Part shown: positions 1 to 41,393 of the stretch, piece by piece
Numbering within the stretch: the first letter of the stretch is position 1
Layout of the letters: each line of letters starts with the position of its first letter
Origin: a virus
Reading direction: 5' to 3' (one strand)
DNA length: 41,393 nucleotides
Virus record (IMG/VR): IMGVR_UViG_3300023435_000048
Location: 1 to 41,393 of that record
Notes under the pieces: generated by a model
Told to the model about the DNA's origin: nothing
The model's input: the letters and a program-made list of their open reading frames with translations, nothing else
Databases searched by the model: none
Made by a program: the position numbers and the translations under genes

Positions 1-166
1 AGTTTACCAGCAGAACCACCAGCCCCACCGCCACCGCCTCCGCCAGCAGCTCCACCAAGAGCAGCATCACCATTACCACCGTTACCTCCAGCAACACCAT
101 TACTGCCCTCAACGGTTATAGTTCCACCTGTACCATCAAAAGTACCCCCACATCTTATATATAAAT
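1..166. repeat. Left copy of 166-bp terminal direct repeat
   Basis: Bases 1-166 match 41228-41393 except at one position (C at 127, T at 41354). The repeat ends exactly at the contig end, which is what an assembler produces from a circular or circularly permuted genome. Unique length is therefore about 41,227 bases. It could alternatively be a true short terminal repeat, but it lies inside a reading frame that stays open across the junction, so an assembly overlap is more likely. Confidence 0.9.
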
Positions 167-1241
167 TTTTACCGTGCGTTCCCTTATTTCCGCCACCGCC
201 TCCGCCACCGCCTCCGACTTTGACACCAAGAGCGTCACCACCGCCACCGCCTCCTGAATCACCCTTACCTCCATTTCCACCAAGAGCAACAGCACCATTA
301 CTACCCGCAGTAGTTGCTCCTAAAGCACCACCAGTACCAGCACCAGTACCAGTACCATCGGAACCAATAGTTCCAGAACCACCCGCTCCACCAGTAGAAG
401 CATAATGAGCAGCAGTATATGAGCCACCGCCTCCGCCACCGCCTCCTTTACCAGCAGACTGCGCACCAGCAGCTCCACCAACACCAAGACTAAAAGGCCA
501 ACCACCAATACCAGCAGCCCCACCGTTTTTCTGTGTTATCGTATTTGTTACGCTTATATTATCAGGCGTGATAATGGCGTTGACACCAACAGCAGTACTT
601 CCTTTACATTCAATAGTTCCGGCAACTGTTATGTTTGTTTTAACACCTAAACGTGTCCAAGCAGTTGTATCCCCTGTAAATCTAAGTATTCCAGTAGCAG
701 CTACTGTTACATTGTCATAGTCATATATTTCCCCACCTGGTAGTTCGGTTGTTATACCAGCTCCTACAGTTAAATCTCCTAACAAACCATAAGGCCAGCC
801 ACCAACGCAAGCTGTACGTATCCTTTTACCATATATATTACCGTCAACATATTTAAACTCATATACGTCTGTTTTTAAAACAGTCTGTGTAGGCGCACCA
901 GCAGCTTCCCAAACAACATAAGCAGGCCATGTTACTGTCTTGCTATCTGTCTCGGTTATAACTACAGTTATTGTTCTGTCAAATAGATTACTAAAAGTAA
1001 AAGCAGTATTAACGTCGATAAACTTCTTAAAGACCTTACCTAACGACCAATCTATATCTAAAGCAGCGATATTTTCGGTTTTATCGTCTTCTTTTTCAGT
1101 TATATTAGTCCAGTTAGTACCATCTGATACATAATAGAAGCCATCAGTTGTAAGTCTAACAACACGACCATCTGGTGCGTTTGCAGGCAGGGTCGCTACG
1201 TTTTCAAACTGAGCGCCTTTAAGCTCTCCGTATAGGTTCAT
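1..1241 (-). CDS. Glycine-rich adhesin/tail fibre-like protein (5' part, split by contig ends)
   Basis: The frame opens at an ATG at 1241 (MNLYGELKGAQFENVATL) behind an AGGAGA site, runs off base 1 and continues at 41228 to a TAG at 41038, giving about 476 residues once the overlap is joined. Residues 1-150 are an ordinary mixed domain. From about residue 240 the protein is dominated by glycine runs (up to eight in a row) separated by Ala, Ser, Asn and Thr. Glycine-rich domains of this kind form polyglycine-II helix bundles in some phage receptor-binding adhesins (for example S16 gp38). It lies in the structural block downstream of the capsid genes, so a virion adhesin or fibre tip is the best inference. 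Other glycine-rich virion proteins are possible. Confidence 0.75.
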   Translation of the reverse strand, partial: MNLYGELKGAQFENVATLPANAPDGRVVRLTTDGFYYVSDGTNWTNITEKEDDKTENIAALDIDWSLGKVFKKFIDVNTAFTFSNLFDRTITVVITETDSKTVTWPAYVVWEAAGAPTQTVLKTDVYEFKYVDGNIYGKRIRTACVGGWPYGLLGDLTVGAGITTELPGGEIYDYDNVTVAATGILRFTGDTTAWTRLGVKTNITVAGTIECKGSTAVGVNAIITPDNISVTNTITQKNGGAAGIGGWPFSLGVGGAAGAQSAGKGGGGGGGGSYTAAHYASTGGAGGSGTIGSDGTGTGAGTGGALGATTAGSNGAVALGGNGGKGDSGGGGGGDALGVKVGGGGGGGGGNKGTHGKNLYIRCGGTFDGTGGTITVEGSNGVAGGNGGNGDAALGGAAGGGGGGGAGGSAGK

Positions 1242-1253
1242 AAATCTCTCCTG

Positions 1254-1748
1254 TTATACTGCGGTTAAATATCCACCATCTATCCCTTCATACTCTACAA
1301 AAAACTTCATCGCAGCAGCGATAGGTGCGTCAGTGGTTGTATAAACCCACTGTATGTATGTAGCGACGGCTGGTTTTTGATTTATTGTAAATGCAAAAGG
1401 AACTATAGGCGTGTTACCTTCTAGCACCCCCGCTAATACTCCGTCTAAAAAGCCAGCATTAGCTGCTGCTGCTGCGTATTTAATAACAAGCGCTCCAACA
1501 ACAGCCGTACTCATTACGAGAGTTGTTGCTTTAGTTAAAGGAACATCTGCTCCATCACGTAGATTAAAATGGCAGTCAGTCATGTTCGCTAGTGTTGTAT
1601 CGTCTGTAACAATACCGTAGATCTTTTTAACACAAACCTTTCCTACAACACTGAACAGATTAATGGCCTCAGTAGCAGCGCTACCAGCCAAAGCCTTAGT
1701 TACTTCTAATCTTATTGGAAGTGCAAACCCTGAATATGTGTTACCCAT
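1254..1748 (-). CDS. Probable virion protein, 164 aa
   Basis: The gene encodes a 164-residue Ala/Thr/Val-rich protein (MGNTYSGFALPIRLEVTK) without cysteine-rich or catalytic motifs. Its start codon overlaps the stop of the preceding gene in a TAATG junction, so the two are translationally coupled. Its position directly between the capsid-associated genes and the glycine-rich protein, and its beta-rich composition, suggest a small structural component such as a decoration or fibre-attachment protein. I do not recognise the family, and no membrane segment or signal peptide is convincing. Confidence 0.6.
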   Translation of the reverse strand: MGNTYSGFALPIRLEVTKALAGSAATEAINLFSVVGKVCVKKIYGIVTDDTTLANMTDCHFNLRDGADVPLTKATTLVMSTAVVGALVIKYAAAAANAGFLDGVLAGVLEGNTPIVPFAFTINQKPAVATYIQWVYTTTDAPIAAAMKFFVEYEGIDGGYLTAV

Positions 1749-2143
1749 TAGGCACCTACCCTAAATGCTTGTTTGATGGTTAAATCTGCATCGTCGGCTC
1801 CACCTGTTGCAGCTATATATTGCCATCTTAGCCATTTAAAGTTACTTAGTTTCTTTAGTTCGTCTTGTACTAGGTGGCGTGTCGTTACACCAGCTCCACA
1901 TACGTAATTAGCAACACCAAAAGTGTCTAGTGTCACATCAACATAATCAGTAGCGGTTGCAGTAGTCGTCGGGGTAGCATCGTCTTCCATAGTCGCCCAT
2001 ATCTTAAGAGTTACCGTACCCGTTCCACCGTTACCTATTAATTCCCATGCAACTTCACTAAACCCATCAGGGCTTTGTGCCTTTGTTAGATATGTTGCGT
2101 CTGCCATGTTTGTTACATTCAGCAACTCTTTTCGGAATATCAT
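1748..2143 (-). CDS. Probable virion protein, 131 aa
   Basis: I chose the ATG at 2143 (MIFRKELLNVTNMADATYL) because an AGGAG sits about ten bases upstream. An in-frame ATG further upstream at 2197 would put the preceding hairpin inside the gene and lacks a good ribosome binding site. The 131-residue product is Thr/Ala/Asp-rich, with a beta-rich middle (TVTLKIWATMED) and a basic C-terminus. It is coupled by TAATG to the next gene. The family is not recognised. Context places it among capsid-associated or tail-base proteins. Confidence 0.6.
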   Translation of the reverse strand: MIFRKELLNVTNMADATYLTKAQSPDGFSEVAWELIGNGGTGTVTLKIWATMEDDATPTTTATATDYVDVTLDTFGVANYVCGAGVTTRHLVQDELKKLSNFKWLRWQYIAATGGADDADLTIKQAFRVGA

Positions 2144-2167
2144 AATAATTAATCTCCTGTTAATCGA

Positions 2168-2189
2168 GGCTAGGAGTTTCCCCCTAGCC
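2168..2189 (-). promoter_or_regulatory. Intergenic hairpin with CTAGG arms
   Basis: GGCTAGG at 2168-2174 pairs with CCTAGCC at 2183-2189 around an 8-base loop, between the stop of the 410-residue gene and the ribosome binding site of the next. There is no U-tract, so it is not a classic terminator. A related element follows the capsid gene at 3456-3487, and both are preceded on the minus strand by the same TAAATTAAAYGGT context. Confidence 0.5.
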
Positions 2190-2202
2190 CCAACCATTTA
2201 AT

Positions 2203-3435
2203 TTACGCTAGAGGTCCTACTTTATAACTCATCAACTCCATAGTTAATGGGTTACCAGCAGCTCTCAAATAACTAATAAACGGTAGAACAACCTCAGCAG
2301 CATCAAATGCAAAGCCTGCTACAGCGTTGTTGTACTTTGTCATAGTCGTTGTGTTTATACCAAAGTAGAATGTTGCTGCACTTGCGTATGCAACACTTAC
2401 AGGGAATTGAGTAGTAACACCGTGAGATGTAGCATCGTCATCATGGCCTTTAAACTTTGTCTTAAGGTCATTAAGATATGTTATACATTCTGTCAAAGTC
2501 GTCGGAGCAGCAGCAGTTACTAGAGAATCGTCTCCACTTTCCTGAGCATCATGGTAAGCCCATGCAGCTCCTAATTCAGAATCATCTTCGTGTACATCAT
2601 ACTGAGTCAACTGGTCTGTAACCAATGCTATCAAAGTCGTAAGGTCCGTTGCGTTAGCAGCAGTTATTACGTTAGTAGCATCAGCAGCAGTCGTGTGTTG
2701 AGCAGTATTGGCTATGTGCCTTGTGTAAACTGCCTTTAGAGAGTTAGAAAGAGCTATCGCACTTGATAGACCAACAGCAACATCGTACTCTACTCTTGTA
2801 GTAATGTACTCTGTGTCTCCTACGTTCAACGCCGTATCAGCGGTAGCTGTCGTGCCGTTGTTAAGAATTGTAGTGATTACAACGTCACCAGCGTCTACAT
2901 TCACAGCGCACATTTCGTCATAATCATTATAATCAGGACGATGTGCTTCTGCCTTTCTAAATCCCACTAAGAACGTATCTGTTTCAGCTACAGCGGATAT
3001 TTTTACCTTGGTTTCAAAGTAAAATCTGTCCGTTCCTGCTGTAAAGACGTGCTTTGCGTAGTAAGCAGCTATACCCTGGTTTATTTCAAAACCTTCATCG
3101 TTAGTTGCGTCACCGCTGAAGTCCCAGCCATTAGCTGTCTGCAAACCTTGAAAAATAGTCTGCGTAGAGATGTTTGTTACTTCAAAGCTATTACCTGTAA
3201 TAGTTTTGAGAACATTAACACCAGTATCCGTGTCGGCAGCAGCTCCGCCACCTTTAAGTGACCAATCAAAGTAACCGAAGAAATTTTCGTCGGTTTCTAA
3301 CTGGTCTATATTCTTCTGTTTCAAATTCTTTGGTTCAGCTAGTTCTGTACCTAGCCCTCTTTGGTACTCAGGATAACCAATCGCATTTAGATCGTATATC
3401 GCTGATGCGCCAAGTTCTGTATTTCTTCCACTCAT
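2203..3435 (-). CDS. Capsid-associated structural protein, 410 aa (decoration/head fibre candidate)
   Basis: This 410-residue protein follows the major capsid gene and starts at an ATG behind GGAGG. Its first 65 residues are Asn/Glu-rich, and a beta-rich middle follows. Between about residues 235 and 350 it carries a His/Asp-rich helical segment with repeated H-x(n)-H patterns (YTRHIANTAQH, YDVHEDD, FKGHDDDATSH), a pattern I associate with phage structural proteins. Position and size suggest a capsid decoration or head-fibre protein made in large amounts. The gene is bracketed by two related intergenic hairpins, which fits separate tuning of its expression. The assignment rests on context. 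Confidence 0.6.
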   Translation of the reverse strand: MSGRNTELGASAIYDLNAIGYPEYQRGLGTELAEPKNLKQKNIDQLETDENFFGYFDWSLKGGGAAADTDTGVNVLKTITGNSFEVTNISTQTIFQGLQTANGWDFSGDATNDEGFEINQGIAAYYAKHVFTAGTDRFYFETKVKISAVAETDTFLVGFRKAEAHRPDYNDYDEMCAVNVDAGDVVITTILNNGTTATADTALNVGDTEYITTRVEYDVAVGLSSAIALSNSLKAVYTRHIANTAQHTTAADATNVITAANATDLTTLIALVTDQLTQYDVHEDDSELGAAWAYHDAQESGDDSLVTAAAPTTLTECITYLNDLKTKFKGHDDDATSHGVTTQFPVSVAYASAATFYFGINTTTMTKYNNAVAGFAFDAAEVVLPFISYLRAAGNPLTMELMSYKVGPLA

Positions 3436-3455
3436 TTTATACCTCCGTATTGGAG

Positions 3456-3487
3456 CTAGGGCAAAGGTTCTGTACCCTCTACCCTAG
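3456..3487 (-). promoter_or_regulatory. Intergenic hairpin after major capsid gene
   Basis: CTAGGG at 3456-3461 pairs with CCCTAG at 3482-3487 in the gap between the capsid gene stop and the GGAGG of the next gene. On the minus strand the element is preceded by TAAATTAAACGGT, nearly identical to the sequence before the hairpin at 2168-2189. There is no U-run. RNA processing, stabilisation or partial attenuation are possible roles. Confidence 0.45.
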
Positions 3488-3497
3488 ACCGTTTAAT

Positions 3498-4829
3498 TTA
3501 TATCGCTACGCTGTGAATTATAGAACTAGCTTCTGGACAAACATTTATCAAGTCGCCCATAAACGCTATATCTACAATGTACGAATAACCAGTTGTTGCT
3601 CTTGCTTCAAAATACTTAATCTTACCAGGGTTGGTAGGATCTTCATGGAACTTAAAGAATCCATTAGATGCAAGAATCATTGACTCCCAGTTTACACATG
3701 GAATTATATCGTTAGCCATTTCAGGGACCATAGATATTGAAAGCATATCTCCGCCCTTAGAACCAACAGTTATTTCCTTCCAAGAATAAGGGCTGGCTTT
3801 CGCATTTCCAGGCTCAGTGAAATACTGACCTTTGTACTTTTCAAGAGCTATCTTTATAGCAGCATAGTTCTTAGGTGATACAAGACAGTTATCAGCCTGT
3901 TTTCCGTTTAGTCCCTTAGCCTTGATTGATGTTTCAAGAGCGTGTATGTAAAACAACTTCTCTAGTATGTTAGCAGAAGTCATCGCATAATCGCCAGCAG
4001 AACCATCAATGTTAAGAGCCTGTAGGAACGGATAAGCAGTCTTTGTTTCTCCGTATAGAGTAGCGCCACCACCATTAGCAGCAGTTAGAAGAATACTTCT
4101 AAGTGAGCTAAAGGTGTTCTGGATTGCTCCAGTACCAGTGTTTACTAGACCGTCGTAATAAAGCACATCGCCAACCAAAAGAGCAGCAGTCAAAGGACCA
4201 CCGGCTGTTACGTCAAGAACAGCTCCACCAGCTCTGGTTGTGTGTAGTGTTATTGTTCCAGCAGATTTGTTAATCACCTGGATATAACCATCTACAGCAG
4301 ATGGTGTTGCAGCTTCTCGAACGACTATCTTTTGTTTTAATGTAACTTTTTCAATTCTATCTATCTGAACAACTCCGTTTGCTGCATCTGTAAGAGCAAT
4401 AATAGTTGCGAAGTGTGGTCCACCTAGAAGAACATCACTTAGTCCCATTTTAACAAAACTAAGAAAAGGATCTACCTGTCTCTTGATAGAACCTAGTAGG
4501 GAAATTTCCCTCTTTTTGCCTTCATGTTGCATGAAGTCCTTGCTGTGGAACATCATTGAACCCCAAAGCTCAGGCTGTACGTCTACCGTACCTCTTACGT
4601 CCTGGTCTTCAGCTATGTCACCAGCAGCAGTTAAGCTACCAAATGTTACCGAGCTGGCACTTCCACCAACAAAAGGTACTACATAACCCTGGGTAGCGTT
4701 TCCACCAACCCATGAATCGTCTTTCTTTACTTTATCTAACAGGAACATTCTCTTAGGCAGTTCGGCCCTGAGAACTTCTGTGGTTAGATAATCATTTATC
4801 ATTGCTTGAAATGATCTCGATGTCGCCAT
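3498..4829 (-). CDS. Major capsid protein
   Basis: This 443-residue protein lies directly downstream of the acidic scaffold gene, the standard place for the coat protein in scaffolded podovirus-like phages, and is close in length to P22 coat (430 residues). The N-terminus (MATSRSFQAMINDYLTTEVL) is helical. It is followed by a region rich in Gly/Ala/Thr and a C-terminal stretch with SPKNYAAIK and a beta-rich tail. The start ATG follows GGAGAAATATT. No signal peptide or membrane segment is seen. It would assemble the head around the scaffold and portal. Family assignment is by position, size and general pattern rather than a diagnostic motif. Confidence 0.85.
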   Translation of the reverse strand: MATSRSFQAMINDYLTTEVLRAELPKRMFLLDKVKKDDSWVGGNATQGYVVPFVGGSASSVTFGSLTAAGDIAEDQDVRGTVDVQPELWGSMMFHSKDFMQHEGKKREISLLGSIKRQVDPFLSFVKMGLSDVLLGGPHFATIIALTDAANGVVQIDRIEKVTLKQKIVVREAATPSAVDGYIQVINKSAGTITLHTTRAGGAVLDVTAGGPLTAALLVGDVLYYDGLVNTGTGAIQNTFSSLRSILLTAANGGGATLYGETKTAYPFLQALNIDGSAGDYAMTSANILEKLFYIHALETSIKAKGLNGKQADNCLVSPKNYAAIKIALEKYKGQYFTEPGNAKASPYSWKEITVGSKGGDMLSISMVPEMANDIIPCVNWESMILASNGFFKFHEDPTNPGKIKYFEARATTGYSYIVDIAFMGDLINVCPEASSIIHSVAI

Positions 4830-4852
4830 AATATTTCTCCTTTATGTTTATT

Positions 4853-5902
4853 TTATTCTTCTTTCAGTTCCTTTATTATTCTGTCGTAATCTGCGACAGA
4901 CTTGACTTTCCCAGTACGTCCTGAACTTCCTGAACTCTTAGGGTTAGGAATAGATTTACTTGCGTTTGGAGCTACGACCTTTTTAACTGTCTGATTGGCT
5001 TTATCAGCAGCCCCAGGCGTGTAAATGGTTTTGTACTTTTCAAATACAACCTTTACTGCTTCATCAGGCTGGATTTGCTTTCCGGCTTTATACTGACTAT
5101 CTCCGTACAAATTAACCTCGTTCCTAAAAGAATCTGCGCCAAACTTGCTGTCGATAAACTTCGCAACATCTGAAACCTCAGTCTTACTAAGTTCAAGGTC
5201 TATCCGTGCCTGGATAGCATTGTACTCAGCAGTCTGAGCTTTCTTAATTATGTCGTTCATCTCGTCTTGCTTGCCATAGCTGTCTCTGCTCTCAGCAGAC
5301 TCTTTTTCTAACCTGTCTCGTTCATCAGCAGGGGCCTGATTAAGTCTTATAAGATGCCTGGCTGCCTCTAGTATGTCTTCGTCTGAAAACGTGGATCGCA
5401 CCGCATCGGTTTTTTTACCATCTTTATAGAGTTTCAACGGAACATCAAAAATATCAGAATAGGTTTTAGTCTTTTCTGTATTTTCTTCGTATTTAGACTT
5501 CCAGTTATCTCTACTTTTCTGAGCAGTTTCCAACCCATACGCCTTAGTATAGATGTCTCGGATTTTGTCCTCAACTTCCTTACTCTTAATTACGTCTTTA
5601 AATTCAGGGTCAATCTCGTATTCTTGGTCATGCACCTTGAACTTATAGTTAGGCGTGTAGGTATCCGTAGATGTTGTTTCTTCGGATTGTTCCGTGGACT
5701 CCTCTGTAGTTTCTTCTGTGGATTCTTCAGAAGTCCCCCCAGTCTCTCCATCGGTTTTAGCTTCTACCTCTGTAGATTCCTCTGTTTCGGTAGCTTCTAG
5801 CGTTGTAGTCTCATCAGTGGTTTCTTCACCAACGTCTACACCGGCTTCTTTCTGCAATTCAGCAATCTTGTCATCTAGTGGATTTTTCTGATCCTTACTC
5901 AT
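4853..5902 (-). CDS. Capsid scaffolding protein
   Basis: This is a 349-residue, highly charged protein. Residues 20-85 are a low-complexity Glu/Thr/Ser run, the middle is helical and Lys/Glu-rich, and the C-terminus has a basic patch (SSGSSGRTGKVKSVADYD) followed by a short acidic helix. Scaffolding proteins typically bind coat protein through a small basic C-terminal helix-turn-helix, which matches this layout. The gene sits between portal and coat genes, as in P22-like phages, and its ATG overlaps the portal stop by one base (TTTTAATGA). No protease domain is seen, so the scaffold is probably expelled intact. Confidence 0.85.
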   Translation of the reverse strand: MSKDQKNPLDDKIAELQKEAGVDVGEETTDETTTLEATETEESTEVEAKTDGETGGTSEESTEETTEESTEQSEETTSTDTYTPNYKFKVHDQEYEIDPEFKDVIKSKEVEDKIRDIYTKAYGLETAQKSRDNWKSKYEENTEKTKTYSDIFDVPLKLYKDGKKTDAVRSTFSDEDILEAARHLIRLNQAPADERDRLEKESAESRDSYGKQDEMNDIIKKAQTAEYNAIQARIDLELSKTEVSDVAKFIDSKFGADSFRNEVNLYGDSQYKAGKQIQPDEAVKVVFEKYKTIYTPGAADKANQTVKKVVAPNASKSIPNPKSSGSSGRTGKVKSVADYDRIIKELKEE

Positions 5903-8058
5903 TAAAATGCTCCTGGCGGGGTGGCTGCCCCTGTGTTATTTACTCCGCCTGCTGGCGTTGTATTCAATATATCAATCTTGGTCTGTGTCCCTGCGTCGTT
6001 TAAAACTTCCATCTGAGAACCTTGGTCTCCCAATCGCTTTATGAACCACTCAAAACTTGTCTGGTCTACGGTAGCCCTTATGCTCTTGGCTGGGTTTTTA
6101 GGGTCAGGGATGTAAGCATCTACTTTAATCTGAGGTCCACCAGTAGGGATAATACCCATATTGGCGTTTTTAAGTTCTTCTGCCTTTTGATTAAGAACTC
6201 CTACTCTATCCTCATACTGTCTTTGATAGTTCTGCTCTATTTCTGGGTTTTTACTTACAACATATTTAAAATCAGGCTGTCTCATCCTTCTAACAAGTTC
6301 TTGTACGATTACTTCGTTATTATCAAACGAAGACGACATAGGCATCTCGCCTCTATCCAACTGTAGAATTATGTTCTCCGCTTCAGTATGTGCTAGAGAT
6401 AGATGAGCTGCGATCCTATCGCCGTCTACAAATGGAAGTTCTTTTATCAACATTCCAGTAGTTCTTTCGTCTAATTTACCGTATTGCATTACTTGTGTTA
6501 GTGTTAGATGTTTAGCCATAACGCTTTCTGTGTCATCATTAAGAGGTACAACCTTTATGTCGTAACACATATCGTTTACGTTCTTAAATTCTTCTACGTT
6601 TATAGCCTCGTTACTGCCTACAGCCTTAACCAAGGCATCATCTCTTAGATTAGCTTTATATAGCCTAACTACTGCATCGGCCCAATCAACTAAGAATCTT
6701 TCAATCTTATCTGAATAGAAGGTAAACTTTTTCTTATCCTTCATGGACATATACAGTTTTAATGTAATATCCTGGGCGTGTTGGGTTTCTTCAGATTCAT
6801 CCTGGATACCCATTATCGTATATAGCTCTTTAATCTGGTTAGTAACGTAACCTAAGTATTGCTCGCCACTTCTACCTTCTACTACCTGATAATTAATAGC
6901 GTTAGATACTTTTATCTGTCTTATACCGTTTAGTTTCTCGCCTTCTGTTAATCCAGTTCCTTGTAGGGTAATAATCTTGTCGTCACCTAAAGTAATCTGT
7001 GTCTCGGCAATCTTGCTAGACGCTCTGTTTATCTCGGCCTGTACTGGCCTACCCTGTTTCATCGGAGAATAACCACGAGGCGAACCTTCAAATTCGTCGC
7101 ATAGAGCGGACTTAATTGGGAATACGGGTTTTCCTTTTTCGTCAGTTTGTAGTTCGCCTTCCCATAGGATTCCTGCGGAAGTGGTTATGTAAAAATATCC
7201 AAGAGGATATTCTATACTCGGTCTGTAATAATATTCTTTAGTAAGTGTCTGATCGTCTGGATAATTAACAGTCGTATCCAAAGGGTTAAACACTGAGTAT
7301 GTTTCTTTACTAGCTGCATCTATATATGCAATTCTATCTATTTTTTCTTCTGCTGTGAAAGTCGGATCATTATTAACCATCAACTTCAATTCAGAAGTCT
7401 GAACCATCTTTTTCACGCCAACAAAAACAGATTCTTCTATGGTTCTCGCACCTTTATCAATAAATACATCAAATCCTGATGTTACCTCGGTTAATATCGC
7501 CCCACTCATTACAGGTTTGCTTTCATCTATTGCGGGCTGGCCTGTCTCGTCAGCGAGTTGATTACCTTCCTCGTCAACTAATGCTTCGTATCCTACTAGC
7601 TCTCCGCCACTTGCGTCCCAGAGTATTTTAACGTGACATTCTCCAGGTATAAAAAATCCTTCTACACAGCGTCGTACTTTTTCTGTATAACGAGATTTGT
7701 ATTTATAATCATCAAATACACTACGAGAAAGTTTAGCTTGTTTTATATCGTGTACGTTTGTTGAGTCTTTAGGAAGGATTGTCACGCCAGGAGCATACGA
7801 CAGCGTTGAGTTTATGTACTTTTTCATTATCCTGTTAAGATGGTTTTTAGTTAAACGTATCTTAACATTCTCTGGAATATTTTTCGTATCTCTTAGTCTT
7901 GAATATAATTTAGAATTTATTTTGGCGTAATGATTACCAGCGTAAAGCATTACATTATGTTTTTGCTCGTCGTAATGGGACTGTGTGTTCTGTACGCTAT
8001 CCCTGTAAATCTTCTCCAGTTGCGTTATCGTTAAATTCGGCAAACTCCATCTCCCCAT
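5902..8058 (-). CDS. Portal protein (P22-like size class)
   Basis: The 718-residue product matches the large portal proteins of P22-like phages (P22 gp1 is 725 residues). Features consistent with a portal are the N-terminal helical start with YAGNHYAKI, a beta-rich wing, a long helical crown region near IKELYTIMGIQDESEETQ, and a charged, disordered C-terminus ending in TTPAGGVNNTGAATPPGAF. It would form the twelve-fold ring at one capsid vertex through which DNA enters and leaves. The gene follows terminase and precedes scaffold. Its first 62 bases overlap the end of the preceding small gene in another frame. Confidence 0.88.
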   Translation of the reverse strand: MGRWSLPNLTITQLEKIYRDSVQNTQSHYDEQKHNVMLYAGNHYAKINSKLYSRLRDTKNIPENVKIRLTKNHLNRIMKKYINSTLSYAPGVTILPKDSTNVHDIKQAKLSRSVFDDYKYKSRYTEKVRRCVEGFFIPGECHVKILWDASGGELVGYEALVDEEGNQLADETGQPAIDESKPVMSGAILTEVTSGFDVFIDKGARTIEESVFVGVKKMVQTSELKLMVNNDPTFTAEEKIDRIAYIDAASKETYSVFNPLDTTVNYPDDQTLTKEYYYRPSIEYPLGYFYITTSAGILWEGELQTDEKGKPVFPIKSALCDEFEGSPRGYSPMKQGRPVQAEINRASSKIAETQITLGDDKIITLQGTGLTEGEKLNGIRQIKVSNAINYQVVEGRSGEQYLGYVTNQIKELYTIMGIQDESEETQHAQDITLKLYMSMKDKKKFTFYSDKIERFLVDWADAVVRLYKANLRDDALVKAVGSNEAINVEEFKNVNDMCYDIKVVPLNDDTESVMAKHLTLTQVMQYGKLDERTTGMLIKELPFVDGDRIAAHLSLAHTEAENIILQLDRGEMPMSSSFDNNEVIVQELVRRMRQPDFKYVVSKNPEIEQNYQRQYEDRVGVLNQKAEELKNANMGIIPTGGPQIKVDAYIPDPKNPAKSIRATVDQTSFEWFIKRLGDQGSQMEVLNDAGTQTKIDILNTTPAGGVNNTGAATPPGAF

Positions 8059-8359
8059 GCTCTAGCTTTTCCATGAAAGCACTGGGATCGTCTATCCCGA
8101 GTGTTGCATCTACTAAGTCAGAGTCTTCGTCAGTTTGGGTGTTAATAGGGTTTGTATCTTCGGTGGGCGGAGTTTGCGACTCTTGTGGGGGTACGTTTAA
8201 AGAACTAGCGTTTGGAGAGAACTTTACGAGTAATTTTCCGTACGCTAGTTCTGATACCCCTAATTTACCACCATTTTTAATTATCCATAGTATTTCTTCT
8301 TTTTCAATACTTTTTTTAAAAGAAAACCATTTTTTTATTGCTTTTAGGATTTTTTTCAT
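7997..8359 (-). CDS. Small basic/acidic protein between terminase and portal, 120 aa
   Basis: I chose the ATG at 8359 (MKKILKAIKKWFSFKKSIE), which follows GGAGAGTGAAA. An earlier in-frame ATG lies inside the terminase gene without a good site. The protein has a strongly basic amphipathic N-terminal helix, a Pro/Gln-rich linker near residues 65-80, and an acidic C-terminal half. It overlaps the portal start by 62 bases. Family and function are unknown. Its bipartite charge and position suggest a helper in head assembly or packaging. Confidence 0.6.
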   Translation of the reverse strand: MKKILKAIKKWFSFKKSIEKEEILWIIKNGGKLGVSELAYGKLLVKFSPNASSLNVPPQESQTPPTEDTNPINTQTDEDSDLVDATLGIDDPSAFMEKLEHGEMEFAEFNDNATGEDLQG

Positions 8360-8361
8360 TT

Positions 8362-9873
8362 TCACTCTCCGTATTGTTCGTTCCATTCTGCCATTTCAGC
8401 CTCTATAGACTCTTTAACCACTTCAGTATTTAACATCCCTTCCCTTCTTTGGTCTACTTCTGATTTTTGGGGGTTCTTTGTAACATTTACAATTTTACTG
8501 TCGTCTATGTCACTGTAGTCCCATGGTATCTTACTACAACTATACCTTAATCCATCGGTGTAATCATCCTTAGCCTTGTTCTTAGGCGTTCCTACCTTTA
8601 AGGCTAAAAGTTCGTTCCTTAATGGTTGAAGTTCGGGAGTATCAAATATAAAGAGTTTGCTGTTCTTAAATAGTACATTTAGGATACCTTCTCCTAGATC
8701 GTGTGACTTTTCGGCTGGTTGAAGTCCTGGTATTACGCCCATAGAAATCATGCCAAAATCCTTGGCGTGCCAATCATAATATGAAGCGATTGGGTTTAAC
8801 CCCTTAACCATCTCCATATATTTGTCTTGTATATCCTTATTGGTCGTGATTATTTTGTCCCCACGCCAGCCACGGAATATATAGCCTATTTTAAAATCAT
8901 GTCTAACCGCCACCAATACGCACGCAGCAGGATGGTTCACACCACCACTACCTATATCTATACCTCCGTATATGTAGTAGTCTTTACCTATATCTATGGG
9001 CTTAACCATGTTAGTTGAAGGATCGAAACTTTCGTACACTCTACCTTCTGATATACCGAACTTACCATAAACCCTGGTCTGTACTTCTGCCAAAGTAGGA
9101 TAACTATTGATAATCCTGTTAATTCTACGTTCTGTCCATGTACTAGGGGTGTCATCTTCATATTTCATACAATCAAAAAGAGATATTTGTTTCTTATATG
9201 CGTCTTTGAATAATTCCTTGTCTCCTTTTTCTTCCATAGCACATCGCCATTCTTCTTGGCATAATGTAGCCGTGAAAACCATGTTAAAATATCCGTCAGT
9301 TGCGTTAGTTCTACTTGTCACTTCGGAATACAAATCGTATGGTAACTCCTCATCTACGAAGCAAGCATAAACAGTCAATGATTGCAGGTTCATAGCCTTC
9401 TGGGAATAGAACTTAAAAACAATCATCACTCCACTATTAAAAGTAAGGGTTTCGATATTTCCGTTCTTATAAGTTTCTTTCCATCCATATATAGGATGAT
9501 CTTTATACTTCCCACTTGGTAGGTACTTGCTCCACTTGACTTCAAACTCTACAGTAGCGGTTCCACCATCAGGGTATAGATACCAGAACAGGCGTGTCTT
9601 ATCTGACTTCAAGCTCTCCCACTGGGAAGCCCAAAGAATAGGCCAAAGCTCAGGACTGGTAGCCCAAGTGATACATTTGATAATGTTCATTGAGCTTTTG
9701 CCAATTTGGTTTGCTGCCGTAAGAAGGCACATCTGATTTCTACAGTCTATGAACTCTCTTTGCCACATATACAGTCTATGGGCGTGTAGATGTGGCAGTC
9801 CTTCGGTTAGGTCTTTTTTCTGTTCTAAAAGGGCGAGTTTCTCCTTATATATGGATAACTCTTTGTCACTCAC
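8362..9873 (-). CDS. terL: Terminase large subunit
   Basis: This is the 503-residue packaging motor, an ATPase plus nuclease. A Walker A-like loop AANQIGKSS lies at residues 53-61 and a Walker B segment VYACFVDEE at 168-176. The C-terminal RNase H-like nuclease shows YGGIDIGSG (302-310) with the first acidic residue at D306, YYDWHAKD (365-372) and DDYTDGLRYS (436-445). This order and length are typical of phage large terminase subunits. It would dock on the portal, cut concatemers and drive DNA into the prohead. The gene start overlaps the preceding small gene by eight bases and is followed by the portal module. Confidence 0.95.
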   Translation of the reverse strand: MSDKELSIYKEKLALLEQKKDLTEGLPHLHAHRLYMWQREFIDCRNQMCLLTAANQIGKSSMNIIKCITWATSPELWPILWASQWESLKSDKTRLFWYLYPDGGTATVEFEVKWSKYLPSGKYKDHPIYGWKETYKNGNIETLTFNSGVMIVFKFYSQKAMNLQSLTVYACFVDEELPYDLYSEVTSRTNATDGYFNMVFTATLCQEEWRCAMEEKGDKELFKDAYKKQISLFDCMKYEDDTPSTWTERRINRIINSYPTLAEVQTRVYGKFGISEGRVYESFDPSTNMVKPIDIGKDYYIYGGIDIGSGGVNHPAACVLVAVRHDFKIGYIFRGWRGDKIITTNKDIQDKYMEMVKGLNPIASYYDWHAKDFGMISMGVIPGLQPAEKSHDLGEGILNVLFKNSKLFIFDTPELQPLRNELLALKVGTPKNKAKDDYTDGLRYSCSKIPWDYSDIDDSKIVNVTKNPQKSEVDQRREGMLNTEVVKESIEAEMAEWNEQYGE

Positions 9874-10123
9874 TTGCTTCGTTCTGATCGTTCTTTTCTG
9901 GATTTTCTTCTTTTTCTGCTGTTTTTACGTTTTCAATCTTTTTGCCTTTCAATAGGCAGATTATGTCCTCAATCGGAGTCGAAACGGCGATTTCGTTCTC
10001 TGGACTTTCCACATTGGCATACGTAATCTTACAACCCTTGGCTTCTTCCTCAATACTTGCGCAATGATCGGTATTGACCAAAATCTTCCTTTCACTACCT
10101 AGTCTTTTTAATGATAAAATCAT
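9866..10123 (-). CDS. Hypothetical protein between terminase genes, 85 aa
   Basis: An 85-residue protein (MILSLKRLGSERKILVN) begins at an ATG that overlaps the small-terminase stop (ATGA) and has AAGGAGG upstream. The first 60 residues look like a small compact domain with two cysteines. The last 20 are a Glu/Lys/Asn-rich tail. It overlaps the large terminase start by eight bases, so all three are translationally coupled. No family is recognised. Confidence 0.6.
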   Translation of the reverse strand: MILSLKRLGSERKILVNTDHCASIEEEAKGCKITYANVESPENEIAVSTPIEDIICLLKGKKIENVKTAEKEENPEKNDQNEASE

Positions 10124-10815
10124 TTTGCCTCCTTTTTCGTGTTTGTTATCGCTAAGGCTGGTATCTGACCGTCCAGCTCCTTAATGCGTTTTTCTATCTC
10201 CTCTAAACTCAGTTCATGTCCGATATTTACTCTTAATTCCTTACTTTCGCTCCTTTGTATTGGAGTACCCTGGAGCCTATCTTCCATTTGCTTAATAGTT
10301 CGTAGTTTTAAACTAGCCAGGGTGGTATCAAACCTCCCCTCTTTATCAACACACGGCTGGTCTAGTATTTCTTTTATGACCTTACTACCATACTGGCTTA
10401 GGATTGAATTAAGCCGAGCCTCATACTTCATTATAGGTTTAAGTATAAACGAAAACGAGTATTGGTTATTAATTAGGCGTGACATTTGAGAGCTTGTGCA
10501 TATCCCGTCGATGATATTAGCCCTTAACATTTTTCGCCCACTACTTCGGGCGGTCCAATACTCTAGCCAGAACCCTTCTCTGACAGAAGTAAGAAGTTCT
10601 ATATCCTCGTTAAAGTTCTTCTTCAGCTCGCTAACGTCCATGATAAAAATATCGCCTGGAATAGCAATCATTTTGTCTCGCATACCAAAATCCATACTAT
10701 CAGCCAAGTCTGACTGACCCATAGATAAGACTACCGACCCATCAGAAGTCAAAACCTCCATTGGGGCATCAACTTTTACCTTATACTTTGTCTTATCTTT
10801 AGGAGGTCTACCCAT
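10120..10815 (-). CDS. Terminase small subunit (probable)
   Basis: This is a 231-residue protein, first gene of the late block, two genes upstream of the large terminase. It starts MGRPPKDKTK. The middle contains a helical region compatible with DNA binding (NIIDGICTSSQMSRLINNQY), and the C-terminus has a charged helix (SLEEIEKRIKELDGQ) of the type used for oligomerisation or contact with the large subunit. Small terminase subunits recognise the packaging site and vary greatly in sequence, so the call relies on position and architecture. The start ATG follows AAGGA about ten bases away. Confidence 0.65.
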   Translation of the reverse strand: MGRPPKDKTKYKVKVDAPMEVLTSDGSVVLSMGQSDLADSMDFGMRDKMIAIPGDIFIMDVSELKKNFNEDIELLTSVREGFWLEYWTARSSGRKMLRANIIDGICTSSQMSRLINNQYSFSFILKPIMKYEARLNSILSQYGSKVIKEILDQPCVDKEGRFDTTLASLKLRTIKQMEDRLQGTPIQRSESKELRVNIGHELSLEEIEKRIKELDGQIPALAITNTKKEAK

Positions 10816-10830
10816 AACTTAATATTTTCC

Positions 10831-10888
10831 TTGTTTTTTTTAAAAATGCAAGTACAATAGTTGTATTACTTTCTTTTAGGGGTGTAAA
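10831..10888. promoter_or_regulatory. Overlapping divergent promoters sharing a dyad
   Basis: On the plus strand TTGTTT (10831-10836) and TACAAT (10853-10858) are 16 bases apart. On the minus strand TTTACA (10888-10883) and TACAAC (10865-10860) are 17 apart. The two -10 elements are the two arms of a dyad, TACAA-TAG-TTGTA, at 10853-10865. The arrangement would drive the late block leftward and the FmdB unit rightward from one point. These are consensus matches only. Confidence 0.4.
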
Positions 10889-11118
10889 TGCCAATTTACG
10901 ATGTTCGGTGCGATAAATGTGGAGAGTTCGAGATATTCTCCAAGATGGACGAGCCGGTGCTATGCCCAAAATGCGGTAAACCAGCCATAAAGTTAGTAAG
11001 TGCCGTACAATTTGAGTTTAAATGCGCTATGGATACCTGGAGTGGTGGGAAATCAGGGATTAAAGGTGCAAGGAACATAAACGAAAGACCAAAAATGCCA
11101 AGAAAACAGGAGGATTAA
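10888..11118 (+). CDS. FmdB-like zinc ribbon protein
   Basis: This 76-residue protein has the N-terminal pattern MPIYDVRCDKCGEFEIF followed by CPKCGKPA, giving the CxxCG...CPxCG zinc ribbon of the FmdB family (putative regulatory proteins, Zinc_ribbon_8). The C-terminal part is basic and Gly/Lys-rich (WSGGKSGIKG). FmdB-like proteins are common in phages, often near structural genes. A role in transcription is often assumed but not shown. It opens a short plus-strand unit immediately divergent from the late block. The ATG follows AGGGGTGTAA. Confidence 0.8.
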   Translation: MPIYDVRCDKCGEFEIFSKMDEPVLCPKCGKPAIKLVSAVQFEFKCAMDTWSGGKSGIKGARNINERPKMPRKQED

Positions 11119-11119
11119 A

Positions 11120-11227
11120 ATGGCTAAGAAAGGAACACCAAAAAAAGACGGCTCAGGAAAAGGCAAAAGAGCAAATCAGGGACGTGGGGGTTGTAAAACA
11201 ACTTCTAAAACAGGAAAAGGAAGATAA
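11120..11227 (+). CDS. Gly/Lys-rich mini-protein, 35 aa
   Basis: ATG at 11120 follows AGGAGGATTAAA and the frame runs 35 codons to TAA. The product (MAKKGTPKKDGSGKGKRA, then NQGRGGC) is strongly basic and almost without hydrophobic residues. The DGSG...GRGGC pattern faintly recalls the DUF5320-type DGTGP...GRGxGxC proteins. The excellent ribosome binding site and snug spacing between its neighbours support translation. Nucleic-acid binding is plausible from charge but not shown. Confidence 0.65.
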   Translation: MAKKGTPKKDGSGKGKRANQGRGGCKTTSKTGKGR

Positions 11228-11241
11228 AAACAGGAGGAAGA

Positions 11242-11616
11242 ATGAAACTAAGAGAAGCACTTAAACTTTACCACGGACTAGCAAAAGTAAAAGCTATTCC
11301 GAATACTAAGATTGCATACGCAATCGTTAAGAACGAAAAGATCCTTAAGCCATTAATTACTGACTTATCCCCAAAACCTACAGAAGAAATGAAGGCTTAC
11401 TGGGCTGATTTGGGAAAATGCGAAACTACTGTAGCCAAGGAAGTGTGCAACAAAAAAAACACCAAGGTCCTAGAGAAAATAACCAAACTACAGGACGATT
11501 GGGAAAAAGAACTCGACGACAAAGACGTAACGCCGATGCTACATAAAGTCGAAGCTAAAGAATTTCCTGATAATTTAACAGCAGCACAAATAGAAATACT
11601 CGATTGCCTCGTCTAG
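11242..11616 (+). CDS. DUF1617-like hypothetical protein, 124 aa
   Basis: This 124-residue helical protein starts MKLREALKLYHGLAKVKAIP behind AGGAGGAAGA. The pattern of an N-terminal helix, a KIAYAIVKNEKIL segment, a long charged middle helix, and a C-terminal HKVEAKEFPDNLTAAQIEIL resembles the DUF1617 family of small phage proteins, whose function is unknown. It ends the short plus-strand unit, and its stop codon lies inside a small inverted repeat. The family call is from memory of the pattern. Confidence 0.6.
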   Translation: MKLREALKLYHGLAKVKAIPNTKIAYAIVKNEKILKPLITDLSPKPTEEMKAYWADLGKCETTVAKEVCNKKNTKVLEKITKLQDDWEKELDDKDVTPMLHKVEAKEFPDNLTAAQIEILDCLV

Positions 11617-11671
11617 TAAAACTAGACACCCTCCAGGCGGGTCACTCTCCCACACCCTTTTGTGGCCCGCC
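11611..11671. terminator. Two hairpins between convergent units
   Basis: GTCTAGT (11611-11617) pairs with ACTAGAC (11621-11627). A stronger stem of GGCGGGTCAC (11636-11645) with GTGGCCCGCC (11662-11671) has one wobble pair. They separate the plus-strand unit from the minus-strand unit ending at 11690. Neither is followed by a clear U-run, so this may be an RNA-stabilising or factor-dependent bidirectional stop. Confidence 0.45.
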
Positions 11672-11689
11672 GAACATTCATAAGCCTTA

Positions 11690-11752
11690 TTACCAGATAC
11701 CGTCAGTAGCGTCTTTAGAAACCCCTAGCGTATCGTAAAGGTCTTTTATCAT
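11690..11752 (-). CDS. 20-aa ORF resembling the start of a J-domain
   Basis: The ATG overlaps the previous stop (ATGA), giving translational coupling, and the frame ends after 20 residues (MIKDLYDTLGVSKDATDGIW). The segment DLYDTLGVSKDAT matches the conserved first helix of DnaJ J-domains (D-Y-Y-E-x-LGV-x-x-DA), after which the homology stops. The HPD motif is absent. Either it is a relic of a truncated J-domain gene or a mini-protein. I could not restore the rest of a J-domain by a simple frameshift. Confidence 0.4.
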   Translation of the reverse strand: MIKDLYDTLGVSKDATDGIW

Positions 11753-11928
11753 CCCTCCTTCTTCTCTGTATTTAATACGTTGCCAGGAACATAACGACCA
11801 TCCGAAGTAAACTCACGAAAAACGTGCCCGCACTCGCACTTTTTTGGTACCCTCCTCGGAAGTTCCTTATTGCACTTCGGGCAGCGGATCTTCTTACGGC
11901 CTTGGGTGATGCGATCCGTCATTTGCAT
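11749..11928 (-). CDS. Small zinc-ribbon protein, 59 aa
   Basis: The ATG at 11928 is preceded by AGAGGTAATAA. The product has two CxC/CxxC knuckles, RCPKCNKEL and KKCECGHVF, in residues 15-37, a compact zinc ribbon like those of small ribosomal or transcription accessory proteins. A short tail (YVPGNVLNTEKKEG) follows. The gene begins four bases after the preceding stop and overlaps the following 20-codon ORF. Function is unknown. Nucleic-acid or protein binding is the usual role of such folds. Confidence 0.7.
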   Translation of the reverse strand: MQMTDRITQGRKKIRCPKCNKELPRRVPKKCECGHVFREFTSDGRYVPGNVLNTEKKEG

Positions 11929-11931
11929 TTA

Positions 11932-12183
11932 TTACCTCTTGTAAACAGTTATTACTTGTTCTATATCACCAGCTTCCGTCGCATTAAAGTTCTCAACAGT
12001 TACTTCTTTGAGTGGGCAATCAACATCTATGGTGTCAGGATTAACTGGCTTTTCTTCACTAAACTTTTGTCCCTTTTTTGAGCAAACATTATAATCGGCT
12101 GCTGAACAATTTTTAATACCAAATGTTAAATATCTACAATCCTTACACTTAACCATAATACAATTATCTAGTATCTTGGGCAT
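11932..12183 (-). CDS. Cysteine-rich protein with KILDN N-terminus, 83 aa
   Basis: The start overlaps the upstream stop (TAATG). Six cysteines are visible, in VKCKDCRYL, NCSAADYNVCSKK and DVDCPLKE, suggesting one metal centre or more. The N-terminus MPKILDNCIMVKCKDC and the DCPL motif are shared with the 118-residue protein at 19835 (MKILDNAIVTMCGEC, KDCPLQ), so the two are paralogous despite lying on opposite strands. Function unknown. Confidence 0.7.
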   Translation of the reverse strand: MPKILDNCIMVKCKDCRYLTFGIKNCSAADYNVCSKKGQKFSEEKPVNPDTIDVDCPLKEVTVENFNATEAGDIEQVITVYKR

Positions 12184-12752
12184 TATTTCCCCTCCTTCTT
12201 AACCTTCGGACGCTCGATCCCCACTCCCTCTCCGTCACGAATTATCCGCCCCTCAACAGGCATACAACCACGCAACACGTCACACAGCTTGCCATGCTCC
12301 TCAACAAATCCCCTCGGAACCAGTATATCGTTATACTTCTTATTCCTACACTTATTAAACACAGCCGGCTCAAAATACTTAGTATGATCGCAACCACACA
12401 CTCCGCAGACCAACTTACCAACACCTACCCCTACGCAAGTCGGAAAACACACCACTCTACCCTGCAACGTCACCTGGTACTTCCTAACACCCTTCTTCAT
12501 ACCCAATTTACCAAATAAGACGTAATCCAACTTACCCCTCTCCTTTACAATCTTGTCTACCTTCTCCTGGAACACAGAAACCTCGTTATCGGCACCGTTT
12601 GATACCTCGTTTCCCCCCAAACTCGTTATCCCCTCCTCGTTTCCCTTCGCAACTGCTCTGCACTCGTGGCTACAGAACTTTCCCCCCCCACGCTTTACGT
12701 CGCTCGGACTTCTGTTAAACTCCTTGCTACATACCTCGCAAATACACTTCAT
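12183..12752 (-). CDS. Putative zinc-finger DNA-binding protein, 189 aa
   Basis: I chose the ATG at 12752 (MKCICEVCSKEFNRSPSDVK) because AGGAGG sits six bases upstream. A further upstream start would add ten residues but lacks a site. The N-terminus is a treble-clef-like finger, CxCxVC...KFCSHECR at residues 3-34, of the type found next to HNH nucleases and in phage DNA-binding proteins. A second set of cysteines lies near VCGVCGCDH. The middle has repeated (G/D)NE motifs that coincide with AACGAG repeats in the DNA. It is the first gene of the leftward unit that faces the control region, so a regulator is possible. No catalytic HNH core is visible. Confidence 0.6.
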   Translation of the reverse strand: MKCICEVCSKEFNRSPSDVKRGGGKFCSHECRAVAKGNEEGITSLGGNEVSNGADNEVSVFQEKVDKIVKERGKLDYVLFGKLGMKKGVRKYQVTLQGRVVCFPTCVGVGVGKLVCGVCGCDHTKYFEPAVFNKCRNKKYNDILVPRGFVEEHGKLCDVLRGCMPVEGRIIRDGEGVGIERPKVKKEGK

Positions 12753-12803
12753 AAAGTACCTCCTACCTCGTTTCGCTCTCAACTTACCTCGTTATGGCTC
12801 GTT
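12582..12803 (-). repeat. Seven AACGAG repeats across promoter, leader and coding start
   Basis: CTCGTT (AACGAG on the minus strand) occurs at 12582, 12606, 12622, 12636, 12767, 12788 and 12798. Three copies lie upstream of the start codon, one touching the predicted -10. Four lie inside the coding region, where they encode Asn-Glu pairs. The non-coding copies argue that the repeat is not only a protein feature. Confidence 0.5.
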
Positions 12804-12819
12804 ATCAATACAATGTCAA
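12791..12819 (-). promoter_or_regulatory. Sigma70-like promoter for the leftward zinc-protein unit
   Basis: On the minus strand a perfect TTGACA (12819-12814) is followed after 17 bases by CATAAC (12796-12791). Transcription would begin near 12784, about 30 bases ahead of the ATG at 12752. AACGAG repeats overlap and flank the -10, an arrangement suited to autoregulation. Confidence 0.5.
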
Positions 12820-12998
12820 GTACTTAAAAAAAATAAAAAAAATATTTACGCCAGGGGGTATTACGTATACGTATACAGTTCCGCCCCCTACCCCCCTAGT
12901 CTGTTTTTTAGTTTTACTTTACATAATAGTACTTATGCGACACTCCTGGCGTGTGTAACCCGTTGATTATACTGGGAAACACTATTTTAGGATTAAAG
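12820..12998. other. Non-coding left part of control region
   Basis: There is no credible gene here. The stretch holds an A-rich run (12825-12845), a perfect 12-base palindrome GTATACGTATAC at 12865-12876, a C-rich patch near 12881-12897, and one GGCGTG hexamer at 12948-12953. The A-run and palindrome could be protein-binding or DNA-bending sites. Confidence 0.4.
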
Positions 12999-13477
12999 AC
13001 TAAACTAAAAACAGCTAGTTTTGACTAAACTTTGGGCAAACTGGGCAACTTTTTAGCTAGTTTACGGCCAATCCAGGACAGAAGTGCTTTCCTGAGTTTT
13101 TGCGAGTGAATTTTCTACGTCTTGCTTGTGTCCGGCCTTAGCTTGCTTTTTTTAGCTTGTTTAGTTCGTTTAGCCTAAACCCTTATAAGGAAGGATAAAG
13201 GCTTAGTACTTATAGAGCTTAAAAGGTAGGCTGGTTTTTATCCATAGTTTTACACTGATCCGCATTTAAGCCTTGAATTTGACCCTATTGCATTAATCCA
13301 ATGGCCTGCTAGTAAGTGATCTATAATAGCTTCTGGCGTGTAATTGGTGACTAAACCACTTTTAGTTTAGTTTTTGCTATGGATACAACCTTTGTGGATA
13401 TTACTAAACCAGCTTGTTTAGTGCTTTGTTGATTTTGTTACCTTTTTGCATAATAACTAAACAAGATTTAGTTTAGT
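12999..13477. repeat. ACTAAAC/GTTTAGT array in the control region
   Basis: CTAAAC occurs at 13000, 13025, 13175, 13351, 13404 and 13457. GTTTAG occurs at 13159, 13168, 13365, 13416 and 13471. Three are paired as ACTAAAC-N8-GTTTAGT (13350-13371), ACTAAAC-N6-GTTTAGT (13403-13422) and ACTAAAC-N8-GTTTAGT (13456-13477), with centres 52 and 54 bases apart, close to five helical turns. GTTTAG-C-CTAAAC at 13168-13180 is a tighter palindrome. The array lies upstream of the early promoters and between divergent units, which suits repressor operators or replication-initiator sites. Confidence 0.7.
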
Positions 13478-13493
13478 TCATTGTATTACAATC

Positions 13494-13520
13494 TTGGCAC
13501 AGTTCTTGCAATCCTATAAT
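13494..13520 (+). promoter_or_regulatory. Possible early promoter with perfect TATAAT
   Basis: TATAAT at 13515-13520 is a perfect -10. The best -35 is TTGGCA at 13494-13499 with a short 15-base spacer. It lies just downstream of the third ACTAAAC palindrome, so a bound repressor could block it. Confidence 0.4.
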
Positions 13521-13564
13521 ATATACATAAATATCTTTTTTTTTATCTTTATGCAAAATAATAG

Positions 13565-13593
13565 TAGACAAGGCATTTAACTTGTAGTACAAT
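13565..13593 (+). promoter_or_regulatory. Early rightward sigma70-like promoter
   Basis: TAGACA (13565-13570) and TACAAT (13588-13593) are separated by 17 bases, placing the start near 13600, just ahead of the GGGAGG and ATG of the first early gene. The same TAGACA -35 with a 17-base spacer recurs at 19354. Confidence 0.55.
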
Positions 13594-13626
13594 CTTTATA
13601 TTGGGTAGAAAAAGGGAGGTAAAACA

Positions 13627-13824
13627 ATGAGTAAAAACTTTAAGCATTTAGTTGAAGCGGTAGAGCTAAGGGGCTGTACAGTGAAAAGAATTGATTATTA
13701 TGTTTGGGCTTTAAATGGTAAAAAGCTAATGTTTGATGAGTTTATCAAGGCTTGTAGGGGTATTGTTAAAAAGTATGGAATAAGAGACGATCTAAGACCT
13801 AAACTTTACCAAGGAGGGTATTAA
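13627..13824 (+). CDS. Hypothetical early protein, 65 aa
   Basis: First gene of the rightward early block, with GGGAGG seven bases ahead of its ATG. The 65-residue product (MSKNFKHLVEAVELRGCTV) is basic, with a helical N-terminus, a short beta segment (YYVWALNGKKLMF), and a helical C-terminus. Being first behind the regulated promoter suggests an immediate-early role such as host takeover or regulation, but no family is recognised. The next gene begins two bases after its stop. Confidence 0.6.
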   Translation: MSKNFKHLVEAVELRGCTVKRIDYYVWALNGKKLMFDEFIKACRGIVKKYGIRDDLRPKLYQGGY

Positions 13825-13826
13825 TT

Positions 13827-14366
13827 ATGGAAATAAGAACATACAAGGTTTACAAGTTTGATGAGTTACCAAAGGACGGTCAACAAAAGGCTATTGAGAA
13901 TCTATACGATATAAACGTCGATTATAACGATTGGTTTTATGATGAAGGCTTGTTACTGGAAGCGGATAAAAACGGGTTTTATTTTGTGTTTAAAGACATA
14001 GAATTTGACCTTTACAGGCAAAAATATAATATCCCGTTAGAAGTAAATGACGAAACGAAAGTTCTTGATGTTTTACTATCAAAGCCTAAATATAAGCATA
14101 AAAAGCTCATAAAGTCTTTACATAAGGCTGGTTTTATCTGTTTTGACAGCAGTATAAGCCTTTATTCCTATTCTACAAAACTTAAAAGACTTAACAAAAT
14201 AATAGACGAACTAACAAGCGATTTTGACGAACTCCAAAGCGATCTTGCCTATAACGTGTTTAAACAGATAAAAAGTAATTATGAATATCTCACAAGCGAG
14301 GAACTTATAATCGAAACGATAAAAGCTAACGATTATGATTTTACTATACAGGGTAATATTGATTAG
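13827..14366 (+). CDS. Conserved phage protein with ELPKDGQQKAIENLYDINVD motif, 179 aa
   Basis: The gene encodes 179 residues starting MEIRTYKVYKFDELPKDGQQ. The N-terminal pattern (YKFDEL...QQKAIE...INVDYNDWFYDE) recurs in many unannotated phage and plasmid proteins, where it appears as YKFDELSEEAQEKAIE. The rest is helical, with acidic patches, and a C-terminal STKLKRLNKIIDELTSDFDEL coiled-coil-like segment. Function is unknown. Its stop codon lies at the base of a strong intrinsic terminator, making a two-gene immediate-early operon with the 65-residue gene. Confidence 0.6.
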   Translation: MEIRTYKVYKFDELPKDGQQKAIENLYDINVDYNDWFYDEGLLLEADKNGFYFVFKDIEFDLYRQKYNIPLEVNDETKVLDVLLSKPKYKHKKLIKSLHKAGFICFDSSISLYSYSTKLKRLNKIIDELTSDFDELQSDLAYNVFKQIKSNYEYLTSEELIIETIKANDYDFTIQGNID

Positions 14367-14405
14367 CCTTGATTTTATCCATTTAAGGGTAACAAGGCAT
14401 TTTTT
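14366..14405 (+). terminator. Intrinsic terminator after first early operon
   Basis: GCCTTG (14366-14371) pairs with CAAGGC (14393-14398), and an inner TTATCC (14375-14380) pairs with GGGTAA (14387-14392) around a 6-base loop, with a 3-base bulge. Six T residues follow immediately (14400-14405). This is the clearest rho-independent terminator in the window. Confidence 0.75.
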
Positions 14406-14417
14406 AGGGGCGTGATT

Positions 14418-14537
14418 ATGAACTACTTATATAAGGGGTTGCAATATGTTTTAGGCTGGTTTGGGCTTGTTTTACTGTGTTTGGGGCTGGTTTTTAAGGA
14501 ATTAGCTATATATTTTAAAAAAAAGGGGGATTTATGA
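14418..14537 (+). CDS. Single-pass membrane mini-protein, 39 aa
   Basis: ATG at 14418, 39 codons, stop overlapping the next start (ATGA). The product begins MNYLYKGLQYVLGWFGLV. It has a hydrophobic stretch at residues 9-31 rich in Leu, Gly and Val, and a basic C-terminus (FKKKGDL), consistent with one transmembrane helix, C-terminus in the cytoplasm. The upstream ribosome site is weak (AGGGGCGTGATT), and a GGCGTG hexamer lies right before the start. Function unknown. Confidence 0.5.
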   Translation: MNYLYKGLQYVLGWFGLVLLCLGLVFKELAIYFKKKGDL

Positions 14538-14809
14538 AAAAAGTAGAATTAGAGAAAAAACTACAAGAAGCGAATCAGTACATTGAGGAGCTACAAGAAA
14601 CTAATGTAAAACTAGACCATGATCTAAACGATGAAATTGTTGACCTTGTAAGGCAGAATGAGGATTTAGGGGCTTATCAGGACAAGTTTTATGACTTGGC
14701 TGGTAGTATTGAAACTGCTATTGACATGATAGAGGGGCGTGAACTTCAATACGGCGGTTTTAATGTTTTGGATATACTAAAAGACAATGATTTAAAAGAT
14801 GTTGCATAA
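14534..14809 (+). CDS. Coiled-coil protein, 91 aa
   Basis: This 91-residue acidic protein begins MKKVELEKKLQEANQYIEEL. Residues 2-50 form an obvious heptad-rich coiled coil (LEKKLQEANQYIEELQETN). The remainder is helical with an acidic tail. It is coupled to the preceding membrane mini-protein by an ATGA overlap, and GGGGGA precedes the start. A multimerisation or partner-binding role is likely. No family is recognised. Confidence 0.6.
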   Translation: MKKVELEKKLQEANQYIEELQETNVKLDHDLNDEIVDLVRQNEDLGAYQDKFYDLAGSIETAIDMIEGRELQYGGFNVLDILKDNDLKDVA

Positions 14810-14843
14810 TTAGGCTAGTTTTTACTAACAAAGGGGGGTTTTT

Positions 14844-15131
14844 ATGGATAATTTTAAAACAAAGGTGATATTCAGAAAGTATAAAGACACAAAGGATATT
14901 TTGGCTGTTTTTCCTTATGATTTATACAATAACAATGGCAACATAACCGTATATCAACACATCGGGCAACATGGGGACGGTGACTACCATTTTTGTATAA
15001 GCCAAACAACACCAGCAACACCAAGCGAATATAATGATCTACAAAAAGAACTTGAAACTATGGGGTACAATTTAGAGATTGTTAAAAAACGTGTCTATAG
15101 TCAATATCTCACAGCATACTATCAAATATAA
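14844..15131 (+). CDS. Conserved small protein (KVIFRKYKD family), 95 aa
   Basis: The 95-residue product begins MDNFKTKVIFRKYKDTKDIL and continues AVFPYDLYNNNGNITVYQHIGQHG. This arrangement (KVIFRKxKD...AxFP...YxHIGQHG) is one I recognise from small conserved proteins of phages and conjugative plasmids, which remain uncharacterised. The C-terminus has a helical Tyr-rich segment (QKELETMGYNLEIVKKR). GGGGGG sits seven bases upstream of the ATG. Confidence 0.65.
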   Translation: MDNFKTKVIFRKYKDTKDILAVFPYDLYNNNGNITVYQHIGQHGDGDYHFCISQTTPATPSEYNDLQKELETMGYNLEIVKKRVYSQYLTAYYQI

Positions 15132-15140
15132 GGAGGTCTA

Positions 15141-15272
15141 ATGTTTTTAATCTTGATCTATATAGCAGGGGTTTGTCTTATACCCTATGGGCTTATTGTA
15201 GGTAACTTGTTATTTACTTTGGCTGGTATTTGCTGTTTTGTGCTTATAAAACTATTAATTAGGGGGGTCTAA
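15141..15272 (+). CDS. Small membrane protein, 43 aa
   Basis: ATG at 15141 directly behind AGGAGGTCTA. The 43-residue product (MFLILIYIAGVCLIPYGL) is almost entirely hydrophobic, with two short membrane-spanning stretches separated by a Tyr-Gly turn and a basic end (LLIRGV). It ends one base before the next start. Possible roles include inhibition of host membrane functions or superinfection exclusion, but nothing specific can be read. Confidence 0.55.
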   Translation: MFLILIYIAGVCLIPYGLIVGNLLFTLAGICCFVLIKLLIRGV

Positions 15273-15356
15273 ATGGAAATAAAGCATATTGGAGCGCTTA
15301 TAATGTTAGGGTTGTATCTGTTAGGCTTGTATTTTTACATAAGGGGTAAAAAGTGA
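15273..15356 (+). CDS. Membrane mini-protein, 27 aa
   Basis: ATG at 15273 follows the previous TAA directly, with AGGGGGGTCT inside the upstream gene as ribosome site. The product (MEIKHIGALIMLGLYLLGLY plus FYIRGKK) has a single hydrophobic helix at residues 6-22 and a basic end. It belongs with the preceding 43-residue gene as a pair of tiny membrane proteins. Confidence 0.5.
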   Translation: MEIKHIGALIMLGLYLLGLYFYIRGKK

Positions 15357-15403
15357 AAGTTAGTGTTACTATAAATTTATAAATTAAAACACAAGGGGGT
15401 ATT

Positions 15404-15604
15404 ATGGAACCAAGGAGAAAGTTAAGCCCGAATAGAAGGACTAAAACTATTCAAGTGAGGGTAACAGATCAGGAATACAAAGCGCTGTACAAAATTCATA
15501 AAATCGTGTCCGTAGCAGTTCGTGTTTGTATCAGGGAAAAACTAAAACTTAAAGTTAAAGACAACCCTTATAACATGACAGGTCGCTACAAAAAAGCTCT
15601 TTAG
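15404..15604 (+). CDS. Ribbon-helix-helix-like DNA-binding protein, 66 aa
   Basis: A 66-residue very basic protein whose segment KTIQVRVTDQEYKALYKIHK (about residues 14-33) matches the ribbon-helix-helix pattern: a short beta strand with alternating residues followed by a helix starting at TDQEY. The remainder (SVAVRVCIREKLKL) would form the second helix. Such proteins bind DNA as dimers and often repress their own promoters. Start at ATG behind GGGGGTATT, the usual ribosome site style of this phage. The nearby AT-only tract is a natural candidate target. Confidence 0.6.
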   Translation: MEPRRKLSPNRRTKTIQVRVTDQEYKALYKIHKIVSVAVRVCIREKLKLKVKDNPYNMTGRYKKAL

Positions 15605-15650
15605 ATAAGCAGTCAGAGCCAATACCAGTTTGAGCTTGGGGGGCATACCG

Positions 15651-15729
15651 AAATTAATATTATATAATTAATATTATTATATTTACAAAATAATAATTAT
15701 ATATTAATATTTATTATATAATATAAAAA
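15651..15729. other. 79-bp AT-only tract
   Basis: From 15651 to 15729 only one base (C at 15686) is not A or T, with several short ATTAATAT/ATATTAAT inverted repeats. It precedes the recombination/replication genes and follows the ribbon-helix-helix gene. It could be a promoter region, a DNA unwinding element or both. Confidence 0.55.
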
Positions 15730-15739
15730 GGAGGTACAA

Positions 15740-16591
15740 ATGGAATTTGGCAAAGTAACAAAAATGACTAACGAAAAGTATCACTCAAAAGAGATGCAGG
15801 GGTTTATCTCAAAAGGGGATTTGGATCTTATCAACAAAGCCCCGTACATTTACAAAGACAAGTTAGATGGCAAGTACAAGGTAGAAGTATCTGATGCTAT
15901 GGCTTTAGGCTCGTTTTTCCACACTCTTGTATTAGAGCCAGAACTAGCCGTAGATTACATTTCAGACAAAAAGGCTGTAGCTTATGGCAGTAGAGCTACA
16001 AAGGCTTACAAAGAGGCATTAGAGGGCTTAAAAACACAGAACCCTGGCAAGACCATAATCAAGGCAGAGGATTATAAAACTTGTGAGATTATGCTAGAGG
16101 CTTTGCGTGATAATAAACTGGCGTGTAGTTTGCTATCAAATGGCATAGCAGAGCAGACTTACCTGTGGAATAGTAATGGCACCCCTTGTAAATGTAGACC
16201 AGACTACTTGGTAGAGTTTAACGATAAGCTACTAGCCATAGATATTAAGACCACAAAAGATGCAAAGCAGTTTGAAAGAGCTATTGCTAATTTTAGGTAT
16301 CATGTCCAGGCTGGTCACTACACAGAAGGCATACAAGAAATAGAAGGCAGAGAGGTCATGTTTATATTTATCGTGCAAGAAAAAGAATATCCTTTTGGGA
16401 ATAGAATAATTGCCCTTAACGACATGACGCTAGAGCTTGGTGTAAAAGCTAGGCTTGAAAATCTTAATACACTTAGAAAATGTCAGGAAACAAGCCACTG
16501 GCCTAAGTATGAAAAGACTGACAAGCCTGAAATAGAGATAGTAGATGTGCCAAACTGGGCGTTTTATAATTTCGAGTTTGATAGGAAATAA
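15740..16591 (+). CDS. RecE/DUF3799-like PD-(D/E)XK exonuclease
   Basis: This 283-residue protein has the signatures of RecE-type exonucleases: SDAMALGSFFHTLVLEPE (51-68), CKCRPDYL (150-157) with the metal-binding D155, the core AIDIKTT (166-172) with D168 and K170, and FRYHVQAGHY (185-194) where H188, Q190 and Y194 follow the expected helix. These enzymes degrade one strand of linear duplex DNA 5' to 3' and hand the single strand to an annealing protein. The next two genes look like that annealing partner and an SSB. ATG follows AAGGAGGTACAA. Confidence 0.88.
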   Translation: MEFGKVTKMTNEKYHSKEMQGFISKGDLDLINKAPYIYKDKLDGKYKVEVSDAMALGSFFHTLVLEPELAVDYISDKKAVAYGSRATKAYKEALEGLKTQNPGKTIIKAEDYKTCEIMLEALRDNKLACSLLSNGIAEQTYLWNSNGTPCKCRPDYLVEFNDKLLAIDIKTTKDAKQFERAIANFRYHVQAGHYTEGIQEIEGREVMFIFIVQEKEYPFGNRIIALNDMTLELGVKARLENLNTLRKCQETSHWPKYEKTDKPEIEIVDVPNWAFYNFEFDRK

Positions 16592-16604
16592 ACAGGAGGT
16601 TTAG

Positions 16605-17018
16605 ATGGAAGTACTTGATTTAAAAAACTACGAATTGGTTAAGGACAGGATTATGAGGTTTCACAGAAAGTATCCTGACGGCAGAATTATTACCGTCATT
16701 GACTTGGTTGACGATGGCAAGGCGTGTTTATGTAAAGCGTTTCTATTCCTGAATGTTGAAGACCAGGCTAAAAACCTACCAAAAGCTACCGGCCTTGCTT
16801 ACGAAAAAGAAGGGTTTAACACTATCAACATGAAGTCATGGATTGAAAACGGAGAAACCTCAGCTATAGGCCGAGCCATAGCCAACATGGGAATGGTAAA
16901 GAAAAACAGACCAAGTAGAGAGGAGATGGAAAAAGCAGGAAGTATCCAGGAATCTAAAGTAACACAGTTATTATTAGGAGGTAACAATGATCAAGATAAG
17001 CAAACTAACAAGGAATGA
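16605..17018 (+). CDS. Probable single-strand annealing/recombination mediator, 137 aa
   Basis: The 137-residue protein has the pattern YPDGRIITVIDLVDDGKACLC (24-44), ATGLAYEKEG, and NMKSWIENGETSAIGRAIANMG (about 75-96). The motif EN-x-E-TSAIGRA(L/I)A is well conserved in phage proteins found beside RecE/RecB-type nucleases and often related to Rad52/ERF-type annealing proteins. Placement directly after the exonuclease and overlapping an SSB-like gene supports a recombination role. AGGAGG precedes the ATG. Annealing activity is inferred. Confidence 0.6.
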   Translation: MEVLDLKNYELVKDRIMRFHRKYPDGRIITVIDLVDDGKACLCKAFLFLNVEDQAKNLPKATGLAYEKEGFNTINMKSWIENGETSAIGRAIANMGMVKKNRPSREEMEKAGSIQESKVTQLLLGGNNDQDKQTNKE

Positions 17019-17331
17019 GATAACGACTAAGAACGGACCAGCCACAAAAATATTCATAACTACTGACAAGGGACAAAAGGCTAGTGGGTTTGAAAAACTA
17101 GGCATAACGGATAAGTGGCGAGAAGGCGATGAAGTTGATGCCCACATAGTAGAGCAGAACGGATATTTTAATATAGTTCTTGGTACGGGTAATCAGAATA
17201 GCCCTTCAAACGAACAGAAACCAGCCAAAACCGAGACTTCACAATCTGGCACATCTTTGTTGCTTGAAGCTATATTATGCGAAATTAAGGCAATCAGGGC
17301 GTTTCTGGAGGCAAACAATGGCAAAGGTTAA
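16987..17331 (+). CDS. SSB-like OB-fold protein, 114 aa
   Basis: The first 65 residues (MIKISKLTRNEITTKNGPAT, then KIFITTDKGQKASGF and WREGDEVDAHIVEQNGYFNIV) alternate beta strands in the manner of an OB fold with a final GYFNI strand. A Gln/Ser/Thr-rich linker and a C-terminal helix follow. It overlaps the annealing-protein gene by 32 bases in another frame, so the two must be co-expressed. Single-stranded DNA binding is inferred from fold pattern and neighbours. It lacks the acidic C-terminal tip of bacterial SSB. Confidence 0.5.
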   Translation: MIKISKLTRNEITTKNGPATKIFITTDKGQKASGFEKLGITDKWREGDEVDAHIVEQNGYFNIVLGTGNQNSPSNEQKPAKTETSQSGTSLLLEAILCEIKAIRAFLEANNGKG

Positions 17332-17539
17332 AACTACACAGGTATTCAATCCTGACATGAAGTTCTATGCACAGCTCAAACTGGTATGCAGAAAGAACGG
17401 CTACCTACTAGAGAGTATCAAGACACAGATATTCAATAAGGGTGTATTAGAGTACCTAAACACCAGGCTTGAAAATTGGCATGAATCCAAAACACCAGCC
17501 ACCAGCGTCGGAGTAGAAGCTATAGATACGGAGGATTAG
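17318..17539 (+). CDS. Hypothetical protein, 73 aa (RHH-like)
   Basis: I chose the ATG at 17318 (MAKVKTTQVFNPDMKFYAQL) because GGAGG lies seven bases upstream. Longer in-frame versions would run deep into the SSB-like gene. The product is basic, with a short strand (TTQVFN), two helices (MKFYAQLKLVCRKNG and LESIKTQIFNKGVLEYLNTRL), and an acidic tail, compatible with a ribbon-helix-helix-like small DNA binder. It overlaps the previous gene by 14 bases. Confidence 0.5.
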   Translation: MAKVKTTQVFNPDMKFYAQLKLVCRKNGYLLESIKTQIFNKGVLEYLNTRLENWHESKTPATSVGVEAIDTED

Positions 17540-17884
17540 ATGGAAAAAATAATCTGTTGGATTTTCGGGCATAAAAGAACTTATGAGGGGGCAGTCTACC
17601 AGATGCCATACACAGGCTATGGAAAGTATTATTGTTCTAGGTGTGGTATTGGTCTTAAGTGCCTTCACAAGGACGGAGCAGGCGATAACATGATAATTAT
17701 ATCAAGAATTAATAAATACACAAAAAAGGAAACAACTGTGTTTGATATAATAACAATGGAAACTTCCGCAACAATACAACGATGCTCCCAATGTGGATAT
17801 GAAGCAACTTTTGATTACGATGAAATGGGTAAGAAAAGAAAAATGGAAGTGAACAGCATACATACAACTTGGGTAAACGAATGA
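17540..17884 (+). CDS. DUF1660-like zinc protein, 114 aa
   Basis: This 114-residue protein starts MEKIICWIFGHKRTYEGAVY. The CWIFGHK motif followed by YCSRCGIGL and a later RCSQCGYEATF makes a zinc-ribbon pair of the type seen in small prophage proteins annotated as DUF1660 (C-x-x-FGHK...CxxCG). Function unknown. The ATG directly follows the previous stop, with GGAGGATTAG as ribosome site. Confidence 0.6.
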   Translation: MEKIICWIFGHKRTYEGAVYQMPYTGYGKYYCSRCGIGLKCLHKDGAGDNMIIISRINKYTKKETTVFDIITMETSATIQRCSQCGYEATFDYDEMGKKRKMEVNSIHTTWVNE

Positions 17885-17904
17885 AGAAAAAACATGGAGG
17901 TATT

Positions 17905-18135
17905 ATGATGGAAAAAACACAAAAGAAGCCAGAATTAATAGAAGTTCCAATAAATAACTCTGATATGGTAGAAGTTATCGATGATATAGCTAATTACCTA
18001 TTAGATTTATCTTGTAGAAAGGACACACCTGGAGGCGAAGAGAAATTGCTTACACACCTAAACGGTTATGCCAAAGGATTAAAAGTTATGGTGTCTAAAA
18101 AAGTTTGGTTTTTACCGACGGAAAATATTAAATAG
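17905..18135 (+). CDS. Hypothetical protein, 76 aa
   Basis: The start at 17905 is chosen because GGAGGTATT precedes it in the spacing used by many genes here. A second ATG follows at 17908. An upstream in-frame start at 17869 lies inside the previous gene. The product (MMEKTQKKPELIEVPINNSD) has a helical acidic middle (MVEVIDDIANYLLDL) and a basic C-terminus. No family is recognised. Confidence 0.5.
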   Translation: MMEKTQKKPELIEVPINNSDMVEVIDDIANYLLDLSCRKDTPGGEEKLLTHLNGYAKGLKVMVSKKVWFLPTENIK

Positions 18136-18146
18136 ATGGAGGTATT

Positions 18147-18191
18147 ATGTTAGAAACTATAGAACGCCAGTTTGAGGTTGATGCTGAATGA
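18147..18191 (+). CDS. 14-codon leader ORF coupled to winged-helix gene
   Basis: A GGAGGTATT site precedes an ATG at 18147 that opens a 14-codon frame (MLETIERQFEVDAE). Its TGA overlaps the ATG of the following gene. The downstream gene has no strong site of its own (GAGGTTGATGCTGA only), so it is probably translated by termination-reinitiation from this leader. Confidence 0.45.
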   Translation: MLETIERQFEVDAE

Positions 18192-18460
18192 GTGTAGCTC
18201 AGGTTGAAACATATTTGGACCTTGTACAATCAGGGTATCTTGTAGGGCGAAGGGGACAAGTCTATGATATACTCAAAGACAAGCCTATGATACTGCCAGA
18301 AATATGTAAAAAATTAAACCTTCCTATCAATAGTGTTTCGGGGAGGGTAACAGAACTTTTTAACAGAGGTTTACTTGAGATTGTAGGAGAAAAGAAGAAT
18401 CCTTTTAGTGGTAAGCAAAACTCCTTGTATTTTGTTAAACAATTAAATCTTTTCTCTTAA
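18188..18460 (+). CDS. Winged-helix DNA-binding protein, 90 aa
   Basis: The 90-residue product has the core of a winged helix: GQVYDILKDKPMILPEICKK (23-42) as first helices, LPINSVSGRVTELFNRGLLEI as recognition helix and wing start, and GEKKNPFSGKQNSLYFV as the wing. Such proteins decide between ON and OFF states of phage transcription or act in replication initiation. It is coupled to a 14-codon leader ORF and sits immediately ahead of the homing endonuclease gene. Confidence 0.65.
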   Translation: MSVAQVETYLDLVQSGYLVGRRGQVYDILKDKPMILPEICKKLNLPINSVSGRVTELFNRGLLEIVGEKKNPFSGKQNSLYFVKQLNLFS

Positions 18461-18474
18461 TAGTGAGGTCAAAT

Positions 18475-19356
18475 TTGGATAAAACTAAAGAAAAAAGGAG
18501 TAGTTGGAATAAGGGCATCCCACATACCGAAGAAACCAAAAGAAAAATATCTGAAAAAGCTAAAGGGTGCAAAAGAACTTTTTCTGAAACACACAGAAAA
18601 AACCTTAGTAAAGCAGGAAAAGGTAGAAAGATGCCAGACCATGTTAGAGAAGCACTCCGCAAAGCTCATTTAAACAAAGTTATAACACAAGATACACGTA
18701 AAAAAATGAGTGAGTCTGGGAAAGGCAGGGTTTGCTCTATAGAGACTAGAAAAAAATTAAGTCAAGCTAATACAGGAAAAAAAATATCAGAAGAAACTAA
18801 AGCTAAAATTAGAGAAAAGAGAAAACTTCAAATTTGTTCTCAAAAAACAAAAATAAAAATGGGCAATTCTCGTAGGGGTAAAAAGCATACAGAAAAAGCT
18901 AAAAAAAAGATAGCAAATTCTCACAAAGGCAAACACCCAAGCCCAAAAGAACTTGAGCGTATTAGGCTAATGAATAAAGGAAGAAAACACCCACCAAGAT
19001 CAGAAGAATATAGGCAAAAGTTTAGAGGAGCAAACAATCATGCTTGGAGAGGAGGAACAACTCTAATAACAGACAAAATAAGACTTAGTGATAAATATAT
19101 AGAATGGAGGCAACAAATTTTTATACGTGATAATTTCACTTGTCAAAAATGTAAAAATAAATCTGGATGTAAGTTAAACGCCCACCACATAAAACCGTTT
19201 AGAATATTACTTAGGGAAGCCAGAGATTATATACCTCTTTTAGACTTGTATAGCGCTGCCATGATTTATACCCCAATGTGGAGCCTTAATAATGGACAGA
19301 CATTGTGTGAAAGATGTCACAAAAAAACAAGGACATATGGAACTAGCAAGAGTTAG
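18475..19356 (+). CDS. NUMOD3-repeat HNH homing endonuclease
   Basis: The N-terminal two thirds carries about ten tandem NUMOD3-type units of some 17 residues, such as GIPHTEETKRKISEKAKG, GRVCSIETRKKLSQANTG and GKKHTEKAKKKIANSHKG, which bind DNA. After GANNHAWRGG comes an HNH nuclease: DNFTCQKCKN...LNAHHIKPF...LNNGQTLCERCHKKT, with two CxxC zinc knuckles. This is the architecture of free-standing phage homing endonucleases. Start: TTG at 18475 has GAGGT in front; a GTG at 18463 would add four residues without a good site. The gene is A-rich and probably mobile. Confidence 0.9.
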   Translation: MDKTKEKRSSWNKGIPHTEETKRKISEKAKGCKRTFSETHRKNLSKAGKGRKMPDHVREALRKAHLNKVITQDTRKKMSESGKGRVCSIETRKKLSQANTGKKISEETKAKIREKRKLQICSQKTKIKMGNSRRGKKHTEKAKKKIANSHKGKHPSPKELERIRLMNKGRKHPPRSEEYRQKFRGANNHAWRGGTTLITDKIRLSDKYIEWRQQIFIRDNFTCQKCKNKSGCKLNAHHIKPFRILLREARDYIPLLDLYSAAMIYTPMWSLNNGQTLCERCHKKTRTYGTSKS

Positions 19357-19382
19357 ACAATTAGCTCTGTTTGTGGTATAAT
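19354..19382 (+). promoter_or_regulatory. Sigma70-like promoter for secreted-protein gene
   Basis: TAGACA (19354-19359) overlaps the homing endonuclease stop codon and is followed after 17 bases by a perfect TATAAT (19377-19382). Start would be near 19390, ahead of the ATG at 19418. This makes the secreted-protein gene an independent unit. Confidence 0.65.
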
Positions 19383-19417
19383 AACAAGGTGGGCTGGTTT
19401 TTAAACAGGAGGTTTTT

Positions 19418-19654
19418 ATGAAGTGTTTAGCAATCTTAATGTTTTTAGTATCGACAAGTGTGATGGCTCAGACTTTGTATGCGCCAGATGGGACTTATCT
19501 GGGTAGGGTAAATAATAATAAATACGACCCAGACTCTATCAGTAATCCTTATGGGACTTACGGCAACAAATACTCGCCTAATAGTGTTAATAACCCATAC
19601 GGAAGATATGGTAATAAATACTCAAACCAGTATTCTAGTCCGTACGGAAATTAA
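19418..19654 (+). CDS. Secreted NPYG-repeat protein, 78 aa
   Basis: This 78-residue protein has a clear Sec signal peptide (MKCLAILMFLVSTSVMAQTL, probable cleavage after VMA). The mature part has 16-residue repeats, NKYDPDSISNPYGTYG and NKYSPNSVNNPYGRYG, plus a third degenerate unit NKYSNQYSSPYGN. The same SPxSxNNPYGxYG pattern occurs in short exported proteins of Gram-negative bacteria, whose function is unknown. It has its own promoter and AGGAGG ribosome site and lies between a mobile endonuclease and a structured leader, so it looks like a cargo (moron) gene acting in the host envelope. Confidence 0.75.
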   Translation: MKCLAILMFLVSTSVMAQTLYAPDGTYLGRVNNNKYDPDSISNPYGTYGNKYSPNSVNNPYGRYGNKYSNQYSSPYGN

Positions 19655-19667
19655 TTATTTTATTTAT

Positions 19668-19696
19668 TTGACTTTTTTTTTAAAGGGTGATTTAAT
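19668..19696 (+). promoter_or_regulatory. Sigma70-like promoter upstream of structured RNA
   Basis: TTGACT (19668-19673) and TTTAAT (19691-19696) are 17 bases apart. Initiation near 19702-19704 would begin the RNA exactly at the first arm of the structured region. Confidence 0.55.
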
Positions 19697-19702
19697 TTTT
19701 TT

Positions 19703-19820
19703 ATGCTAACGGTAACAAAATGTATCATTATTGGTTGTAACGACACTGGGATTTCTAATCCGTTAGCAACAGTGTCTTATAATATCAGGGTTAGGTTTTA
19801 TGAGCCTAGCCCTGTTTATA
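19703..19820 (+). ncRNA. Candidate structured leader RNA or small RNA
   Basis: Three helices can be drawn. Helix A: 19704-19712 (TGCTAACGG) with 19760-19768. Helix B: 19742-19748 (GACACTG) with 19770-19776, extendable by three pairs past a bulged C. Helix C: 19786-19795 with 19805-19814, ten pairs including one wobble and a 9-base loop, followed by TTTATATTT. A and B interleave (A-B-A'-B'), so they either form a pseudoknot-like fold or are alternatives. The promoter above and the terminator-like hairpin just before the next ribosome site suggest an attenuator, riboswitch-like leader or small RNA. It matches no class I recognise. Confidence 0.5.
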
Positions 19821-19834
19821 TTTGGAGGTAAGGG

Positions 19835-20191
19835 ATGAAGATACTAGATAACGCTATTGTAACAATGTGTGGTGAGTGTGATATGGTAAAATACGATACT
19901 TTTACACAAACTAATATATGTTGCCACCCTAAAATGAACCATAAAACAGAAACAGTTTGTAATTGTGATATTTCCAAAGACTGTCCCTTACAGGATTGTG
20001 AGGTGATAGATTGGCTTACTTTCAAACCTAAACTCACAAGTGTTTTAAATATTGAATTTCCAAACGAAATATACACAGGAGACACAGAAATAGTCCAAAA
20101 CCCTTATTTTGTGGCTTCTGAAGTATTTGGTTTTTTAGACAAAGAAATAAGCATAGAAAATTTGATGGAGGCAATTAATTGTTATGGCTAA
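19835..20191 (+). CDS. Cysteine-rich protein with KILDNAIVT N-terminus, 118 aa
   Basis: The N-terminal half holds seven or eight cysteines (CGEC, ICC, CNC, DCPLQDC), implying metal binding. The C-terminal half is acidic and helical. Its first 10 residues (MKILDNAIVT) are shared with the adenine methyltransferase at 24899 (MKIPDNAIVT), nearly identically at DNA level. The cysteine pattern is shared with the 83-residue protein ending at 11932. GGAGG precedes the ATG. Expression is probably controlled by the structured leader immediately upstream. The stop overlaps the replication gene start. Confidence 0.65.
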   Translation: MKILDNAIVTMCGECDMVKYDTFTQTNICCHPKMNHKTETVCNCDISKDCPLQDCEVIDWLTFKPKLTSVLNIEFPNEIYTGDTEIVQNPYFVASEVFGFLDKEISIENLMEAINCYG

Positions 20192-20843
20192 AGATCCAGC
20201 TTTCTTGTTCTACTACCAAGATTTCTTTACAGGTGTTTCAGACCTAACTAATGAAGAAGTTGGGGCATATATCCGATGTTTATGTGTTCAATCATCAAAA
20301 GGTGGTATAACAGAAAAACATATGAAAATCATATGTAATTCAAGTGATGTTCATAATTCTATCAAAAACAAGTTCCGACCCCTGCCTAATTCTGATTTGC
20401 TACACAACGAAAGATTGGCGATTGAGGTTGAAAAGCGTAAAAACTATGTAATATCAAGGGCTTCTAACAGGAAAGGTAAGTTTAAGAATAAAAACATATG
20501 TAAATCATATGTTCCACATATGGAAGATGAAAATGAAGATGAAAATATAAAAGAAAATATAAATATAATCTTTGATGCTTATAAACAAATTAACTCAAAA
20601 GCTACTCTTACAGATAAGGGTCGTTTTAAGATTAAAGTTAGGCTTAAAAACATAGGTTTCCCAACCTGCCTAGATGCAATAGAAAAATTTATAGGCAATA
20701 GGTGGCGTATGGAAAACAACTCTGACAAGACTATAGCTTGGTTTTTTGCTTCAGATGAAAAGGTTATGGAGTGGATAGGTTTAAAACAAGACACGCCAAA
20801 AGCCAAGGTTGACATGGGGGACTTACTAAATGACTTGGAATAA
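20184..20843 (+). CDS. DUF1376-like replication initiator/helicase loader
   Basis: The N-terminal 60 residues, MAKDPAFLFYYQDFFTGVSD then LTNEEVGAYIRCLCVQSSKGGI, match the DUF1376 pattern (PAFxxYxxDF...MTxEExGAYxxLL...G). This winged-helix-like domain is typical of phage replication proteins that precede a helicase gene. A basic, Asn-rich linker follows (about 95-125), and then a C-terminal domain like those of replisome organisers (IFDAYKQINSKATLTDKGR...). It overlaps the DnaB-like gene by 14 bases. Origin binding and helicase loading are inferred from this pairing. Confidence 0.75.
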   Translation: MAKDPAFLFYYQDFFTGVSDLTNEEVGAYIRCLCVQSSKGGITEKHMKIICNSSDVHNSIKNKFRPLPNSDLLHNERLAIEVEKRKNYVISRASNRKGKFKNKNICKSYVPHMEDENEDENIKENINIIFDAYKQINSKATLTDKGRFKIKVRLKNIGFPTCLDAIEKFIGNRWRMENNSDKTIAWFFASDEKVMEWIGLKQDTPKAKVDMGDLLNDLE

Positions 20844-21810
20844 TTTTAATAGCCAGGCTTCACATGATTATAGGGCTATGAATAGGGGAAAGATAATACC
20901 ATACCCTGTGGAGTTCTTGAACAGGACACTTAAAGGGGTTAGGCCAACAGATCTGGTGTTCTTTGGTGCGAGGCCAGGAGCCGGAAAAACACAGCTTGCC
21001 ACCATGATGGCCCAGAATGTAAGCGAGCAAGGTTTAACTGCACACTACTTTGCACTTGAGGCAGACAAGGGTGAGATTGAAACCAGGCTACTATACACAG
21101 AGTTTGCCAAACTATATTACTCACAGAGTATCTATCCAGATCCTATAAACTTCAGAGATTTTAGTGATGGTGATTACGATGGAATCCACAGAGACTTTAT
21201 AAAAAAGGCCAGCATAGAATGTAATAAAAAAATGCAGTACGTGAACATCATGTATCGAAAAGAAAACTTCACAGTAGATGATTTTGAAGATCAGGTTAAT
21301 TCTATTAAGCATCACACCGACTGTATCATTCTGGATCATATACACCATTTTGATATGGACACCGACAGAGAAACACAGGAACTTAAAAAAATTGTTAAGC
21401 GAATGAGGGATATAAACATACTAATCCAGAAGCCAATAGTTTGTATTGCTCACTTCAGAAAGTCCGACAGAAAAACAATAGAGCTTTGCCCTGGTTTTGA
21501 GGAGTTGTATGGTAGCAGCGAGATAGCTAAAGAGGCTACACAGGTTATAACTATGTCTCCAGTGAGTAACGAAAAACTAGGCACCACATTAAGCTACGAC
21601 TATAGCCCGACGTTATTTAGAATACCAAAGTTTAGAAAGTTTGGAGTAGTAGGAAACTTTGTGGGAATGTGTTTGTTTAATACCAAAGAAAATGTCTATC
21701 AGAAAAAGTTTGAGATATATAAACTTATAAAGTCTGGACAGGAATTAGAGAAAGTAGACGTACCATATTTTATGCAACCAAAGGAGGCAAAAGAAATTGA
21801 AGATCTTTGA
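20830..21810 (+). CDS. DnaB-like replicative helicase (RecA-fold ATPase)
   Basis: The 326-residue protein has the Walker A loop GARPGAGKT at residues 46-54 preceded by DLVFF, a Walker B strand CIILDHIHHF at 164-173, and downstream motifs (VCIAHFRKSDRK, ELYGSSEIAKEATQVITM) in the order of the DnaB C-terminal ATPase domain. The separate DnaB N-terminal domain is absent, so this is a short, motor-only form, as in many phages. It would unwind DNA at the fork, loaded by the preceding protein. No polymerase or primase is encoded, so host enzymes probably complete the replisome. Confidence 0.85.
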   Translation: MTWNNFNSQASHDYRAMNRGKIIPYPVEFLNRTLKGVRPTDLVFFGARPGAGKTQLATMMAQNVSEQGLTAHYFALEADKGEIETRLLYTEFAKLYYSQSIYPDPINFRDFSDGDYDGIHRDFIKKASIECNKKMQYVNIMYRKENFTVDDFEDQVNSIKHHTDCIILDHIHHFDMDTDRETQELKKIVKRMRDINILIQKPIVCIAHFRKSDRKTIELCPGFEELYGSSEIAKEATQVITMSPVSNEKLGTTLSYDYSPTLFRIPKFRKFGVVGNFVGMCLFNTKENVYQKKFEIYKLIKSGQELEKVDVPYFMQPKEAKEIEDL

Positions 21811-22036
21811 AGGCACTATCGGTGATATAAAAAACATCGAGCCTGTTAGGAATAAAGAGAAGTATCACATATTAATAACTACACAAGATTGTGAGGTAGT
21901 ATTAGAGGCTGATGTGAATACCTATCCTAATAGAAAGCCTTATACTTGTGACACACTAAAACAGGCACAAGACTATTGCGATATGATAATTGAAGGTCTA
22001 GAGGCTCACGAGAAAGAAATTAAAAAGGAGGATTAA
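21797..22036 (+). CDS. Hypothetical acidic protein, 79 aa
   Basis: The frame starts at a TTG (21797) with AAGGAGG nine bases upstream, inside the end of the helicase gene. The product begins KIFEGTIGDIKNIEPVRN after the initiator. It looks like a small alpha/beta domain (YHILITTQDCEVVLEADVNTY), followed by a helical charged tail. No family is recognised. The unusual start codon suggests lower expression than the helicase. Confidence 0.55.
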   Translation: MKIFEGTIGDIKNIEPVRNKEKYHILITTQDCEVVLEADVNTYPNRKPYTCDTLKQAQDYCDMIIEGLEAHEKEIKKED

Positions 22037-22038
22037 AA

Positions 22039-22266
22039 ATGAATAAAGAACTAAAAGAAAAATACCCAGAAGGTGTGTCGATTTCCGAGGCAGCGAGAAG
22101 AACTAACTCGTGCCCTAACAAAATCAGAAAGCTGATAGAGATGGGAGAAATCAAGCCTATCAAACGCACCAGGGTTAGATATACTTTCTACTTACTAATG
22201 CCACACGACCTAGAAGTTATAATGTCTTGGAAGGGGAAACGAGCCAAAATAGATAGATCTTTTTAG
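22039..22266 (+). CDS. MerR/excisionase-like HTH protein, 75 aa
   Basis: A 75-residue protein with GVSISEAARRTNSCPNKIRK (11-30), which is the helix-turn-helix of the MerR/excisionase type, followed by LIEMGEIKPIKRTRVRYTFY, the wing. Such proteins bend DNA or regulate transcription. With no integrase in the window, a role as an excisionase is unlikely and a transcription or replication role is more plausible. AAGGAGGATTAAAA precedes the ATG. Confidence 0.7.
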   Translation: MNKELKEKYPEGVSISEAARRTNSCPNKIRKLIEMGEIKPIKRTRVRYTFYLLMPHDLEVIMSWKGKRAKIDRSF

Positions 22267-22275
22267 GGGGTGCCT

Positions 22276-22425
22276 ATGGACCGTGCTATCGTTAGCTTAT
22301 TACTTACTACTCTAATACTGCTATGCCTTGTTATTCATTATGGTATTAAGTCAGACAGGCTGGAAAATGAACTAGACACGACGAACAAGATGGTCAGGAC
22401 AAATTGTGTTTGTCGTCCATATTGA
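22276..22425 (+). CDS. Membrane-anchored mini-protein, 49 aa
   Basis: ATG at 22276, preceded by AGGGGGTGCCT. The product (MDRAIVSLLLTTLILLCLVI) has a membrane helix at residues 5-23 and a charged, helical tail with a CxC near its end (TNCVCRPY). The arrangement is that of a small type-II or N-terminally anchored protein. Function unknown. Confidence 0.55.
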   Translation: MDRAIVSLLLTTLILLCLVIHYGIKSDRLENELDTTNKMVRTNCVCRPY

Positions 22426-22434
22426 GGAGGTAAA

Positions 22435-23211
22435 GTGAAAAAATATAAGGTACTAAACAAAGACAAGACTAGCCCGTTTAAAAACTTCAAGTACAAGCTA
22501 GGTAAAGAATATCATTGTCCAGAGATTGATATGTGTAAAAACAATGACTGTTCTTACGGACTGTATGCCACCAATTTAGAGGGCATATTGTATTCCAACC
22601 TATCCGATGGTAAGCAAGTTTACGAGTGTGAGGTGAGGGGTAAAGAGGTTGTTATAGACCAATTTAAACAGAGGTTTGAATACTTAAAATTGATTAGAAA
22701 AGTCCCGTTAAAAGAACTAGAACCGTTGCTTAAAAAGGAAAGCAAAAAATTGGGTTATGATTTGTATAGGGCTTTGATACCAGTTAATCCTTTAGCTTTT
22801 AAGCCAAGTAAGCCTACTAAAAAAGATATAGCAAACCTTAAAAAGTGGTACTCTGTGCGGGACTCTGTGGGGTACTCTGTGCGGGACTCTGTGGGGTACT
22901 CTGTGGGGGACGCTGTGCGGGACTCTGTGTGGGGCTCTGTGTGGTGCTCTGTGGGGGACGCTGTGTGGTGCTCTGTGGGGGACGCTGTGCGGGACTCTGT
23001 GTGGGCATATATATCAAGCCTATTTCCTGACATTAAGGAATGGAAGCATATAGACCACAAGAAAGGCATAAACCCTTTTCAGTCATGTATAGATTTATGG
23101 CACAGAGGCTTTGTACCAAGTTTTGACGGTGAGATTTGGAGGTTACATTCTGGTAAGAAAGCAGAGATAGTATTTGAAATACACAAAGACAAATTAAGGG
23201 AGGTAAAATGA
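22435..23211 (+). CDS. Phage protein with tetrapeptide repeats, 258 aa
   Basis: A GTG start (KKYKVLNKDKTSPFKNFKY after the initiator) follows GGAGGTAAA. Residues 1-138 form an alpha/beta domain. Residues 139-190 are thirteen tetrapeptides of the form x-(S/A)-V-(R/G/W), such as YSVR, DSVG, GSVW and DAVR. The C-terminal part (AYISSLFPDIKEWKHI...) closes the fold. Proteins with WASVRDSV-type repeats ending in AYIxSLFP are widespread and uncharacterised in phages. The repeats probably stack as a small solenoid, and unit number can change by recombination at the DNA level. Confidence 0.7.
   Translation: MKKYKVLNKDKTSPFKNFKYKLGKEYHCPEIDMCKNNDCSYGLYATNLEGILYSNLSDGKQVYECEVRGKEVVIDQFKQRFEYLKLIRKVPLKELEPLLKKESKKLGYDLYRALIPVNPLAFKPSKPTKKDIANLKKWYSVRDSVGYSVRDSVGYSVGDAVRDSVWGSVWCSVGDAVWCSVGDAVRDSVWAYISSLFPDIKEWKHIDHKKGINPFQSCIDLWHRGFVPSFDGEIWRLHSGKKAEIVFEIHKDKLREVK
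22849..23004 (+). repeat. 12-bp tandem repeat (13 units) inside gene
   Basis: Thirteen in-frame 12-base units such as GACTCTGTGCGG, TACTCTGTGGGG and GACGCTGTGTGG. They differ at the first codon (Tyr/Asp/Gly/Cys), the second (Ser/Ala) and the last (Arg/Gly/Trp), with the central GTG nearly fixed. Each unit encodes one tetrapeptide, so gain or loss keeps the frame. Confidence 0.9.
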
Positions 23212-23387
23212 AGTTAGAAAATATGAAAATAGATATGGGTGAAGGGCATATCATGGACATAAGAGCTTGCTCTGAGGCACTACCAGTTCTTTACAGAGAA
23301 GGTAATATTAAGGCTGTGCAGGAATATATGTTCTATATTAAAGAGGCTATGGATAAATTAAGTAAGGTAATCGGGGGTGAGAAGTAA
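23208..23387 (+). CDS. Hypothetical protein, 59 aa
   Basis: ATG at 23208 lies within the end of the previous gene, behind GGGAGGTAAA, and the stop overlaps the next start (TAATG). The 59-residue product (MKLENMKIDMGEGHIMDIRA) has a mixed N-terminus and an amphipathic helix at the C-terminus (VQEYMFYIKEAMDKLSKV). No family is recognised. Position and coupling support it as a real gene. Confidence 0.55.
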   Translation: MKLENMKIDMGEGHIMDIRACSEALPVLYREGNIKAVQEYMFYIKEAMDKLSKVIGGEK

Positions 23388-23608
23388 TGGAAAATAACAG
23401 CAAAGAACTAAAAACTCGTATCCTAGACCTTGAGGCAGCTCTGGAAGAATACACTGATAAGGATAGTATCGCTAGGCTACTGCTGTCAGGTGATAACTAT
23501 GATAAGTGTTCTCACTGTGGAGCTATCCTTCCACTGTCTGAGTTGAGAAAGATTAGACACATGGACGGTGACGACGTAGAAGTAGAGCTATTATGTGAGA
23601 ATTGCTGA
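23387..23608 (+). CDS. Coiled-coil zinc-ribbon protein, 73 aa
   Basis: The N-terminal 30 residues (ELKTRILDLEAALEEYTDKD) are helical with heptad spacing. The C-terminal half has CSHCGAIL and a terminal CENC, giving a four-cysteine zinc site that ends the protein. Such small modules usually serve as protein or nucleic-acid adaptors. Translation is coupled to the previous gene by TAATG. Confidence 0.6.
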   Translation: MENNSKELKTRILDLEAALEEYTDKDSIARLLLSGDNYDKCSHCGAILPLSELRKIRHMDGDDVEVELLCENC

Positions 23609-23663
23609 TGTTATATATAATCAGGTGGCACTTAAAAAGAATAGGTTATTATATGGGGGTATT

Positions 23664-24110
23664 ATGAAGAAGTCTTGTGATAATTGCGGTAATATAGATA
23701 AGTATTGTGATATGTTTTCTAACTGTATGAATTGTATGTATGATAATAATCTACATGATAACTGGCAACCCAAACCTACAGACAAAGATCAGACAAAGGC
23801 AGAGGACAACAAGGTAAAGCTAAAAAGGCGTGAAACCTGTATGTATTGCGGTCAAAAGATTACAGCAGGACAGGAAGATAGGGATAATATTTGTGATTTT
23901 GAAAAATGTCCTACAGTTAATAATTACCGTATTAATTTAAAACAAATTCAACACCTACAATCCAAGTTAGACAAAGCGGTGGAGTTAATAAAAGGCTACT
24001 ATCCTGATACTGATTATGCTGAAGGCGTTGACCACGAAGACTTTATTAAGGTTAAAAAAAGGTTAAACAAGCAAGCAGAGCAGTTCCTTAAGGACTGTAA
24101 GGGGGAGTAA
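23664..24110 (+). CDS. Cysteine-rich protein with C-terminal helices, 148 aa
   Basis: I chose the ATG at 23664 (MKKSCDNCGNIDKYCDMFSN) because GGGGGTATT precedes it. An upstream in-frame start lies in the previous gene. The N-terminus has CDNCG, YCDMF and NCMNCMY, then a second finger ETCMYCGQKI with later cysteines (ICDFEKCP). The last 60 residues are a helical region (QIQHLQSKLDKAVELIKGYY) shared in style with the 86-residue protein at 24361 (KALLDEAVEIMEYV and KAEQFLDK versus QAEQFLKD). Function unknown. Confidence 0.6.
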   Translation: MKKSCDNCGNIDKYCDMFSNCMNCMYDNNLHDNWQPKPTDKDQTKAEDNKVKLKRRETCMYCGQKITAGQEDRDNICDFEKCPTVNNYRINLKQIQHLQSKLDKAVELIKGYYPDTDYAEGVDHEDFIKVKKRLNKQAEQFLKDCKGE

Positions 24111-24329
24111 ATGATGAGTGATATACAAGATAAGCATATAGCTGACACTTTACGCAGAGATTATTTAGATTACATTGATGGTGTTATAAGTAAAAAGGAT
24201 ATGAAAAAATACCTTGAAGATTACTTTGAATGTTTTGAAGTGTGGGGTAGACTTAACCATTGTCTTTATGTTTTTGGAGTAATTATATTGTATGAAGTAT
24301 CTACTAAAATATGGGAATTATTTTTATAG
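24111..24329 (+). CDS. Hypothetical protein, 72 aa
   Basis: Two adjacent ATG codons (24111 and 24114) follow GGGGGAGTAA; the second has the better spacing. The product (MMSDIQDKHIADTLRRDYLD) has a helical acidic first half and a hydrophobic C-terminus (LYVFGVIILYEVSTKIWELF), which may be a membrane helix. No family is recognised. Confidence 0.5.
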   Translation: MMSDIQDKHIADTLRRDYLDYIDGVISKKDMKKYLEDYFECFEVWGRLNHCLYVFGVIILYEVSTKIWELFL

Positions 24330-24360
24330 TCAAGCGACCTATAAGGGAGGAATAAATAAT

Positions 24361-24621
24361 ATGGGTAATCTATGTGATAAACATTATTTAATAGCAGAAG
24401 AAGCCTCTGAAGATGGCACAGTTGACAACTGTATTGTTTGTAACCTAGAGGAACAGCACAAGGCAGACAAAGCTCTATTAGATGAGGCTGTTGAGATAAT
24501 GGAATATGTTGCTCATGGCAATGCTTCAGCTTTTAGTCCAGATAGACAAGATAGTTGGAGAAATGATGTTGTTTGTAAAGCAGAGCAATTCCTAGACAAA
24601 GTAAGCAAGGAGGAGCTATGA
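24361..24621 (+). CDS. Hypothetical protein with CxxC knuckle, 86 aa
   Basis: ATG at 24361 follows GGGAGGAATAAATAAT. A longer in-frame start at 24292 would sit inside the previous gene. The product (MGNLCDKHYLIAEEASEDGT) has CDKH...NCIVC, a possible zinc knuckle, then a helical part (KALLDEAVEIMEYVAHGN, KAEQFLDKVSKEEL) resembling the C-terminus of the 148-residue protein upstream. The two may be distant paralogues. It overlaps the next gene by four bases. Confidence 0.55.
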   Translation: MGNLCDKHYLIAEEASEDGTVDNCIVCNLEEQHKADKALLDEAVEIMEYVAHGNASAFSPDRQDSWRNDVVCKAEQFLDKVSKEEL

Positions 24622-24902
24622 AGATAGACAAAGAGGCGAAGGATAAGATAATAGAACACTTGGAAATGCTGAATAATGGTTATACTGGCAGAAGTATGTT
24701 TAAATTTATCAACTCCATACCAGTAGATGATAGCCCTTTAACACTTCAAGAGTTGAAAGGGTATTGCACCAGAGAGAAAAACAAAGGTTGTAACGAATGT
24801 GAAATAGCGAAAGCCAAGCACGACATAAATTGCCTGTTTGACGTGGCACCTTGTTATTTAGATATAGATGCTATAACAGAGATAGTGAGGAAAAACAAAT
24901 GA
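24618..24902 (+). CDS. Hypothetical protein, 94 aa
   Basis: This 94-residue protein (MKIDKEAKDKIIEHLEMLNN) is coupled by ATGA overlaps to both its neighbours. It has a helical N-terminus, a GYTGRSMFKFINSIP segment and a cysteine cluster (GYCTREKNKGCNECEIAK, NCLFDVAPCY). No family is recognised. Tight coupling to the downstream methyltransferase suggests they act in the same programme. Confidence 0.5.
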   Translation: MKIDKEAKDKIIEHLEMLNNGYTGRSMFKFINSIPVDDSPLTLQELKGYCTREKNKGCNECEIAKAKHDINCLFDVAPCYLDIDAITEIVRKNK

Positions 24903-25546
24903 AGATACCAGACAATGCTATTGTAACAGTGAAAAGAGTGAAAGGTAAAAACTTTTCTTGTAATAATACTGGCAAAAGAAAAAAGTCGGATTATTATGAA
25001 ACTCCTTATTCTATTACTAATCATATTCTTAACAGGGAACAGTTAATTCTCCCCATATTAGAACCTGCTTGTGGTAGCGGGGCAATAGTAAAGGTATTAC
25101 ACGAGAATGGATATTATCCTACTTATTATGATATAGATAAGAACTTTTTTACCGAAACAGCTAAGTTTGAGACAGTAATAACCAATCCTCCTTATTCACA
25201 GGCTTTTGAATTTATAAAAAAAGCCAAAGAAATTGCAACAAGTAAGATAATGTTTTTACTTCCTTTATCATATTTACATGGCAAAAAAAGGCTAGACTAT
25301 ATTTATTCAGATAATAAATTCCCATTAAAATGTATTTATGTGTTTTGCCGTTATCCAATGTTAGGTGAGAAATTAAGACAAGACGGTAAGTATAATACAG
25401 GCATGATGGTGTATGCGTGGTTTGTTTGGGACAAAGGATATGAAGGTGAACCAATAATTAGGTGGATAGACAATAATGATGATGTATTAAGGAGTAAGCT
25501 GGTCGGAGAGCAGCCCAATGAAGCGGTTAAGCAGGGAGGGGAGTAG
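24899..25546 (+). CDS. DNA N6-adenine methyltransferase
   Basis: Starting at the ATG overlapping the previous stop, this 215-residue protein has the SAM-binding motif I LEPACGSGAIV (54-64) and the catalytic NPPY at 96-99, in the order of gamma-type N6-adenine methyltransferases. Later blocks include FLLPLSYLHGKKR and GMMVYAWFVWDK. DNA methylation would protect phage DNA from host restriction or mark replication. Its first ten residues (MKIPDNAIVT) duplicate those of the protein at 19835. No clear target recognition domain is visible, so the sequence specificity cannot be read. Confidence 0.85.
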   Translation: MKIPDNAIVTVKRVKGKNFSCNNTGKRKKSDYYETPYSITNHILNREQLILPILEPACGSGAIVKVLHENGYYPTYYDIDKNFFTETAKFETVITNPPYSQAFEFIKKAKEIATSKIMFLLPLSYLHGKKRLDYIYSDNKFPLKCIYVFCRYPMLGEKLRQDGKYNTGMMVYAWFVWDKGYEGEPIIRWIDNNDDVLRSKLVGEQPNEAVKQGGE

Positions 25547-25876
25547 ATGAAATACAGAGCTGTTAAGACCGTTATAGACGGGTATAAGTTTGATAGCAAA
25601 CTCGAAGCCAAACGCTATCAGGAACTTAATATGTTGTTTCAGAGGGGGCTTATAACAGAGCTTTCGTTGCAACCTAGATTTGAACTTCAACCAAAGTTTG
25701 AAAAGTTCGGCGTGAAGTATCGTAAGATAGAATATGTAGCCGACTTTATGTACAGAGATGCTTACCTTGAGACTGTCATTGAGGACTCCAAGGGATTTAA
25801 AACACCTATGTACCAGCTTAAGAAAAAACTATTCGAGTACACATATCCTAAACTAACGATTAGGGAAATTAATTAA
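25547..25876 (+). CDS. DUF1064 PDDEXK-like nuclease
   Basis: The 109-residue product follows the DUF1064 pattern closely: YKFDSKLEAKRYQELN (14-29), LQPRFELQPKF, YVADFMYRD (with D in the strand), and VIEDSKGFKTPMYQLKKKLF (73-92), where ED-x-KG gives the E and K of a PD-(D/E)XK active site. DUF1064 proteins are small phage nucleases suspected to resolve branched DNA. It starts directly after the methyltransferase stop. Confidence 0.85.
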   Translation: MKYRAVKTVIDGYKFDSKLEAKRYQELNMLFQRGLITELSLQPRFELQPKFEKFGVKYRKIEYVADFMYRDAYLETVIEDSKGFKTPMYQLKKKLFEYTYPKLTIREIN

Positions 25877-25877
25877 T

Positions 25878-26117
25878 ATGGTCGTTCCCTGCGAGTTATG
25901 CGGTAAGCCAGCGACAGATAGACACCACTTGTTTTCTCAAACAAAGTGGGCAAGGAAGTTGTATGGTAAGCTCCTAGACAGGGGTGAAAATATAATGTAT
26001 CTCTGTAATTTATGCCACTTGAATAAGCCGATACCAAAACTTACAGAGAGGGAGTTCGCTGAAAGATTGGGGATAAATGTCAGGTCTAAATTAGGGGGGG
26101 GATATGGCAAAGGATAG
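25878..26117 (+). CDS. HNH-like zinc protein, 79 aa
   Basis: The 79-residue protein begins MVVPCELCGKPATDRHHLFS and later has NIMYLCNLCHLNKP. Two CxxC knuckles enclose DRHHLF, the H-H of an HNH/treble-clef nuclease, and CNLCH supplies the last histidine. This matches the small recombination-type HNH (NinG-like or Rap-like) proteins found beside DUF1064 genes. Start ATG lies one base after the DUF1064 stop. Confidence 0.7.
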   Translation: MVVPCELCGKPATDRHHLFSQTKWARKLYGKLLDRGENIMYLCNLCHLNKPIPKLTEREFAERLGINVRSKLGGGYGKG

Positions 26118-26388
26118 AAGGTGGCAGAATCTTGACAGCAGTTCGTGGATGAGATCTTACTATACAGACACTAACGATAATCTCAACTTGTATCTGGGTT
26201 TAATTAAAAGGAAGTTTATGCTAGATCCTGTGAAATGTTCGGCGTGTGAATCGTTAGACTTCACATTACAGAAAACAACTACTCGTGTCATCGCCAGGTG
26301 TACAAACTGTGGCAAGGCTAAACAAATTAATATGCAACAGTGGAAAAACTACAAGGTGTGTTCTATCAAAGCGCCAACCCAACCTTAA
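26104..26388 (+). CDS. Zinc-ribbon protein, 94 aa, last early gene
   Basis: The ATG at 26104 follows AGGGGGGGATA and overlaps the HNH gene. The product (MAKDRRWQNLDSSSWMRSYY) has CSACES and RCTNCGKAK (about 44-71), a four-cysteine ribbon. Its last 23 bases overlap the end of the opposing lysis-cassette gene at 26366, so transcription from both sides collides here without a terminator in between. Confidence 0.65.
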   Translation: MAKDRRWQNLDSSSWMRSYYTDTNDNLNLYLGLIKRKFMLDPVKCSACESLDFTLQKTTTRVIARCTNCGKAKQINMQQWKNYKVCSIKAPTQP

Positions 26389-26773
26389 ACAGTATAGCGT
26401 TATCTTTTGAGCCGGTGTTGTGCAAAAACCCACCACCTATGGCCCACCATGACGGCACGTACACAAAACTAGCCCCTACAAGACGTTCCTTGTCCCGTAT
26501 GGTAAACCCTGCGTCTAGTGTTACAAACATCGCTCTAGGGTTGATTATGGTCTTTGTAGAGGCATCTGTGTTAGAGGTAGAGTCTGAAACAAAGTCTGTC
26601 GTAGATACACTTGAACCATCAGGCTTGGCAATCACCACAGTCTTCCCCTTGACCTTAACATATTCAGTCTTGGTTTCAATCTTAGTAATTATCTTGGTGT
26701 CTTTATAAAAATACCCCGCCAACAGACAGATAACCCCAACAATTATAAATTGAAACACTCTGTTATTTAACAT
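26366..26773 (-). CDS. Membrane-anchored protein of lysis cassette, 135 aa
   Basis: The N-terminus (MLNNRVFQFIIVGVICLLAG) is a single membrane helix, followed by a basic region with KIETKTEYVKVKGK and a beta-rich exported domain (FVTLDAGFTIRDKERLVGAS, FVYVPSWWAIGGGF). It lies directly downstream of endolysin and holin candidates, the usual place for an inner-membrane spanin, but lacks the long coiled coil of classical Rz and no lipoprotein partner is seen. A lysis accessory role is inferred. Confidence 0.5.
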   Translation of the reverse strand: MLNNRVFQFIIVGVICLLAGYFYKDTKIITKIETKTEYVKVKGKTVVIAKPDGSSVSTTDFVSDSTSNTDASTKTIINPRAMFVTLDAGFTIRDKERLVGASFVYVPSWWAIGGGFLHNTGSKDNAILFKVGLAL

Positions 26774-26775
26774 TC

Positions 26776-26979
26776 TTATTCTCCTTTTTCAAGAGCCTTC
26801 TGTCCGACTTTTAGAATAGTACCAGCAGTTAGAAGGGTGGCAACCACACCAACGTGTTCTTTGGCCATCCATAAACTAGCCACAGCGATAGCACAAGCAG
26901 TGACATAACACAAGGCAACTAACACTCTGGCAATACTCGCCGTTCCTACGTCGCTAAACAATTCTTTTATATAATTCAT
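26776..26979 (-). CDS. Holin candidate, 67 aa
   Basis: This 67-residue protein (MNYIKELFSDVGTASIARVL) has two hydrophobic segments, residues 15-38 (ASIARVLVALCYVTACAIAVASLW) and 43-58 (VGVVATLLTAGTILKVG), with a charged tail (QKALEKGE). Size and topology match class II holins, which form the inner-membrane lesion releasing endolysin. It sits between the peptidase and the membrane-anchored protein. GGAGGTATT precedes the ATG. Confidence 0.65.
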   Translation of the reverse strand: MNYIKELFSDVGTASIARVLVALCYVTACAIAVASLWMAKEHVGVVATLLTAGTILKVGQKALEKGE

Positions 26980-26987
26980 AATACCTC

Positions 26988-27425
26988 CTAAGCCCCTCTC
27001 TCAACGTGAGGTGCATCTATAAATCTATCGTTAAATAATCTACCGTCTTTGTTAAAATCAAAACCAAACCTAAGCCTGGTACTAATCTTTTTTTCTTTAT
27101 ACATTTGCTCTGCTATGCCTCTAATAACACCAATAACGTAAGCAAACTGCGCCCATTTTTTCATATCTTTATTAGGCCAGCCAGAGGGATAAGGGAGTAT
27201 GTCCGCAGCATCGCTTTTAACTTGTCCTAGCTTTAAGTTATGTTTTGAATTAGGCCATTTTAGTTTAGATTTTTTTTCATTAAAATACCTGTCCTGTGTA
27301 TCTTTATCTCTGTCGCTTTCTATTATAGAAAAATCTACATAATGGATCGCTTCTCCAAGAACTAATTGAAGATCCTTGTGTAGTTTAAATAAATGGTTTT
27401 TTGATTTATATCCGAAACAATACAT
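26988..27425 (-). CDS. M15-family L-Ala-D-Glu peptidase endolysin
   Basis: The 145-residue protein carries the Zn-peptidase signature of the VanY/M15_4 family: SKHNLKLGQVKSDAAD (60-75) supplies histidine H62 and aspartate, and IDAPHVE near residue 140 supplies the last metal-binding histidine. T5-type endolysins of this family cut the peptide stem of peptidoglycan. The ATG at 27425 overlaps the upstream stop (TGATG) with AAGGAGG just ahead. No signal peptide is present, so it needs a holin. Confidence 0.85.
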   Translation of the reverse strand: MYCFGYKSKNHLFKLHKDLQLVLGEAIHYVDFSIIESDRDKDTQDRYFNEKKSKLKWPNSKHNLKLGQVKSDAADILPYPSGWPNKDMKKWAQFAYVIGVIRGIAEQMYKEKKISTRLRFGFDFNKDGRLFNDRFIDAPHVERGA

Positions 27426-27739
27426 CAATCCTCCTTGTGTCTTAAGGCGCAGTCACGTCTTATATCGGCCTTGACATTTACTCGCTTAGTCTCACAATCT
27501 CCTCTGCATTTAGAGAACTCATCGGAGATAGATTCTGATAACCCATAAACTTTATCCTTGTTCTCGCCACATTCTGTAAAGCACTCGGTAATTCTATCAT
27601 TGGTTTCCGAGATACTGTTTCTAATCTCGTATTTGAAGTTAGCGAAACCACTAAAGACATGGCGGATAACGAGGCCAATAACCAGCCCAACCACACTAGG
27701 CAGTATATCCAGAAGTTTTCCCCAGTCGAAATTTTCCAT
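27425..27739 (-). CDS. Membrane protein of lysis cassette, 104 aa (second holin candidate)
   Basis: MENFDWGKLLDILPSVVGLV continues into one hydrophobic helix (about 8-30), followed by a polar domain with a cysteine pair cluster (CFTEC, CRGDC) and a basic end. The single N-terminal membrane helix with a charged tail is found in some holins or antiholins and in phage membrane regulators of lysis. The stop overlaps the endolysin start. An overlapping start five bases upstream in another frame is noted separately. Confidence 0.55.
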   Translation of the reverse strand: MENFDWGKLLDILPSVVGLVIGLVIRHVFSGFANFKYEIRNSISETNDRITECFTECGENKDKVYGLSESISDEFSKCRGDCETKRVNVKADIRRDCALRHKED

Positions 27740-27740
27740 A

Positions 27741-27914
27741 TCATTCCTTTTTACCTTCTGGCTTTTTGTTGTCTTCAGGCTTGTTTGGCTTAACCTCTAC
27801 TGGCTTAATGTCCCCTTGTATTTCTTGGATTAGTTTAAAAACCTCTACATAAGAACCACTCCCTATGTAACCCAAAGCCTTGTTCAATACTTCGTCACTA
27901 ATTGTAAATCTCAT
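27741..27914 (-). CDS. Small protein with acidic/basic tail, 57 aa
   Basis: ATG at 27914 with GGAGGTATT ahead. The product (MRFTISDEVLNKALGYIGSG) has a short helical domain (SYVEVFKLIQEIQG) and a Lys/Pro/Glu-rich tail (KPVEVKPNKPEDNKKPEGKK). It precedes the lysis genes and ends two bases before the next start. No family is recognised. Confidence 0.6.
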   Translation of the reverse strand: MRFTISDEVLNKALGYIGSGSYVEVFKLIQEIQGDIKPVEVKPNKPEDNKKPEGKKE

Positions 27915-27923
27915 AATACCTCC

Positions 27924-29702
27924 TTAATATATAGTTGAGTCATGTATAGTTGTGTCTATAAGTTTGGTCTCAAACCCTGCTCTCGGTAAAGTTACCCTCA
28001 AGTTTATTCCACTGGGGTACCAGTCTGCTTGTGATAAGCGGTCTAATACGGCTTTATAAACACCTTTTCCTGCTTTGCTAATAGTTAGAATGAACGGTGT
28101 GTGGAGCTTATATTCTGTTATATTAGGATAGTTATCAATCATATATTGCCAAGTTTTGTAACTTTGAGCAGGATAATCTCCCGCATTATCAGGGATTGTG
28201 ATAACTGAACTCCATTTACCGATATTTGTTCTTACTATATCGCCATTAATGTCTGTTGTTGTGTCTATTGTATTTACCCCATAAGCGTCTGTTAAAACAA
28301 CTGTAGCTCCGTTTACTACTGTACCATCCGCTTCTTCTACATGAACATTTAATCTAAAGCCACTTATAATAGTTTGAGTAATACCTGCATGAGAAGCTAC
28401 CCACGCTTTGCAATACCAATAAACCTGTGAAGGTACTAAATCTCCACGAAAAAACTTATTATCATACAAACGCAAAATCCTATTATAACCAGCGACAGGA
28501 TAGAGTATATATACAAGGTCATAAGGATAACTATTAGCAACTTGTTCTATTCTTGTTAAAGTTAAATCAGTATACTGATAATAATACATTGATGCTATTC
28601 TATAATATACTTTTAAATCATCGAATACAGCTCCAGGATAAAACCCTAATGCGAAGTTTAAATCAACATTAAGTCTTTTAAGTTTAGAGGTTGCAACCAT
28701 TCCTACACAAGAACTTACATAAGCGTAATGGTTTGAATCTTCTATCGCTAATTGTCCAGAAGCTACATAAATATATGCACTACTAAGATGTCTACCCCAA
28801 AAACCTGCATAAACTGAAGCGGGTGCGTTAGAAGTTACTCCATTATAAACAACAAAATTTCTAAGAGAATTATATCTACTACTTCTACCTAAAAAATAAA
28901 TTGTACCACCACCTACTGGATAGTCTCCTGTATGACTTACGCCATCTGCTGCCATATTCCCTGTATAAAATCTTTCCATAGCCCATAATGATTGAGGGAC
29001 AGCAAAAATACATATCTCTCTATCGGGGACTTTGAAATAAGTAGCACCTGTACTATACAACTGTAAAAAGAAAGTATATCCCATACATCTTTTGATACCT
29101 ATTTTTGTTACATCCCCCACTTTATCCATATATTTCTCTTCTCCACCACCTAAACCTACAAGATAATCATAAATATTTTTAGGTGTGATAGGGTCAGCCC
29201 AAGTCCCCCCACTAAATCGTAACTCTGGTTGTCCTTGATGGAAATATGGAACTGTTGAATAAGTAGCTGCTCTATCGTCTTCGTCTATAGTTAACGGGAA
29301 ATTAGCAACAGGTTGTGCGTAATAGCAATGTTGATTTCCGCTGTTCGTCCTTCCCCAGACATTAGTTTTAGCTACTCCCGCATCAGTAGTAGAATAGAAA
29401 TCAGGGTCAGAATCTGTGTCTGCATAGAAATATACTATATAAAACTGTATGGCAGTAACACCTGTCGAAGGAGTATCTATAGTTATTTCAAAACTCTTGT
29501 CCACAGCGGTTGCAGTAAAATTTACTGTATTACTTGGTGCTGAAATCTGTCTACCATATCCTAAATTATAATAAGTACTTATCCCAAAAGTTCCACAAAC
29601 ACATACAGAATAAGTAGTACCTTCTACGAGGCTACCTCCTGCTTGTGGAATTATACTAATAACGGGTGCTACTGCTTCTTCTAATGTATAAGATTTAGCC
29701 AT
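27924..29702 (-). CDS. Putative tail fibre/virion surface protein, 592 aa
   Basis: The first 110 residues (MAKSYTLEEAVAPVISIIPQ...) contain an Ig-like beta domain (FEITIDTPSTGVTAIQFYIVYF). The middle is Tyr/Ser-rich and beta-strand rich. Near residues 450-500 is a carboxypeptidase-regulatory-like segment (LNVHVEEADGTVVNGATVVL TD), an adhesive or substrate-presenting fold. It follows the GIGT-repeat fibre gene and precedes lysis genes, where host-recognition proteins are common. The start ATG has a weak site and overlaps a nine-codon leader ORF with a strong site. Confidence 0.6.
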   Translation of the reverse strand: MAKSYTLEEAVAPVISIIPQAGGSLVEGTTYSVCVCGTFGISTYYNLGYGRQISAPSNTVNFTATAVDKSFEITIDTPSTGVTAIQFYIVYFYADTDSDPDFYSTTDAGVAKTNVWGRTNSGNQHCYYAQPVANFPLTIDEDDRAATYSTVPYFHQGQPELRFSGGTWADPITPKNIYDYLVGLGGGEEKYMDKVGDVTKIGIKRCMGYTFFLQLYSTGATYFKVPDREICIFAVPQSLWAMERFYTGNMAADGVSHTGDYPVGGGTIYFLGRSSRYNSLRNFVVYNGVTSNAPASVYAGFWGRHLSSAYIYVASGQLAIEDSNHYAYVSSCVGMVATSKLKRLNVDLNFALGFYPGAVFDDLKVYYRIASMYYYQYTDLTLTRIEQVANSYPYDLVYILYPVAGYNRILRLYDNKFFRGDLVPSQVYWYCKAWVASHAGITQTIISGFRLNVHVEEADGTVVNGATVVLTDAYGVNTIDTTTDINGDIVRTNIGKWSSVITIPDNAGDYPAQSYKTWQYMIDNYPNITEYKLHTPFILTISKAGKGVYKAVLDRLSQADWYPSGINLRVTLPRAGFETKLIDTTIHDSTIY

Positions 29703-29724
29703 TAAGTTTTCCCACTTTTCTCAT
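29695..29724 (-). CDS. Nine-codon leader ORF coupled to fibre gene
   Basis: AAGGAGGATAA precedes an ATG at 29724 that opens only nine codons (MRKVGKLNG). Its stop (29697-29695) overlaps the start of the 592-residue gene (ATGGCTAA in the +1 frame). The fibre gene lacks its own good site, so reinitiation is the likely mode of translation. The same layout occurs at 18147-18191. Confidence 0.45.
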   Translation of the reverse strand: MRKVGKLNG

Positions 29725-29733
29725 TTATCCTCC

Positions 29734-31545
29734 TTAAGTTAGTGTATATATTGGCATGTAGAAATCAGTGTCCGCCACCTGGTCTCCTGTGTCGTGTATT
29801 CCTATCTTTACATACCCTGCCAATGCAGCGCCTCCAACATCGCCTACTGCTACAATACTTCTGGTTATATCCGCTGCTGCTGCCTCACCCCTATATTCTA
29901 TAAATGGCTGGTCTACGTCGTCTTGAATTAACCTCACAACTGGTCGTGCGCCTGTAGAGGAGTCCTGATATACGTCAAGTTTTGCTGCTGGGTCTGCGTA
30001 TCCTATTCCAACTCGCCCGTTTGGTGTTAGAACAAGCTGGTCGTCGTTTTGTCCAGTAGCGTTCATTGTTTCAAACAACATCATTGTTGGGACATGAGAA
30101 CTTGCAGCTCCACTTTGTCTTACTAATATATGCGCTCCCTGTCTGAAAATAGGAGTTGTGTTTACGCCATGCCAGTATATCCCTCCCAATTCTGTAGCCG
30201 TAGGTGTTTCAGTGATTGTCCCTTTAGTATCACTGTGAGATTTTCTAATTGTTATATATGGGTCGTAAGTTGTCTGGTCGTTGTATTCTGATATTATCAT
30301 ACCAGCTTGTGTATCCGTACCAGCGTCGGTTATCTCTATGTCCGCTTCTGGTGTTGGTTCACCTATGCCTAGCCTCTTGTTTGTGTCGTCCCAAATAAAA
30401 GCTGCGTCATCATCAATAGCCGCTGCTGTTTCAAAAGGTATCCTGCCTATGTTATACCCTGCGACAGTGTCTGTAAGCGCTAGGAACGTAGTTGCACCAG
30501 CAGCATCATCTACATATTGAGTAGTTGCTATTGCTAGAGCTGTACCGCCTGTTGGGTGAGCTGTCAATACTGCTAAGTCCGCTGCGTTATTTATAGTCAA
30601 CGGAACATTAAATTCAGCGGTTCCAGCACTTGCATCTATTAGAAAAGCATTAACCTCTGCTCCTGTTTCTACTCTGAAATCATCTTGAGCGAGGTTTCCC
30701 CCATCTTCGTTTACTACCAATCCTGAAGCTATCGTCGATTGTCCCGAGCTACTTCCCCCGAAAGTCCCTACCCCATCAACTTCAAGAGCCGTTGAAGGAG
30801 TAGCAGTCCCTATACCAAGTCTTTTATTCGTATCATCCCAAAACAATTCCGTAGTTTCGGTATATGTCCACTTAGTATTACCGTTGTCCCAAAACAACAA
30901 CTGCCCCTGGGCTGTGCCGTCGTCCAGAGTTCCTGATATTAAATCATCTACATATTTTTTGTTAGGTATGTCATCGTCACCGACAACTAATGTCTCGTAG
31001 TTTACTGCATCAACTGTAAGCAATCCTGCTGCCGTTATTTCAAGCCCTACATCAGTTATAGAATTACTATTTAATACCAAACTATGTGTGTTTACTGGGC
31101 CGCCTACTATATCTGCTCGCCCATTAGGATATATCTGTCCAGCTATACCTGTCCAGTGGTTGCGATAATCTACATAAGTTTTAACTGCATTTTGAGTTGG
31201 ATATAAAATATCACTAATACCAAGAGCGACGTTAGTTGACTTGTTGGCTACGTCCTCTGGCGTGTAAGCTGCCGTGCCTATTACATTACCATTACCAACC
31301 AGCCAGCCATTAATATCAGTGTACGTTACGTTGTTTAAGATATTGTCTAGTGTGCCTGTTTTCTTAAGCCAGCTAGCACCATCTGAATAGTAGATACCTT
31401 TCTCGTGGTAGTTGACTAGCCATACACCACTAGAGTTTAAAACCAGACATATACGAAAAATATATTCAGCAGCAGAAGGTAGGTCTATCCAATGATCGAC
31501 AGTTGGGATTTTTCCCCAGGGTGTTGATGAGTAAGTAACAGTCAT
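29734..31545 (-). CDS. Tail fibre with GIGT/P repeats, 603 aa
   Basis: A 603-residue fibre with three beta units of the kind WDDTNKRLGIGTATPSTALE, WDDTNKRLGIGEPTPEADIE and PNGRVGIGYADPAAKLDVYQ. They are typical of trimeric phage fibres and are usually followed by an intramolecular chaperone. Here no clear peptidase S74 domain is visible: the C-terminus ends VADTDFYMPIYTLT. The N-terminal 100 residues resemble a virion-attachment region. It probably forms the host-binding fibre or its shaft. ATG at 31545 lies close behind an 11-codon ORF. Confidence 0.8.
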   Translation of the reverse strand: MTVTYSSTPWGKIPTVDHWIDLPSAAEYIFRICLVLNSSGVWLVNYHEKGIYYSDGASWLKKTGTLDNILNNVTYTDINGWLVGNGNVIGTAAYTPEDVANKSTNVALGISDILYPTQNAVKTYVDYRNHWTGIAGQIYPNGRADIVGGPVNTHSLVLNSNSITDVGLEITAAGLLTVDAVNYETLVVGDDDIPNKKYVDDLISGTLDDGTAQGQLLFWDNGNTKWTYTETTELFWDDTNKRLGIGTATPSTALEVDGVGTFGGSSSGQSTIASGLVVNEDGGNLAQDDFRVETGAEVNAFLIDASAGTAEFNVPLTINNAADLAVLTAHPTGGTALAIATTQYVDDAAGATTFLALTDTVAGYNIGRIPFETAAAIDDDAAFIWDDTNKRLGIGEPTPEADIEITDAGTDTQAGMIISEYNDQTTYDPYITIRKSHSDTKGTITETPTATELGGIYWHGVNTTPIFRQGAHILVRQSGAASSHVPTMMLFETMNATGQNDDQLVLTPNGRVGIGYADPAAKLDVYQDSSTGARPVVRLIQDDVDQPFIEYRGEAAAADITRSIVAVGDVGGAALAGYVKIGIHDTGDQVADTDFYMPIYTLT

Positions 31546-31551
31546 TCATTA

Positions 31552-31587
31552 TTACCTTTTCTTTTCCTTCTTCTTACCGCAAGGCAT
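31552..31587 (-). CDS. Basic mini-ORF MPCGKKKEKKR
   Basis: AGAGGTAAACA precedes an ATG at 31587 that opens 11 codons, ending TAA at 31552. Lys-rich Met-Pro-Cys-Gly mini-proteins appear in other phages next to structural genes, but with so short a frame the evidence is weak. It may only be a translational leader. Confidence 0.35.
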   Translation of the reverse strand: MPCGKKKEKKR

Positions 31588-31590
31588 TGT

Positions 31591-33231
31591 TTACCTCTGA
31601 GTTCTTGCTAATATCATTCTCTCTATGGCATCATCCATACTTTCATTACCCTTTAATATTCCTTTCTCTCTCATTCTTATTTCTATCTCTTTTTCTATAG
31701 GGTCTGCATATTGTTTTTCTCTATCTGCGCCTAGTGTTGTGGCTGTTCTTAGAGTGGCTATTTCGGGTAAGCCTGTCTTTGCAAACGCACTTATGGCTCG
31801 GCCGACTTGTGGAGAACCTGATATAATTCGACTTCCAAGTTTGGCTGTTATAGCTCCAACGAGAGGAAGGGCTGGTCCACCTGATAATATTCTACCACCA
31901 GCGAGACCGAGCAACATATTATCAACTTCTGTTAATGCGCCTCTTTTTATTTCTGATTTTGTCTTTTTTAGTATTGGGTCTATTGCCTCTATTAACACTT
32001 GCAGCTCTTTGTTTCTTCCACGAAGCTGTTTGGCAACTGCTGGTCCATAGGTTTTCTCTATAGCTCTAACATAATTATCCTTTGTTCCTTTTGCAATATG
32101 TTTAGCTGCGGAATCAAAAAGATTCTTACCACCTTCAAGGCCGAACTCCCTAGAGTTGTCTGCTAATGCACCGAGGTAGTTTCTAGCTTCATCAAGTGTT
32201 AAATTGTCTGGGATACTGTCCTGCCAATTAGTCAAGATCTGCGCAGCATCGTCAGCTTTTGCTCCAGTTTTTAATGACTTACCATATCGGGATTCATCGC
32301 CCAAGTTTTTCATAGCTTTGCTAAACGCTTTTGTATCTATTAGTTCTTCTTTACGAAAAACACGAGTAGTAAAATCAGCTTCTTTAAAAAGACTCTCGTT
32401 AGTCTTAACTAGGTCATCTATTTTTCCTCTGACTTGACCGTATAGTTTACCATGTTCACCTGAGAATTTGTACTTATTGGCTAGTTCACTAAAAGGACGT
32501 TTACCTATCGCAACATCGCTGGTTGTTGAAACCTTGCGTAGTACCTCTGCGTCAACGTGCTTAAAGGGTACACGCTCGATGTATTTACCAAGGTCATCTC
32601 CTACAGCGCCGATAGGTGTAGCTGCTTTAGAGGTAGTCTTTACCGTAGTTCCTATACCAGCACCTTTGTAAAGATCGTCTAGCATATTTGCGGGCATCTC
32701 GGCTAGACCTTGCATAGCTTTAGCACTTAACTTTTTAGAAGAACCCAAAAACTTTGTGAAGGCATCTACAACAGCTTCTTTTGTTTTAGGAACTTCAGCC
32801 ATCGCTTCTCTATAATATTTTGGTATAACCTTAAGTCCACGTTGCACAGCTTTATAGCTTGCTTTAGGATCTTTGACTAAAGAGACGGCCCCCTTAGAAC
32901 CACCTTTTAAAAGTGGGGCAACTCCAGACCATACAAGAGGGTCCATAGCAAAGTCCTTGGCTAATCCCTCGCTTGGAGTTTGTCCGGCTAGGGCTTGCAT
33001 ATACATCTCTAATGCCTTTTTATTTAATTCAGCAGGACGAAGATTACTAATTCCACCTTCACCTGTCACAAGTTTTTTAGACGTAACAGCCAATCCCCTT
33101 AGAACATCAAAAATGGCTAGTGGGTTCTGGTTGGCTGTTGCTATTTTTTGTACTTCTATTTCTTCTGGTGTTGGCTCACGCCTAATACCACCAAAACTAT
33201 AAGGACTGAATGTTAAATTTTCAAAAGCCAT
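31591..33231 (-). CDS. Probable ejection (internal virion) protein, 546 aa
   Basis: A 546-residue protein starting MAFENLTFSPYSFGGIRREP. It is Ala/Lys/Leu-rich and mostly helical with a small glycine-rich hydrophobic part near residues 455-480 (LLGLAGGRILSGGPALPLVG). Long helical proteins with such a segment, in a row of three to five genes after the tail genes, are the ejection proteins of podoviruses that travel with DNA into the cell (P22 gp16-like, T7 gp14-16-like). No lytic transglycosylase motif is seen. The start follows a two-base gap from the previous gene. Confidence 0.6.
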   Translation of the reverse strand: MAFENLTFSPYSFGGIRREPTPEEIEVQKIATANQNPLAIFDVLRGLAVTSKKLVTGEGGISNLRPAELNKKALEMYMQALAGQTPSEGLAKDFAMDPLVWSGVAPLLKGGSKGAVSLVKDPKASYKAVQRGLKVIPKYYREAMAEVPKTKEAVVDAFTKFLGSSKKLSAKAMQGLAEMPANMLDDLYKGAGIGTTVKTTSKAATPIGAVGDDLGKYIERVPFKHVDAEVLRKVSTTSDVAIGKRPFSELANKYKFSGEHGKLYGQVRGKIDDLVKTNESLFKEADFTTRVFRKEELIDTKAFSKAMKNLGDESRYGKSLKTGAKADDAAQILTNWQDSIPDNLTLDEARNYLGALADNSREFGLEGGKNLFDSAAKHIAKGTKDNYVRAIEKTYGPAVAKQLRGRNKELQVLIEAIDPILKKTKSEIKRGALTEVDNMLLGLAGGRILSGGPALPLVGAITAKLGSRIISGSPQVGRAISAFAKTGLPEIATLRTATTLGADREKQYADPIEKEIEIRMREKGILKGNESMDDAIERMILARTQR

Positions 33232-33233
33232 AA

Positions 33234-34199
33234 TTAATCATCCTCTGGTGTTATTCTGTGAGTCATTCTTAGATTTATAATGTTGTCTATGGCTTGATTT
33301 CGTTCGTCACTTGATAGATTTGGAAAGCTCTTTTTAATTTCTTTTATCTGCCTAACGGCGTTATATTTTCCTTCTATTTCATCAGTAACACCAAGTACGT
33401 TTCTATATCTATCCTTAGTTTGTGTATAAACCCCACCCAATCTATCTTCACCCATATACCCTTTCATATACGGCTGGGCTGCTTGTGTTCTTTTTTTGCC
33501 ATCAATCATTTTTGTAATAAATTCGTAAGTATTAACCCTACCTCTATCAATAGCACGCTTTAATGACGTAATGTATTCATCGCCTATTTTTACGTTTGGA
33601 TCGCCAGCAAAGTAAGCCCTTAGTTTAGCGAAATCCACCCTTGCAGTTCTAGCAACAGCTCTGTCTACGTCCTGCTCTGTCAATCTCGATACTTCACTAC
33701 CTAACCCTTTTGCTATAGTTGCAAGTTGGTTTGTAAACTCTGACAAGTTTCCAGAGGCAAGAGCATTGTCTAGCGAGCTATATGCAAGAGACTTCTTGTC
33801 CATGTCTGTTTCAAGTTCTTTAATATCCCTTTCTATTCTGTCATATCGTTTAAAATCTTGTTCTATGCCCTTACTTGTAGCGGATCTTGTTTGAGCTATT
33901 TTTTCAGCACTCTGCATCTTAAGTAGGGCCAACATATCTTTATTATCTGGCATTGTATATCCGGCTCGAGCTGCGTTTATTCTTTGCTCGTCTATGTCTT
34001 TAGTCTGGTCTTTGGTTAAATCCGCTCCCTGTTTATAAGGGTTTACGTTAGATATAAAATCTATAAACTGAGCCATCGGGCGTGTGACTTGGCTTTGTTT
34101 TTGGCGTGACTCTATGTCTCTTAGAAGCCTATCCTGTTCAGTTTTCTTTCTCGCTTGGTCGCCCTGTATCTGTTTCATGTACAATGCTATATTTGCCAT
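33234..34199 (-). CDS. Probable ejection protein, coiled coil, 321 aa
   Basis: MANIALYMKQIQGDQARKKT begins a strongly helical, charged protein with coiled-coil stretches at residues 5-45 and 105-150 (RYDRIERDIKELETDMDKKS). It is of the type P22 gp20/gp16 or T7 gp15 show in sequence character. It sits in the ejection cluster with a two-base gap to each neighbour. Role in DNA delivery inferred. Confidence 0.55.
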   Translation of the reverse strand: MANIALYMKQIQGDQARKKTEQDRLLRDIESRQKQSQVTRPMAQFIDFISNVNPYKQGADLTKDQTKDIDEQRINAARAGYTMPDNKDMLALLKMQSAEKIAQTRSATSKGIEQDFKRYDRIERDIKELETDMDKKSLAYSSLDNALASGNLSEFTNQLATIAKGLGSEVSRLTEQDVDRAVARTARVDFAKLRAYFAGDPNVKIGDEYITSLKRAIDRGRVNTYEFITKMIDGKKRTQAAQPYMKGYMGEDRLGGVYTQTKDRYRNVLGVTDEIEGKYNAVRQIKEIKKSFPNLSSDERNQAIDNIINLRMTHRITPEDD

Positions 34200-34201
34200 T
34201 A

Positions 34202-34591
34202 TTAACTCCTAAAATTAAACCCACTAGGATTTAGTGAATAACCGTTATACCCGCCTCCACCAGTATCTCCACCTTTACTATAATAATTCATAAGGAAATC
34301 ATTAAAGCGTTTCTTCTCAGCTAGTTCGGCTGTTGCTATACCTGGAGCTGCAATAGCACTTGATATTTCCATACCAGCCTGTGCACCGGTCATTCCACCA
34401 CCAAGGACAGCTCCCATAGTATCAACGCCACCGGCTTTTTCTCCGGCCTTGTATCCTGTCCACGGGGAGAACTTAATACCCATAGCTCTCGCTTTGTTTC
34501 GCTTCTCAGCTTCTTTGTTTGCCGACCTTGCACTCAGCCCACCTTTAATTGCACCGGCTACTCCCATTCCTACTGGTATCATCCAAGGCAT
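34202..34591 (-). CDS. Small Gly/Ala-rich ejection-type protein, 129 aa
   Basis: The protein (MPWMIPVGMGVAGAIKGGLS) has a hydrophobic glycine-rich N-terminus, a charged helix (ARSANKEAEKRNKARAMG), a second Gly/Ala hydrophobic segment (GAVLGGGMTGAQAGMEISSA), and a Gly/Ser-rich end. This composition is seen in the small membrane-inserting internal proteins of podoviruses (P22 gp7-like, T7 gp14-like). The start follows TAAATAATT with AGGAGG further upstream. Confidence 0.55.
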   Translation of the reverse strand: MPWMIPVGMGVAGAIKGGLSARSANKEAEKRNKARAMGIKFSPWTGYKAGEKAGGVDTMGAVLGGGMTGAQAGMEISSAIAAPGIATAELAEKKRFNDFLMNYYSKGGDTGGGGYNGYSLNPSGFNFRS

Positions 34592-34593
34592 AA

Positions 34594-35031
34594 TTATTTA
34601 CCTCCTAATTCTAATTCATAACCTAATTCATTTTTGCACTGTATTTCTTTGGCTATAGTAAAACCGAGCCTTTTAAAAAAGTTAATAGACTTCTTAAAGT
34701 CCTGTGATACTTGACCGAACAACTTGCTGTAGTTCTTTAAAATTTCTTTTAAGAAATTCCTACATGCTTTATAAAAAGCTATTGGATACTTATACACTTC
34801 TGTAGAAGTAAAAAACCAAACTAATCCTTTGCCGTCAATATTCATAACACCAAATACGCACACAGGTATCTTGTCTGCTAGTAATGTATATGTCACATCA
34901 GACTCTTTACAGTAATTAATAAGCTCATCATGTGCGGAACTGCCACCTGTAGCTGTTATTTCTTTTTCAATCTCTGGCAATATAAACCCCTTGATGTTTA
35001 TTATGTCGTTGACTGTAGTTTCTCTAACCAT
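34594..35031 (-). CDS. T7 gp13-like internal virion protein (GNAT-fold)
   Basis: This 145-residue protein has the layout of a GNAT acetyltransferase fold: N-terminal segment, central strands (TYTLLADKIPVCVFGVMNI, WFFTSTEVYK), a helix, and C-terminal FFKRLGFTIAKEIQ, recalling the GF-x(n) end of GNAT domains. T7 gp13 (PF11090) shares this short acetyltransferase-like form. It lies among probable ejection genes, where gp13-type proteins occur in T7-like phages. No clear acetyl-CoA loop is visible, so enzymatic activity is uncertain. Confidence 0.6.
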   Translation of the reverse strand: MVRETTVNDIINIKGFILPEIEKEITATGGSSAHDELINYCKESDVTYTLLADKIPVCVFGVMNIDGKGLVWFFTSTEVYKYPIAFYKACRNFLKEILKNYSKLFGQVSQDFKKSINFFKRLGFTIAKEIQCKNELGYELELGGK

Positions 35032-35040
35032 CTCTTTCTC

Positions 35041-36018
35041 CTATGTGTATAAGTCTGACTGAAAACTATATGGGCTTGGACTTTCTGCGTAACTCTGCCT
35101 AGCGCTACTTTGTAACTGTTTCTGTAGTTTGAACTTGTCTAATTCAAACCCTCTAGCCCCACTTCTTTCTGCTAGAGCCTTATCTATATTAAACTGTTTA
35201 GTATCCTGACCGTAACGCTGTTCCGTAGTTGCTTGTTGTAGATATGGATTCCACATACTTGTTCCTGTTGTTGCAAGACCTGAATACAAACCAGGTAGGC
35301 TAGACAATAGGTTTTGTTTATAAGCAGCGTCACTTGCTCCAATCCCTGCTCTACTCTCTGCTCCACCCCTGGCTATGTTCTGACCAGCAAATAGCCCAGA
35401 AACACCAGTACCCCTAATCATTCTCTCTCTTGCCCCTGAGTCGTACCCACCAGAACTTGCTAGTCCTGATAAGCCTGTCGCTCTAGCGCCTGCTATTCGG
35501 TCTTGTAGTGTGTCTCTTTGCCCCGCTTCCTCTAGTCTCTGCTGTTCCATCTGAGCAGTTGCGTAAGGAGAGAATCCAGTGTCTCTTGCTATACCGGCTA
35601 GTTCGTCGGCACCACCCATGGCTTTTTCCAAGCCTGGTAGTCCGTACTGTTCCACTATATCTCTGTACTCACCAAGAATACTATCAGGGTCTGTCATTTG
35701 GTATGGGGATTTTAGAAGGCCAGTTGCAGGGTCAATCTGAGAATCATACCCAGGCATATCTTCCATTTCTCTTTCGCCAAAACCCTTGGCTGCTGTTTCC
35801 TCTGCTGTCTGCCCTGTATATCCTTGGCCCCTAGCTTCGTTTAGACTTTCTGCGTCGGGGTAAGCACCAAGCGACTCTGCAAATGTTCCGAAATCTTGTT
35901 CAGAAATAGGTCTTGGATTACCGTCCTTTGTTAAAAGTGGCTGGCCATTTACTGTGGCACGCGGAACTGGATACCCTATAAATTCTATTTTTGCTCCATC
36001 ACTTGTATAATATGCCAT
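35041..36018 (-). CDS. Virion protein of ejection cluster, 325 aa
   Basis: The 325-residue protein (MAYYTSDGAKIEFIGYPVPR) is Gly/Ser/Gln/Arg-rich, with a mainly polar N-terminal 120 residues and a C-terminal region (about 155-270) full of small residues (GARATGLSGLASSGGYDSGA) that suggests low-complexity helices. The order after the adaptor gene, and this composition, fit an internal or tail-associated protein. No enzyme motif is visible. Confidence 0.55.
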   Translation of the reverse strand: MAYYTSDGAKIEFIGYPVPRATVNGQPLLTKDGNPRPISEQDFGTFAESLGAYPDAESLNEARGQGYTGQTAEETAAKGFGEREMEDMPGYDSQIDPATGLLKSPYQMTDPDSILGEYRDIVEQYGLPGLEKAMGGADELAGIARDTGFSPYATAQMEQQRLEEAGQRDTLQDRIAGARATGLSGLASSGGYDSGARERMIRGTGVSGLFAGQNIARGGAESRAGIGASDAAYKQNLLSSLPGLYSGLATTGTSMWNPYLQQATTEQRYGQDTKQFNIDKALAERSGARGFELDKFKLQKQLQSSARQSYAESPSPYSFQSDLYT

Positions 36019-36028
36019 GATTACCTCG

Positions 36029-36727
36029 CTATGCTATCGACTCGTCATAAAAACTCATATCGGGTCTGATGTCTGTCGTGTCGTCAGGGACTCTCTTTCC
36101 GAGTGTAGCCAACATCTGACCAATCTGTTCGTCTCTCATTGTCTTAACTATTTGTAGTGACGGGTTGTCGGGTTCTTTGCTAAGACACCGAAACTTAACG
36201 TCACTGACAACCACGTTATCAAACTCCTCTGGAATATCTAATACATCAGCGTCTAATGCTAGTTCTTTAGGTCGCCTGTAATAATAAACCTGAACCACAT
36301 CGGCCTCTGTAGCCTTTGCGTTAGGATAAAGTTTTACCACTTCAGTAAGGCCGTTATTTACCAGCCTATACCTATAGTAATCAGCAGAAGTTATGTAAGG
36401 AATTTCGTCTATATTATGTAAGCGGTTTATTTTGTATTTGTCTGAGTTGTTATCATAAAGCAATCTTCGTATTTTATTAACGTACATATTTGCTGGTAAT
36501 GGATACTCGGAAGTACCAGCCACCAACGATATAGACCCAATCGTAAAATAATAATCTTCATATAAATTATGTATATATGATGCGACTAATTTTACGCTAT
36601 CGGATATATGTCCGTTGATTTCGGCCGGTGTTATAAATCCAGAACCCTTGACGTAACTACCACTTGTGGATAGTAAATCGAGTTCTAGTTGTACCTTCTC
36701 TCTAATTTCTTGTCTGGTTTTTGCCAT
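36029..36727 (-). CDS. Head-tail adaptor protein, 232 aa
   Basis: I chose the ATG at 36727 (MAKTRQEIREKVQLELDLLS) because AGGAG lies eight bases upstream. The GTG three codons earlier would bury it. The N-terminal helices, the strand block VAGTSEYPLPANMYVNKIRR (where SEYPLP is characteristic), and a helical C-terminus (KVVVSDVKFRCLSKE area) resemble the gp4/gp11-type adaptors of P22- and T7-like phages, which link portal to tail nozzle. The gene is near the nozzle-like protein, consistent with this. Confidence 0.7.
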   Translation of the reverse strand: MAKTRQEIREKVQLELDLLSTSGSYVKGSGFITPAEINGHISDSVKLVASYIHNLYEDYYFTIGSISLVAGTSEYPLPANMYVNKIRRLLYDNNSDKYKINRLHNIDEIPYITSADYYRYRLVNNGLTEVVKLYPNAKATEADVVQVYYYRRPKELALDADVLDIPEEFDNVVVSDVKFRCLSKEPDNPSLQIVKTMRDEQIGQMLATLGKRVPDDTTDIRPDMSFYDESIA

Positions 36728-36816
36728 TAAGCACACTCCTTGGAGATTACTTTCTGGCTAGAAAGGGTGTAGGGATAGTTATTATTTTCCATACAAAACA
36801 CTATAAAAGCAAGCAT
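36727..36816 (-). CDS. Mini-ORF, 29 aa, coupled between small gene and adaptor
   Basis: ATG at 36816 overlaps the previous TAA (TAATG), and its own TAA overlaps the adaptor ATG. The product begins MLAFIVFCMENNNYPYTLSS. GGGAGGAAG lies upstream in the previous gene. The double TAATG coupling argues for translation, either for the peptide itself or as a ribosome relay into the adaptor gene. Confidence 0.4.
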   Translation of the reverse strand: MLAFIVFCMENNNYPYTLSSQKVISKECA

Positions 36817-36965
36817 TATTTTACTTCCTCCCGTATCTTGTCCTTGCCATCTAGCCATGCCTTTACTATAGGCTCGTTTGCAAACTCCTTGGCTAGGATT
36901 TCTATAACCTTTTCTTTTAGGTAGTCGGTTTCCTTTTCGTATCGTGCCTTTCTACACTCTGCCAT
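36816..36965 (-). CDS. Small charged protein, 49 aa
   Basis: ATG at 36965, preceded by GAGGTAAAATAAA, opens 49 codons (MAECRKARYEKETDYLKEKV). The product is an uninterrupted Lys/Glu-rich amphipathic helix without known motif. It lies between the fibre-assembly-like gene and the adaptor, and its stop overlaps the next mini-ORF. Confidence 0.5.
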   Translation of the reverse strand: MAECRKARYEKETDYLKEKVIEILAKEFANEPIVKAWLDGKDKIREEVK

Positions 36966-36984
36966 TTTATTTTACCTCGTCTAC

Positions 36985-37326
36985 TTATTTTTTTACTACC
37001 GTGAGTTTATCACCAAGTCTTTCTATCGCAATTTTTCTAGTTTCATTATATATCATCTGTTCTTCTTGCTGTATCAAAAGTTCTTCTTCTGTTGGTGGTT
37101 TAGGTTCTGGTTGTTTTTCTGGTTCTGGTATATTTTCTACTATCCACTTACCATCTATAAATCTTATAAATTGCTTATCTGTAAAAGTAGGAGGTTTTGT
37201 TAATGTTGTATTAGGTGGATACATATAAATATTTTTATCAGCTTTTTTACTTTCTAATGGGTCAAGTTGTAAATCCACTACTCCCACAAACTCTTTAGTT
37301 TCACTTGAATAACAATAACCTATCAT
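36985..37326 (-). CDS. Tail fibre assembly-like protein, 113 aa
   Basis: MIGYCYSSETKEFVGVVDLQ starts a 113-residue protein with NIYMYPPNTTLTKPP, IRFIDGKWIVENIPEPE and a Pro/Glu-rich linker leading to a C-terminal helix. The order (Y-x-P-x...F-x-x-G-x-W) is that of phage tail fibre assembly proteins and related tail-fibre companions. It directly follows the tail-collar gene, as such proteins often do. Confidence 0.6.
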   Translation of the reverse strand: MIGYCYSSETKEFVGVVDLQLDPLESKKADKNIYMYPPNTTLTKPPTFTDKQFIRFIDGKWIVENIPEPEKQPEPKPPTEEELLIQQEEQMIYNETRKIAIERLGDKLTVVKK

Positions 37327-37337
37327 AAATCACCTCT

Positions 37338-38066
37338 CTAATATTTTATAATATGATGTACGCCGTAAGCCTTACCTGATGTTTCAGTACCAGTACGTGG
37401 GGTTCCGTTTGTCCCGTCAGTGTACGGGCTGTATATTCCGACGTACCCTTGCCCTGCTGGATTTGCAGTACAACCAGCTATACCTGTTAAAGCCCCTGGT
37501 ATAATGTGGCCACCAGCGCCCATCCAGTTCTTCCCACCAGCGCCATAGTTTCTTAATTCGTGAGAATGCCCTTGTCCTTTATCATCAACTTTTGTAGCTA
37601 ATGCAATAACTGTGTTACTTACAAAAGCCGTAGGAGTTCCAACTCCTCTTAATGTTGCTGACCTTAAATCTGGTATATTAAAAGTTGTACTTCCATCACC
37701 AGCACCCCAAACAGTCCCTATCGCTGCGAATAAAGCTGCATAAGTTGCTCTACTAATTGCACTACCATCGCAATCCAAATATCCAGTAGGAATGTCAGCT
37801 CCTGCCCAAGCACCTGTAAATCCTGCTGGAACCGCTAGACCGCCAACTGGTACAGCCAGCCCGTTTTTCAAAGTCTTACTATCAACACCGTCCCATTGAG
37901 GTATGTTATTGTTTGTATTTGTTGCAGGGCCTAAAACATCACCAATACCACCGCCAGTCTCCTGACCGCCGTTTAGATAATCTTGTACAGTTTTGAAAAG
38001 CTCTTGTAAGATAAAACTATCAACCTCACCTTCTTTAATAAGAGGATTAAGGTCTAGGTTTATCAT
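37338..38066 (-). CDS. Phage tail collar-domain protein
   Basis: The 242-residue protein contains a classic tail-collar domain: AWAGADIPTGYLDCDGSAIS then RATYAALFAAIGTVWGAGDG and STTFNIPDLRSATLRGVG (about residues 85-145), followed by the Gly/His-rich end with GHSHELRN and YGVHHIIKY. Collar-domain proteins form fibre tips or short tail fibres. An N-terminal helical part (LIKEGEVDSFILQELFKTVQ) probably attaches it to the tail. Its ATG overlaps the previous stop (ATGA). Confidence 0.88.
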   Translation of the reverse strand: MINLDLNPLIKEGEVDSFILQELFKTVQDYLNGGQETGGGIGDVLGPATNTNNNIPQWDGVDSKTLKNGLAVPVGGLAVPAGFTGAWAGADIPTGYLDCDGSAISRATYAALFAAIGTVWGAGDGSTTFNIPDLRSATLRGVGTPTAFVSNTVIALATKVDDKGQGHSHELRNYGAGGKNWMGAGGHIIPGALTGIAGCTANPAGQGYVGIYSPYTDGTNGTPRTGTETSGKAYGVHHIIKY

Positions 38067-40306
38067 ACGTTTCCACCACTATCTTCTGTATTATATGGCT
38101 TGAATTTGTTGCCAAGAACTGCGGTATAGATTGAATAAGAAGGGATTTCTATTAATTCATTTTTGGCATATCCCATAACACGCCACTTTTTACTTCCACC
38201 ACTAGGCGGAGCAACAGGTGTTGCCATTAAAATATTATCACCATCTTCTCGTACTGTGACTTCGTATCCCTGAACATAATCGTCATCTTCAAAGTATATC
38301 CAGTATCCTTTTATATCTGTGTTCCAATCATAATCAGCGGGCGTGTCGAGAGTCACCCTCATTGGTGTTGCAGTATCATCAACTGTAGCGGTACATCTAT
38401 CGTCACTCTTTTCTATCTCTGTCCAAGCAGGGCTTATTCTGACTTGCTTGGTATAAAACCTTACGTTACCACCAGCAGGGAAATATCGGATTTCTTCAAT
38501 GTCTTCCGTATTGAGCCATTCAAACCCTGGCGTTCCCCAGGGAATATATCTACCGCCCCAAATAATTCCGTCTCTACGTCTGATTTCTGGCATGGTCGAA
38601 AAGTTCTTGTACCCGTTATTAGCACTACTAACCAGGACCGAAACATCACTTATGTTCTTAATCCTAACCATTATCTTTCCACCATACTTTTTGGCTTCTT
38701 TTGTGCCTGCAAAAAGTTCAGTTGAAATATAATCGTAAGGTATATGTTTGTTGCTCCAATCAACAGGCATAACACCTGTAAACTCTGGCCTTGTATCATT
38801 TCTATATAGCCAATCGTGTTTATATATTATCCCGTATTTATCTCCTCTTATAAGATCCCCACTACTATCAACCAACAAAGCAGTTGGAAAAAATATAGAA
38901 GGATTAGACCAAGTGGTAAAACAACTCTCGCCCCTAATCCCTTTCTTTTCATCCAACACGAACAGGGTGTCATTTTCAGTCCCACTTGCACAAGCCCAAT
39001 AAACTAAGCCATTAACCTTGTCATAAGCAGATACTATAGACTCACCCTTGCCGTCTTTTATTAAACTCTGATAAGTCTTAAGAAAACTATCTGAGATTAA
39101 AAACGCCCTATAACCATCTGTATAGGCAAAGCCCTGGTTGCTGGCAAATACTAGCCCTGCGTCTAATTGGATAATAGAATTATTAGATTCGCACCCTATT
39201 GTAGAAGAAATAAGAGTTTTTACAACCGTTCCTGAGCCATCATCTGCATACACGCCCTCAACTCTCCAGCATTTATCTTTAGCAAATACTATTGGGAATG
39301 TTCTTATGTATGACAGTCCTGTAATATCTGAATCGAAATCTTTATATGAATCCTCTGGGCAACTGTCAATATCACCAGTTTTAGAAAGTCTTAGTCTAAA
39401 GCCCTTCTCCTCTCCGGCTTCCTTTATATTAGCGTAATACCCTGTTCCTTCAACGACAGCAACATACTTAGCCAAAGGTGGCTCGTCATTATCAAGTACC
39501 CCACCCTCGGCATATAAGGATAATTCAGCTAAAAGATCTGCGTCTGTCATGTTATCCGTAAAAGTAGTCGTTGCGTTAGTAACATCTCCAACCTTATATG
39601 ATGCAGTCCCGCCATCCTCTGTTCTGTATATATATATTTTAAGTGTAGTCATGTCGTAGTTAAGAGTGGTTCCGTTAGCCAAAACTGGTAGAATGGTAAA
39701 GTCTACAGTATTAGCTCCACTGAGCGCACCGTTCGATGTTACTGTCACATACTCTACACCACCAAAATCCTCATACACCACACTGCCTACATTGTACTGG
39801 TAGAAGTAACAAAACGCATATAGATACGAATTGGCTCCAGCACCAGCACTAGGCGTGGCAATAACCGCAGATATGTCAATTCTAGGAAGCCCTGCTGTCC
39901 TTACTTGCCATACACCAACAGCATCTTTATAAACCTTTACCGGCTTGGCATAAGCGTTGTTTGAAAATAGTATGTGATTTTGCCACAGAGTATGAGAGAA
40001 TTTATTGATTTCTAATCCAACATCAAAGGCTTGATTATTGGTAGGTCCCTTAAGTTCGGTGATTGGACTACCTATGTTATATATATGCCTTGCTGACAGG
40101 GCAAATTTGTCACCTTCTTCTATTAAATATCTTAAGGCTTTATTATTTGGTATCCAAAAGTTAGTATTATCTATAACCCTAGAACCAGGACGTTTAAGCA
40201 AACCACCTTCGTCAGATATTAGAAAGTTGTCTAATCTCTCGGCTTGGTTTTCCTTGCCTAACTTAATATTATCGGTTATTCCACCACTGAAATCGGATAT
40301 GACCAC
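38063..40306 (-). CDS. Tail nozzle/stabilisation-like protein, 747 aa
   Basis: A GTG start at 40306 (GAGGT upstream) overlaps the previous stop. Residues 1-45 (VISDFSGGITDNIKL, then NFLISDEGGLLKRPGSRVID) have the SGG-x-N...L-x-RPG pattern seen at the N-terminus of podovirus tail-nozzle or DNA-stabilisation proteins (P22 gp10-like, T7 gp12-like). The rest is beta-rich with many Tyr/Trp, as in beta-propeller nozzle proteins. It would close the tail tube below the adaptor. Confidence 0.75.
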   Translation of the reverse strand: MVISDFSGGITDNIKLGKENQAERLDNFLISDEGGLLKRPGSRVIDNTNFWIPNNKALRYLIEEGDKFALSARHIYNIGSPITELKGPTNNQAFDVGLEINKFSHTLWQNHILFSNNAYAKPVKVYKDAVGVWQVRTAGLPRIDISAVIATPSAGAGANSYLYAFCYFYQYNVGSVVYEDFGGVEYVTVTSNGALSGANTVDFTILPVLANGTTLNYDMTTLKIYIYRTEDGGTASYKVGDVTNATTTFTDNMTDADLLAELSLYAEGGVLDNDEPPLAKYVAVVEGTGYYANIKEAGEEKGFRLRLSKTGDIDSCPEDSYKDFDSDITGLSYIRTFPIVFAKDKCWRVEGVYADDGSGTVVKTLISSTIGCESNNSIIQLDAGLVFASNQGFAYTDGYRAFLISDSFLKTYQSLIKDGKGESIVSAYDKVNGLVYWACASGTENDTLFVLDEKKGIRGESCFTTWSNPSIFFPTALLVDSSGDLIRGDKYGIIYKHDWLYRNDTRPEFTGVMPVDWSNKHIPYDYISTELFAGTKEAKKYGGKIMVRIKNISDVSVLVSSANNGYKNFSTMPEIRRRDGIIWGGRYIPWGTPGFEWLNTEDIEEIRYFPAGGNVRFYTKQVRISPAWTEIEKSDDRCTATVDDTATPMRVTLDTPADYDWNTDIKGYWIYFEDDDYVQGYEVTVREDGDNILMATPVAPPSGGSKKWRVMGYAKNELIEIPSYSIYTAVLGNKFKPYNTEDSGGNV

Positions 40307-40695
40307 TAAACATACCTCACCGTAAACTCTATAGTATTATCATTAGAGAAAATATCAAAAGTACTTATACTTGTCCTAATAACTACAGGATACCAAAGCT
40401 CATTAACCGCAGGTCCTGCGGTTATAATAAACTGCATAAGGACATTATTAAACTCAAACCCTAGAGGCATCGTAACATTCTGGGAATATATCCCCACCCC
40501 TACTAATACCCACGCACTTGCGTCAACATCTCGGCTGGTTTTAATAAATGATGGGGAGGTAATAAGAGACGAGTTTACTCCGTCGTGGGTATGGTCGTTT
40601 AATAGCTGGGCGTTAGTATTAGTATTAGTCATCCATGCGGTTGAACTCTCATCACCAGCGTCGTTTAATATAAATCCGTACCCTAAAACTATCAT
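40306..40695 (-). CDS. Small virion protein with HTHDGVNS motif, 129 aa
   Basis: The 129-residue protein (MIVLGYGFILNDAGDESSTA) contains NDHTHDGVNSSLITSPSF (about 33-50). The HxHDGxNS motif recurs in small phage virion proteins that sit at fibre or nozzle interfaces. A beta-rich C-terminal half follows. It is coupled with the nozzle-like gene by overlapping stop and start. Function inferred from context. Confidence 0.6.
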   Translation of the reverse strand: MIVLGYGFILNDAGDESSTAWMTNTNTNAQLLNDHTHDGVNSSLITSPSFIKTSRDVDASAWVLVGVGIYSQNVTMPLGFEFNNVLMQFIITAGPAVNELWYPVVIRTSISTFDIFSNDNTIEFTVRYV

Positions 40696-40696
40696 G

Positions 40697-41029
40697 TCAA
40701 ATCTCCTTTAGCCAAGCGAATATCTTTCTTTTGTACATATATCTCAAATTATGCTGGTTCTTATTGGCTTCTTTTTCAAAACAAATATTATGATATGCTT
40801 TCATGTGGCTGTACTTAAATCTATTGTATAAATAATGTAGAACATAAATAACATAGAACCCAACAATAAGTGTTTCTATCTGTTGCTCAAAATGTATTCT
40901 TTCGTGATTGATTAGAACGTCATCAACCTCATCTCTTAATATTATAAAAGGAAATAGAATAACGCCGTCTATTTTAAAGCGGTTTAAATCGTTCAACAAA
41001 TCACATATCCAATTACATCTTATAATCAT
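40697..41029 (-). CDS. HExxH membrane-associated protein, 110 aa
   Basis: The product (MIIRCNWICDLLNDLNRFKI) contains NHERIHFEQQIETLIVGFY (about 40-58), with an HERIH motif matching the HExxH zinc-peptidase signature, followed by a hydrophobic segment (IVGFYVIYVLHYLY), and then FEKEANKNQHNLRYM, where a glutamate about 38 residues downstream could complete a gluzincin-type site. I know this layout from small bacterial proteins of unknown function. It lies in the structural block between the glycine-rich and the 129-residue virion gene, close to the host-contact end of the particle. Confidence 0.6.
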   Translation of the reverse strand: MIIRCNWICDLLNDLNRFKIDGVILFPFIILRDEVDDVLINHERIHFEQQIETLIVGFYVIYVLHYLYNRFKYSHMKAYHNICFEKEANKNQHNLRYMYKRKIFAWLKEI

Positions 41030-41037
41030 CTTGTCTC

Positions 41038-41393
41038 CTATGGATAAATAAGGACGTCTGTACTTCCTGCGTCTCCGGCTGTTCCGGCTGAACCATCAGC
41101 AGGGGGGTTAGTTCCGTGTACAAAACCTACACCCTTTGTACCTCCAGCCCCAGCACCACCACCTGTCACAGTCATTGTAGGAGCAACATCTCCACCAGAC
41201 CAAGGTGCGTTAGCTAGACGAATAACGAGTTTACCAGCAGAACCACCAGCCCCACCGCCACCGCCTCCGCCAGCAGCTCCACCAAGAGCAGCATCACCAT
41301 TACCACCGTTACCTCCAGCAACACCATTACTGCCCTCAACGGTTATAGTTCCATCTGTACCATCAAAAGTACCCCCACATCTTATATATAAAT
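41038..41393 (-). CDS. Glycine-rich adhesin/tail fibre-like protein (3' part)
   Basis: Continuation of the gene that starts at 1241. Bases 41228-41393 duplicate 1-166. The new part adds the C-terminus (KLVIRLANAPWSGGDVAPTM ... GAGAGGTKGVGFVHG ... DVLIYP), with TAG at 41038. The C-terminal segment returns to an ordinary mixed sequence after the last Gly run and could be the exposed tip. The two parts should be annotated as one gene on the circular map. Confidence 0.75.
   Translation of the reverse strand, partial: LYIRCGGTFDGTDGTITVEGSNGVAGGNGGNGDAALGGAAGGGGGGGAGGSAGKLVIRLANAPWSGGDVAPTMTVTGGGAGAGGTKGVGFVHGTNPPADGSAGTAGDAGSTDVLIYP
41228..41393. repeat. Right copy of 166-bp terminal direct repeat
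   Basis: Identical to bases 1-166 except T at 41354 against C at 127. In the coding strand this changes a glycine codon (GGT) to aspartate (GAT) in the glycine-rich domain, so either the sample held two variants or one end carries an error. Confidence 0.9.

Follow-up and report, generated by a model that had tools for sequence, protein, structure and literature searches.

Does the short interval upstream of the replication genes in this phage genome encode a discrete structured RNA and, if so, what would that RNA do? The window, the 41,393-base viral record analysed here in full, apparently derives from a tailed phage, as terminase (8362-9873), portal, and internal virion protein genes were recognised in it. 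The plus strand between 15.7 and 25.9 kb encodes: a RecE-like exonuclease; an HNH endonuclease with a NUMOD3 motif; a DnaB-like helicase; a DNA methyltransferase; and a Holliday-junction resolvase. Within this region, the element is flanked 5′ by a small gene for a putatively secreted protein (19418-19654) and 3′ by a cysteine-rich open reading frame (Table 1). Taken in aggregate, the comparative and structural analyses suggest that the element is probably a real structured RNA of no known family.

Conservation in a second phage

A scan of IMG/VR with the pattern A-N30..60-A′, where A and A′ are the outermost complementary arms of the element, returned seven contigs. The whole element is present in two of these, L019 and L020; the remaining five matches are attributable to chance. 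L019 and L020 are 99.98% identical and represent one phage in two samples. The independent sequences of the block therefore number two, with one copy each in the window and the second phage record.

The block differs from its counterpart by 5 substitutions in 122 nt (96% identity), bearing out the conservation in related phages on which the original prediction of this RNA had staked itself. When the two loci are compared without gaps from an anchor at 19703, identity is 18-20 of every 20 positions across 19693-19822 and 4-8 of 20 downstream. Upstream, the count falls to 9-11 in the spacer between the promoter hexamers, recovers to 14-15 over the TTGAC/AT-rich stretch, and is 5-10 further out. 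The edges at 19701 and 19822 are sharp, with unrelated sequence on both sides, and these limits indicate that the conserved unit runs from the predicted transcription start to the terminator tail.

The sigma70-like promoter is present in the window as originally described. L020 carries TTGACA-N17-GATTAT, a 10/12 match, with the same placement, spacing, and distance to the block, and the bases between -35 and -10 are not conserved between the two. The -10 boxes are imperfect in both phages (TTTAAT in the window, GATTAT in L020), and the T at -10 position 2 places the window promoter just outside the criteria of the promoter scan.

The genes around the block have been replaced. In L020, the element is preceded by a 135-aa gene and followed by that of a replisome organiser (Phage_rep_org_N, 7.5e-26) and then DnaB; in the window, it is followed by the cysteine-rich open reading frame, an initiator-like gene, and then DnaB. 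Protein comparison detected no similarity between the window initiator-like protein and the L020 initiator, and homology downstream of the block resumes only at the DnaB gene. The element is thus just upstream of an initiator and DnaB in both phages, and the cysteine-rich gene is found only in the window. This gene has no Pfam or PHROG match, and a search for its relatives gave none. The element was first suggested to control the cysteine-rich gene, which is unsupported, as the second phage lacks that gene at this position; the replication genes may be under its control.

The element is far better conserved than the genes that the phages share: its 96% nucleotide identity compares with 65% amino acid identity (45% identity at fourfold sites) for DnaB and 47% identity for the terminases. 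A transcript-sized block that is nearly unchanged while the genes on either side are replaced makes a defined candidate for a new phage RNA family.

Table 1. Features of the element and of the genes 3′ of it, in window coordinates.
Feature	Position	Strand	Remarks
Sigma70-like promoter TTGACT-N17-TTTAAT	19668-19696	+	predicted +1 at about 19703; consensus match only
Conserved block, proposed structured RNA of about 120 nt	19701-19822	+	near-identical in L019/L020; sharp edges, unrelated flanks
Open reading frame (42 aa) coinciding with the block	19703-19831	+	open in both phages; probably not a protein gene
Arm A (TGCTAACGG)	19704-19712	+	complementary to 19760-19768 at every base; identical in the two phages
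Extended B helix, 5′ side	19734-19748	+	19734-19740 plus B 19742-19748; pairs with 19770-19783 in both phages
Inner hairpin H, GGATT-TCT-AATCC	19749-19761	+	folds together with B in both phages
Arm A′ (CCGTTAGCA)	19760-19768	+	19762-19768 inside the 3′ bulge of the B hairpin
Extended B helix, 3′ side	19770-19783	+	pairs with 19734-19748 in both phages
Terminator-like hairpin C and tail TTTATATT	19786-19822	+	13 pairs, 19786-19798/19802-19814
Cysteine-rich gene, 118 aa	19835-20191	+	directly 3′ of the terminator; second phage lacks it at this position
Putative replication-initiator-like gene, 219 aa	20184-20843	+	not homologous to the L020 initiator
DnaB-like helicase, 326 aa	20830-21810	+	DnaB_C 1e-17; common to L020 (65% aa)

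Predicted fold and substitution pattern

Both interleaved helices of the original prediction are exact: A (19704-19712/19760-19768) and B, in which GACACTG (19742-19748) is opposite CAGTGTC (19770-19776). The seven pairs first given for B form only the core of that helix. Seven further pairs (19734-19740 with 19777-19783) had been missed, and they yield a long hairpin, 19734-19783, with C19741 bulged. Hairpin C is likewise found at 19786-19795/19805-19814, with 13 pairs and not the ten originally counted; its L020 counterpart has 15.

The predicted fold common to both phages consists of: the extended B helix with its one bulged C; inner hairpin H; a 3′ bulge (19762-19769) in which most of A′ lies; and hairpin C. 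Seven pairs of arm A (19704-19710) are compatible with H. In this modelled fold, A as a 7-bp pseudoknot with the 3′ bulge is compatible with the extended B hairpin.

The single base between A′ and B′ had been raised as a steric objection to a pseudoknot. Considerations of A-form geometry argue otherwise. A′ and B′ could form a continuous strand of stacked helices, with the 11-base loop between B and A′ crossing the deep groove of A, and the single base would then pose no obstacle. The alternative reading as a two-state switch is weaker than originally put. A and B are indeed alternative nested pairings, but the B fold is better than the nested A fold by about 2 kcal/mol in both phages when the extension of B is counted, and a pseudoknot is sterically possible. 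Neither pairing competes with C, which dominates the predicted folds.

Two of the five substitutions between the phages, at 19726 and 19785, fall at unpaired positions. The other three lie in helices and retain pairing: G-U to A-U at 19737 and U-A to U-G at 19779, both in extended B, and A-U to G-U in hairpin C (A19793 to G). No pair is broken, an outcome with a chance probability of 0.18 for five random substitutions, or 0.10 with A counted. Compensatory changes in the arms were sought; none of the five substitutions between the two phages is double-sided, and covariation is unproven. The substitution pattern is consistent with a maintained fold, short of proof, and near-invariance extends to regions predicted to be unpaired. 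Together, conservation from +1 to the tail, the unrelated flanks, and the absence of any broken pair support the central claim of the original prediction, that this is a separate structured RNA equipped with a promoter and a terminator of its own.

Chance expectation and folding energy

Out of 5000 dinucleotide-shuffled versions of 19703-19834, 4 contained perfect interleaved arms in the order A-B-A′-B′ (at least 9 and at least 7 bases). Across the whole window, 6 interleaved combinations were listed at 3 places, as compared to a mean of 1.4 expected from 30 shuffles; because 1.4 such combinations per window are expected by chance, the arms by themselves establish nothing. Hairpin C is the best terminator-like site in the 14-kb stretch scanned, and the scan as a whole gave 6 such sites versus 7.7 by chance, that is, no excess.

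The original prediction also called for a folding energy better than that of shuffled sequence, and the answer depends on the segment. The whole region, 19703-19834, folds at -38.6 kcal/mol with a z of -3.3, and the whole L020 RNA has a z of -4.0. The window value is due mainly to C and the B hairpin. For the extended B hairpin alone (19733-19784), z is -3.7 in the window and -3.5 in the second phage. By contrast, z is -0.9 for 19703-19779, a segment whose cut at 19779 removes the extension of helix B; for the whole 5′ domain, 19703-19785, it is -1.4.

Searches for relatives and comparison with known RNAs

Searches by similarity, pattern, and structure were used. With blastn, the element found no relative in 50,697 phages, where matches were at chance level only, or in 72,556 plasmids. 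Exact A′-B′ patterns, which miss diverged homologues, found no relative in GTDB genomes. Searches of whole records gave no further element in 20 viral records, mosaic or terminase-related. A covariance-model search of the collected loci hit only the window phage and the L019/L020 phage. Finally, among the IMG/VR matches listed for the pattern TAATCCGTTAGCAACA, no relative besides L019/L020 was found: a few of the others are scattered, and the rest keep recurring in a single context, apparently a protein gene, that is unrelated to the element.

The original prediction had recognised no known RNA class in the element, and this is upheld. Neither the window nor L020 matches any of 4227 Rfam families at the gathering threshold, a permissive Rfam scan of 19600-19900 gave chance-level hits only, and tRNA and tmRNA scans of the window were negative.

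Three kinds of described RNA are nevertheless instructive. The put RNA of the lambdoid phage HK022, an antiterminator that causes RNA polymerase to ignore terminators, is about 70 nt long, forms two stem-loops, and occurs in two copies, putL and putR (PMC9378689). It functions as nascent RNA at the transcript start and acts in cis on RNA polymerase (PMC9378689). Like put, the element is a phage RNA of comparable size (about 80 nt plus terminator) at a predicted transcript start. Unlike put, it is predicted to fold as one long, bulged hairpin and a terminator, with a possible pseudoknot, and it is present in a single copy per phage.

Type III toxin-antitoxin loci (ToxI, CptI) have the order promoter, pseudoknot RNA, Rho-independent terminator, and gene (PMC5086642), and the element shares this order, its RNA being pseudoknot-capable. 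In contrast to these loci, it lacks direct repeats of about 34-36 nt before its terminator, and the gene that follows is not a ToxN/CptN/TenpN endoribonuclease; it is the cysteine-rich open reading frame in the window and the Phage_rep_org_N initiator in L020. With neither repeats nor toxin gene, a type III antitoxin RNA was rejected.

The third kind comprises attenuator and riboswitch leaders in general, in which a promoter, a structured leader, and an intrinsic terminator stand just before a ribosome site. Sequence and consensus scans place the same features in the same order in both the window and L020. The element differs from known riboswitches and leaders in having no Rfam match and no identified antiterminator pairing. 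It is therefore assigned to no described family, put and type III antitoxins included.

Proposed function and alternatives

Transcription, termination, the pseudoknot, and a regulatory role are here inferred from sequence. RNA polymerase would start at about 19703, as placed by the promoter. The nascent RNA would then fold into the long hairpin of extended B and inner H, and its 3′ bulge, GUUAGCAA, may pair with the 5′ end (UGCUAAC) to give the predicted pseudoknot. Next, polymerase would meet the intrinsic terminator C, the tail of which stops immediately short of the next gene's ribosome site. The majority of transcripts would stop at C, leaving a fraction to continue into the initiator and DnaB genes of the replication module.

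The reading that we tentatively prefer, at somewhat less than even confidence, is that this promoter-proximal noncoding RNA of about 115-120 nt is a cis-acting leader that works by attenuation to set the replication-operon dose, a short released RNA being the by-product. A cis role is slightly favoured over a free small RNA because the neighbours have changed and the placement ahead of the DnaB module has not. Several points weigh against this reading: there are two independent sequences only, with no double-sided change and a chance of 0.10-0.18 that no pair is broken; the -10 boxes are imperfect; the high identity could reflect recent exchange of a segment rather than constraint; and no antiterminator pairing able to displace C, and so to serve as the switch of an attenuation scheme, was found. 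Were the element to control read-through or act on host RNA polymerase, it would constitute an RNA-only control step in phages of an uncultured group.

Nearly as likely as the leader, and its strongest competitor, is a free small RNA that acts in trans, either by pairing with phage or host mRNAs or by binding a host protein such as RNA polymerase or a defence protein. Its own predicted promoter and terminator, its isolation as a conserved cassette between unrelated flanks, the near-invariance of regions predicted to be unpaired, and the differing gene directly after it would all suit such an RNA. The retained place before the DnaB module in both phages is harder to reconcile with a free RNA, and a crude comparison of the element with the start regions of window genes gave no strong pairing (best z -2.0 of 56).

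An unlikely, bolder proposal is that conserved host machinery is the target of a pseudoknotted RNA outside all described families. Such an RNA might, for instance, serve the replication operon as a factor-independent antiterminator in the manner of put, or be a decoy against host defence, and phages would exchange it as a cassette of promoter, RNA, and terminator.

The original prediction had missed the open reading frame that coincides with the block. If this were a leaderless small gene, translation would begin at the 5′-terminal AUG at 19703 and yield a 42-aa protein (MLTVTKCIIIG...). It is kept as a rival because its ATG lies at the predicted +1 and because in each phage its stop adjoins the start codon of the next gene: in the window an ATG follows after 3 bases, and in L020 a GTG overlaps the stop. 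The frame is open in both, the L020 product (43 aa) being 86% identical. The substitutions point the other way. Four of the five are nonsynonymous (C/Y, Y/C, I/S, R/G) and one is synonymous, over about 92 nonsynonymous and 28 synonymous sites, and the 17 comparable fourfold sites are identical in the two phages. Replacement sites are thus not better conserved than synonymous sites between the window and L020, the reverse of protein conservation, which indicates constraint at the nucleotide level or neutrality. In addition, a strong terminator lies inside the frame, tblastn found no similar protein in phages, and there is no Pfam match. A protein gene is accordingly rather improbable.

Recent exchange of a segment with an ordinary terminator and chance arms, with no function beyond termination, is very improbable. 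Such exchange is possible because the phages are mosaic and a second region, 22435-23211, is also about 90% identical at the DNA level; the chance expectation of 1.4 interleaved arms per window also accommodates it. Against it, the block begins at the promoter start and ends in the terminator tail, its arms are what stays invariant, and arms like these came up in just 4 of 5000 local shuffles. The gene at 22435-23211 encodes a 258-aa protein with SVRDSVWGSV-type repeats and a weak DUF7666 match. Its identity to the L019/L020 copy is far above that of other shared genes, and the repeat number differs.

Least probable is a DNA element, with inverted repeats next to the replication genes serving as a replication origin or as a binding site for protein: its place before initiator and DnaB and the 9-bp inverted repeat would fit, but the downstream initiators are unrelated though the element is 96% identical, there are no iteron-like repeats (the element matches neither itself nor the rest of the window beyond short chance words), the block edges fit a transcript and not repeat ends, and the changes to or from G-U in helices are of a kind that an RNA fold tolerates. 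An initiator-bound origin was rejected, as the initiators of the two phages are unrelated. A mobile element with terminal inverted repeats was also rejected, as the arms differ from the block ends.

Neighbouring genes and related records

The region 5′ of the element (19354-19654) contains a strong promoter-like site, TAGACA-N17-TATAAT (11/12, extended -10), followed by the gene for the putatively secreted protein. This 78-aa protein carries NPYGxYGNKYS repeats and has relatives in seven other viral contigs; the locus looks like a separately expressed accessory gene. In the viral contigs L009 (5278-5351) and L010 (5358-5431), a tRNA-Trp gene lies closely 3′ of the relative. Upstream of the accessory gene, 18463-19356 encodes the HNH endonuclease with the NUMOD3 motif, which is homing-endonuclease-like and has no counterpart in the L020 loci compared.

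In another viral contig (L004), a permuted tmRNA (3855-4308; ARAGORN, Rfam RF04321) is located just upstream of a replication-initiator-like gene. Finally, two IMG/VR contigs, L144 and L145, match the window at 99-99.9% identity over its structural region (1100-10275), a stretch that does not cover the element; they are the phage of the window in other samples.
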